This document shows positions 1-41,260 of a stretch of DNA of 41,260 bases, one piece after another. The stretch lies in contig LOET01000152.1 in the NCBI GenBank assembly GCA_001515985.1, forward strand, positions 1-41,260, written 5' to 3'. A program made the position numbers and the translations under genes. The first letter of the stretch is position 1. Every line of letters begins with the position of its first letter. This stretch comes from Sphingomonadales bacterium BRH_c3. GTDB lineage: Bacteria > Pseudomonadota > Alphaproteobacteria > Sphingomonadales > Sphingomonadaceae. Under the pieces are notes generated by a model that searched no databases, was not told the DNA's origin, and saw only the letters and a list, made by a program, of their open reading frames with translations.

Positions 1-37
1 CCACGAAGGCATCGACATTGACCGGCGGGCGGATCAC
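1..37 (-). CDS. N-terminal fragment of an unidentified gene (runs off the window)
   Basis: A GTG codon at 37-35 overlaps the TGA stop of the cation efflux gene by the usual GTGA arrangement, and the frame stays open to the window edge, reading MIRPPVNVDAFV. The same 4-bp coupling joins pdxH to the efflux gene, so this is probably the third gene of one minus-strand operon. Twelve codons are too few to assign a family. The call rests on the overlap pattern only. Confidence 0.4.
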   Translation of the reverse strand, partial: MIRPPVNVDAFV

Positions 38-951
38 TCGGCGCGGTCGGGCAGCAGTTCCTCTGCCGCAACCCCTTCCTCATTGACGAGGCCCTGCGGA
101 TCGGGATGGATCAGCACTTCGACCCCGGGGAACTCGCGCGCGATCCGCGCCTCGACCTCGTCCATCAGATCGTGCACCTCGACAATGGTCAGATGCGGCT
201 CGACCGCCATGTGGAACTGGACGAAATCATCCGCGCCGCTGGTGCGCGTGCGCAAATCATGCACCCCGCGGATATCGGGATGGCGGGCCAGGACTTCGAG
301 GAATTCCTCGCGCCGCTGGTCGGGCCATTCCTTGTCCATCAAATGGTTTATCGCCTCGCCGCCCGCGCGCCATGCGCCCCAGGCCAGCCAGGCGGCGATC
401 CCCAGCCCGAACAGCGGATCGGCAATGCCGAAGCCGAGATACTGGTCGAGCACCAGCGCCGCGATCACCGCGAGGTTGAGCAAAATGTCGGACTGGTAAT
501 GCAGATGATCGGTCTTGATGGCGACCGAACTGGTCCTGGCGATCACATGCCGCTGCCACGCCAGAAGAGCAAAGGTCGCCGCAATCGCGATCAGCGATAC
601 GGCAATGCCCTCTTGCGCCGCCGCGGTCTGACCGCCTTCCGCCAACTGCGTGATTGCGCGCAAGGCGATTCCGCCGGCAGAAAGCGTGATCAGCATGACC
701 TGGAAAATTGCCGCCAGCGCTTCGGCCTTGCCGTGCCCGAAGCGGTGGTTCTCGTCTGCCGGGTGTGACGCGACCCACACGCCGATCAGCGTCGCAATGC
801 TGGCGACCAGATCTAGCGCGGTATCGGCCAGGCTGCCGAGCATGGCAGTGGAGCCGGTGCGCCAGCTGGCCCACAGCTTCAGCCCGACCAGGAACAGCGC
901 GGTCGCGATCGAGGCAAGGGCCGCGCTGCGGGTGAGCAATGCCTGTTTCAC
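34..951 (-). CDS. Cation diffusion facilitator family transporter (FieF/YiiP-like)
   Basis: Inner-membrane divalent metal/proton antiporter that exports Zn, Fe or similar ions. The 305 residues match the usual family length. The N-terminal two thirds hold about six hydrophobic segments; the last ~85 residues form the cytoplasmic dimerisation domain (ending in the V-E-V-L-I-H-P-D-P strand). The metal-site pattern of YiiP is visible: D43 and D47 in SLADTALDL, and H151-x3-D155 in HYQSD. The FGHGKAEA motif near residue 71 is also typical. Translation starts at GTG 951, overlapping the pdxH stop as GTGA, so the two are translationally coupled. The exact metal cannot be told from sequence. Family assignment is firm. 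Confidence 0.93.
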   Translation of the reverse strand: MKQALLTRSAALASIATALFLVGLKLWASWRTGSTAMLGSLADTALDLVASIATLIGVWVASHPADENHRFGHGKAEALAAIFQVMLITLSAGGIALRAITQLAEGGQTAAAQEGIAVSLIAIAATFALLAWQRHVIARTSSVAIKTDHLHYQSDILLNLAVIAALVLDQYLGFGIADPLFGLGIAAWLAWGAWRAGGEAINHLMDKEWPDQRREEFLEVLARHPDIRGVHDLRTRTSGADDFVQFHMAVEPHLTIVEVHDLMDEVEARIAREFPGVEVLIHPDPQGLVNEEGVAAEELLPDRAE

Positions 952-1577
952 GGATAAAGCAGCGTGCTGCTCCAGCCGCCTCCAATGCGGGTAAACTGGC
1001 GCCGGTCATGCAGCCGGAACGGGCGATCCATCCAGAATTCCATCCTTTGTGGATCGAGGCAAAATCCCGTCCAATGCGGCGGGCGCGGCACCGAGCCGAC
1101 CAGATGGCGCGCAGTCACCTTCGCAATTCGGGACAGAAACTCACTTCGCGACGCGAGCGGGCGCGACTGGTCCGACGCAAGCGCGCCCAGCTGCGAATCG
1201 CGGCTGCGGCTGGCAAAATATTCATCGGCCAGCGCCGGATCCACCTCATGCACAAGGCCTTCGATGCGGATCTGGCGGCGCAGGCTTTTCCAGTGGAACA
1301 GCAGTGCCGCCTGCATATTGGCGCGGATTTCGCCGCCCTTGCGGCTGTGGGCATTGGTGTAAAAGGTAAAACCCTCCGGCCCGTGCCCCTTCAAGAGCAC
1401 CATGCGAACCGAAGGCGCGCCATCGGGCGTGGCGGTAGCGAGCGCCATGGCGTTGGGATCGTTGGGTTCTGCCGCGCGCGCCTCTGCAAACCAGGCATCG
1501 AACAGCGCCATGGGATCGCCATCGGGAATCTCGCTGGCGGCAAGGCGGACAAGCTGGTCAGGCGTGGGAGTGGGCAC
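948..1577 (-). CDS. pdxH: Pyridoxamine 5'-phosphate oxidase
   Basis: FMN enzyme that oxidises pyridoxine/pyridoxamine 5'-phosphate to pyridoxal 5'-phosphate, the last step of vitamin B6 synthesis or salvage. About 209 residues, the standard length. Recognisable motifs are SVRMVLLKG, FTFYTNAHSRKGGE, ALLFHWKSLRRQIRIEG and the C-terminal FWMDRPFRLHDR block, which provide FMN phosphate and substrate contacts. The frame also allows TTG at 1583, but an AGGA sits 7 nt before GTG 1577 and only 1 nt before the TTG, so I prefer 1577. The gene lies first in a minus-strand operon with the cation exporter and is divergent from the DnaJ-like gene. It ends in LLYP rather than the common RLAP; I would not read function into this. 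Confidence 0.93.
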   Translation of the reverse strand: MPTPTPDQLVRLAASEIPDGDPMALFDAWFAEARAAEPNDPNAMALATATPDGAPSVRMVLLKGHGPEGFTFYTNAHSRKGGEIRANMQAALLFHWKSLRRQIRIEGLVHEVDPALADEYFASRSRDSQLGALASDQSRPLASRSEFLSRIAKVTARHLVGSVPRPPHWTGFCLDPQRMEFWMDRPFRLHDRRQFTRIGGGWSSTLLYP

Positions 1578-1611
1578 GATCAATTCCTACGAGGGTCAGG
1601 ATCCAATAAGC

Positions 1612-1629
1612 ACATGGAACACATGGAAC
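1612..1629. repeat. Two-copy 9-bp tandem repeat in the pdxH/dnaJ divergent region
   Basis: ACATGGAAC occurs twice head to tail, followed by a partial third copy (ACA). It lies in the 226-bp gap between the divergent pdxH and DnaJ-like genes, where promoters for both must be. No clear -35/-10 pair was found in this gap. It may be a chance duplication or a direct-repeat protein site. Confidence 0.35.
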
Positions 1630-1809
1630 ACAGTCATATAAAGAAAAATCGCGCCACTTCACCCCATGGATTGCCCAATGGATTGAAGGGCATTGCGAGA
1701 AAGTCGCAGGAAGGACATGAACAGCCATCCCGCCGCGATAATGCCGCCAGTGCGGGTAGGAAAGCTTCCGCGCTTGCACCGCCGCACTGTTACACCTAGC
1801 TAACACGCT

Positions 1810-2757
1810 ATGAGCGATCCCTATTCCACCCTTGGCGTTGCGCGCACGGCCACCGAAGCGGAGATCAAAAGCGCCTATCGCAAGCTGGCGAAGGAGCTGC
1901 ATCCCGATCGCAACAAGGACAAGCCGAACGCGGCAGAGCGCTTTTCCGACGTGACCAGGGCCTATGACCTGCTCTCCGACAAGGAAAAGCGCGCCCGGTT
2001 CGACCGCGGCGAAATCGATGCCGAGGGCAATCCGGCCAATCCCTTTGCCGGGATGGGCGGCGGTTTCGGCGGCGGGGGTGGCCAGCGCAGCTACCGGGCC
2101 GAGGATTTCCAGGGCTTCGGCAATGGCGAGATGGATCTGGGCGACATTTTCGAAGGGCTGTTCGGCGGCGGCGGCGGACGGCGCCCGTCAGGGATGGGCG
2201 GCGGTTTCGGCAGCCAGCGGCGCCCGCCTCCGCCGCAAAAGGGCGCCGACATCCATTACCGGCTGGCGGTCCCCTTTATCGATGCGGCCGCGCGCAAGGA
2301 CCAGCGGATCACCCTGTCCGACGGAAAGACGATCGACCTCAAGCTGCCCGCCGGGGTCGAGGATGGCACGCAAATGCGGCTGAAGGGCAAGGGCCAGCAG
2401 GGCCCGGGCGGGGCAGGCGACGGCATCGTCACTGTCTCGGTTGGCGGTCACGCCTTCTTCCGGCGCGATGGCGATCATGTGCGCATGGATCTGCCGATCA
2501 CGCTGGACGAGGCATTGAACGGGGCAAAGATCAAATGCCCGACCGTGGAAGGGCCGGTGATGCTGACCATCAAGCCCGGCACCGATGGCGGCACAGTGAT
2601 GCGGCTCAAGGGCAAGGGCTGGAGCACCAAGGCGGGCGGGCGCGGCGACCAGCTGGTGACGCTGGAAATCCAGATGCCTGAGGATACCACCGAGCTTGCC
2701 AAGCGGCTCGAAGGCTGGAAAGACGAGAGCAACCCGCGCACCAAACTGGGTATGTGA
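1810..2757 (+). CDS. DnaJ-class co-chaperone without zinc finger (CbpA-like)
   Basis: Cytoplasmic J-domain protein that would stimulate DnaK ATPase and hand over unfolded clients. Residues 1-68 are a J domain with the essential HPD motif at 31-33. A Gly/Phe-rich linker follows at about 75-140 (GGGFGGGGGQ and similar), then the C-terminal client-binding domains with KIKCPTVEG and the VMRLKGKGW strand. The CxxCxGxG zinc region of true DnaJ is absent, so this is the CbpA/type-II class rather than the main DnaJ. Its GGT-ATG-TGA end overlaps the GTG start of the next gene, so it begins a coupled three-gene operon with YihY and fabI. Confidence 0.92.
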   Translation: MSDPYSTLGVARTATEAEIKSAYRKLAKELHPDRNKDKPNAAERFSDVTRAYDLLSDKEKRARFDRGEIDAEGNPANPFAGMGGGFGGGGGQRSYRAEDFQGFGNGEMDLGDIFEGLFGGGGGRRPSGMGGGFGSQRRPPPPQKGADIHYRLAVPFIDAAARKDQRITLSDGKTIDLKLPAGVEDGTQMRLKGKGQQGPGGAGDGIVTVSVGGHAFFRRDGDHVRMDLPITLDEALNGAKIKCPTVEGPVMLTIKPGTDGGTVMRLKGKGWSTKAGGRGDQLVTLEIQMPEDTTELAKRLEGWKDESNPRTKLGM

Positions 2758-3749
2758 CATTGAAGCTGGGTAAATTGCCCGATCCGATAGAACGCGAGAT
2801 CCACTCGCTTTCGCCGGAAACGCGGCGCAGGGACGCCAAGACCCTGCGCGGCGAGGTGATCAGGCATCTGGGGCCCGGAACCCGTGCTTTCGAAGTCGCC
2901 AAACGCACCGTGATCGGCACTTTCAACGATGGTTTCATCCATGCCGGCAACCTCGCCTATCTGGCCATGCTGGCGATCTTTCCGTTCTTTATCCTGGGCG
3001 CGGCGCTGTTCGCGCTCATCGGCGAGACGGGCGAGAAGACCGCGCTGATCGAGGCCATCGTCAACGCTTTCCCGCCCACGGTAGAGCGCACCATCGAGCC
3101 GGTCGCGCGCGACGTGGTGGAAGCGCGCCACGGGTGGCTGCTGTGGGCGGGCGCGCTGGTGGCGCTGTGGACGGTGTCGAGCCTGGTCGAGACGGTCCGC
3201 GACATATTGCGCCGTGCCTATGGCACAAAATCGACCCGCGCTTTCTGGAAATACCGCCTGATCTCAGCCAGTTTCACACTGGGCGCGGTGGTGCTGTTGG
3301 TCACCTCGCTGTTCGCGCAGGTCGCGATCGGCGCAGCGGAGCAGGTGATCGAAGCACGCTTTCCCCAGCTTGCCGGTTCGCTTGCCGGGCTCAGGCTTTC
3401 GCGCGTGATCCCCGCGCTGGTGCTGTTCGGATCGCTTTACATGCTGTTCTACACGCTCACCCCGATGGCGTATCGCGCGCGGCGCTATCCCAAATGGCCC
3501 GGCGTTGCCTTTGTCACGCTGTGGTCGATCGCGGTGAGCGCCGCACTGCCGCCGGTGCTAAGCATTTTCTTTGCCTATAGCCTCACCTATGGCAGCCTGG
3601 CCGGTATCATGGTCGCGCTGTTCTTTTTCTGGCTGATTGGGCTAGGGATGGTTATCGGCGCCGAACTCAACGCAGCGCTGACGGTGACGCCTGAAGAGGA
3701 AGAGGCGTTTGCCGGGACGCAGGAGCCTCAAGAGGAGAACACCGCATGA
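2754..3749 (+). CDS. YihY/BrkB family inner-membrane protein
   Basis: 331-residue polytopic membrane protein of the YihY/virulence factor BrkB family, formerly mis-annotated as ribonuclease BN. The family function is unsettled. The hydrophilic N-terminus (about 60 residues) precedes six hydrophobic segments. The family signatures NDGFIHAGNLAYLAMLAIFPF (residues ~62-82), LWTVSSLVETVRDILRRAYG and FFFWLIGLGMVIGAELNA are all present. The C-terminus is acidic (EEEEAFAGTQEPQEE). The GTG start at 2754 overlaps the previous stop by 4 bp, and the stop overlaps the fabI ATG by 4 bp, so all three genes are translationally coupled. Confidence 0.9.
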   Translation: MTLKLGKLPDPIEREIHSLSPETRRRDAKTLRGEVIRHLGPGTRAFEVAKRTVIGTFNDGFIHAGNLAYLAMLAIFPFFILGAALFALIGETGEKTALIEAIVNAFPPTVERTIEPVARDVVEARHGWLLWAGALVALWTVSSLVETVRDILRRAYGTKSTRAFWKYRLISASFTLGAVVLLVTSLFAQVAIGAAEQVIEARFPQLAGSLAGLRLSRVIPALVLFGSLYMLFYTLTPMAYRARRYPKWPGVAFVTLWSIAVSAALPPVLSIFFAYSLTYGSLAGIMVALFFFWLIGLGMVIGAELNAALTVTPEEEEAFAGTQEPQEENTA

Positions 3750-4582
3750 GCGGATCGATGCCCGGATTGATGAACGGCAAACGCGGCCTCATCATGGGGC
3801 TTGCCAATGACAAGTCGCTGGCCTGGGGGATCGCCCGGCAGCTGCGCGAACAGGGTGCCGAGCTGGCTTTTTCCTATCAGGGCGAAGCGCTGAAGAAGCG
3901 GGTGGGCCCGCTGGCCGAGCAGCTGGGCAGCGATTTCCTGATCGAATGCGACGTGTCAGACATGGCCGCGCTCGACGCCGCCTTTGACGAGCTGAAGGCG
4001 CGCTGGAGCACGCTCGATTTCGTGGTCCATGCGATCGGCTATTCGGACAAGAACGAGCTGCGCGGCAAATATGTCGACACCAGCCTCGAGAATTTCCTCA
4101 TGACGATGAACATCTCGGCCTATTCGCTGGTGGCGGTGGCACGGCGCGCCGCCGAGATGATGCCGCCGGTTGACGAAAACGGGAACGGCGGCGGATCGAT
4201 CCTGACGCTGACCTATTACGGTGCGGAAAAGGTCATCCCGCATTACAATGTGATGGGGGTGGCCAAGGCTGCGCTGGAAACCAGCGTGAAATATCTCGCC
4301 AACGATCTGGGGCCGCGCAATATCCGCGTCAACGCGATCAGCGCCGGGCCGATCAAGACGCTGGCGGCGAGCGGGATCGGCGACTTTCGCTATATCCTCA
4401 AATGGAACGAGTATAACTCGCCGCTGCGGCGCAATGTCACGATCGAGGATGTCGGCGGGGCAGGGCTCTATTTTCTCTCCGGCCTCTCATCGGGCGTGAC
4501 CGGCGAAGTGCACCATGTCGACGGCGGCTATCACGTGGTGGGGATGAAGCAGGAGGACGCGCCCGATATCGCGCTGGGGTGA
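3746..4582 (+). CDS. fabI: Enoyl-[acyl-carrier-protein] reductase (NADH), FabI type
   Basis: Catalyses the last reduction of each fatty acid elongation cycle, turning trans-2-enoyl-ACP into acyl-ACP. At 278 residues it has the normal FabI length. It is an atypical SDR: the nucleotide-binding stretch is GLANDKSLAWGIA (18-30). The catalytic pattern matches E. coli FabI, with Y157, Y167 and K174 in YGAEKVIPHYNVMGVAK (Y-x6-K instead of the classical Y-x3-K). AISAGPIKTLAASGI follows as the substrate loop. It is the target class of triclosan and diazaborines; sensitivity cannot be judged here. It is the last gene of the operon with the DnaJ-like and YihY genes and starts at an ATGA overlap. Confidence 0.96.
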   Translation: MSGSMPGLMNGKRGLIMGLANDKSLAWGIARQLREQGAELAFSYQGEALKKRVGPLAEQLGSDFLIECDVSDMAALDAAFDELKARWSTLDFVVHAIGYSDKNELRGKYVDTSLENFLMTMNISAYSLVAVARRAAEMMPPVDENGNGGGSILTLTYYGAEKVIPHYNVMGVAKAALETSVKYLANDLGPRNIRVNAISAGPIKTLAASGIGDFRYILKWNEYNSPLRRNVTIEDVGGAGLYFLSGLSSGVTGEVHHVDGGYHVVGMKQEDAPDIALG

Positions 4583-4693
4583 GGATGGTGGGTGGCCGGG
4601 CTTTGGCCGCGGCCATCGGTTGTAAGGTGCGTTATCGGGTGTTTGAGCGGCCGCGCTGCGCCTACTGGCCAGGTTGCTGATTTCCCTAGGCAA

Positions 4694-4720
4694 GCGCGGA
4701 CCGGTTCGACCGTGCTTTTT
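4694..4720 (+). terminator. Probable intrinsic terminator of the dnaJ-like/yihY/fabI operon
   Basis: GCGCGG (4694-4699) pairs with CCGTGC (4710-4715) through six pairs including one G-T wobble, and is followed immediately by TTTTT (4716-4720). It lies 112 nt after the fabI stop and before the convergent gene that ends at 4824. The short stem with an A-A mismatch inside keeps confidence moderate. Confidence 0.5.
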
Positions 4721-4823
4721 CCGTTCTAACGGGAATCTGACGGGAATGGGAGTAGCCGCTAACAGGAGTTTGCCTAGAAACCAGGCTGGCGTACGTCGTC
4801 GGTCGCCATTCGGGCGATCGCAG

Positions 4824-6545
4824 TCAACGCAGCGAGGGGGCGAAGGGCTGCAGGCAATCCTTGAAAAGTTCGGGATTCAATTGCGTTTGATCCCATGGTC
4901 TGGGTCCTGCCTGCATTGGCAATTTCGCTGCGGCTATATCCGAGGTCCCCAACCAGGTTACGCTGCCTTTCATGCACAATTCCGTCAGCTGCGCATTGGT
5001 TAGGCGATTGCTGGCCAGCACCAGTGGACGATTGGTTAGGTCGGCGCGATTTCGAACCTGGTCGATCGCGGCCCACGATGATTGCGTATCCACGATAACA
5101 AAATCGGTCGGCTGCCGTTCGATGGCTGCCGAAAGCCTGGCGTAAGGAATGGTGAATTGGTGCGCGGACCAGAGCAGGAGCGGCAGGAGAACAAAGGCTG
5201 TTGCTCCGCCGAAAAGGACCACTGTGCCGTCAACCCTGGCGCGGTCACTCTTGGCCCAATGCAGATAGCCATAACCAGCCAGGAGGGCAAAGTTCCCGAT
5301 CAGGCCGTGAAGTGAGCGATAGCCCCAGCCGTGCCCTTGATAGGGAAGCAGCACTGTCCTCATTAGCAACATCAGAACGATTCCGAGAAAAAGGGGAAAT
5401 GCGACGCCGTCAAGGCGGCGGATGTCGGACCAGGCAAGAGCCAGGAAGGGCAATAGGAAAAGCGGCGACCAGACCATGAAGCGCAGGATGTTGAATTCCA
5501 TGAGCACAGCCCGAGATAGATCTATTGCAGCAAAGTGCGGCCAAATCGACTGATTGAGGAAACCGATGAGCCCGGCGCTGCGTCCGCTGCTGGCCTCGAT
5601 TCCGAAAGATGACACAATACTTGAAGGGTAGGAGAGCCAAACCAGGAGCGCGACAGCATAGACGAACGCGTAAGTCACGAAGAGGGACCAGCGTCTCTGG
5701 TGCAAAAGCATCAGGATGAACGGACCCGCAAAGAGAGGGTGATATGACACTTGATGTAATCCGATGGTCCATGCGCCGATGGCCATGGCAAGTCCGTGCT
5801 GCCACCATCTCCCGCGCAGAAAAAGTGCAAGCCAGACAAGATCGAGCGCCAGATGCGCGGTCATTGCGTAACTCGTCATGGCGTTCACCAAGACCTGTGC
5901 CGAAAGGAGGTAGGTCGCAAGGACTACCCAAACTGCCGTCGGTGCGTCAGCGAAGAGCCTGCGCGCAATGTCATAAAGCGCGACAAAGCCAATCGCGCAC
6001 AAGACTGGGTTCATGAGCGCCGGATCGGTAATCGCCGCAAAGCCTTGGCGCATTATCGAATTGCCAGGCAGGTAATGAGAGACCATAAGGGCGTTGCCTG
6101 GTACTTGTAGCAACCAATCTGGTGCTAAAGCCTGAGCATAACCCTGCCACTCCGGAGCCAGCGGCTGTGCGAGTTGGCCTGAAGCGAAGATCTGCGCATC
6201 GAAGAGGGCCATGTGCTCGTCGCGCGTCAACGGATAGTCGAGCATCAACCAATGCGTGCCAGCCCAAAGCGATAGAGCAAGCAGCCCCGCCAGTGTCAGG
6301 ACAGAAACGGCTGACGGCATCCGATCCGGTAAGCGAACACTCGGCCACCAGAACGCCGCCACCCCAATGGCCGGAAGGATCAATAGTGTCGCCGGGAGAT
6401 CCTGCGTTCGGAAATAGTGGTGAGGGGGGCCGGGGAAAGCTGGGACAAAAACAAGAAGCGTAAAGGCGAGCAGCGCAAAAAGGCCCGCTGTCCGGCTCAA
6501 GAGCCAATTGCTTGTCTGGATCACTTTGCCGCCCCACAAAATCAA
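4824..6545 (-). CDS. Polytopic GT-C type glycosyltransferase-like membrane protein
   Basis: 573 residues with about eleven to twelve hydrophobic segments. It looks like the GT-C superfamily (ArnT/PMT/GT39-like), which transfers sugars from polyprenyl-phosphate donors on the periplasmic side. The supporting motif is the first periplasmic loop DYPLTRDEHMALFDAQ (residues ~104-119), where GT-C enzymes carry an acidic D/E pair. A soluble C-terminal tail of about 100 residues follows the last helix. The start is uncertain: TTG 6545 opens the frame without a clear ribosome site, and GTG 6524 is possible. It is isolated, convergent with fabI and separated from the polysaccharide cluster by a recombinase. 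It may decorate that polysaccharide or a protein; this is inference. Confidence 0.6.
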   Translation of the reverse strand: MILWGGKVIQTSNWLLSRTAGLFALLAFTLLVFVPAFPGPPHHYFRTQDLPATLLILPAIGVAAFWWPSVRLPDRMPSAVSVLTLAGLLALSLWAGTHWLMLDYPLTRDEHMALFDAQIFASGQLAQPLAPEWQGYAQALAPDWLLQVPGNALMVSHYLPGNSIMRQGFAAITDPALMNPVLCAIGFVALYDIARRLFADAPTAVWVVLATYLLSAQVLVNAMTSYAMTAHLALDLVWLALFLRGRWWQHGLAMAIGAWTIGLHQVSYHPLFAGPFILMLLHQRRWSLFVTYAFVYAVALLVWLSYPSSIVSSFGIEASSGRSAGLIGFLNQSIWPHFAAIDLSRAVLMEFNILRFMVWSPLFLLPFLALAWSDIRRLDGVAFPLFLGIVLMLLMRTVLLPYQGHGWGYRSLHGLIGNFALLAGYGYLHWAKSDRARVDGTVVLFGGATAFVLLPLLLWSAHQFTIPYARLSAAIERQPTDFVIVDTQSSWAAIDQVRNRADLTNRPLVLASNRLTNAQLTELCMKGSVTWLGTSDIAAAKLPMQAGPRPWDQTQLNPELFKDCLQPFAPSLR

Positions 6546-6726
6546 GTCGAATTAGCGTAAACTACTAGCGCGAGCGTATTAACCATTCATGCGAAAACCC
6601 AGCCCTTCCCATGAGCCTGTGCCCTAAAATCTTGCGAGACGGCGACAGGCAGATCTGCGCGCACATTGGTCTGCAAGTGATCGAATGATTGGCCAAGCAC
6701 AAGATTTTCCCCCTCAAGCTCTGACT

Positions 6727-6984
6727 TCAAAGCTTCGGCGACATTCCGATCCTGATTCCGGGCCGATCTTCTGGCGTGCCGATGAATTCGATGCCGGCAG
6801 CCTCGAAGGCCGAACGTATCTTCGCCAGATTGTCCATGCGCGATCTTGGGACCGAAGCAGCAAGTTCATATCGTGAAATCGTGGCGGTACCTACGCCAGT
6901 TCGATCAGCCAGATCCTTGACAGACCATCCAAGGGCTCCGCGAGCTGCCTTTATTTGCTGCGCGGTCAATCCTTCGCCTTGCAT
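6727..6984 (-). CDS. Small XRE-family HTH transcriptional regulator
   Basis: 85-residue DNA-binding protein, essentially one Cro/C1-type helix-turn-helix. Residues 7-60 read LTAQQIKAARGALGW, VKDLADRTGVGTATISRYE (the HTH itself) and the dimer-side helix. The short tail GIEFIGTPEDRPGIRIG is the usual ending of this small-regulator group. It is divergent from the tyrosine recombinase with only 29 bp between the two start codons, so a simple model is that it controls both itself and the recombinase through the repeat at 6985-7005. The ATG at 6984 has no good ribosome site, consistent with a leaderless or very short-leader transcript. Confidence 0.85.
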   Translation of the reverse strand: MQGEGLTAQQIKAARGALGWSVKDLADRTGVGTATISRYELAASVPRSRMDNLAKIRSAFEAAGIEFIGTPEDRPGIRIGMSPKL

Positions 6985-7005
6985 TATGATTACTTTTCTA
7001 TCATA
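6985..7005. promoter_or_regulatory. Symmetric TATGAT/ATCATA element between regulator and recombinase
   Basis: TATGAT (6985-6990) and ATCATA (7000-7005) form a 6-bp inverted repeat with a 9-nt spacer, filling most of the 29-bp gap between the divergent start codons. Read on either strand, the upstream arm resembles a sigma70 -10 box (TATAAT with one change). The repeat could be both overlapping promoters and the operator of the XRE protein. No convincing -35 boxes were seen. Inference from spacing and symmetry only. Confidence 0.45.
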
Positions 7006-7013
7006 TAAGAAGT

Positions 7014-7922
7014 ATGAATGCTCTTAAGTTTGATCGCGAGTGGCGTTCTCAATTCCAGCGCCTCGAGGGCGCCTATGCTCCGTCAACAATGCTCAGTTAC
7101 CGCGCTGATGTCGAGGCTTTTGAAAACTGGTGCGTGGAGAATAAGATAGACAGGGCGTTCCCCGCAACCGTAGAAGCAGTATGCCGCTTTCTTGTAGATC
7201 AGGGGCAGTCCAAGGCGCCAGCAACGGTTCAGCGCCGGCTTTATGCCATCCGCAAGGTGCATCGCCTGCTAAGGCTGCCCGACCCCACCTATGATGAGGA
7301 TATCAACCTCGCCCTGCGCAAGGTTCGTCGGGCTCGAGCGATCCGACCACGACAGGCCAAGGGAATGACGCGTGCCTATCTCGACCAGTTTCTGGCCAGT
7401 GAGCCCGAAACCCCTTGGGGTCTTCGCAACCGCGCCATGCTTGCCCTGGGCTATGAGTTGCTGACGCGGCGCTCGGAACTCATCGCTCTGCGAAACGATG
7501 ACCTTACCGCGCGCGAGGATGGTACCTTGCGGGTCCTTATCCGCCGCAGCAAGGCAGACCAGTTCGGTCAGGGTCGCATTGCATTTACATCGAAACGCAC
7601 TGCAGATCTCCTGCGTGAATGGCTTGCTTACCGCGGACCAGAAATCGAGTGGCTGTTTTGCCCGATCTATCAAGGAAAAGTGATCGATCGATGCCTCGAG
7701 GCGACCACGGTGCGGCGAGTGATCAAGGAGGCTGCGCAGCGGAGCGGGCTCTGCGCCGCACAGATTGCGTCATTCAGCGGCCATTCGATGCGCGTTGGCG
7801 CTGCCCAAGACCTTTTGACACGTGGGTTTGACACAGCCGCCATCATGCGTGCGGGAGGATGGAAATCCGTGAATGTGCTTGCCCGTTATCTCGAAAAGGC
7901 TGAGCAAAATGTCTGGCAATGA
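7014..7922 (+). CDS. Tyrosine recombinase / integrase
   Basis: 302-residue site-specific DNA recombinase of the tyrosine (XerC/D-lambda Int) class. Residues 8-105 form a SAM-like core-binding domain, and the catalytic domain runs from about 115 to 300. The catalytic set is complete: R152 or R153 in LLTRRSEL, K180 in the beta-hairpin IRRSKAD, H257-x2-R260 in GHSMR, W283 in AGGWKS (W in place of the second His, common in this group), and nucleophile Y292 in ARYLE. It therefore looks intact. No tRNA or direct-repeat attachment site was seen nearby, so whether it is part of a mobile element or a resident recombinase is open. It sits just before the polysaccharide cluster. Confidence 0.9.
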   Translation: MNALKFDREWRSQFQRLEGAYAPSTMLSYRADVEAFENWCVENKIDRAFPATVEAVCRFLVDQGQSKAPATVQRRLYAIRKVHRLLRLPDPTYDEDINLALRKVRRARAIRPRQAKGMTRAYLDQFLASEPETPWGLRNRAMLALGYELLTRRSELIALRNDDLTAREDGTLRVLIRRSKADQFGQGRIAFTSKRTADLLREWLAYRGPEIEWLFCPIYQGKVIDRCLEATTVRRVIKEAAQRSGLCAAQIASFSGHSMRVGAAQDLLTRGFDTAAIMRAGGWKSVNVLARYLEKAEQNVWQ

Positions 7923-8137
7923 TCTGGCAAATGGTGCTAGCCCCGCTCGAGAATTTCAATGAAATCAGGTCCGAAGCCATCAGCCCAAAAGGGGGCGAGT
8001 TGCAAGAACCGGTCGCACACGGATACTCTTTCGTCGAAAATTTCCTGTCATGAATGGTTTCTTTGAGTGATTTGATCGGCTAGTGGCATATCCGTCGTAC
8101 CTGATGGTGCGCAGCAACACTGACGTGTTTAGCCCCC

Positions 8138-8153
8138 GAAGGAGTTTCTTGTC
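8138..8153 (+). promoter_or_regulatory. Ribosome binding site that fixes a TTG start
   Basis: GAAGGAG at 8138-8144 is a near-perfect Shine-Dalgarno sequence, 9 nt before TTG 8154. There is no in-frame ATG until well inside the export protein, and starting at the TTG gives a full lipoprotein signal peptide. This supports TTG as the true start. The remainder of 7923-8137 shows no gene and no convincing promoter. Confidence 0.6.
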
Positions 8154-8843
8154 TTGTTAAGGGCCAGTATTTGCGGGCTGATCGCCGTGGCGCTCACCGC
8201 ATGTTCTTCCACCAATCTGCCTCGCGGAGAACAGGCCTATGCCATGTTCCCGGCCCCAACCGGCGAAACGCGCCCCAGCGAGTACAAGATTGGCCCACTC
8301 GATGTGCTCAAGATTACCGTTTTCCAGGAACCGGATCTTTCCCTTGAAGAAGTGCCGGTCGATGCCAGCGGAGACGTGTTACTGCCACTGATCGGACTCG
8401 TAGAGGCAGCAGGGAAAACCGGAACAGAATTGTCCACCGCGATCGCTGGGCGCTTGGGGGAACGATATCTGATCGACCCCCAGGTTTCGATCATCGTGTC
8501 GCAATCGGCATCGCAGAACATAACAGTCGAAGGCGCGGTCAAGAAGCCGGGCATTTTCGAAATCCAGGGCCAGGCAAACCTGATTCAGGCCATGGCGCTC
8601 GCGGAAGGTCCAACGCAAACCGCCAAGCTGGGCGAGGTGATCGTGTTCCGGCGCAAGGAAGATGGACTGTACGCTGCACAGTTCAACCTTGACGACATTC
8701 GCAAGGGTCAGGCCGATAATCCGCAAATTTTGGCGGGTGATATCGTGGTAGTCGGCAATTCTTTCGCCAAGGCGCTGTTCCGCGATTTCCTGCAGCTCTC
8801 GCCGCTGCTGGCTACTGTCTTTGTGCGGCTTGATGGCCGCTAG
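8154..8843 (+). CDS. Polysaccharide export lipoprotein (Wza/GumB-like)
   Basis: Outer-membrane/periplasmic export component for exopolysaccharide or capsule. 229 residues. The N-terminus is a lipoprotein signal with lipobox LTAC (Cys17). The Poly_export domain follows from about residue 45 (YKIGPLDVLKITVFQEPDLS, then VPVDASGDVLLPLIGLVEAAG) and a SLBB-type domain at about 130-200 (ITVEGAVKKPGIFEIQGQANLIQAMALAEG). It is shorter than E. coli Wza (~380) and nearer to GumB of Xanthomonas. It lies 26 nt upstream of the Wzc-like kinase, the expected partner. A TTG start is used, with a strong ribosome site. Confidence 0.92.
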   Translation: MLRASICGLIAVALTACSSTNLPRGEQAYAMFPAPTGETRPSEYKIGPLDVLKITVFQEPDLSLEEVPVDASGDVLLPLIGLVEAAGKTGTELSTAIAGRLGERYLIDPQVSIIVSQSASQNITVEGAVKKPGIFEIQGQANLIQAMALAEGPTQTAKLGEVIVFRRKEDGLYAAQFNLDDIRKGQADNPQILAGDIVVVGNSFAKALFRDFLQLSPLLATVFVRLDGR

Positions 8844-8869
8844 GTTTTAAGGGTGGAAACTTCAAAAAG

Positions 8870-11080
8870 ATGAACCGCGCAGAAAGCCATATCGAAACCA
8901 TGGGCGGGAACGGCCGTGTCGCGGCAACTTTCGACGATCGATATGATGCCGATTACGAACGCAGCGGCCTGATTTCGATCGATCTTGAGGCTATATGGGC
9001 TGCAATCTACCGTTCGCGCTTCTGGATCGCGGGCATCGTATTGGGATGCCTTTTGCTTGGGGTCGTCATCACAATCCTTTCGACGCCGATCTTTCGCGCC
9101 ATTGCGACGGTGCAGATTGATCAGGAAGCAGCGAAGGTTTTGGGTACTGAAGATGCTGACGCGACCGCATCGATCTTTGATTCGGACCGCTTTCTGCAAA
9201 CGCAACTGGATGTGATACGTAGCCGATCATTGGCACAAGCTGTGGCGGAAGACCTGCAACTGTTCGACAACCCGCGCTTTCTCGAACAGATGAATGTCGA
9301 TGCTGGCTCCGTAGAAGCTAGCGTCCTTCCTCCTGAGGAAGCGCAACGCGAGCTGGTGATTGAAACGCTTGATGAGAACTTGAGCGTGAGTCTTCCACTC
9401 GATTCTCGTATCGCGTCGATTGCTTTTAATAGCCCCGACGGTAGCCTGGCTGCTCGCATTGCCAACAGCTTTGCCGAGAACTACATTCGCAACAATCTCC
9501 AGCGGAAGTTCGACACCTCTTCATACGCGCGTGAGTTTCTGCAGGAGCAACTGCAGGAAGCCGCCATCCGACTTGCCGAATCTGAGCGCGCGGCACTCGA
9601 ATACGCCCGCAGAACGCGTGTGATTGATGCTTCAAACGCGGCGGATGCGTCACGGTATTCAACGGCCAATCCGCGTTCGCTCGTTACAGCAACACTGGTG
9701 CAATTGAATAGCGACTATTCCGCTGCGCTTTCCCGCCGCATCGCAGCGCAACAAGCCTGGGAAACGGCGCGAGCGCAGGACCCGATCAATCTACCCCAAG
9801 CGCTCAACAATCTCGCCGTACAAAATCTCTTGGAAGAACGCGCCAAGGTGCAAGCCGAGTACGAGCAGGAACTGCAACGGCGGAAGGAGGAATTCCCCAG
9901 CGTCAAACAGGCCAAGGCTCGGCTGGATGAGTTAGACCGCCAGATCAACACTATCGCCACGAGCATCCAGCAGACGATCAAGGCGAGTTATGAGATTGCG
10001 CTGGAACAAGAGCGCGCGCTCGAGAGCCAGATTGTGCAGCTGAAAACCGAAACTCTCGATGAGCAGGAACTTGGCGTCCAGCTGGGGATCCTGCAACGCC
10101 AGACAGCCAATGACCGCCAGCTGTACGACTTGCTTCTGACCCGGTTCAACGCGCTCAATGCAGAGGCTGGCGTCCAGGCGAACAACGTCTCGATTGTTGA
10201 CCGCGCCACGCGCCCGGTCGAACCCGTCAGTCCAAATATCCCGCTCAACCTCGCACTGGCGCTATTGGGCGGGATCGGCCTAGCCGGGCTGTTCGTATTC
10301 GGACGGGAGCAGTTCTTCGACATGCTCCGCACACCGGATGATGTAGCCCGCAAATTGAGCTTACCACTGCTTGGCGCCAGCCCCAAGGCGGATGAAGGCC
10401 AAAGTGTTCAAGAACTTATCCTTGATCCCAAGACCGAAGTATCCGAACATTACGCAAGCCTACGTTCTTCGCTTGTCCTAGCGACCTCTCACGGACTGCC
10501 GAAAAGCCTCGCCTTTACCAGCGCGGTACAGGGTGAGGGTAAATCCTCGAGCTGCTACGCAACTGCCGTGGCTCTCAGCCGGATTGGCAAACGCGTGTTG
10601 GTGATTGACCTCGATTTGCGTCGCCCTAATCAGCACAACCTGTTCGGGATCAAGAATGGCGAAGGCATGTCGGACCTGTTGACCGGAAACAAACAGGCGG
10701 CTGAAGTAACGCATGCGACCGAGCATGAAGGTATATTCTTTATTCCCAGCGGCGGCATCCCGCCGAATCCAACTGACATGCTGGCAAGCCCGGCGCTGCG
10801 CACAGTCCTGCAAGACCTTAACACGCAATATGACATCGTGCTGGTCGACAGCCCACCGACACTTGGCCTCGCTGACGCCATCGAGATTGCAAGCGTTACC
10901 GAAGGCTGCCTGTTTGTGACCGAAGCGGGGCGTAATCGTGCCAACAATGTACGGGGCTCGATCAGCCGACTGCAAGGCGGGGGGGCAAAAGTCCTTGGTG
11001 TATTGATGACCAAGTTTGACGCGAAATCGGCAGGTTACTCTTATAGCTATGGCTACAGCTATGATTACAAGAACGGGTAA
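8870..11080 (+). CDS. Wzc-like chain-length regulator / BY-type tyrosine autokinase
   Basis: Inner-membrane co-polymerase that sets polymer length and couples synthesis to export. 736 residues. The Wzz domain lies at ~35-480 between two membrane helices (IYRSRFWIAGIVLGCLLLGV near 45-65 and LALALLGGIGLAGLFVF near 460) with a long coiled-coil periplasmic part between. The cytoplasmic BY-kinase is at ~520-736: Walker A GEGKS (555-559), A' VLVIDLDLRRP (~577-587) and Walker B IVLVDSPP (~655). The C-terminal tail has six alternating tyrosines (AGYSYSYGYSYDY), the autophosphorylation cluster. No low-molecular-weight tyrosine phosphatase (Wzb) gene is in the window. It is probably cotranscribed with the export lipoprotein gene. 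Confidence 0.95.
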   Translation: MNRAESHIETMGGNGRVAATFDDRYDADYERSGLISIDLEAIWAAIYRSRFWIAGIVLGCLLLGVVITILSTPIFRAIATVQIDQEAAKVLGTEDADATASIFDSDRFLQTQLDVIRSRSLAQAVAEDLQLFDNPRFLEQMNVDAGSVEASVLPPEEAQRELVIETLDENLSVSLPLDSRIASIAFNSPDGSLAARIANSFAENYIRNNLQRKFDTSSYAREFLQEQLQEAAIRLAESERAALEYARRTRVIDASNAADASRYSTANPRSLVTATLVQLNSDYSAALSRRIAAQQAWETARAQDPINLPQALNNLAVQNLLEERAKVQAEYEQELQRRKEEFPSVKQAKARLDELDRQINTIATSIQQTIKASYEIALEQERALESQIVQLKTETLDEQELGVQLGILQRQTANDRQLYDLLLTRFNALNAEAGVQANNVSIVDRATRPVEPVSPNIPLNLALALLGGIGLAGLFVFGREQFFDMLRTPDDVARKLSLPLLGASPKADEGQSVQELILDPKTEVSEHYASLRSSLVLATSHGLPKSLAFTSAVQGEGKSSSCYATAVALSRIGKRVLVIDLDLRRPNQHNLFGIKNGEGMSDLLTGNKQAAEVTHATEHEGIFFIPSGGIPPNPTDMLASPALRTVLQDLNTQYDIVLVDSPPTLGLADAIEIASVTEGCLFVTEAGRNRANNVRGSISRLQGGGAKVLGVLMTKFDAKSAGYSYSYGYSYDYKNG

Positions 11081-11180
11081 TCAGAACAAATTATAAATCT
11101 TTAGTAAAACTATGTCTTCAGAGAGGGGGCTCGTGCAACCATGGATAGTCAAAATTTAAAGTTGGATTGCAGGCCATAGC

Positions 11181-12014
11181 ATGAGTACTTTGCGCAAAAT
11201 CAGCCGAAAAACGAAAGGTAAATCGCATATATTTCGACTCCTAGGGCCACACCACGTCCGGAAACTCCAGTCGCTTCTCTCAAAGCGGCAGATCGAAGAA
11301 GTGGACTTGGTCTATGACTATTTCCGCTCAGAGGCTGTCGAAGCAGATCGGCTCATGGTCGACGTTGGTGCGCACTACGGCACTTCCCTTGGCAGATTTG
11401 CCGCCGATGGCTGGAACGTGCACGCGTTCGAGCCTGACGATCACAATCGCGCAGTTCTCGAAATTAGGCATGGCTACCGAAAGAATCTTACCATAAACAG
11501 TTCTGCAGCGTCCGACACTTCGGGGGGCGAAGCCGAATTCTTTACAAGCGAAGTAAGTACTGGAATTTCGGGCCTTAATGCCTTCGACACCAGTCATACC
11601 TCATCACAAAAGGTGCCGTTGGTCAGGTTAGATGATTACTGTTTCAGTAACGGTATCGACCGTATTGATTTTCTGAAGATCGATACCGAGGGCCATGATC
11701 TGATAGTCCTAAGAGGACTCGATTTAGCCAAGATCTGCACTGACGTCATCTTGTGCGAGTTCGAGGACAAGAAGACGCTGCCACGCGGATACGACAGGAA
11801 AGAAATGGCAGATTACCTATCTGATCAGGGCTACCAGATCGTGGTATCCGAATGGTTCCCAATCGAAGCTTATGGCGCAAGACATCGCTGGAAGGGCTTT
11901 AGGAACTCTATGGTGGAGACGGGTCCGGATTCATGGGGGAACATCATTGCTTTCCGAGATAAGATGCCAAGCGCATTGATCGCGCGGTATGCTAGGCGAT
12001 CCGCCTCGATTTAA
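11181..12014 (+). CDS. FkbM family methyltransferase (first copy)
   Basis: SAM-dependent methyltransferase of the FkbM family, which O-methylates sugars or other hydroxyls. 277 residues. The SAM-binding motif I is DVGAHYG (61-67), followed by the acidic FEPD (83-86). The family signature FLKIDTEGHD is at ~164-173, with the downstream CEFED. The N-terminal 40 residues are basic and probably not part of the fold. 100 nt of AT-rich DNA separates it from the kinase gene. In a polysaccharide cluster the likely acceptor is a sugar of the repeat unit, perhaps the fucose made by the next two genes. The acceptor is not determinable from sequence. Confidence 0.85.
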   Translation: MSTLRKISRKTKGKSHIFRLLGPHHVRKLQSLLSKRQIEEVDLVYDYFRSEAVEADRLMVDVGAHYGTSLGRFAADGWNVHAFEPDDHNRAVLEIRHGYRKNLTINSSAASDTSGGEAEFFTSEVSTGISGLNAFDTSHTSSQKVPLVRLDDYCFSNGIDRIDFLKIDTEGHDLIVLRGLDLAKICTDVILCEFEDKKTLPRGYDRKEMADYLSDQGYQIVVSEWFPIEAYGARHRWKGFRNSMVETGPDSWGNIIAFRDKMPSALIARYARRSASI

Positions 12015-12117
12015 CCTGTAGCGTAAGGCGGAGAAGTGTGTTTCATCTCAACGCACACTGATACAGACTCCTGTTATGTTCCAGAGGCTCAATGTTAAAT
12101 GACGCAGATCAGAGAAA

Positions 12118-13181
<1,064 letters not shown>

Positions 13182-13185
<4 letters not shown>

Positions 13186-14135
13186 TGATCTACCCATTGG
13201 AAGGAAAAAGGATCTGGTTGGCAGGGCACGGCGGGATGGTGGGCCGTGCTCTTGCGCGCCAATTACAGAAAGAAGACGCAACTGTACTGGTTCGTACGCG
13301 CCAGGAGCTCGACTTGGCAGATTACAAAGCTACATTCGAATGGATTGGAGATAACAAACCCGATACCGTGATTGTAGCCGCCGCACAGGTTAGCGGAATC
13401 ATTGGTAATCAGCTCTACCCTGCGGACCATCTCTACAACAATCTTGTCGTCGCAATGAATATCATCCATGCGGCACACCAGCACAAGGTTGAAAAGCTTC
13501 TATATCTTGGGTCCTCCTGCATCTACCCGAAGTTCGCTGAAATACCGATCAACGAAGATTCACTTCTTTCTGGACCGCTGGAACCGACCAACGAAGGCTA
13601 TGCCATCGCCAAGATAACAGGCCTCAAATTGGCTGAGCTCTACAGGCAGCAATACGGCCATGACTTTATCTCAGTGATGCCCACCAATATGTATGGCCCA
13701 GGCGATAACTTTGATCCTGAGACCAGTCATGTGATCCCGGGCCTGATCCAGCGAATTCACCACGCCAAGATCAATGGAGCGGACAGCATCACCATCTGGG
13801 GAACAGGTACGCCCATGCGCGAAATGCTGCATGTTGATGATGGAGCCGAGGCGATGCTTCATGTGCTAAAAAACTATTCAGGCAAGGGCCATATCAACAT
13901 TGGGTCGGGTGTGGACTGGACAATTCTCGAGCTTGCCGAAGCAGTTTGTCGAACTGTCGGATTTGAAGGAAAGGTTGAATGCGACAAGTCCAAGCCAGAC
14001 GGTACTGCGAGGAAACTTATGAACAGCGACAAACTTCGTGCCCTCAGGTGGGCACCCAAGATCGGTCTCGAAGAAGGGCTGCGCGATGCGTATGACTGGT
14101 ACCTGCGTGAAGTTTGGGCAGGTGGTACTGCATGA
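13182..14135 (+). CDS. fcl: GDP-L-fucose synthase (epimerase/reductase)
   Basis: Bifunctional 3,5-epimerase/4-reductase completing GDP-L-fucose from the Gmd product with NADPH. 317 residues. It shows the Rossmann motif GHGGMVG (15-21), the family stretch [11 protein letters not shown] (67-76), active-site S111/C113 in LGSSCIYP, and the Y140-x3-K144 dyad in YAIAK. The motif [21 protein letters not shown] is the GDP-fucose synthase signature. It is translationally coupled to gmd through ATGA and to the next gene in the same way. Together with gmd it shows that the polymer very likely contains L-fucose. Confidence 0.96.
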
Positions 14136-14902
14136 CCAAGCTCCAACCACCACCTCAGCAGCCCTTGTTTGAGACATTCGATGTACTTGGCCTGCCAATC
14201 GCCGCCGTCACTCCCGCAAGGGCTTCTAAGATAATCCACTGCTGGGCAGAGGATGACAAAGGTCGAATGGTCTGCCTGAGAGACGTGCACGGGATCATGC
14301 GCGCCCTTGATGACAAGGACCTATTCGACATCCACCTAGCTGCAGATATGCTCAGCCCTGATGGCACGCCATTGGCCCTGATAGGGAAGTGGCGCGGGGT
14401 CGACGTTGAACAGACATGCGGCGCGAATTTGCTGGAACGCATGATGGAAGATTCGATGCGATCAGGCTTGAAGCATTACTTTTACGGCGGAAACAACGGT
14501 GTTGCAGAAGAAATGGTTGCGATACTTCGTGATAGCTACCCGGGAATCGATATTGTCGGTTTCGGCACTCCGCCTTTCAGGCCTTTGACGTCGGATGAAT
14601 TTCAAGCGCTGGTCGATGAGATCCGCCGAACCAAAGCGGATGTCGTCTGGATTGGATTATCGACACCCAAGCAAGAAATCCTCATGCACCAACTCAAACC
14701 CCACATCAGCGCGACTGCTCTTGGAATCGGCGCAGTTTATGATTTTGTCACGGGACGCGTCAAACGTGCTCCCAGATGGATGCAGCAAATGGGGCTAGAA
14801 TGGCTTCATAGGTTTCTTTCGGAACCTAGAAGGCTGTGGCGACGCTATCTCGTGCTTGCGCCCCGTTTTGTCTGGCGTGTTGCGTTCTCCAAAGGTAGAT
14901 AA
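14132..14902 (+). CDS. WecG/TagA/CpsF family glycosyltransferase (GT26)
   Basis: Cytoplasmic-face glycosyltransferase; family members transfer ManNAcA, ManNAc or glucose to a lipid-linked primer. An open frame begins at 14114 but ATG 14132 overlaps the fcl stop as ATGA and has AGGTGG 6 nt upstream, so 14132 (256 residues) is preferred. Family motifs are LSPDGTPLALIG (the DGxP signature), CGANLLERM, the VVWIGLSTPKQE motif typical of GT26 (usually GxPKQE), and a basic C-terminus RWMQQMGLEWLHRFLSEPRRLWRRY, a region implicated in membrane association. It probably adds an early sugar of the repeat unit. Confidence 0.92.
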   Translation: MTKLQPPPQQPLFETFDVLGLPIAAVTPARASKIIHCWAEDDKGRMVCLRDVHGIMRALDDKDLFDIHLAADMLSPDGTPLALIGKWRGVDVEQTCGANLLERMMEDSMRSGLKHYFYGGNNGVAEEMVAILRDSYPGIDIVGFGTPPFRPLTSDEFQALVDEIRRTKADVVWIGLSTPKQEILMHQLKPHISATALGIGAVYDFVTGRVKRAPRWMQQMGLEWLHRFLSEPRRLWRRYLVLAPRFVWRVAFSKGR

Positions 14903-14993
14903 AGCGGCTGGTGTTCTCTGAAGAACGGCGCGCAAATACCGCTGGCCGTGGGCGCGGAATCTTCATTCTCCATCCAACTTGATATGGCGGGTT

Positions 14994-15809
14994 ATGTTCA
15001 AAAGATTTTCCATGTCAGAGATAACCTTTGAACGGGTTAGCGGTCACCTGAAACGACGCATTGCGTATCTGGACAGTTTGCGAAACTGGTATGCATCCGA
15101 GTTTGGACGCACCAACCGCGAAACTCTAGCAGCCCTAAAAAACAAACATGCGGGCGAGCGCGCAATCATCATCTGCAATGGGCCGTCACTCAAAAAAACC
15201 GACATGTCATTGGTGGAACGCGAAACAAGCTTTTGCATGAACCGGTCCTACCTGATGTTCGAGGAATGGGGTTTTACACCGACTTATTTCACGCTGACCA
15301 ATGAGTTGGTCTTGCGGCAGTTTCTCGACGATATCAGGGCACTGGCAATGCCCAAATTCACGGATTTCGCCTATCGAGAACTACTCAGGCCTGAAGATGA
15401 CACGAGATATTTCCGGCTCCCGCCAAGGCTCGCCGATAGGTTCGAGGGCGACCTGCAAAGACCGATAAGTAGCGGGGGAACGGTTACATTTGCCACTCTC
15501 CAGATCGCTTTTTTCCTCGGTTTTAGCAAGGTCATCATAATTGGCATGGATCATCGCTTTAAAGCGAGAGGCGTTCCTTCGGCAGCTGAGATCCGGCATA
15601 ATGAAGTCGATGAAGACCACGCCCATCCGAATTATTTTCCAAAAGGAATGAAATGGGAATTGCCGGATCTCATCCGATCGGAACTCGCTTACAAGCAAGC
15701 TCGGAATCAATACGAGAAACATGGTCGCCGAATAATCGATGCAACCGTTGACGGCGCCTGCACCGTTTTCGAGAAAATCCCATTGCACGAGGCTTTGGCT
15801 AGACCTTAG
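14994..15809 (+). CDS. DUF115 / GT42-like putative glycosyltransferase (CMP-sugar type?)
   Basis: 271 residues from ATG 14994; TTG 14979 and ATG 15012 are also possible and none has a clear ribosome site. Residue numbers below count from the TTG. I recognise the fold family shared by DUF115/MptE-like proteins and GT42 sialyltransferases: IIICNGPSL (63-71, compare A-G-N-G-P-S-L in CstI/II), FCMNRS (85-90), SSGGTVTFATLQIAFFLGF (164-182) and IIIGMDHRF (186-194), followed by an HAHPNYF stretch. The GT42 members use CMP-activated sialic acids. A CMP-sugar synthetase homologue is encoded 1.9 kb downstream in the same cluster. The homology is recalled, not computed, and the donor is inference. Base composition is more AT-rich than the flanking housekeeping genes. 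Confidence 0.6.
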   Translation: MFKRFSMSEITFERVSGHLKRRIAYLDSLRNWYASEFGRTNRETLAALKNKHAGERAIIICNGPSLKKTDMSLVERETSFCMNRSYLMFEEWGFTPTYFTLTNELVLRQFLDDIRALAMPKFTDFAYRELLRPEDDTRYFRLPPRLADRFEGDLQRPISSGGTVTFATLQIAFFLGFSKVIIIGMDHRFKARGVPSAAEIRHNEVDEDHAHPNYFPKGMKWELPDLIRSELAYKQARNQYEKHGRRIIDATVDGACTVFEKIPLHEALARP

Positions 15810-15889
15810 TCAAACACAATACGCCACACTGATGCACCGGCAGACTGGTCCGCGAAACCAAGCACTCATCCGTCAACGGGGAAAGAGAA

Positions 15890-16672
15890 ATGTCAGACGT
15901 TGAGAAGATCTTGAAGAACCTCCCCTATTATGGCGGAATATATATTCGAGAATTGGCGCTCGCTGCCCGGCTCGCTCTGAAAGGTCGCGTGCACCAATAT
16001 CAGGAAGTTCGCGCCCTGCGAGCCTTCCTCAAGACCTTCGAGGTCGATTGCGTCTTTGATGTGGGCGCCAACCATGGTCAGTATGCAAGGATGCTGCGCC
16101 GAGATGTGGGCTACAAGGGCCTGATCCTATCATTTGAGCCCGCACCGCAAGTCTTTCAGCCGTTGATGAAAGGTACTGAACATGACCGCGATTGGTATGC
16201 GTTCCACATGGCGCTTTCGGATTCCGATGGAACCGCACCGTTCCATATCATGGCCGGTGACCAATGTAGTTCGCTCAATGCGCCCGCCCTGGAAATGCCT
16301 GAGCCGTTTTCAGAGATAAACAGGGTGGTGGAGACCGTTGATGTCCAGTTGCGTCGACTCGACGGCCTATTCAATGAGTTCGCAGACCAGTTCGGGTTCA
16401 AGCGCCCCTATCTCAAACTCGATACCCAGGGGCATGATCGCCAGGTCACGATGGGTGCCGGCAAATGCCTCCATAGATTTCTTGGGATTCAAACAGAGCT
16501 TGCTGTCAGGATGATTTATGAGCACGCGACTGATTATCGCCAGATGATTGCAGATCTCGAGGTTGCCGGCTTTGTGCCCAATGCCTTTTTCGCCAACAAC
16601 AGAGGGCACTTCCCGTTACTCTACGAACTGGACGGCATTTTCATCAATACGGACCTGTTGGCCGACAATTAA
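15890..16672 (+). CDS. FkbM family methyltransferase (second copy)
   Basis: 260-residue SAM-dependent methyltransferase. Motif I is DVGANHGQYARML (57-69), then LSFEPAP, and the family signature YLKLDTQGHDRQV (~174-186), the counterpart of KIDTEGHD in the first FkbM gene. The N-terminal ~45 residues are unrelated to that copy, so the two are not a recent duplication. GGGGAAAGAGAA precedes the ATG as ribosome site. Two different FkbM enzymes suggest two O-methylations in the repeat unit. The acceptors are unknown. Confidence 0.86.
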   Translation: MSDVEKILKNLPYYGGIYIRELALAARLALKGRVHQYQEVRALRAFLKTFEVDCVFDVGANHGQYARMLRRDVGYKGLILSFEPAPQVFQPLMKGTEHDRDWYAFHMALSDSDGTAPFHIMAGDQCSSLNAPALEMPEPFSEINRVVETVDVQLRRLDGLFNEFADQFGFKRPYLKLDTQGHDRQVTMGAGKCLHRFLGIQTELAVRMIYEHATDYRQMIADLEVAGFVPNAFFANNRGHFPLLYELDGIFINTDLLADN

Positions 16673-16756
16673 ATCCGCGCCGTAAACAATGCGCCGTCGG
16701 CCACCACTTCCCGTGTTTATTGAAACCGAAATTTAAAGCTTTGGAGAAAGATTGAG

Positions 16757-17653
16757 ATGTCGGCTTCAAGTGATGTCAGCGTAGTTATCCGGACGCTGAA
16801 TGAGGCCAAATGGCTGCCGCAATTGCTCGACGCGATAGATAGACAAGAAACCGGCGGCATGGCTGTCGAAGTAGTGATCGTCGATTCAGGCTCAAGTGAT
16901 GGAACGTACGAAATTGGTGCCAAACGAAATTGCAAGATGGTGAGAATTGCCAAGGTCGATTTCACATTCGGGCGCTCGCTGAATTACGGTTGTGAAGCTG
17001 CAAATGGTCGGTGGCTCGTATTCGTTAGCGGCCATTGCATCCCGGCGAGCAAGCGTTGGTTGACGGATTTGATAGCCCCATTGCGAAATGGGACATGCAG
17101 CTACACATATGGTCGGCAAATCGGACGCGAGCCGATAACAAAGTTCTCGGAAGGCCAGCTCTTCGCAAAATATTTCCCTCAAACTAGTTCTGTCCCGCAA
17201 GAAGGTTTTTTCTGTAACAATGCCAATTCTGCGCTCAGCAAGAGCCTGTGGTCCCAGCATAAATTTGACGAAGAACTGACTGGGCTGGAAGACATGGAAC
17301 TGGCTAAGCGGATCTATCAGATGGGCCACAAAATTGGTTATGTGGCCGAAGCTGCGGTTGAGCATATTCACGAGGAAAGTTGGGCGCAAGTTCGGCGGCG
17401 GTATGAGCGCGAGGCACTCGCATTACGCGACATCATGCCTGAGGTAACTCTTGGGAAACGTGATTGCTTGCGATACATCACTGCTGGCGTTCTACTTGAT
17501 GCTGCTGCTGCCGTTAGGGACCGCAGGCTGCACCGGACTGTTATGGAAATCATCCTTTTCCGCACTATGCAATACGTCGGAACCTACAAAGGCAACCATC
17601 TCCATCGACAAATTTCGCGTGAAACCAAAGAGCGATACTTTTATCCGCGATGA
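16757..17653 (+). CDS. Family 2 glycosyltransferase
   Basis: 298-residue inverting GT-A enzyme that would add one sugar of the repeat unit on the cytoplasmic face. It opens with VSVVIRTLNEAKWLPQLLDAI and VVIVDSGSSDGT (nucleotide-binding Asp), and reaches GLEDMELAKRI, where the ED is the usual catalytic-base position. The expected metal-binding D-x-D region reads SGHCIP, less typical but seen in other GT2 proteins. The C-terminal ~100 residues hold a basic amphipathic region. GGAGAAAG lies 7 nt before the ATG. Donor and acceptor are unknown. Confidence 0.88.
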   Translation: MSASSDVSVVIRTLNEAKWLPQLLDAIDRQETGGMAVEVVIVDSGSSDGTYEIGAKRNCKMVRIAKVDFTFGRSLNYGCEAANGRWLVFVSGHCIPASKRWLTDLIAPLRNGTCSYTYGRQIGREPITKFSEGQLFAKYFPQTSSVPQEGFFCNNANSALSKSLWSQHKFDEELTGLEDMELAKRIYQMGHKIGYVAEAAVEHIHEESWAQVRRRYEREALALRDIMPEVTLGKRDCLRYITAGVLLDAAAAVRDRRLHRTVMEIILFRTMQYVGTYKGNHLHRQISRETKERYFYPR

Positions 17654-17698
17654 TAATCTGTGCGCCGATAATTCAACGCATTCAATAGGGGTTCTGAG

Positions 17699-18400
17699 GT
17701 GAAAAGACTAGTGTCTCTGCTTCCAATGAAAGCACACAGCGCCAGGGTGTCAGGCAAAAATTTCAAGGTACTAGGTAACAAACCTCTCTTTCGATGGATA
17801 CTCGATACCCTTCTTTCGATAGGGGAGATCGAACAAGTTGTTATCAATACAGATGCTCGCGATGTCTTGCTTGAGAACGGTCTGGACGACGGTTATGGTT
17901 TCGGCAGAGTATTGATCCGCGACCGGAAACCGGAACTCTGCGGAGACTTCGTGCCGATGAACGACATCATCTCCGATGACATCAATGCGATTGATGCAGA
18001 GGCCTATCTCATGACACACACAACCAATCCGTTCTTGTCTTCCGCTACTATATCTGCGGCCCTGCAAGCCTATCGCCAGGCGCTGGCCAATGGTGATGCT
18101 GACTCGCTTTTTTCGGTCAACAAGATCCAGACCCGATTCTATCGCGGTGATGGAAGCGCAATAAACCACGATCCGAAAGTGCTTTTGCGAACACAGGACC
18201 TTGAACCTTGGTTCGAAGAGAATTCAAACCTCTACATCTTTAATCGTGATAGCTTTGACAGCACTGATGCACGAATTGGTGCATGGCCGCTTATGTACGA
18301 GACACCCGCTCTCGAATCCATGGACATCGATACTCCGGCGCAATGGGAACTGGCTTCCGCGCTCGCGGCCTATCGTATTAAAAGTGAGATGCCCTCATGA
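17699..18400 (+). CDS. Acylneuraminate/Kdo-type cytidylyltransferase family protein
   Basis: 233 residues of the NeuA/KdsB nucleotidyltransferase fold, which activates 2-ulosonic acids (Neu5Ac, Kdo, legionaminic acid) as CMP derivatives. The N-terminal CTP loop reads LLPMKAHSARVSGKN (residues ~7-21), a variant of the R-x-G-S-K-x-x-x-K-N motif. LMTHTTNPF (~102) is the counterpart of L-x-P-T-S-P-L, and DIDTPAQWELA (~212) is the metal-binding C-terminal motif. GTG 17699 overlaps a GAGGTG ribosome-like stretch. The stop overlaps the next gene by 4 bp. No NeuB-type synthase is in the window, so the substrate is probably not made by the sialic acid route. Confidence 0.85.
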   Translation: MKRLVSLLPMKAHSARVSGKNFKVLGNKPLFRWILDTLLSIGEIEQVVINTDARDVLLENGLDDGYGFGRVLIRDRKPELCGDFVPMNDIISDDINAIDAEAYLMTHTTNPFLSSATISAALQAYRQALANGDADSLFSVNKIQTRFYRGDGSAINHDPKVLLRTQDLEPWFEENSNLYIFNRDSFDSTDARIGAWPLMYETPALESMDIDTPAQWELASALAAYRIKSEMPS

Positions 18401-19332
18401 GAGTGCTCGTTACCTGCCCGCCCATGCTCGGCATGATCGATGAATTCAGGCCGAAGTTCGAAGCAGCAAACGTGGAACTGGTCGCAGCTCAAGTAGTCCA
18501 AGTCATGGAGGAGGACGAATTGGAGCGGATCCTGCCGGGGTTCGATGGCTGGATAATTGGCGATGACATTGCATCCGCGCGGGTCTTGGGAGCAGGCGTA
18601 AGTGGTAGATTGAAGGCAATTGTCAAATGGGGCGTTGGGGTTGACAATGTCGACTTGGAAGCGGCGAAGGCGATGGGCTTAAAAGCATGCAACACGCCAA
18701 GTGTGTTTGGCCGCGAAGTCGCGGATCTGGCCATGAATTACGTGTCTGGTCTTGCACGCCACACATTCTTCATCGACCGGGAGATTCGCAAAGGTGATGC
18801 CTGGCCGAAGCCCGCCGGCATATCGCTCGCTGGCAAAACTGTGGCACTCGTTGGCTATGGCGACATCGGACGAAATACAGCCAAGAGGCTATTAGCCGCT
18901 GACATGCGACTAAATATCTATGATCCAGCATTTGCCGATGAAGCCAGCGAATATCTGACCCCTAGGGTTTGGCCTGAGGCCCTGAACCAAGCAGATTTCC
19001 TGATTTTTACTTGTCCGCTCCTCCCAATGACTCATCACATGTTTAATGCAGATATCCTATCGAAACTGAAAAGAGGGGTACGAGTCGTTAATGTGGGGCG
19101 CGGTCAGGTAATCCATGAAGAGGCGCTTATCAGGGCAATTGAAGAAGGCATTGTGCATTCAGTCGCGCTCGATGTGTTCGAAATTGAGCCTTTGCCCACC
19201 GATAGCCCGCTGCGAAACCATCCGTTCAATATTTTCGGATCTCACAATGCTTCGAATACGATCGACGCTGTTCGGCGCGTAAGCAATCAAGCTATAGATC
19301 TGCTATTTAGGTTCTTGAAAGTAGCTAAATGA
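18397..19332 (+). CDS. D-2-hydroxyacid dehydrogenase (phosphoglycerate dehydrogenase-like)
   Basis: 311-residue NAD-dependent enzyme of the D-isomer-specific 2-hydroxyacid dehydrogenase family. The nucleotide-binding motif is VALVGYGDIGRNTAKRL (~148-164). The catalytic Arg lies in NVGRGQVIHEEAL, the Glu in VALDVFEIEPLP and the His in FGSHNASNT, so the active site is complete. There is no C-terminal ACT domain, unlike many biosynthetic SerA enzymes. It overlaps both neighbours by 4 bp (ATGA). In this setting it could oxidise C2 of an aldonic acid to the 2-keto acid needed by the cytidylyltransferase. That role is inference. Confidence 0.88.
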   Translation: MRVLVTCPPMLGMIDEFRPKFEAANVELVAAQVVQVMEEDELERILPGFDGWIIGDDIASARVLGAGVSGRLKAIVKWGVGVDNVDLEAAKAMGLKACNTPSVFGREVADLAMNYVSGLARHTFFIDREIRKGDAWPKPAGISLAGKTVALVGYGDIGRNTAKRLLAADMRLNIYDPAFADEASEYLTPRVWPEALNQADFLIFTCPLLPMTHHMFNADILSKLKRGVRVVNVGRGQVIHEEALIRAIEEGIVHSVALDVFEIEPLPTDSPLRNHPFNIFGSHNASNTIDAVRRVSNQAIDLLFRFLKVAK

Positions 19333-20060
19333 GCAATTCGGTTCTCATTACAGGTTGTGCAGGTGGCATCGGCAGGGCGCTCGTTAGCCAGTTCAAGGAG
19401 GCCGGCTATCGCGTTATTGGGACCGACGTTGCCGAATGCGATGGTGCGCTTGATGCCTTTCTGACATGTGACCTTGCCAGATTAGCAATAGACGAGGGTT
19501 ACGGTCGTGCCTTCTCTGCTCAACTGCGTGACGCACTTGTCGGTAAGCAGTTGTCACTTTTAATAAACAATGCTGCCGTCCAAATACTGGGCCACATGCC
19601 AGAGGTTAGGCTGGCGGATTTCCGCCGAACCATCGACGTCAATTTGGTCGCACCATTCCGAATTGCTCAGATATGCCTTGAGCACATTGCTGATAAGGGT
19701 TGCGTTCTGAATATCGGCTCCGTCCATGCTGTCGCTACAAAGCCTGGCTTTGTCGGCTATGCGACAAGCAAGGCGGCGCTTCATGGGCTTACGCGCGCAA
19801 TGGCAGTCGATTTCGGCCCGCGATGTCGCGTTCTTTGTCTCGCGCCTGCAGCCGTCCGAACAGATATGCTAATGGCCGGCTTTGAGGGTAAGCCTGATAA
19901 GTTTGCGGAACTTGAATCGATGCATCCACTCAATCGCCTAGCGGAGCCAAGTGAAATTGCCCGCTTTGCGCTGATGCTTGCAACCGAAGCCTATTTTGCG
20001 ACTGGCAGCACTTTCTACCTTGATGGCGGCGTCCTCTCTCGCCTTCACGACCCTGAATAA
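19329..20060 (+). CDS. Short-chain dehydrogenase/reductase
   Basis: 243-residue classical SDR. It has the cofactor motif TGCAGGIG (8-15), NNAAV (~79), a catalytic Ser in LNIGSVHAV, and Y-x3-K in YATSKAALHGLTRAM. D-x-A-x-x-D near residue 36 (GTDVAECDG) suggests NAD preference. The C-terminal FYLDGGVLSR is typical of sugar and polyol dehydrogenases such as glucose 1-dehydrogenase. It overlaps the 2-hydroxyacid dehydrogenase by 4 bp and the lactonase by 1 bp (TAATG). A sugar substrate is likely from context; its identity is unknown. Confidence 0.88.
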   Translation: MSNSVLITGCAGGIGRALVSQFKEAGYRVIGTDVAECDGALDAFLTCDLARLAIDEGYGRAFSAQLRDALVGKQLSLLINNAAVQILGHMPEVRLADFRRTIDVNLVAPFRIAQICLEHIADKGCVLNIGSVHAVATKPGFVGYATSKAALHGLTRAMAVDFGPRCRVLCLAPAAVRTDMLMAGFEGKPDKFAELESMHPLNRLAEPSEIARFALMLATEAYFATGSTFYLDGGVLSRLHDPE

Positions 20061-20890
20061 TGCCCGCGAAGATTGAGACAATTCCAGGAAGCGCCCCAAA
20101 CATTCTGGGTGAAGGAGCTTTGTGGGACAAAACGAGCGGCTGCCTGTGGTGGGTCGACATCAAAGGCAATGCGTTGTTCAGATTCGATGTTGAGGTTCCC
20201 AAACTGAGATCTTGGCCCACTCCGGAATGGATAACCAGAGTCATTCCTACTGGCAGAGACGGTCACTTGATTGGAACGCTGTCGAATAGTTTTTGTCGAA
20301 TCAACGCCGTCAACACCCGCCTCGAGATTGAACCAATTTACTCGCTTGATCACGGCGAAACTCGGTTTAACGATGGAGCCTTGGATCCGCAGGGAGAATA
20401 CTGGGCTGGCACGATGCCCATGAGTGAAGACGAGCCGGTAGGCAAATGGATGCGTCTCGGAATGGATGGTCAAGTTGACGTTTTAGACACGCCCGGCTTC
20501 ACAGTTACTAATGGCCCGGCCTTTGATGCCAAGAATCGACTGGTTTACCTGACCGACAGCGTGGCGAGATGCATCTATCGTGCGACGTTCGATCCAGAGA
20601 GAGGCATCAGGGAACTGATCAAGTGGCGTTGCTTCAATTCCGAAGAGGGGTGCCCGGATGGCATGGAGATTGGTCCGGATGGATTGCTATGGATCGCTTT
20701 TTGGGATGGAGGTTGTCTGAGAGCCCTTAATGACAGAGGCGTTGTAACGCGGCGCGTCGATCTGCCTGTTATTCGACCGACAAGCGTTTCATTCAGGTCA
20801 GAGAGCATTCTTTATGTCACCAGCGCCGCATTCGGAACCAAACAGGACGGGATGCAAGGCATGACACTGCAGGTCATGCTGGATGGCTAA
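20060..20890 (+). CDS. SMP-30/gluconolactonase family sugar lactonase
   Basis: 276-residue six-bladed beta-propeller of the SMP-30/LRE family, which hydrolyses aldonolactones using a divalent metal. Visible family motifs are LGEGALWDKTSGCLWWVD (Glu ligand, ~14-31), FNDGALDPQGEYWAGTM, VTNGPAFDAKNRLVYLTDS (Asn ligand) and EEGCPDGMEIGPDGLLWIA (Asp ligand). All metal ligands appear present. No signal peptide, so cytoplasmic. It is coupled to the SDR by TAATG and overlaps the flippase gene by 8 bp. In this block it would open the lactone made by the SDR. Confidence 0.9.
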   Translation: MPAKIETIPGSAPNILGEGALWDKTSGCLWWVDIKGNALFRFDVEVPKLRSWPTPEWITRVIPTGRDGHLIGTLSNSFCRINAVNTRLEIEPIYSLDHGETRFNDGALDPQGEYWAGTMPMSEDEPVGKWMRLGMDGQVDVLDTPGFTVTNGPAFDAKNRLVYLTDSVARCIYRATFDPERGIRELIKWRCFNSEEGCPDGMEIGPDGLLWIAFWDGGCLRALNDRGVVTRRVDLPVIRPTSVSFRSESILYVTSAAFGTKQDGMQGMTLQVMLDG

Positions 20891-22316
20891 GCGAACTACG
20901 CAGGAACAGTCGCGGAAGCGAGCGCTACACTTATTCCAAAGATTCATTTCTAATCCGTCGGGAATGCTCGCATTCTCGAACCTTTCACGCGCAAGCAGCT
21001 ATCTTTTACCGGTTCCTTTTCTATACAATCTTAGCACCGCCGCGGCGGCTTTCTGGCTATTGGCAACCACCATTGTCAGCCTTCAAAATCTTGTCTTTTT
21101 GGGCGCTCCGCAGATTCTAGTCCGCATGCTGGCGGTAGCCAACAACAAGTCCAGTAGAATTGAGGGCCAATACTCGGTCGGAGACCTGGCGAGGCTAATG
21201 AGGTTGATCCTTACAGTGGCAAGCGTTGTCATAACATTGCTGATGCTCACCGCAGGAACCGCCGCGATTGCCAATCTAGTAGGCCAAACCGACGATCACT
21301 TTGATGCGTGGGCAGCCTGGTTAGTGCTCGCCTTGAGTACACCAATGCGTATTGTGATCCTGACTCGGCTGACATTTCTCAATGGCGTTGGAGAGATAGC
21401 GGCTCCGCGACTGGCGGACGGCATCGCTTGGGCTGTTAGCGGTATCCTGTCGGCCGCAACCATTATTGTTACCGAGTCATTGAGCGCTATGGCAGTAGCA
21501 GCGCAATTGCCAATCATAATCTCGGCGCTTTTTCTGGGTAGAATGGCCAACCGCGCCGGGTGGACTGATGCACTTCACCTAAGACGGGAGCAGCATTTGT
21601 CGAAGGTCGGGCGGGCTGTCTGGGCGCCCTCGTGGAGGGCTGGCCTTGGCGCACTGCTGAGTACGGGATCGCGCCAAGGTGGCGGCATCGCGCTTGCTCA
21701 GTTGGCTTCTCCCGCTGTTGCCGCCGGATATCTCCTGGCGCAGAATGTCGTCTCGGTCATCATGATGCTTAGCGCTGCGCCGATGCAGTCTGTGATTCAC
21801 AAATTGGCCGCTTTGTATGCACAAAGACAAACGGCCAGCCATATAGCACTCGCCGAGCAAGCAAGATCCAAGTCTTTGTGGACCGTCTCTGTCTTGGCAG
21901 GTGGCACCGCGCTGGCCGTACCGGTACTGGATTGGCTTGGCTTTGGTTATGCTTTTGTCGACCAAGTCGTCTGGTCGATGCTTGCCCTTGGCCTTTTTAT
22001 TCAACGATATGCCGCTGCCCATCTTCAGCACTACACAATCACAAATCACGTAGTCTGGCACTGGCTTGATGGCATAGGGGGAGCAGTCAATATTACGACG
22101 TGCATTTTCCTGATCCCTGCCATTGGCGCCAAAGGCGCAGCGTTGGCCTATCTCGTCAGCATGATTCCGGTATACCTATGGGTGCCGACACGAATGGCCG
22201 TAAAGAGGTTCGACATGCGATGGCCGGCGACCGATCTTCGCACTGTTACGACACCACTAGTTTCTCTGTTGGTCATGCTTGGACTGGCGAATGTGATTAA
22301 TCTGCCGTTTCTTTAA
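20883..22316 (+). CDS. Wzx-like flippase / polysaccharide biosynthesis membrane protein
   Basis: 477-residue MOP-superfamily protein with about twelve hydrophobic segments, expected to flip the undecaprenyl-PP-linked repeat unit across the inner membrane. Sequence conservation in Wzx is low; the call rests on length, helix pattern, the LVRMLAVANNKS loop after the second helix and position between sugar synthesis and polymerase genes. A basic N-terminal tail (MAKRTTQEQSRKRALHLFQR) precedes the first helix. It starts 8 bp inside the lactonase gene. Confidence 0.82.
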   Translation: MAKRTTQEQSRKRALHLFQRFISNPSGMLAFSNLSRASSYLLPVPFLYNLSTAAAAFWLLATTIVSLQNLVFLGAPQILVRMLAVANNKSSRIEGQYSVGDLARLMRLILTVASVVITLLMLTAGTAAIANLVGQTDDHFDAWAAWLVLALSTPMRIVILTRLTFLNGVGEIAAPRLADGIAWAVSGILSAATIIVTESLSAMAVAAQLPIIISALFLGRMANRAGWTDALHLRREQHLSKVGRAVWAPSWRAGLGALLSTGSRQGGGIALAQLASPAVAAGYLLAQNVVSVIMMLSAAPMQSVIHKLAALYAQRQTASHIALAEQARSKSLWTVSVLAGGTALAVPVLDWLGFGYAFVDQVVWSMLALGLFIQRYAAAHLQHYTITNHVVWHWLDGIGGAVNITTCIFLIPAIGAKGAALAYLVSMIPVYLWVPTRMAVKRFDMRWPATDLRTVTTPLVSLLVMLGLANVINLPFL

Positions 22317-22368
22317 CTGCATGGCGAGAGAGGGGGCTTGCGACTAGAGACTAGCGACATGACACTTT

Positions 22369-22480
22369 AAGGAGGGAAATGCAAAAACCAGCGCTTCTAA
22401 TTGCCTTCTATTTCTGTGCGTGACAAGAGATTGATCTGCTGACAAAGCTGAAGCGCACAACGTCAGCAAAAGTGAAATGA
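22369..22480 (+). pseudogene. Relic of a glycosyltransferase gene start (ribosome site plus ~14 codons)
   Basis: AAGGAGG (22369-22375) lies just before ATG 22379, which opens MQKPALLIAFYFCA and stops at TGA 22421. The stretch LLIAFYF is how many GT4-type glycosyltransferases begin (LLIAxYFPP). The match ends exactly where P-P would follow, and the frame after the TGA stays open for 18 more codons to 22478 without resembling the family. I read this as the 5' remnant of a deleted glycosyltransferase gene. It could instead be a 14-codon leader of the polymerase gene. The rest of the 22317-22526 gap holds nothing recognisable. Confidence 0.45.
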
Positions 22481-22526
22481 TTTTTTATTTTTTCTAACCG
22501 CAAACTAATTGGCTAAGAACTTTTAA

Positions 22527-23933
22527 ATGGCATTTAGATTCAACCTTGGGAGTCAATCAGACAATCGCACCTATTTTTCATGGGTTATTGCTGCCAGCTT
22601 GGCTATTATCATCATAGCTCCCTCGCTTTCTTCGGCATGGGAATTTACCAATACCAACGTCGCCATACTTGTTCTTGCTATGCCGACGCTTCTTTTGTTC
22701 CGTTTTTTCCTCTCGCGGCAAAGAGAGTTCTCTCCCAATCGCCCCGTGCTCTTGCTATTGGTTGCTACAATCATCGTTACATTTGGTGCATTAATACCGG
22801 CTTATCTTCGGGGCGGATATATTGCCGAGAAGTCTATCAATGCGATTGGATTTTATTCACTTGCGCTTTATTGTTCGGCGGCTTGCGGTTTGGCATCGCT
22901 GACATTTGGCAGGCACTCCAGTATAAAGATCATGATGAATTCTCTATACGTCGCATGCGTTGGTGTATGCGGAGCGCAATTGGCGCTTCTCGGTTTAGGG
23001 GTCGAGAATCCGTTGGCTGGGAGTGCGCCCCAAGTGGGAACAGAAGCCATTACGCTCAGTCTTTTGGGGATCGATCTCGGGCGAGTAATTCTGCCGTTAG
23101 CGTCAGGATTCCAAGCAGGTGCGATCGCGCCTCTCACCGCTTCAATTATAGCACTTACAAGAATACATAGAGGCGCTCCCTGGCGAGAATATGCATTTTT
23201 TCTGATCGGGCTTCTTCCGCTGCTGTTTCTTGATGCCCGCCAATTCCTGCTGGCTATAATTGTCGCAGCAATTCTGACACTAAGGCGTGTGCCTGCATGG
23301 GCAGCAGCAACTGGTGCAGCGATGCTGCCCGGAATTTTTGTTGCGATGCCTTTAATAATTAGAGAGATCTTACCGTTTCTTACAGGTGTCGCCACCATGC
23401 GATCAGGCAAGTTTGGCATGTTCAGTGGCCGCGAATACATATGGAACCAATTTTGGCGCTATATGGGCAATATTGACGCCAGTCCGTTGTTCTTCGGCCA
23501 CGGTATATATGGACACGCCATTTCAGGGGTGTCCAAAACTTATGGCAGGTTGTTTGGCGGCTGGGGAAGCGAAGCACAGAGCTTTATGCACCTTCACAAC
23601 AGCTATCTGCAAATCGTAATGGATACGGGGCTCCTCGGATTGCTCCTTTGGTGTACAATGATTTGGCTAGCGATCTATCATGCAATGCGCAATTCGCGCA
23701 GCCAAAGCAGAGACGCACCGGGATGGCGAGCGATTGGCAAAATCTTGATTGCGCTTTGTGTCGTCGCAAGCTCAGAAGTCATCTTCGGAGTTTATATGAA
23801 GGAAGCAATCGGCGTTTGGCTCTCTTTGTTTGCGACCGTCAGCGTCTACAATCGTCAACAGGATACAGATCGTCGTCGCCACGCTTTGGCTTCGTCGTCC
23901 ACCAAGATGAGAATGAGTGTGCATCCAGCTTGA
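22527..23933 (+). CDS. Wzy-like O-antigen/exopolysaccharide polymerase
   Basis: 468-residue integral membrane protein with about eleven to twelve hydrophobic segments and one large periplasmic loop near residues 290-365 (SGKFGMFSGREYIWNQFWRY to the HLHNSYLQIVMDTGLLGLLLW region). HNSYLQI followed by GLLGLL is the characteristic end of the Wzy/WaaL loop, where the His is functionally important. It would join repeat units on the periplasmic face. AT-rich compared with the rest of the window, as usual for polymerases. There is no obvious ribosome site before ATG 22527. It converges with the sugar transferase gene across 50 bp. Confidence 0.82.
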   Translation: MAFRFNLGSQSDNRTYFSWVIAASLAIIIIAPSLSSAWEFTNTNVAILVLAMPTLLLFRFFLSRQREFSPNRPVLLLLVATIIVTFGALIPAYLRGGYIAEKSINAIGFYSLALYCSAACGLASLTFGRHSSIKIMMNSLYVACVGVCGAQLALLGLGVENPLAGSAPQVGTEAITLSLLGIDLGRVILPLASGFQAGAIAPLTASIIALTRIHRGAPWREYAFFLIGLLPLLFLDARQFLLAIIVAAILTLRRVPAWAAATGAAMLPGIFVAMPLIIREILPFLTGVATMRSGKFGMFSGREYIWNQFWRYMGNIDASPLFFGHGIYGHAISGVSKTYGRLFGGWGSEAQSFMHLHNSYLQIVMDTGLLGLLLWCTMIWLAIYHAMRNSRSQSRDAPGWRAIGKILIALCVVASSEVIFGVYMKEAIGVWLSLFATVSVYNRQQDTDRRRHALASSSTKMRMSVHPA

Positions 23934-23983
23934 ATTATTTGTACTGCCGGCCACTTGGAGCGGGGCGGAAATGTGGAGATGCG

Positions 23984-25417
23984 TCAGAAGGCGTTTCGAT
24001 GGACGAGCACACTTGCTGTGCGCAGAATTATGATCAGGTCATTTGCCATTGACCAATTCGAAACATACTCAAGATCGGCATTCAGACGCTCGGTCAGCTG
24101 CCTTTCTTCTAACAGACTGCCCCGATGGCCACGCACTTGTGCCAGTCCAGTGATTCCAGGCTTTACGACATGGCGATGCCAATACGCCCCATCGATCTCC
24201 CAAAGCATGGTTGACCCAACAGCGGTGCGCTCGGCATGCGGTCGTGGCCCAACGATGCTCATGTCGCCTACAAGCACGTTGATGAATTGAGGTAGCTCGT
24301 CAAGGCTGGTGCGGCGCAGAAAGTTACCGACTCGGGTAACCCTTGGGTCACTCCGCGAAGTCGTCTTCTTTGCTTCATCATCTTGCATTTCAATCCGCAT
24401 CGTTCTGAATTTCAGGATCTTGAATTTGCGATTACCAAGGCCGATCCGGTCCTGCTGGAACAATACTGGCCCGCGGCTATCCAATTTGACGAGCACCGCA
24501 ATAAACGCGAGCAATGGAGCAATGATAGGCATCAGGGCGAATGTAAAAACCAGATCGAACCCTCGCTTGAGAAAGCGCTGGCTCCAGGAAAGCTGCCCGC
24601 TACCCAGGACCAGGCTTGTCTCACCGGATCGCTCACGAATTGCTAGCGGGCGTAGCGCGCTCAGTTCCGGCATCACGATTTCGGTTCGAACGTCCAGCGA
24701 CTTCAACATGAAGGCCCATTGCCCCCGCTTTTTCGGGCGACAATGGACCACCACGCCATCAAGGCCGAGAGCCAGTTGCCCAAGCAAATCGAGCATGGCC
24801 GGATTGTCAGGGACAGGCTGCAATCCGATGTCGCTCACATTCAGCGCCTCCGACGTGGGGGATGTTGGTATGGGTATTTCGTCATAAAGATGGAGGTGGG
24901 CGAACGGGTCTGAGCCAAGCGCCCGCCGCGTCAGCCCAGCAACGCTCATTCGAGCGATGCCGACAAGAATCACGGCAAGGATTGTTCCCAAACCGAGTAC
25001 CGCTCGCGAGAATTCCTCGCTGATTTTGAGAAAGAAGAAGATGAGGAACATCAGCAATGATGCCCAGGCGAGCGCCGCGCCGGCGCGCCAGGTGCTACGA
25101 AACCCATCTGCAAGTACGTTTGCGGGATAGCTCTGCACAGCCAATCCGAAGAGGAAATATATTGGAAGGATCGACGCGAGTGTACGAGAAATAAGCTCGA
25201 TATCGATCTGGGAAAGATAGGCGAGGCTGGCGACAACATAGGCGGTTGTGATGGCACCTATGTCGAGCACGATCGCCGCTGCACTTACGCGGTGTCGATG
25301 ACCACGCTTCGCCTTAAGCTCCGCAAGGAACAGGTTCTCACTGCTTACTGGATCGTATCTATGCACTTCCGAAAGCGCCACTTCTTCACCCTCGAGTCTT
25401 GGTTCGTCGACGTCCAA
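23984..25417 (-). CDS. Polyprenyl-phosphate sugar-1-phosphate transferase (WcaJ/ExoY-type, long form)
   Basis: Initiating enzyme that loads the first sugar-1-phosphate on undecaprenyl phosphate. 477 residues: four hydrophobic segments (~45-165), a Rossmann-like middle (~165-265) and the catalytic C-terminal domain. That domain has KRGFDLVFTFALMPIIAPL (membrane re-entrant helix), GPVLFQQDRIGLGNRKFKILKFRTM, then RRTSLDELPQFINVLVGDMS and VGPRPH, all signature motifs. The start is TTG 25417 with a weak GAAAGAG upstream; an in-frame TGA at 25435-25433 blocks extension. It is the only cluster gene on the minus strand. Confidence 0.93.
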   Translation of the reverse strand: MDVDEPRLEGEEVALSEVHRYDPVSSENLFLAELKAKRGHRHRVSAAAIVLDIGAITTAYVVASLAYLSQIDIELISRTLASILPIYFLFGLAVQSYPANVLADGFRSTWRAGAALAWASLLMFLIFFFLKISEEFSRAVLGLGTILAVILVGIARMSVAGLTRRALGSDPFAHLHLYDEIPIPTSPTSEALNVSDIGLQPVPDNPAMLDLLGQLALGLDGVVVHCRPKKRGQWAFMLKSLDVRTEIVMPELSALRPLAIRERSGETSLVLGSGQLSWSQRFLKRGFDLVFTFALMPIIAPLLAFIAVLVKLDSRGPVLFQQDRIGLGNRKFKILKFRTMRIEMQDDEAKKTTSRSDPRVTRVGNFLRRTSLDELPQFINVLVGDMSIVGPRPHAERTAVGSTMLWEIDGAYWHRHVVKPGITGLAQVRGHRGSLLEERQLTERLNADLEYVSNWSMANDLIIILRTASVLVHRNAF

Positions 25418-25763
25418 TGCTGCGATGCTCTTTCAACTCGATCCACGACCTGCTGCTAGCGCGGCGCCTGAGAGCGCTTGATCCTGATAGCCGAGCGGCA
25501 AGTCAAAAAGGCGAATAGCCTGACACAATAGTATCGCTACGAGTCCCATAGCAAGCCCGCAATCGTCAGTCGCGAGTTCGATGCATATCGCAGAAAACGA
25601 GGAAATAATCGATCCGGTCATATGGAATTCGAGGTATCTGTGCAATCAGCCCTCATGAGGTAGACGGCTACCAACCATATACGTAAATGTGCCACCGTTC
25701 GAAAATTGAACACTACTGCAGGTGGCAAGATGTAGATGCCGGGATTGCCCGTGGGGAGATTAG
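25418..25763. other. 346-bp divergent intergenic region, no gene seen
   Basis: Lies between the divergent sugar transferase (TTG 25417) and O-antigen-ligase-like gene (TTG 25764), so it should hold two promoters. GGGGAG at 25753-25758 is the ribosome site of the ligase-like gene. A 70-codon minus-strand frame (25433-25645) is in phase with the sugar transferase but ends at a stop 15 nt before its start; it contains a hydrophobic stretch (LVAILLCQAIRLFDL) but resembles nothing I know. No clear -35/-10 pair was found. Confidence 0.4.
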
Positions 25764-28340
25764 TTGAAAACTGAAAAGCAAATCCGAGCTGGCTTCGGAA
25801 GCCTGTGGCAAACCGTAGTAGAATATCTCCTCTACGCACTGGTCACGGCCTCAATCATTCTGGGCGGAGCGCCAAGCAGCGCAAACTGGCAGATCCTGGT
25901 GATTTGCCTGGTTGCCGCCTGCCTGCTTCCGGTTGCCATTGCGGCCGGCGCAGCCAGGAAATTTGCGTCATTGCCGATGGCTCTGAAGGCCGCCGCAATC
26001 GCTATCGTCGCGCTACCCTTGCTGCAATTGATACCGCTCCCGCCGGGCATCTGGCAGGCCCTGCCGGGCCGCGAGCTCGCTGGTGAAGTCTTCGGCTTGT
26101 TGGGGACCGCAGGGGCGTGGCGCGGGCTCTCGCTGGTGCCGCGCGACACGCTGTTCGGTTTCCTGATGCTCTTGCCGGCAGCAGCAGCCTTCCTTGCATC
26201 GCTGACACTGGATCGGGCTGGGCGCAGGCGCGTCGTATGGGTGCTCATTGCTGTCACTATTCTCGCGTTGCTGGTCGGCCTCATTCAGTTCGGCACGACG
26301 GGCTCGACGCTTGATCTTTACGATTCTCGCCATCGCGGCAGCTTCCTCGGCTTCTTCGCCAACCGCAATCACCAGGGGCTGCTTATGGCCATCGGTGGAG
26401 CTTTCGCGATCGCAGCCATCAAGGATCGCCTGCGCAACCCGCGGCTTGCGATGGCAGTCGCCGTGCTTGCGGCTATGGTCTTCTTCATTGCTGCGGTTGG
26501 CACGCTATCTCGCGCGGGTATTGGCCTGACCACAGCCGGATTGGCGGCGACTTTCTATGCCTGTTTTGTCCACGGCAAGCTGCGTTGGCAGTTCATTGTG
26601 GGCGGAGCGGTAGCGGCATTTGCCTCGTTGTATTTCGTGACCTTCAGCTCGACTGTCCAGGCGGCACTCGATCGCTTCTCGCAGATCGAGGAGAATGGTC
26701 GCCTCGAAATTTGGCAGAAGAGCTCGCCGCTGATCGAACAATACCTGCCATGGGGCGCCGGCCTGGGCAGCTTCACCACCGTCTATCCGGTGATCGAACG
26801 GCTCGAGGATATCAACCCGCTCTATTTCAACAGGGTGCACAACGAATATCTTGAACTCCTGATCGAGTTTGGCCTGCCCGGCCTGATCGTCCTCCTGCTG
26901 TTCATCTTCCTTTTTGGCAAACGCATCTGGAGTGGTTGGCGCGGCAGCGAGGAACTGGGCGCCTTTGCTCTGCCGTCCGCTGTAAGCATTGTGCTGGTAG
27001 GCCTGCATTCGATTGTCGACTATCCGCTCCGCACCCAGAGCCACGCGGTTATCTTTGCTGTAGCATGCGGCTTTCTGTTCGCGCTCCACCGCAAACGTTC
27101 GGGCTCTGGCGAAACTGTTAACGACGGGCCATCCTGGACGGATCGAAGCGTGAAGCTGAAGGCAATGGGCCTCGCCGGCCAAGCGCTGGCGATCATCGCT
27201 TTCGCGTTGTTTGTGACTTACCAGCAGCAGAGCGCGGACGCAGTAGACCGCTCCGGCGCCAGCCTGGTCAATGCCGAAGGCGAGGCGATGAGCCCGGCGC
27301 AACTTGCCTCGGCCAAAAGAGCTCTCGCGCGTCAGCCGCTCGATCAGCCGCTGCTCAACGCCATTTACGCCAGCGAAGTGCGAGGAGGACTCGATGAGAC
27401 CCAGCGGCGCGCCTATGTGTCGACCCTCGGCAAGCTGGGCTGGCGTGACACCGCCACACAGCAAAACCTCCTGTTCGAAGCAGCCCGGCGCAATGACCTC
27501 GAGGCAGCGCTCGACCACATGGATGCGCTGCTTCGGCGTGACAAGCTGGCCGAACAGATCATGCCTCTCCTTGCGCAATTGGAGGTCGATCCAATCGGAA
27601 CAAGGTTGATGGCCGAACGCCTTGCGAACAATCCCGTCTGGCGTAAGCGCTATTTCCTCCTAGCCGAGCCCTTGGCCAACCCGAAGATCCTCGACGCGCG
27701 CTTGCGGCTGTTTGATTACATGGCCGAACACGACATGCCGGTCGATCGCGTGGAAATGCGCGCGGCGCTTTATGCGCTGTTCAATGCCGGCCGCAAGGAC
27801 GCGATAGCCGAGATGGTCAGGGCCCAGCTTCCCGCCGAAAAGAAGTCGCAATTACTGTACGATCCTGACTTCGATCAATGGCTGGGAGAACCTCCTGAAA
27901 TTCGTTGGGCCACAGCGCCGCAGGACTGGCGACTCACCAACCGATCCGGGATCTCCGCGCAAATAATTGCCGAAGAATGGAGCAGCCGCCTGGTGCTGCG
28001 CTGGAACGGCCGGGGCGCCCCGATCATCGCGCGGACCATGACCTTTCTCACCGAAGGCCAGAGACCGGAGCTGGAGGTGACGCTGAGTGCGGGCAGCCAG
28101 CTTCGCGGCCTCGATTCGCTGCGCTTCACGCTGATCTGTCCCGGCGCGCGCGAGGTGCTGTTTGTGCGCAAGGCCGCGGGTTCGGCGGCAAACCCGGGGA
28201 TGGATCGCCGTTCGGCCTTCTACGCGGCCGAAAGCGGCTCGGCCTGCGACTACCCTGAGTTGTTTATCGGCGGCATGCCCAGGGTGGGCAATCGCGGCGC
28301 GGATCTGTCGATTGATTCAATCAAGCTGACCGTACCTTGA
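25764..28340 (+). CDS. O-antigen ligase/polymerase-domain protein with long C-terminal soluble region
   Basis: 858 residues. The first ~455 form a polytopic membrane region with the Wzy_C (O-antigen ligase-like) signature: FFANRNHQGLLMAIGG (~195-210) and RLEIWQKSSPLIEQYLPWGAGLG, FNRVHNEYLELLIEFGLPGL (~352-371), whose H-N-E-Y is the conserved periplasmic site. After one more helix (~465-485) the remaining ~370 residues are soluble, helical at first (RRAYVSTLGKLG, EAARRNDLEAALDHMDALL, TPR-like) and then beta-rich. It may be the ligase that attaches chains to a carrier, or a second polymerase. The start is TTG 25764. Codon use is GC-rich, unlike the polymerase upstream. Confidence 0.82.
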   Translation: MKTEKQIRAGFGSLWQTVVEYLLYALVTASIILGGAPSSANWQILVICLVAACLLPVAIAAGAARKFASLPMALKAAAIAIVALPLLQLIPLPPGIWQALPGRELAGEVFGLLGTAGAWRGLSLVPRDTLFGFLMLLPAAAAFLASLTLDRAGRRRVVWVLIAVTILALLVGLIQFGTTGSTLDLYDSRHRGSFLGFFANRNHQGLLMAIGGAFAIAAIKDRLRNPRLAMAVAVLAAMVFFIAAVGTLSRAGIGLTTAGLAATFYACFVHGKLRWQFIVGGAVAAFASLYFVTFSSTVQAALDRFSQIEENGRLEIWQKSSPLIEQYLPWGAGLGSFTTVYPVIERLEDINPLYFNRVHNEYLELLIEFGLPGLIVLLLFIFLFGKRIWSGWRGSEELGAFALPSAVSIVLVGLHSIVDYPLRTQSHAVIFAVACGFLFALHRKRSGSGETVNDGPSWTDRSVKLKAMGLAGQALAIIAFALFVTYQQQSADAVDRSGASLVNAEGEAMSPAQLASAKRALARQPLDQPLLNAIYASEVRGGLDETQRRAYVSTLGKLGWRDTATQQNLLFEAARRNDLEAALDHMDALLRRDKLAEQIMPLLAQLEVDPIGTRLMAERLANNPVWRKRYFLLAEPLANPKILDARLRLFDYMAEHDMPVDRVEMRAALYALFNAGRKDAIAEMVRAQLPAEKKSQLLYDPDFDQWLGEPPEIRWATAPQDWRLTNRSGISAQIIAEEWSSRLVLRWNGRGAPIIARTMTFLTEGQRPELEVTLSAGSQLRGLDSLRFTLICPGAREVLFVRKAAGSAANPGMDRRSAFYAAESGSACDYPELFIGGMPRVGNRGADLSIDSIKLTVP

Positions 28341-28746
28341 GGGATCCAGCTTCAGTTAGGAGATCGCTGCCACAGGGCTCTGCCATCCCCTAGCCGTCCG
28401 GTCGTTGCACCTCGCCGGCGTTTCGGTCTTCCAGTTCCACAGGAGCAGTTAGCCGAGCCGGCCGGCGGGATAGTTTGCGCCTGTTATGCGCGATATCGCT
28501 GCCTGTTATCGCGATTAATTACCCTGTTCTGGCGAAGAACAGGGAAGCGGTGATTCCTATCCCATAACTATCTGTAATCGCTTGAGTAATTTATCGGCGG
28601 ATTGGGCGGAATCACCCTAAAAGGCCTGTTTCGCGCCCGAAATGAGCGATTTACCCTGTTAATTCCCTGCCAAACAGGCAAATCAGTGCCGCGACCAGCT
28701 GCGCTCGCGCCGCCCCGAATACCCGATAACGCAAACGCGCGGTGAT
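28341..28746. other. Intergenic region with repeated CCTGTT units and a hairpin
   Basis: No protein gene is evident. CCTGTT occurs at 28480, 28502, 28523, 28625 and 28655, and its complement AACAGG at 28538 and 28673. This is a strong local enrichment inside 200 bp. One inverted pair forms the hairpin listed separately. The 5' part (28341-28470) shows nothing I can name. It may be an intergenic repeat element or a set of binding sites. Confidence 0.4.
28522..28544. repeat. Perfect 9-bp inverted repeat (hairpin)
   Basis: CCCTGTTCT (28522-28530) and AGAACAGGG (28536-28544) are perfect reverse complements around a 5-nt loop GGCGA. No T-run follows, so it is not a standard intrinsic terminator. 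It lies 180 nt after the ligase-like gene and is built from the CCTGTT unit that recurs around it. Confidence 0.6.
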
Positions 28747-28872
28747 ATGATGATGCCTGGTGTCCTGCCCTCCCGTCTTCGGCCTTCGGCGACCAAGCCC
28801 GATGCGATTGGCACGGATCGCAGTGCGACGTGGCGCAGGATCAGGCTCGCCAAGTGGCCGCGCAAGCGCTAA
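28747..28872 (+). CDS. Possible small basic ORF (41 codons) just before the epimerase gene
   Basis: ATG-ATG-ATG opens at 28747 and runs to TAA 28870-28872, three nt before the epimerase ATG. The product is strongly basic at its end (WRRIRLAKWPRKR). There is only a weak GGTGAT ribosome-like stretch, and no family is recognised. The tight spacing to the next gene is the sole argument for a leader or coupled peptide. Chance is a real alternative. Confidence 0.2.
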   Translation: MMMPGVLPSRLRPSATKPDAIGTDRSATWRRIRLAKWPRKR

Positions 28873-28875
28873 CCA

Positions 28876-29895
28876 ATGCCCATGCGCTCCGCCCTCATCA
28901 CCGGCTCCGCCGGCTTCATCGGCTATCACCTGGCCCAGCTGCTGTTGGACGAGGGGTTTGCCGTCACCGGCTATGACGGGATGACCGATTATTACGATGT
29001 CCGGCTGAAAGAGCGGCGCCACCAGATGCTGCTGCAAAACCGGCATTTCCGCGCAGAGGTTGGGATGCTTGAGGATTTCGAGCATTTGCGCACCATCGCG
29101 CTCGAATCCCGCCCCGACATCATCATCCACCTCGCCGCACAGGCAGGCGTGCGATACAGCCTCGAGAACCCGCGCGCCTATGTCGATGCCAATCTGGTCG
29201 GCACGTTCAATGTGATGGAAGTCGCGCGCGAGTTGAAAGTCGCCCATCTGCTGATGGCATCAACCAGCTCGGTCTATGGCGCCAATACCGCGATGCCCTT
29301 TACTGAGACAGATGCCTGCGACACGCCGTTGACGCTTTATGCCGCGACGAAGAAGGCAACCGAGGCAATGGGCCATAGCTATGCCCATTTATGGGGCATC
29401 CCCACCACGATGTTCCGTTTCTTCACCGTCTATGGCCCCTGGGGCAGGCCCGATATGGCACCGTTTAAATTTACCAAAGGGGTTCTCGAGGGCACGCCGA
29501 TCGACGTATATAATCACGGCGATATGTATAGGGACTTCACATATGTAACCGATTTGGTTCGCGGTGTCCGGTTGCTTGTCGATGTCCCGCCGCCCGCCGT
29601 CGATGCGCGCGGCGAGCCGATCAAGCAAGACAGCCTTTCGCCCGCCGCACCTTTTCGCGTGGTGAATATCGGCAATGGCGAGAAGGTCAGGTTGCTCGAT
29701 TTCATCGAAGCGATCGAGGAGGCCTGCGGCCGCGAGGCGATCAGGAACCTGCTGCCCATGCAGCAGGGCGATGTTTCGGCAACCTGGGCTGACAACAGCT
29801 TGCTGCGCGCGCTAACCGGTTACGCACCGCAAACCTCTGTGCGTGATGGCATGGCACGCTTTGTCGCATGGTACCGCGATTATTACGCAGTATAA
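28876..29895 (+). CDS. NAD-dependent epimerase, UDP-glucuronate 4-epimerase type
   Basis: 339-residue extended SDR, probably interconverting UDP-glucuronate and UDP-galacturonate. It has ALITGSAGFIGYHLAQLLL (cofactor motif TGSAGFIG), the GYDGMTDYYDVRLKERRHQ stretch characteristic of the UDP-glucuronate epimerase (LpsL/Cap1J) branch, HLAAQAGVRYSLENP (~89-103), catalytic S-T-S in STSSVYG, and the Y-x3-K dyad in YAATKKA. FFTVYGPWGRPDMA is the family substrate loop. No UDP-glucose dehydrogenase is in the window, so UDP-GlcA must come from elsewhere. Start at 28876, or ATG 28882. Confidence 0.92.
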   Translation: MPMRSALITGSAGFIGYHLAQLLLDEGFAVTGYDGMTDYYDVRLKERRHQMLLQNRHFRAEVGMLEDFEHLRTIALESRPDIIIHLAAQAGVRYSLENPRAYVDANLVGTFNVMEVARELKVAHLLMASTSSVYGANTAMPFTETDACDTPLTLYAATKKATEAMGHSYAHLWGIPTTMFRFFTVYGPWGRPDMAPFKFTKGVLEGTPIDVYNHGDMYRDFTYVTDLVRGVRLLVDVPPPAVDARGEPIKQDSLSPAAPFRVVNIGNGEKVRLLDFIEAIEEACGREAIRNLLPMQQGDVSATWADNSLLRALTGYAPQTSVRDGMARFVAWYRDYYAV

Positions 29896-29985
29896 GCCCT
29901 GCTTTGACACGCGCGGCTGGCAATATGCGCCTGTGGAGCTATACTCGCGTTTCTCGTCGAATTTATTCCCGGGTCGCGGCACGTC

Positions 29986-30585
29986 TTGAAATCCAATTTC
30001 CATCCCGCACAAGCCAGGCGAAGCCAGATAGGAACGCGGCGTTTCCGCTGGCGCACGGCCAGCGCGCTTGCGGCCTTCAGTTGGCTCACCCTGTTTGCTT
30101 CGCCAGCAGCGATCGCCAACCAGTCAGCCCTTCGCATCATCAGCAATTCAGAACTTCGTTTCGGAACCTTTGCCGTGCCAACGCGCGGTTTCAGGGAGGT
30201 TTCGGCATCGGGCGCCGTGACCAGCGCCGGTGTGTTCGTGCTCAGCGACACTGGCACGGGCCCGGCGCGCTTCACCGTGGAATATGATCGGGGCAACAAT
30301 GGCCGCAGGCGGATGGATCTTGAGATCGAGCTGGTGATGTCGGCGCCCCCGGCTTTTGGCAGTGGCGGCCTGACGGCCCGGCTCAGCCGTTATCAGACCG
30401 ATCTGCCCGGTTACAGCTTTATCGAGCCCGGACAGGTCATCCGGATCGAGATGCTCAATTGCGTCCAGCGTGTCTGCTCAAGGTCTTTCAATGTTGGCGG
30501 GCGGCTGGATGTCGAGAGGATCTTTGGCGGAGGGCCGATCGCGATCCCCATTCCCGTCGATGCAGTGCTCGTATCGGTGCGTTAG
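29986..30585 (+). CDS. Secreted DUF4402-like subunit, first gene (no N-terminal extension)
   Basis: 199 residues with a long basic n-region, then a signal peptide ending near PAAIAN. The mature part has the L-x-FGTFAVP start and the VGGRLDV ending seen in DUF4402 proteins. Only about 14 residues separate the predicted cleavage site from FGT, against about 29-30 in the three subunits downstream. It therefore lacks the N-terminal extension those share. A cysteine pair (CVQRVC) is near the C-terminus. The TTG start at 29986 is the only plausible start codon and has no clear ribosome site. In a donor-strand fibre, a subunit without extension would sit at the tip; this is inference. Confidence 0.65.
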   Translation: MKSNFHPAQARRSQIGTRRFRWRTASALAAFSWLTLFASPAAIANQSALRIISNSELRFGTFAVPTRGFREVSASGAVTSAGVFVLSDTGTGPARFTVEYDRGNNGRRRMDLEIELVMSAPPAFGSGGLTARLSRYQTDLPGYSFIEPGQVIRIEMLNCVQRVCSRSFNVGGRLDVERIFGGGPIAIPIPVDAVLVSVR

Positions 30586-30697
30586 TTTCCGGCAATCCAG
30601 GTGCGCCATTCTGGCACATAAGTGTAATTACCTGATTGTAGGCTGAGATTTTCCTGCGAGCTTCTTCCTAGGATGTCCAAATCCTGAGGAGGCAAGC

Positions 30698-31258
30698 ATG
30701 ATCTCCAAAGAAACCATGGCTATCGTTGCCACTTTTGGGCTGGCCGCGTTGCCCGCGCCCTCGCTGGCGGCACCGGGGAATGAGGCAACCGCCTCCGGCA
30801 ACGCCAGCGCCGAAGTGATCGCCCCCCTGACGTTCGAAGCGGTTGCCCCGCTGGAGTTCGGCACGCTGGCGGTTTCGCCAAGCGACAGCGGCTCGATCAG
30901 CGTTGACCCAGCCGGCGGCGCCCCGGTCTACACAGGTTCGCTGAGGGCTGCCTGCAGCGCCGCCGCGCTGTGCGATGCTTCACCCGCCCGATTCGCCGTG
31001 CGCGGGCAGCCGGGCCGATATTACCGGATCGAATATCCCGATCAGACATATGCGAGCCCGGTCAGCTCATCTGCGCCAGCTCTGCTGGTCAAGCAGATCA
31101 CTGTCGCGACCGACAACCTTTCTTCCCAGGGAGCGCGCGGCCAATTGAGCGCGGAAGGGGCGGACGGTTTCCGTGTTGGGGGCACGCTGGAAGTTCCCGG
31201 CGGAACTGCTGCCGGGAGATACAGGGCCACGTTGAATATAGTTGTTTCCTATGATTGA
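30698..31258 (+). CDS. Secreted DUF4402 family subunit, second gene
   Basis: 186 residues. Signal peptide 1-25 (cleavage after PSLA); the mature protein starts APGNEATASG and continues NASAEVIAPLTF, then LEFGTLAVS. It ends GGTLEVPGG, then RYRATLNIVVSYD, the DUF4402 terminal strand. A cysteine pair C-x5-C (in ACSAAALCD) may form a disulfide. AGGAGG (30687-30692) lies 5 nt before the ATG, and a small AGGAT/ATCCT hairpin (30670-30685) lies just before it. DUF4402 proteins are beta-rich secreted proteins of poorly known function, often near pilus-type chaperones. Confidence 0.82.
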   Translation: MISKETMAIVATFGLAALPAPSLAAPGNEATASGNASAEVIAPLTFEAVAPLEFGTLAVSPSDSGSISVDPAGGAPVYTGSLRAACSAAALCDASPARFAVRGQPGRYYRIEYPDQTYASPVSSSAPALLVKQITVATDNLSSQGARGQLSAEGADGFRVGGTLEVPGGTAAGRYRATLNIVVSYD

Positions 31259-31394
31259 TGCCAGTTTAATGGTAAGCATAACATACTGTATTTATGTGTT
31301 TTTATGGCAAAAAGGATTTTTTAAGGGGCACGTAGTTATACCTATGTAAGCACCGGCAACCGCCGGGCGAACCAAAACATTTGGAGACTACGTA
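31259..31394. other. AT-rich leader region before the likely major subunit gene
   Basis: 136 bp, much more AT-rich than its surroundings (for example the stretch from 31264 to 31322). It holds a small hairpin, CCGGC (31353-31357) with GCCGG (31362-31366), and the ribosome site GGAG (31383-31386) 8 nt before ATG 31395. A promoter specific to the third subunit gene is likely here, but no consensus pair stands out. Confidence 0.4.
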
Positions 31395-31874
31395 ATGAAG
31401 AAGTTCGTTCTGGCAGCCTTTGGGGCCGCCTTCGCTATCCCGGCTGCCGCTGCGCCCGGCGACACTGACACCGCCCAAGGTGTAGCTACTGCGGTAATCG
31501 TTGCGCCGATTTCGATCGTGCATGATGGGGGTGCGCTGGATTTCGGCACGATCGTTCCGGGGACCACTGGCGGTACCGTGGTCGTGACCACCGCTGGCGT
31601 GGGTTCAGTTACTGGCGACGTGACATTCGTGCCCACCTCGACCAATTCGGAAGATACCTTCACGGTTACGGGCGATGCCAACCGCGACTTCAACATTGTT
31701 GCAGGTAATGAGGTAATGGCTGGCATGTCCTTCACCACGGACGTCGCGACCACAGGAAGCCTCGACGCATCGGGCCTTGCCACTGTTTCTGTTGGGGGCA
31801 CTTTGACAGTGGCCGCCAATCAGGCCGCCGGCACCTATAATGGTACCTATGACGTGACGGTCAGCTACAACTGA
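31395..31874 (+). CDS. Secreted DUF4402 family subunit, third gene (candidate major subunit)
   Basis: 159 residues. A clean signal peptide MKKFVLAAFGAAFAIPAAA is followed by the mature start APGDTDTAQGVATAVIVAPI. LDFGTIVPG and the ending VGGTLTVAANQAAGTYNGTY then VTVSYN are textbook DUF4402. The mature protein has no cysteine and is rich in Thr, Val, Gly and Ala. It is the shortest subunit, has its own AT-rich leader and is followed by a strong GC hairpin. These traits fit the abundant structural subunit of a surface fibre. The fibre itself is inferred from the chaperone and usher-like genes downstream. Confidence 0.87.
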   Translation: MKKFVLAAFGAAFAIPAAAAPGDTDTAQGVATAVIVAPISIVHDGGALDFGTIVPGTTGGTVVVTTAGVGSVTGDVTFVPTSTNSEDTFTVTGDANRDFNIVAGNEVMAGMSFTTDVATTGSLDASGLATVSVGGTLTVAANQAAGTYNGTYDVTVSYN

Positions 31875-31887
31875 TGTCCTGACGAGA

Positions 31888-31920
31888 CCGGCCGCCACTC
31901 CGAGTGAGATTGGCGGCCGG
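31888..31920 (+). terminator. Strong hairpin after the third subunit gene (attenuator or mRNA stabiliser)
   Basis: CCGGCCGCCA (31888-31897) and TGGCGGCCGG (31911-31920) are perfect 10-bp reverse complements with a 13-nt loop, starting 14 nt after the stop codon of the third subunit gene. No T-run follows, so it is not a complete intrinsic terminator. Such a structure commonly protects or partly terminates the message of an abundant subunit. Confidence 0.55.
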
Positions 31921-31940
31921 CCAGCCAGAGGACCAGCACG

Positions 31941-32474
31941 ATGATCCATCAGAAACTGATCCAAGGCCTGAAAGGACTTAGCGCTGTCTGCACAGCCTGC
32001 CTGGCAGTGGCCGCCCATGCCGCGCCCGGCCAAACCGATTTTGCGCAGGGCAAGGCCCAGGTGGAGGTGGCCAGTCCGCCTCAAATCCTGCCGGTTGAAG
32101 ACCTCCGCTTTGGCCAGATCCTGGCTCCACCAGTTGCTGGTACAGTTACGATTACACCGGCGGGCAGTGTGACCAGTTCGTTCGCTCTTCCCGCGTGGCC
32201 AAGCGTCAGGGGGCCGGCCCAATTCCTGGTCCTGGGCGATGCCAACCGCCGCTTCATCACTTCGCATTCCAACAGCACAGTGATCTCGAATGCTAACGGG
32301 GCAAGCATGACCGTGAGCAATCTGGCGTTCAATCGCTCCTCTGCAAGCCCGATCAATCGCCTTGATGCGAACGGGTTCTTCATCCTTTATATCGGCGGCA
32401 CATTGAATGTGCAGGCCAACCAGCAGCCCGGCGATTATTCCGGGGTGTTCGAAGTTACCGTTTTCTATCTTTGA
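31941..32474 (+). CDS. Secreted DUF4402 family subunit, fourth gene
   Basis: 177 residues. Signal peptide 1-28 (AVAAHA cleavage); the mature start APGQTDFAQGKAQVEVASPP matches the extension of the second and third subunits. LRFGQILAP and the ending IGGTLNVQANQQPGDYSGVF with EVTVFYL identify DUF4402. The two cysteines are in the signal peptide only. It follows the GC hairpin, so it may be expressed less than the third gene. A minor or adaptor subunit is plausible. Confidence 0.85.
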   Translation: MIHQKLIQGLKGLSAVCTACLAVAAHAAPGQTDFAQGKAQVEVASPPQILPVEDLRFGQILAPPVAGTVTITPAGSVTSSFALPAWPSVRGPAQFLVLGDANRRFITSHSNSTVISNANGASMTVSNLAFNRSSASPINRLDANGFFILYIGGTLNVQANQQPGDYSGVFEVTVFYL

Positions 32475-32558
32475 ACTAAGGTAGAACCCTTAGGCGTTTA
32501 CGCGCAATTAACCATATTTGATCCATAGACCGGGCGACACAAACGGGGGTCGCCTGAT

Positions 32559-33515
32559 ATGAGTTCCGCATACAAATCTGCCGCATACCGCGCCACACCG
32601 ACAACCCTTCTGGCAGGCGCTCTGGCTACTATCCTCGCCCTGGGCCCGGCGGGCTCGCTGGCGCAGGATATCGAGCCAACAACGCCCCAGACTGCTCCGC
32701 CACCTCCGCCTGAGGGTTCGGTTGGCGCGATGGGCGATATAAACCTGTTCCCGAAGCGGGTGGTGATCAACGGACGCCGTGAAATCGCATCGATCGGGCT
32801 CTACAATAAAACCGTCAATCCGGGCGATTACGAAATCCGCCTGGTCGACATGGCAATGACCCCGGATGGGCGCTTGCTCGCTCTCGACAAGGAGATTGAC
32901 GAAGCGACAAGGGCGCGCGTGCAAACGGCCAGCGGGCTATTGCGGCACTCGCCACGCAGGGTCGCATTGCGGGGCAGCGAATCCCAGTTGGTTCGCGTCA
33001 TGGCCCGGGCCGCTGCCGACATTCCCGACGGTGAATACCGTTCGCACTTCGTTGTCACTTCCGTTCCGCCGATCGATAGTGGCCTCTCCATTGAAAACGC
33101 TGCGGGCGGAACGAGCACCGAAGGCATCGGCGTCACCATCCGCCCGCGCTTTGGCATCTCGATCCCGGTAATCGTGCGGATCGGCGAAACGACGCTGGAC
33201 GTGGGCATTGAGGACATCAGCCTGCTCACCTCGCAGGATGGAAACCGCGCCATCCGCTTCACCGTGACTCGCGCGGGAACGCGCTCTGCATTTGGCGATG
33301 TGGTAGTCACCGCAAAGGGCGCGGACCAGCCTGTCGCGATTTCCAAAGGCATCGGCGTCTATCCCGAAGTCGACAGCAGGCAGGTGACTATCCCGGTCAA
33401 CCCCGAGCTTGACCCACGCTTTGTGTCCGCGGGGACCCGCCTGAGAATCGAGTTCATCGATGATGACTTCAAACCTGGCGCCAAACTTGCCGAACAGGAA
33501 TTCGTGGTTCCTTGA
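32559..33515 (+). CDS. PapD-like periplasmic pilus chaperone
   Basis: 318 residues. Signal peptide 1-36 (ending GSLAQ), a Pro/Thr-rich linker (TTPQTAPPPPPEG), then the two Ig-like domains of a periplasmic chaperone. The first domain has INLFPKRVVINGRREIASIG (G1/A1 region) and DGEYRSHFVVTS, the counterpart of the Y-R-x-x-F strand found in fimbrial chaperones. The second domain runs from ~210 to the end. It would hold unfolded DUF4402 subunits and deliver them to the outer-membrane protein encoded next. Its TTGA overlap with that gene indicates coupling. A 6-bp hairpin (GGCGAC 32533-32538, GTCGCC 32549-32554) lies just before the start. Confidence 0.8.
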   Translation: MSSAYKSAAYRATPTTLLAGALATILALGPAGSLAQDIEPTTPQTAPPPPPEGSVGAMGDINLFPKRVVINGRREIASIGLYNKTVNPGDYEIRLVDMAMTPDGRLLALDKEIDEATRARVQTASGLLRHSPRRVALRGSESQLVRVMARAAADIPDGEYRSHFVVTSVPPIDSGLSIENAAGGTSTEGIGVTIRPRFGISIPVIVRIGETTLDVGIEDISLLTSQDGNRAIRFTVTRAGTRSAFGDVVVTAKGADQPVAISKGIGVYPEVDSRQVTIPVNPELDPRFVSAGTRLRIEFIDDDFKPGAKLAEQEFVVP

Positions 33516-36500
33516 ACCGCCGGAAACTCATCCGGAACGTCAGCGCCGTCAGTTTGGGGGCGGTCGCATTGGCGCTTTGTTCGCTTCCCCAGAACAGGGA
33601 AAGCGGCACAAAGCGCATGCCTATGCCTTCGCCGCAGGAGCATAGTGGCAAGAAAGCGCGCGACATCGCTGCGGCCGACATACCCAGGCCCTCGTTCGGG
33701 GATGACGCCCCGGCGCGTCCGGCCCCGGCCCCAACTCCTGGCCGGGCAGTAAGTATTGCCAACGACACCGATCATACAGACAGGATCGACGGCCAAGGCA
33801 CCCGGCAAACCAGACCTGCAGAAGATCGCGAGCCAGCCACCGCAGCGCCCGCCGGTGAACCCGCAGAGCCCAAAGCACTGCCTGATTCCGGCCTGAACGA
33901 TCCGGACGCCAGCACCGCACCAAATGTCGGCGGAGTGATGGTAAAATCTGCGGTCGAGACGCCAGCCGTTGCCGCGCCGCCGATCGTTCTGGCCGGAAAC
34001 CTTGAGCCATTGGCACAGCAAACCGCAGGCGAGTTCGACACAGCTTTCGCGGAGTTCGTGCCGCTGGGCGAACCAGCCGGCTCCCTGGCCGATAGATCGA
34101 AAGTGCGAATCTGGGATTTTGCCACCGGAATACCGCTCACTCCGGTTGATCCCGTGCACAAGGCACTCGAAAGCAATGACAATGGCCCTGTAGCCGGCGA
34201 AGAAGCGGCACCAGCTGAGGCCAGCGATCTGGCCGTCGTGCCTGACCAGGTCAGTGATGACAGCCCGGCAGCGGACCCAGCCGCGGATGCCGCATCGACA
34301 CCGTTGGCGGTGCCTGCGCCCTCCCCCGAGCCCGCTCAGCCAGCCGCTGCGGAAAAGGTGCAGGAACGCGCGCAAGTGAGCGTTGAAAAATCCGCGCCCG
34401 ACGGTTTGGCCGTGACAGAGATTGCTGCGCCCCAAAGCGTTGCGCTGGTGGATGCAGGCGCCGATGCGGATACGGGTGCAGAAACCGCGGAGGCACCCGG
34501 AACCACAGCCAGTGCGGCATCTGCGGCGCGGGTATGGGATTTCGCAACCGGAAAGCCGATCGCTCCGCTTGACAGCATGGCGGATGTTGCCGCCGCAGAG
34601 GTAAAAGTTTCAGCCCCGCCAAACTGGCAAGACAATGAAGCGGCTATGGCCGGTGCCCATGTCGAAACACCACCCAATGAGCCGGTCAAGACTCAGGCCG
34701 AAGGACAGGTCGAAGCACAGAGCGAAGCACGGGGCGAGGCCCTCACACCAACCGGGGACAGGCCCGGCGTTTCAACGCAGCCGCAGACCGGAGCGCGCGT
34801 GTGGGACTTTCGCACCGGTGAGCCGCTTGCCGGTTCTGCTGCATTGCTCCAGACAGATACTGTTTCATCAGACCTGACACAACTGGTGCCGCCACCGCGC
34901 GCAACAGGGCAGGCAAGTTCCCCCGCCTATTCTGCTGAAGCGCCCGTGCTTGGCCCACAGGATGAGCTCATCCTCGAAGTCAAGATAAAGGGCATAGACG
35001 CAACCGATACGATCATTGCCTATGGCACGCGCAGCGGCATCTATCTGCCGCTTGGCGCCATGGCGCGGATCCTTGATCTCGCCATCACGGTGAGTGATGA
35101 CGGCAACTATGCGCATGGCTGGATCCTGGACGAGGATCGCATACTGGCCATCGACCTGCGCCAGAAGCTGGTTGAGTTCGAAACAGCCCAGCGCCCGCTC
35201 AAGGGCTCGCAGGCGGTGGCTTTCGAAGGCGAAATGTACCTGCAGATCGAACAGTTTGCCGAGTTCCTGCCGATCAGGATCGCGGCGGACCTGCGATCGA
35301 TGTCGGTCGAAATCGAAACGCTGCAACCCTTCCCCTTCCAGCTGCGGGCAGAGCGTGAGGCAAACAGGAAAAGAATGGAAGCGCGTCAGGGCGGCCGGGA
35401 AGCGCGCGATTTCGAGCGGGTGGACCTGCCGTGGCAGGCACTTTCGGTTCCTGCGGCGGACGTCGAGCTTCGCGCCGTTTCCGACAGCATTTTCGGCCCG
35501 CGCCTGGAAGGCGATTTACGGCTGGCTGGTGATCTGGGCTTTCTTACAGCCGAGGCCTATCTGAGCGGCGAGACCGAAAACGGCCTGACAGCGTCGTTGC
35601 TGGAGCTTGGCCGGGTCGACCCCGATGGCGATCTGTTGGGCCCGCTTTCCGCCACCGCCTTTTCTGTCGGCGATATTGCCACCGAATCGATGCCGCTGGG
35701 TTTGCGCAGCGTTTCGGGCCGCGGCTTCGCGGTTACCAATGCGGCGACGCAAACAACCTCTGTTTTCGACCGTGTGGATTTGCGCGGCATCCTGCCCGAC
35801 GGCTACGAAGTCGAACTTTACCGGAATGACATCCTGATCGGATCGACACGTGAAACGGTCAACGGCCAGTTCGAGTTTCTTCAGGTGCCGGTCGATTTCG
35901 GGCTAAATGTTTTCCGCCTGGTATTCTTCGGTCCGCAAGGGCAGCGCAGCGAAAGTGTGCGCCGCATCTCTGTTGGTGACGGGCGCGTCTCCGAAGGGCA
36001 GCTGGTCTACAATTTCGGCGCCGCACAAAGGGACCAGAACCTGCTGGGGGTGACGCCGCCAAACTTCGTGCCTTCACGCGAATTCGGCAACTGGCGCGCA
36101 AGCGGGCAGCTTGCCTATGGCGTGAGTTCAGACCTGACAGCGGTGCTGAGTGGTGCCTGGTTCGAACGCGACGGCGACCACTGGGTTTCCTCTGCTGGTA
36201 TGCGGACCAGCCTGGGCGGCGCAGCGGTGAAGCTGGATGCGGGGTTTGCCGATGGAGGGGCGCTGGCATTCGAGGGCGGCATCGGCGGGCGCATTGGCCG
36301 CTCTGCCATAACGCTTAGCCATACCGAATACAGCGGGCTTTTCCCCGACGAAACCAAGGCGCCTGGGCTGCAGTTTCTGCGCCGCGCCACCGAGCTCGAT
36401 TTCAACACGACCGTGGAACTGGGCAACCCTGTTACCGGCCTGGTCATTCCGCTGAGCGCACGGGTGCGCAATTTTCAGGACGTAAACGGGCGCAGCACAT

Positions 36501-37609
36501 TCCAGGCCGGGATGAGAGCTTCAACCCGCACATCCGGCCTGCTGCTTTCAAACACACTGGATTACTCGCGCACAAGCTCCCCCGATTTCCAGAACAACGC
36601 CCAGCTGTTCGGCAATTTCGACCTTGCTACGCTTGGCCGATCCAACACAAGGGCGCGGTTTTCGCTTGGCTACCAGGTCCATCCGCAGCTCGACATCACA
36701 AATGCAGGCGCCGAAATCAATCACACGCTTGATGACCGCACCGCACTGCGCGCTTCTGCCAATTATGACTTTTCAAGCCACTCCCCCTTCTTCAGCCTTT
36801 CGGCAGTGCGCGATTTTGACCGTTTCAGCCTGGCCTTTGACAGCAATTACTCGTTCTCGAACGATTCCTATTATGTCGGCCTGCGCCTTGGTTTAAGCCT
36901 CGGTCGCGATCCCATGAGCAAGCGCGTTTTTGCGGCGCGCCCCGGGCAAGCCACGTCAGGCGGAGCAACGCTGCGCGCCTTCCAGGACCTGAATGGCGAC
37001 GGCACCTATGGCCCTACAGACCGGCTGCTGCCTGAAGTCGATTTCGTCGTATTCAACAAGACAGCCTCCACCAACGAGGCCGGTATCGCCAGAATCGGTG
37101 GGCTGGGTACCGGGCGGGAAGTGGGTATTCAGATCGATCCAGCCAGCCTTCCGGACATCACACTTGCGCCGGCAAAGCCCGGCGTGGAGGTGGTTCCCAG
37201 AGCGGGCCGGCTCCACGCCATCGATTATCCTGTCGTGGCGCTCAGCGAGATTGAAGGAACAGCCAGCTTTGTTTCCAACGGGGTGGCCAAGGGCGTCTCC
37301 GGCGTCAGACTGACTCTGTCCGAGGAAAACGGGAAGATCGTGGGAATCGTCAAGACAGAGCTCGATGGCTATTACTTTTTTGAACGGGTCATGCCGGGGA
37401 GTTACCGCCTCTCCATCGATCCCGCGCAGGCCGGGCGCCTGAATCTGTGCCCGCTGGATTTCGGCACGATTACAGTGGGCTACGAATCCGATGTCATCGC
37501 GCGCGACATCGAAATTAAGTCATGCGAAGCTCCGCAACCGCGCATCGTGAAGCAGGAAGGGGTCATGCAACCTGGCACGCAAGCCGAATTGGCTGCGGTT
37601 TCCCACTAG
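33512..37609 (+). CDS. Giant usher-like outer-membrane protein with repeat-bearing N-terminal half
   Basis: 1365 residues, starting at TTG 33512. A hydrophobic N-terminus (VSAVSLGAVALALC, ~10-23) may be a signal or anchor. Residues ~30-480 are Ala/Pro/Glu/Thr-rich and low complexity, and contain three copies of R-x-W-D-F-x-T-G-x-P-L/I at 199-209, 340-350 and 429-439. From ~484 (DELILEVKIKGIDATDTIIA) begins a folded region like the start of alternative (CS1/Ecp-type) ushers, then a long beta-strand-rich segment (~640-1130) that looks like a barrel with aromatic strand ends. The C-terminus has two Ig/carboxypeptidase-regulatory-like modules; the first carries a calcium-type loop D-L-N-G-D-G at 1159, the second is at ~1246-1310 (VSGVRLTLSEENGK). 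The usher role is inferred from gene order and architecture. Confidence 0.65.
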   Translation: MNRRKLIRNVSAVSLGAVALALCSLPQNRESGTKRMPMPSPQEHSGKKARDIAAADIPRPSFGDDAPARPAPAPTPGRAVSIANDTDHTDRIDGQGTRQTRPAEDREPATAAPAGEPAEPKALPDSGLNDPDASTAPNVGGVMVKSAVETPAVAAPPIVLAGNLEPLAQQTAGEFDTAFAEFVPLGEPAGSLADRSKVRIWDFATGIPLTPVDPVHKALESNDNGPVAGEEAAPAEASDLAVVPDQVSDDSPAADPAADAASTPLAVPAPSPEPAQPAAAEKVQERAQVSVEKSAPDGLAVTEIAAPQSVALVDAGADADTGAETAEAPGTTASAASAARVWDFATGKPIAPLDSMADVAAAEVKVSAPPNWQDNEAAMAGAHVETPPNEPVKTQAEGQVEAQSEARGEALTPTGDRPGVSTQPQTGARVWDFRTGEPLAGSAALLQTDTVSSDLTQLVPPPRATGQASSPAYSAEAPVLGPQDELILEVKIKGIDATDTIIAYGTRSGIYLPLGAMARILDLAITVSDDGNYAHGWILDEDRILAIDLRQKLVEFETAQRPLKGSQAVAFEGEMYLQIEQFAEFLPIRIAADLRSMSVEIETLQPFPFQLRAEREANRKRMEARQGGREARDFERVDLPWQALSVPAADVELRAVSDSIFGPRLEGDLRLAGDLGFLTAEAYLSGETENGLTASLLELGRVDPDGDLLGPLSATAFSVGDIATESMPLGLRSVSGRGFAVTNAATQTTSVFDRVDLRGILPDGYEVELYRNDILIGSTRETVNGQFEFLQVPVDFGLNVFRLVFFGPQGQRSESVRRISVGDGRVSEGQLVYNFGAAQRDQNLLGVTPPNFVPSREFGNWRASGQLAYGVSSDLTAVLSGAWFERDGDHWVSSAGMRTSLGGAAVKLDAGFADGGALAFEGGIGGRIGRSAITLSHTEYSGLFPDETKAPGLQFLRRATELDFNTTVELGNPVTGLVIPLSARVRNFQDVNGRSTFQAGMRASTRTSGLLLSNTLDYSRTSSPDFQNNAQLFGNFDLATLGRSNTRARFSLGYQVHPQLDITNAGAEINHTLDDRTALRASANYDFSSHSPFFSLSAVRDFDRFSLAFDSNYSFSNDSYYVGLRLGLSLGRDPMSKRVFAARPGQATSGGATLRAFQDLNGDGTYGPTDRLLPEVDFVVFNKTASTNEAGIARIGGLGTGREVGIQIDPASLPDITLAPAKPGVEVVPRAGRLHAIDYPVVALSEIEGTASFVSNGVAKGVSGVRLTLSEENGKIVGIVKTELDGYYFFERVMPGSYRLSIDPAQAGRLNLCPLDFGTITVGYESDVIARDIEIKSCEAPQPRIVKQEGVMQPGTQAELAAVSH

Positions 37610-37625
37610 CAGGGGTGTCTGTCCG

Positions 37626-37652
37626 GCAAAACCGCCATTGGCGACATTTTGC
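37626..37652. repeat. Inverted repeat between convergent genes, possible bidirectional terminator
   Basis: GCAAAA (37626-37631) and TTTTGC (37647-37652) flank a small GCC/GGC core in the 62-bp gap between the convergent usher-like gene and the minus-strand gene ending at 37672. The A-run/stem/T-run order is what a two-way terminator has, but the GC stem is only three pairs. Confidence 0.3.
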
Positions 37653-37671
37653 AGACGGTTGCTGCGGCAGG

Positions 37672-38277
37672 TTATTCGCCGTCAGGCTTGGCGGCGGCAT
37701 CAGGGGCTTCACCGCCTTCAGGCATTACCGCAGGCGGCGCTCCCTCGTCCGGCAAGCCCTGCTGCCGTTCGCGTTCAAGCCGCTCCATATATTCCCGCTC
37801 GATCTGCTCGACCCGCGCCTGTTCGGCTGCGGCATCAGCATCAATGGTTGAAAGACGCTCAGCCCGTGCGGCTTCGATCAACTGGCTAAAGCGTATGTCG
37901 GAGCCTTCGCGCTTGTCGGCATAGGCCGCATTGATCATCTGCTGGGTGCAACCAGTCCAGCCGCCCGCCCCCGCCGGATCGCACGACATGGTGCCGAAAT
38001 CACCGATCATCTCGAAACGTTCGACACGCTCGGCCCAGGCAATGTTCTGCGGACTGTCGCTCAATCGCAGGTTTTCGGGAATGCGAAAACGCTCATCCTC
38101 GGCCTTGCGCGCGCAGACCGTGATCTCGCCTTCCGCCGGTGCCGGGCATTCATCAGCCCCATAGACGATCACCATATTGACCTTGTCGCCAGCGTCATCC
38201 TGCGCGGCGGCCGGTGTGGCGGCCCAAAACGGCGCGGCGGCGATCAGGGAAAGGGCAAGAATGCGGCGGGTCATCAC
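37672..38277 (-). CDS. Secreted protein of unknown function
   Basis: 201 residues with a clear signal peptide (1-26, cleavage after ATPAAAQ or nearby). The mature part has four cysteines (DECPAP, ITVCARK, TMSCDPAG, GWTGCTQQ), which could form two disulfides in the periplasm. A helical, charged C-terminal region follows from ~140 (AAEQARVEQIEREYMERLER), then a Pro/Gly/Glu-rich tail. I recognise no named domain. It stands alone, convergent with the usher-like gene and 92 bp after the coq7 stop on the same strand. Confidence 0.7.
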   Translation of the reverse strand: MMTRRILALSLIAAAPFWAATPAAAQDDAGDKVNMVIVYGADECPAPAEGEITVCARKAEDERFRIPENLRLSDSPQNIAWAERVERFEMIGDFGTMSCDPAGAGGWTGCTQQMINAAYADKREGSDIRFSQLIEAARAERLSTIDADAAAEQARVEQIEREYMERLERERQQGLPDEGAPPAVMPEGGEAPDAAAKPDGE

Positions 38278-38369
38278 GATACCTCGAGCAAGTCAGGGAC
38301 AATGCGCATATTAGAGCGCAGGCGAGTTGAATAGCATATGAAGCGCCTTCACGCGCGGTTTAATCCTGC

Positions 38370-38906
38370 TCATATTCGTTCGGCAAGTTTGATCGCAGCG
38401 CGGCAACCCAGCCTGATCGCCCCCGCCAACAGCGGATAGGCAGGCGCCCTTTCCGCCCCGGCTGCCAGCGCTGTGTCACGATGCGCGCGCTCATCTTCGC
38501 GGAACTCATGGATCATGTCCGCAAGTTCCGGTTCGGCCCCGCTTTGCCGCAACCGATCAAGCTGCTGCGAATAATGCCGATCGATCTCTTCCTCGACCGC
38601 TGCGGTACAAGCCATCGCCGCCTCCGGGCCGATCAGCGCGGTTGCCGCACCCAGCGCATAACCCGCGACCGACCAGAAGGGCTGCAGCGCAGTAGGGCGC
38701 ACCCCGCGCGCGGCAATCATTGCATCAAACCGCGCAAGATGGCCTTCTTCCTGCTCGGCCATATGGACGATTTCCTGCGCGTGCGGGCCGCGATTGCCCA
38801 ATACGGCAAGCTGTCCCGCATATATCCGTGTAGCGCCATATTCGCCCGCCTGATCGACGCGGATCATACTGTGGAGTTCGTCGCGGGTGATGCCTTGCGT
38901 GCTCAT
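38370..38906 (-). CDS. coq7: 3-demethoxyubiquinol 3-hydroxylase (Coq7 type)
   Basis: Di-iron monooxygenase for the late hydroxylation of the ubiquinone ring. 178 residues, as in short alphaproteobacterial Coq7. The ferritin-like four-helix ligands are visible as two pairs of E and E-x2-H: DQAGEYGATRIY (~18-29), HMAEQEEGHLARF (~48-60), AVEEEIDRHY (~107-116) and REDERAHRDTAL (~137-148). It is peripheral-membrane and needs no signal. It lies 10 nt after the DsbB-like gene and probably shares its transcript. Confidence 0.94.
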   Translation of the reverse strand: MSTQGITRDELHSMIRVDQAGEYGATRIYAGQLAVLGNRGPHAQEIVHMAEQEEGHLARFDAMIAARGVRPTALQPFWSVAGYALGAATALIGPEAAMACTAAVEEEIDRHYSQQLDRLRQSGAEPELADMIHEFREDERAHRDTALAAGAERAPAYPLLAGAIRLGCRAAIKLAERI

Positions 38907-38916
38907 CTTCCACCTC

Positions 38917-39408
38917 TCAAGCCGGTCTGGCGCTGCGCCTCAGAAGTTCCCATATCCCGATACCGGCGGCGCAGGAAATGAGGAAATTCCATCCCGCGAG
39001 CGAGATTCCCAGCAGGTCCCACGGCGCAACGTCGCAGCGGACCAGCGGCGCGTTCATAATCGCATCCAGCGCATCCCCGGTTGTGGGAACGCCGGTCGAA
39101 CAGGCGGTCAGGCCCTCCCACCAGCCATATTCGACCCCGGCATGGAAGCCGCCGATCGCGCCGGACACGAAAATCGCCAGGCCAGCCAAGGCAATCCAAA
39201 ACTGCCGCAGCGGTGCGACGAATGAAAGCATGGCCAGCGCCAGCGCGGCGAAATGCGGATAGCGCTGCCACCAGCACATTTCGCATGGGTAAAGGCCAAA
39301 GCCATATTGCGCCAGATAGGCACCGCCCAGCAGCAAAGCCGGTACGCTCAAGGCAAGATGTTGTGCCAACAAATCGGCGGGGCGTCCGCCCGGTGTCTTA
39401 TTCATCAT
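38917..39408 (-). CDS. DsbB-family disulfide bond formation protein
   Basis: Inner-membrane quinone-linked oxidase that reoxidises the periplasmic disulfide donor (DsbA-like). 163 residues with four hydrophobic segments. The first catalytic pair is CEMC in YPCEMCWWQRYPHF (~36-49), directly followed by the WWQRY quinone-side motif. The second pair is the spaced C-S-T-G and L-V-R-C-D cysteines in the second periplasmic loop (~103-125). It lies 15 nt downstream of ctpA. Possible clients in this window are the cysteine-paired subunits and the secreted protein at 37672, though that link is only context. Confidence 0.92.
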   Translation of the reverse strand: MMNKTPGGRPADLLAQHLALSVPALLLGGAYLAQYGFGLYPCEMCWWQRYPHFAALALAMLSFVAPLRQFWIALAGLAIFVSGAIGGFHAGVEYGWWEGLTACSTGVPTTGDALDAIMNAPLVRCDVAPWDLLGISLAGWNFLISCAAGIGIWELLRRSARPA

Positions 39409-39423
39409 GCGCAGCTAGCCGAT

Positions 39424-40806
39424 TTACTGGCGCAGCGCCATCGTTGCCCGCGTTGTCCGGCGCAAGGTTTCGAGCGCATAGTGCAGCTGGAAATCCTCAA
39501 CCCCCTGCTCCTCGAGTTGGGCCGAAGTCAGGCGGAACCTTGGGTCGACCTGCTTGTCCACCTCCAGCGCTTCATCCTCAAGCCCCAGTTCGTTGATCAG
39601 ATGCCCGCGCAGGTCACTTTCACGCATGACATATTTGTTGCGCTTCTCAAGGTCCGGGTCGGATAGCTGGGGGACTTCGATATCGGGCTTGATGCCGCCT
39701 TCCTGCACCGAATGCCCGGCGGGCGTGTAATAGCGCGCCGTCGTGAGCTTGAGCGCAGCATCGCGGCCCAGCGGCAGCAGTGACTGAACACTGCCCTTGC
39801 CGAAGCTGCGATCGCCCATAATCAGCGCCCGGCGATGATCCTGCAGTGCACCGGCGACGATTTCGGAGGCCGAGGCCGAACCGGCATCGATCAGCACGAT
39901 CAGCGGAATGCCCTCAGCAATTGCGCCCATGAAGCGCTGCGCATCCTGTCGCGGCAGATGGCGGTAATTGGTGATGTCATCAGCGTTATACTGGGCGTTC
40001 TCGCCGCGCGCGCGGCCCCGCTGCGACACGATCCGCCCCTCCTTCAGGAACAGATCCGACAGCGCGATTGCCTCGTCGAGCGAGCCGCCCGGATTGGATC
40101 GCAGATCGAGCACCAGGCCGTTCATCCGGCCCGCAGCCTCTGTGCGGAGCGCCTGCCAGGCCAGGTGCACGTCGCGCCCGACATTGGTCGAGAATTCATT
40201 GACCGTGATCACACCGATCTTGCCGGACTCCAGCTTGTGCGTGACCGGCTCAAGCTCGATCACGCCGCGGGTGACTTTCAATTCCAGCGGTTCGTCGCGC
40301 CCAGGACGGAACACTGTAAGCTGAATCGAAGTGCCTTCCGGCCCGCGCATGCGTGCCACGGCTTCGTCAAGATCGCCGCCATAGATCAGCTCGCCATCAA
40401 GATGGGTGATAAAATCACCCGCCTTGACCCCGGCCTTTTCTGCCGGGCTGCCGCGGAAGGGAGAGATCACCTTGACCGCGCCGGAATCCATCACCACTGA
40501 CAGTCCAAGCCCCGAATAATTGCCATCAATCAGCGTGGTGAGACGTTGCAGCGCGGGGCCATCGACATAGGCCGAATGCGGATCGAGCGCACCGAGCATG
40601 CCGTCAATCGCGCCGCGAATCAGAACGTCATCTTCAACTGGCTCGACATAATTGGCCTTGATCTGCTGATACGCTGCGAACAGCTTGGCGAATTGCGGGC
40701 CCGCCCGGCCATCCACTTGCGCCATGCCGGCGGTGGTGGCCGGGATAAGCGCCACAGCGGTGACAAGCGCGGCGCTGCGCATCAGATCGGCGATTCGCAT
40801 AGGCAA
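39424..40806 (-). CDS. ctpA: C-terminal processing serine protease (S41 family, CtpA-like)
   Basis: 460-residue periplasmic carboxyl-terminal protease. Signal peptide 1-29; PDZ domain at ~85-175 (SGLGLSVVMDSGAVKVISPF, GSPAEKAGVKAGDFI). The catalytic domain has LDLRSNPGGSLDEAI, the Ser in DAGSASASEIVAGALQDH, and the Lys in GDRSFGKGSVQS, i.e. the Ser-Lys dyad. The C-terminal ~80 residues form the usual tail. The start is TTG 40806 (AGGAG 5 nt upstream) or ATG 40800, two codons later. It is next to the envC-like gene, a frequent pairing in alphaproteobacteria linked to cell-wall remodelling. Confidence 0.95.
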   Translation of the reverse strand: MPMRIADLMRSAALVTAVALIPATTAGMAQVDGRAGPQFAKLFAAYQQIKANYVEPVEDDVLIRGAIDGMLGALDPHSAYVDGPALQRLTTLIDGNYSGLGLSVVMDSGAVKVISPFRGSPAEKAGVKAGDFITHLDGELIYGGDLDEAVARMRGPEGTSIQLTVFRPGRDEPLELKVTRGVIELEPVTHKLESGKIGVITVNEFSTNVGRDVHLAWQALRTEAAGRMNGLVLDLRSNPGGSLDEAIALSDLFLKEGRIVSQRGRARGENAQYNADDITNYRHLPRQDAQRFMGAIAEGIPLIVLIDAGSASASEIVAGALQDHRRALIMGDRSFGKGSVQSLLPLGRDAALKLTTARYYTPAGHSVQEGGIKPDIEVPQLSDPDLEKRNKYVMRESDLRGHLINELGLEDEALEVDKQVDPRFRLTSAQLEEQGVEDFQLHYALETLRRTTRATMALRQ

Positions 40807-40961
40807 TTGGGCTCCTGTTCTGCCGGAGTTCTATCGCGCAAACCGCCTTAACGCCAGATGAGAGCGCGATCGCGACCCGAAGCGATACGGTTCCTTTGAC
40901 AAATGTTTTCCCATTCCGCCGCCGGTCAACGGGCACGCAGCCTGCCGAAGATGCATGAAAC

Positions 40962-41260
40962 CTACATGTAATCGAGCGGGTTAACCGGATTTCCATCCCG
41001 CCGCAGCTCAAATGTTACCATTGGCTCGCGCACGGATGCCGTGCCGATCGGGCTGCCCCCAATCACCTGGTCCCCCGCAGCAATATTGCTTCGCGCAAGG
41101 CCTGTAACCAGGCTGGTGAAACCATTGCCATGTTCGATGATGACGATGCGGCCAAACCCGCGATAGGGGCCGGCAAAGGCGACCCGCCCCTCTGCCGGTG
41201 CGATGACCTGCGCGCCCGATGCCGGCCTCAGCCGCAACCCGGTGCTGGCCAGCCCTGCCG
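40962..41260 (-). CDS. EnvC-like murein hydrolase activator, C-terminal part (gene continues beyond window)
   Basis: The last ~99 residues of an M23/LytM-domain protein; the frame is open to the window edge (reading AGLASTGLRLRPASGAQVIA), so the start is outside. It has IAPAEGRVAFAGPYRGFGRI, VIIEHGNGFTSLVTGL and GSPIGTASVREPMVTFELRR. In active M23 peptidases these last two read Y-x-H-L and H-L-H-F-E; here the histidines are replaced (V-T-G-L; P-M-V-T-F-E). The domain is thus catalytically degenerate, as in EnvC, which activates amidases for daughter-cell separation. It lies upstream of ctpA with 155 nt between. Confidence 0.85.
   Translation of the reverse strand, partial: AGLASTGLRLRPASGAQVIAPAEGRVAFAGPYRGFGRIVIIEHGNGFTSLVTGLARSNIAAGDQVIGGSPIGTASVREPMVTFELRRDGNPVNPLDYM

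Follow-up and report, generated by a model that had tools for sequence, protein, structure and literature searches.

How does a cytidylyltransferase (CT), likely a CMP-ulosonate synthetase, obtain its substrate in a polysaccharide cluster in which no NeuB or KdsA synthase is encoded? The question is raised by positions 17699-20890 of the window, i.e. the whole 41,260-nucleotide stretch of DNA from Sphingomonadales bacterium BRH_c3 that was analysed. We propose, with a probability of roughly 0.6, that four overlapping genes encode an oxidative route, independent of NeuB and KdsA, by which an aldose becomes a 2-keto sugar acid that is then activated with CTP and serves in a surface polysaccharide. 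The genes concerned are as follows.

14979..15809, + strand: PF01973 (DUF115/MptE-like) protein, predicted CMP-ulosonate transferase with a Maf/Cst-II-like predicted fold
16757..17653, + strand: GT2 glycosyltransferase (PF00535), conserved directly before the CT
17699..18400, + strand: CT, likely CMP-ulosonate synthetase, with a GTG start (PF02348, E-value 6e-15)
18397..19332, + strand: D-2-hydroxyacid dehydrogenase (HADH), member of a subfamily linked to the CT; oxidation of an aldonate at C2 is predicted (PF02826, PF00389; conserved columns; genome co-occurrence)
19329..20060, + strand: SDR, predicted lactone-forming aldose dehydrogenase (adh_short_C2; NCBIfam names below cut-offs)
20060..20890, + strand: SMP-30/gluconolactonase-type lactonase (PF08450, E-value 3e-55; regucalcin, E-value 6e-22)
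20883..22316, + strand: Wzx-like flippase, its gene overlapping that of the lactonase (NF041503, 62 bits for a cut-off of 300)
22527..23933, + strand: Wzy/O-antigen ligase-type polymerase of the same cluster (PF04932)

The overlaps amount to 4 bases between the CT and HADH genes, 4 between HADH and SDR, 1 between SDR and SMP-30 and 8 between the lactonase and flippase genes. The ORF coordinates agree with the preliminary description, which had four end-to-start genes running into the flippase gene, and its family calls stand as well, as all four Pfam matches are above the gathering cut-off (E-values of 6e-15 for CTP_transf_3, 7e-44 for 2-Hacid_dh_C, 1e-38 for adh_short_C2 and 3e-55 for SGL). 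The flippase-like protein had no match in a Pfam search; the O-unit flippase-like NCBIfam model listed above is its sole match.

The CT scores 56 bits against PF02348 (gathering cut-off 22.6) and covers profile positions 3-200 of 217, which makes it a full-length CTP_transf_3 member. It is the sole full-length match to this family in the whole assembled genome; partial matches of 23-30 bits, above the cut-off of 22.6, occur in three other places. Its closest solved chains are NeuA/CMP-Neu5Ac synthetases, and it stays below the NCBIfam equivalog cut-off for PseF (61 bits vs 205.7). Residues K20, N21, R74, Q166 and D209-I-D211, which we take to represent the active-site stretch and the C-terminal DxD motif, are kept in at least 80 of the 81 aligned proteins. 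Proteins related to the CT at E <= 0.001 number 6,915, and other cytidylyltransferases may be among them.

We collected related loci with a query set (A1) made up of the window CT and 19 of 120 listed CT relatives, and analysed the best 80 of 241. Gene counts were taken from tblastn because ORFs at the loci had been called by a simple homology-guided script; the spans around the CT were about -3.5 to +5 kb for lactonases and 8 kb each way for PF01973. The 80 loci span seven phyla, and an HADH gene is found near the CT in 71 of them, which defines the CT-HADH pair as the core. With exact gene coordinates as queries, neither NeuB nor KdsA was detected at any of the 80, and a synthase within the related loci was therefore rejected. 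Of the expectation that the four genes co-occur without neuB or kdsA neighbours, the CT-HADH association and the lack of a synthase were borne out. The full order on one strand recurs in seven of the 80 loci, and one further locus, L109, also has it. Together with the 71 loci with HADH near the CT, this recurrence indicates an arrangement that is not due to chance. In two genome samples, with at most seven CT and five HADH candidates scored per genome, the CT-bearing genomes (5 in the sample of 396 and 3 in that of 398) are exactly those with the CT-linked HADH subfamily.

Five of the loci without HADH carry a pyruvate-aldolase-type (HpcH/HpaI-type) gene before the CT (Pfam was run on two of them). 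The aldolase clade has a support of 87 in the CT tree, a quick one with a support of at least 95 on 15 of its 78 inner branches. Aldolase and HADH never occur together in the 80 loci, one of the five aldolase loci being truncated by a contig end. The presence of an aldolase-type gene in the place of HADH points to HADH as the source of the 2-keto acid. On an Acuticoccus plasmid, an HpcH/HpaI-type aldolase adjoins both a CT and an HADH, which counts against strict replacement; this HADH belongs to a different subfamily. The aldolase-bearing loci and the plasmid also speak for another reading, in which the CT receives a 2-keto-3-deoxy sugar acid from a pyruvate-type aldolase encoded at another place in the genome, and HADH and SDR only supply a precursor (e.g. 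hydroxypyruvate) or modify the sugar. We consider it unlikely in view of the lack of co-occurrence at the loci and the distinct subfamily of the plasmid HADH. In addition, no sugar-acid dehydratase or aldolase was recognized among the 28 window proteins scanned; we therefore predict that the product of the oxidative route is a non-deoxy (3-hydroxy) hex- or pent-2-ulosonic acid.

The earlier statement that this locus has no NeuB or KdsA gene holds beyond the 80 loci: neither PF03102 nor PF00793 has a match in the assembled genome (82% complete), window included. A NeuB-type synthase elsewhere in the genome, looked for as a possible refutation, was thus not found in this assembly. We also surveyed 28 genomes chosen from the 80 loci (27 non-MAG records and one MAG, with the non-MAG record L035 left out). 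Among module genomes, 12 of 28 have NeuB, and a match of the KdsA type occurs in most (25 of 29); both were undetected in two further module genomes, G001 and G003, as in the BRH_c3 assembly (G000). Altericroceibacterium endophyticum (L003) and Sphingomonadales bacterium EhC05 (L001) are cultured strains that have the module and no detected synthase of either kind. The NeuB and KdsA counts, the incompleteness of the assembly and the membership of the CT in PF02348 with NeuA relatives speak for a nonulosonate or Kdo pathway of the classical kind, with the synthase gene lying apart from the cluster and HADH, SDR and lactonase serving another purpose. This explanation is improbable, considering the three genomes in which neither synthase was detected, the 80 loci devoid of one and the strict coincidence of CT and HADH in both genome samples. 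A NeuB/KdsA-independent CMP-ulosonate pathway is likely.

HADH harbours both domains of D-2-hydroxyacid dehydrogenases (PF02826 and PF00389), and R235, E264 and H283, presumably its catalytic Arg/Glu/His triad, are invariant in the 65 aligned members. A motif regular expression missed 13 of 73 proteins, and conservation was therefore taken from aligned columns; 65 HADH, 40 SDR, 12 SMP-30 and 48 GT2 proteins were left in the alignments after length filters. Set A5 consisted of the window HADH and 19 of 45 listed proteins. The top-scoring named model and solved chains for HADH are those of PGDH, and the score of HADH is 172.5 for a SerA (PGDH) equivalog cut-off of 454. The second possible refutation, a specificity of HADH for phosphoglycerate, was looked for at the sequence level: this genome has a separate 532-residue PGDH-like gene. 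That gene and the same-genome linkage to the CT led us to reject a role as housekeeping PGDH. The resemblance to PGDH might nevertheless indicate that HADH reduces its substrate or uses a different acid (phosphonopyruvate or phosphoglycerate), the CT then accepting some other acid, in the manner of phosphonate tailoring; phosphonates are known to be activated by nucleotidyl transfer (PMC6697681). We find this very improbable, as the PGDH score is far below its cut-off, a separate PGDH-like gene exists, the CT is NeuA-like and sited in a glycan cluster, and the PEP mutase family was undetected in six of 29 module genomes. Phosphonate activation was rejected on those six absences, which alone count, since the family also covers isocitrate lyases and its presence in the other 23 genomes says little.

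The best NCBIfam names for the SDR are glucose 1-dehydrogenase and aldose dehydrogenase, both below cut-offs (142.5 vs 215 and 130.4 vs 341), which assigns it to the SDR superfamily only; S131, Y144 and K148 are conserved in 39, 40 and 37 of 40 aligned proteins. The lactonase is of the SMP-30/gluconolactonase type, with an SGL domain and residues E18, N104, N151 and D200, which we take to be the SMP-30 metal-site columns, invariant in 12 aligned proteins. At the 80 loci, SDR and lactonase are frequent but not universal, and the lactonase found within about -3.5 to +5 kb of the CT is either SMP-30-type or UlaG-like, never both. The UlaG-like domain is fused to a GT2 in seven loci (Pfam was run on one of them). 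Compared with UlaG, the L-ascorbate-6-phosphate lactonase (2wyl/2wym), the UlaG-like proteins are about 21-22% identical and occur near the CT or fused to GT2, with none in the window. Set A3 comprised 30 of 37 family-4 proteins and set A4 14 of 19 family-7 proteins, leaving out a fragment, three proteins whose N-termini are much extended and, for its masked run, L047. SDR and lactonase are associated by Fisher's test (1.6e-4, 80 loci), but on the CT tree well-supported branches offer just three to four pairs that are independent of each other, and this number is insufficient to demonstrate an association. Both SDR and lactonase are accessory to the CT-HADH core, and the lactonase is of two unrelated types. 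SDR and SMP-30 genes are widespread in sugar catabolism, and many loci lack SDR and lactonase, but a mere insertion of sugar-acid catabolic genes (SDR, lactonase and HADH) next to the CT is most improbable given the HADH linkage conserved in seven phyla, the gene overlaps and the seven fusions to GT2.

The GT2 upstream of the CT and the PF01973 protein belong to the pathway picture beyond the four genes. A GT2 is found near the CT in 71 of the 80 loci; in 70 it lies upstream of the CT and shares its strand. The core is mostly preceded by one such gene. The window GT2 has S-G-H where DxD is usual, and S[GA]HC is present in 69 of 72 proteins. The domain of the PF01973 protein is above cut-off, and its predicted fold is Maf/Cst-II-like. 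A PDB search with its single sequence found nothing, an alignment-based one reached Cst-II at an E-value of 0.04 only, and the score against the WaaZ equivalog is 30.6 for a cut-off of 200. Maf and Cst-II use CMP-ulosonates, and judging from its predicted fold, the PF01973 protein is likely a CMP-sugar transferase.

We infer the chemical steps, their order and direction, the identity of the sugar and the choice of transferase as follows. The SDR would oxidize an aldose to an aldonolactone with NAD, a lactonase, which is of the SMP-30 type in the window but UlaG-like at other loci, would open this to the aldonate, HADH would oxidize C2 to yield a 2-ulosonate, and the CT would convert the latter to a CMP-ulosonate. 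The ulosonate might then be transferred by the PF01973 protein or by the GT2 encoded before the CT, with export and polymerization presumably by Wzx/Wzy. The oxidative route advanced in the preliminary description is supported in its centre by the CT-HADH linkage, the lack of NeuB/KdsA and the replacement of HADH by an aldolase-type gene; it is modified by the accessory status of SDR and lactonase, the two lactonase types and the addition of GT2 and the PF01973 protein.

The proposed system shares with the NeuB-NeuA, PseI-PseF and Leg pathways a CTP_transf_3 CT, a PF01973/Cst-type transferase and a surface-glycan cluster setting. It differs from them in that no NeuB-type synthase was detected here and a 2-hydroxyacid dehydrogenase adjoins the CT. 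As in the KdsA-KdsB-WaaA/WaaZ pathway of Kdo, a CMP-activated 2-ulosonate is predicted, and the PF01973 protein has a weak match to the model of WaaZ; in contrast, the assembled genome has neither KdsA nor a second full-length PF02348 match, and the predicted product is not a 3-deoxyoctulosonate. Oxidative sugar catabolism proceeds by an aldose dehydrogenase, a lactonase and then 2-ketogluconate reductase-type enzymes. The same families are found here (SDR, SMP-30 or UlaG-like lactonase, D-2-hydroxyacid dehydrogenase), but in a polysaccharide cluster with the CT gene first, and the predicted direction of HADH is formation of the 2-keto acid. Ko is a non-deoxy (3-hydroxy) ulosonic acid made by hydroxylating Kdo, whereas aldose oxidation is proposed here for a product also predicted to be a 3-hydroxy ulosonic acid. 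Ko (D-glycero-D-talo-oct-2-ulosonic acid) is an ulosonic acid of a bacterial glycolipid (PMC8036547). A literature search by title and abstract start, with most subscription journals outside it, yielded no paper describing the four-gene set; PMC9000132 deals with classical NeuA/NeuB and is not relevant to it.

If the pathway is real, aldol-type condensation is not required for ulosonic acids, sialic acid predictions in environmental bacteria that rest on the CT gene alone are wrong, and CMP-sugars and transferases of a new group can be tested with four to six proteins. The odds appear even that this is a widespread, unrecognized third way to CMP-ulosonic acids, in which aldose oxidation without C-C bond formation leads to CMP-activated 3-hydroxy hex- or pent-2-ulosonic acids, polymer sugars now annotated as sialic acid-like. 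As the CT and HADH genes adjoin each other in bacteria of seven phyla, sialic-acid names have likely concealed a class of surface sugars. Of five plasmid records, one has no annotation at the locus and four name the CT 'acylneuraminate cytidylyltransferase'; HADH is annotated on plasmids as 'phosphoglycerate dehydrogenase' or 'NAD(P)-dependent oxidoreductase'.

The preliminary description placed four genes end to start in the window, for a cytidylyltransferase (CT), a D-2-hydroxyacid dehydrogenase (HADH), a short-chain dehydrogenase (SDR) and an SMP-30-type lactonase, the last overlapping a flippase gene. ORF coordinates and Pfam families above their cut-offs bear this arrangement out.

17699-18400, + strand: CT (GTG start; Pfam family above cut-off)
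18397-19332, + strand: HADH (Pfam family above cut-off)
19329-20060, + strand: SDR (Pfam family above cut-off)
20060-20890, + strand: SMP-30-type lactonase (Pfam family above cut-off)
20883-22316, + strand: Wzx-like flippase (8-base overlap with the lactonase gene)

The CT is the sole full-length PF02348 match in the genome of the window, the three others being partial (23-30 bits, above the 22.6-bit cut-off).

A profile search with one genome per species yielded 241 CT relatives; the best 80, from seven phyla, were kept, and the genes around them were counted by tblastn. HADH is present in 71 of these 80 loci, or 55 of the 58 that have 3.5 kb or more flanking CT on each side, and a GT2 gene in 71 and 54, respectively. 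A close SDR is less frequent (40/80; 35/58), followed by a UlaG-like hydrolase (27/80) and SMP-30 (12/80, including seven on the same strand with an identity of 30% or more). The PF01973 family occurs within 8 kb of CT in 44/80 loci, as a raw count. The one-strand order CT-HADH-SDR-SMP-30 recurs in loci L001, L002, L008, L009, L021, L055, L109 and L024, the latter with an additional gap ahead of HADH. Among the nine HADH-less loci, five have an aldolase-type gene and three lie near a contig end (L018, L033 and L052, with 869, 88 and 455 bases left past CT). The remaining, unexplained one is L071 (9980-10675), the sole well-covered HADH-less locus without an aldolase; there, CT is directly followed by a gene that by eye resembles a glycosyltransferase. 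Two CTs occur in L056 and in L026 (7507-8154 and 13638-14369, - strand; the second 48% identical to that of the window). Near the aldolase-linked CT, a gene resembling by eye the sulfate adenylyltransferase CysN (L073, 751-1995; L028) hints at sulfated polymers.

NeuB and KdsA, the synthases of the classical nonulosonate and Kdo routes, were also sought. The 80 loci (1.34 Mb; best 80 of 241) contain no relative of either in a search with self-hit controls, and the assembled genome of the window no match to NeuB (PF03102), the KdsA/DAHP family (PF00793) or the KdsA equivalog. As this assembly is only 82% complete, other genomes with related loci were examined. NeuB is matched in 12 of 28 and unmatched in 16; KdsA-type matches occur in 25 of 29, the genome of the window included in the count, and are missing from four. 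Neither is matched in that genome or in two others with the module, G001 and G003. G001, Sphingomonadales EhC05, carries L001, which matches part of G373, a genome listed as 100% complete, at 100% identity across 3,687 bases; G001 and G373 are thus likely the same genome.

In two samples not picked by similarity, both including the genome of the window, the CT profile finds 5 of 396 genomes of the order and 3 of 398 of the phylum. The HADH profile picks the identical five and three (347-547 bits), and CT and HADH genes adjoin in every one; its other matches at E ≤ 1e-60 score no higher than 216 bits and lie in open frames of at least 529 residues, as expected of PGDH. CT is absent from all 20 same-genus genomes among those listed in the order-level sample; hence, the module is accessory.

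CT was also found on five plasmids. Thalassovita gelatinovora pAge77 carries SDR-SMP-30-PF01973, three more genes, then GT2-CT-HADH, and the Sulfitobacter sp. D7 plasmid SMP-30, an SDR on the opposite strand (31% identical to that of the window) and GT2-CT-HADH; their SMP-30 proteins are 29-30% identical to that of the window. The Gemmobacter fulvus plasmid combines PF01973 with GT2-CT-HADH; neither SDR nor SMP-30 occurs within the stretch examined. In Pararhizobium sp. A13, CT and HADH are only 38% and 40% identical to those of the window, yet adjacent. Three Rhodobacterales plasmids of 78-142 kb (L102, L103, L106) bear GT2-CT-HADH, publicly annotated as acylneuraminate cytidylyltransferase (CT) and phosphoglycerate dehydrogenase or NAD(P)-dependent oxidoreductase (HADH).

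Formation of a 2-keto sugar acid without NeuB or KdsA, the core of the oxidative route proposed earlier, is likely, and the detail of that route plausible but unproven. From protein families and linkage, we infer that the SDR would oxidise an aldose to a lactone, which the lactonase would open; HADH would oxidise C2, CT would activate the product and a transferase would consume the activated sugar. At loci with GT2-CT-HADH only, the starting point would be an aldonate produced elsewhere. The HADH catalytic columns (R235, E264, H283) do not vary in 65 members, nor do the SMP-30 ligand columns in 12. Since HADH-family enzymes usually prefer reduction, the reaction would need to be drawn forward by CTP-driven activation and the removal of pyrophosphate. 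Among the papers found by searching an open-access library, no title or abstract opening describes such a route, which does not prove that it is undescribed.

The surrounding genes form a surface polysaccharide cluster, with polysaccharide export and Wzz/ATPase genes, a GDP-mannose dehydratase-family gene, an epimerase-family gene resembling by eye GDP-fucose synthase, a WecG-type transferase, a PF01973 protein, two FkbM proteins, a GT2 and a Bac_transf sugar transferase. The cluster may be mobile, because a tyrosine recombinase/phage integrase-like gene (7014-7922) immediately precedes it and CT is missing from the listed congeners. It encodes two different Wzy_C/O-antigen ligase-type proteins (22527-23933 and 25764-28340), and two DUF4402 proteins (29986-30585 and 30698-31258) are encoded downstream of the polysaccharide genes.
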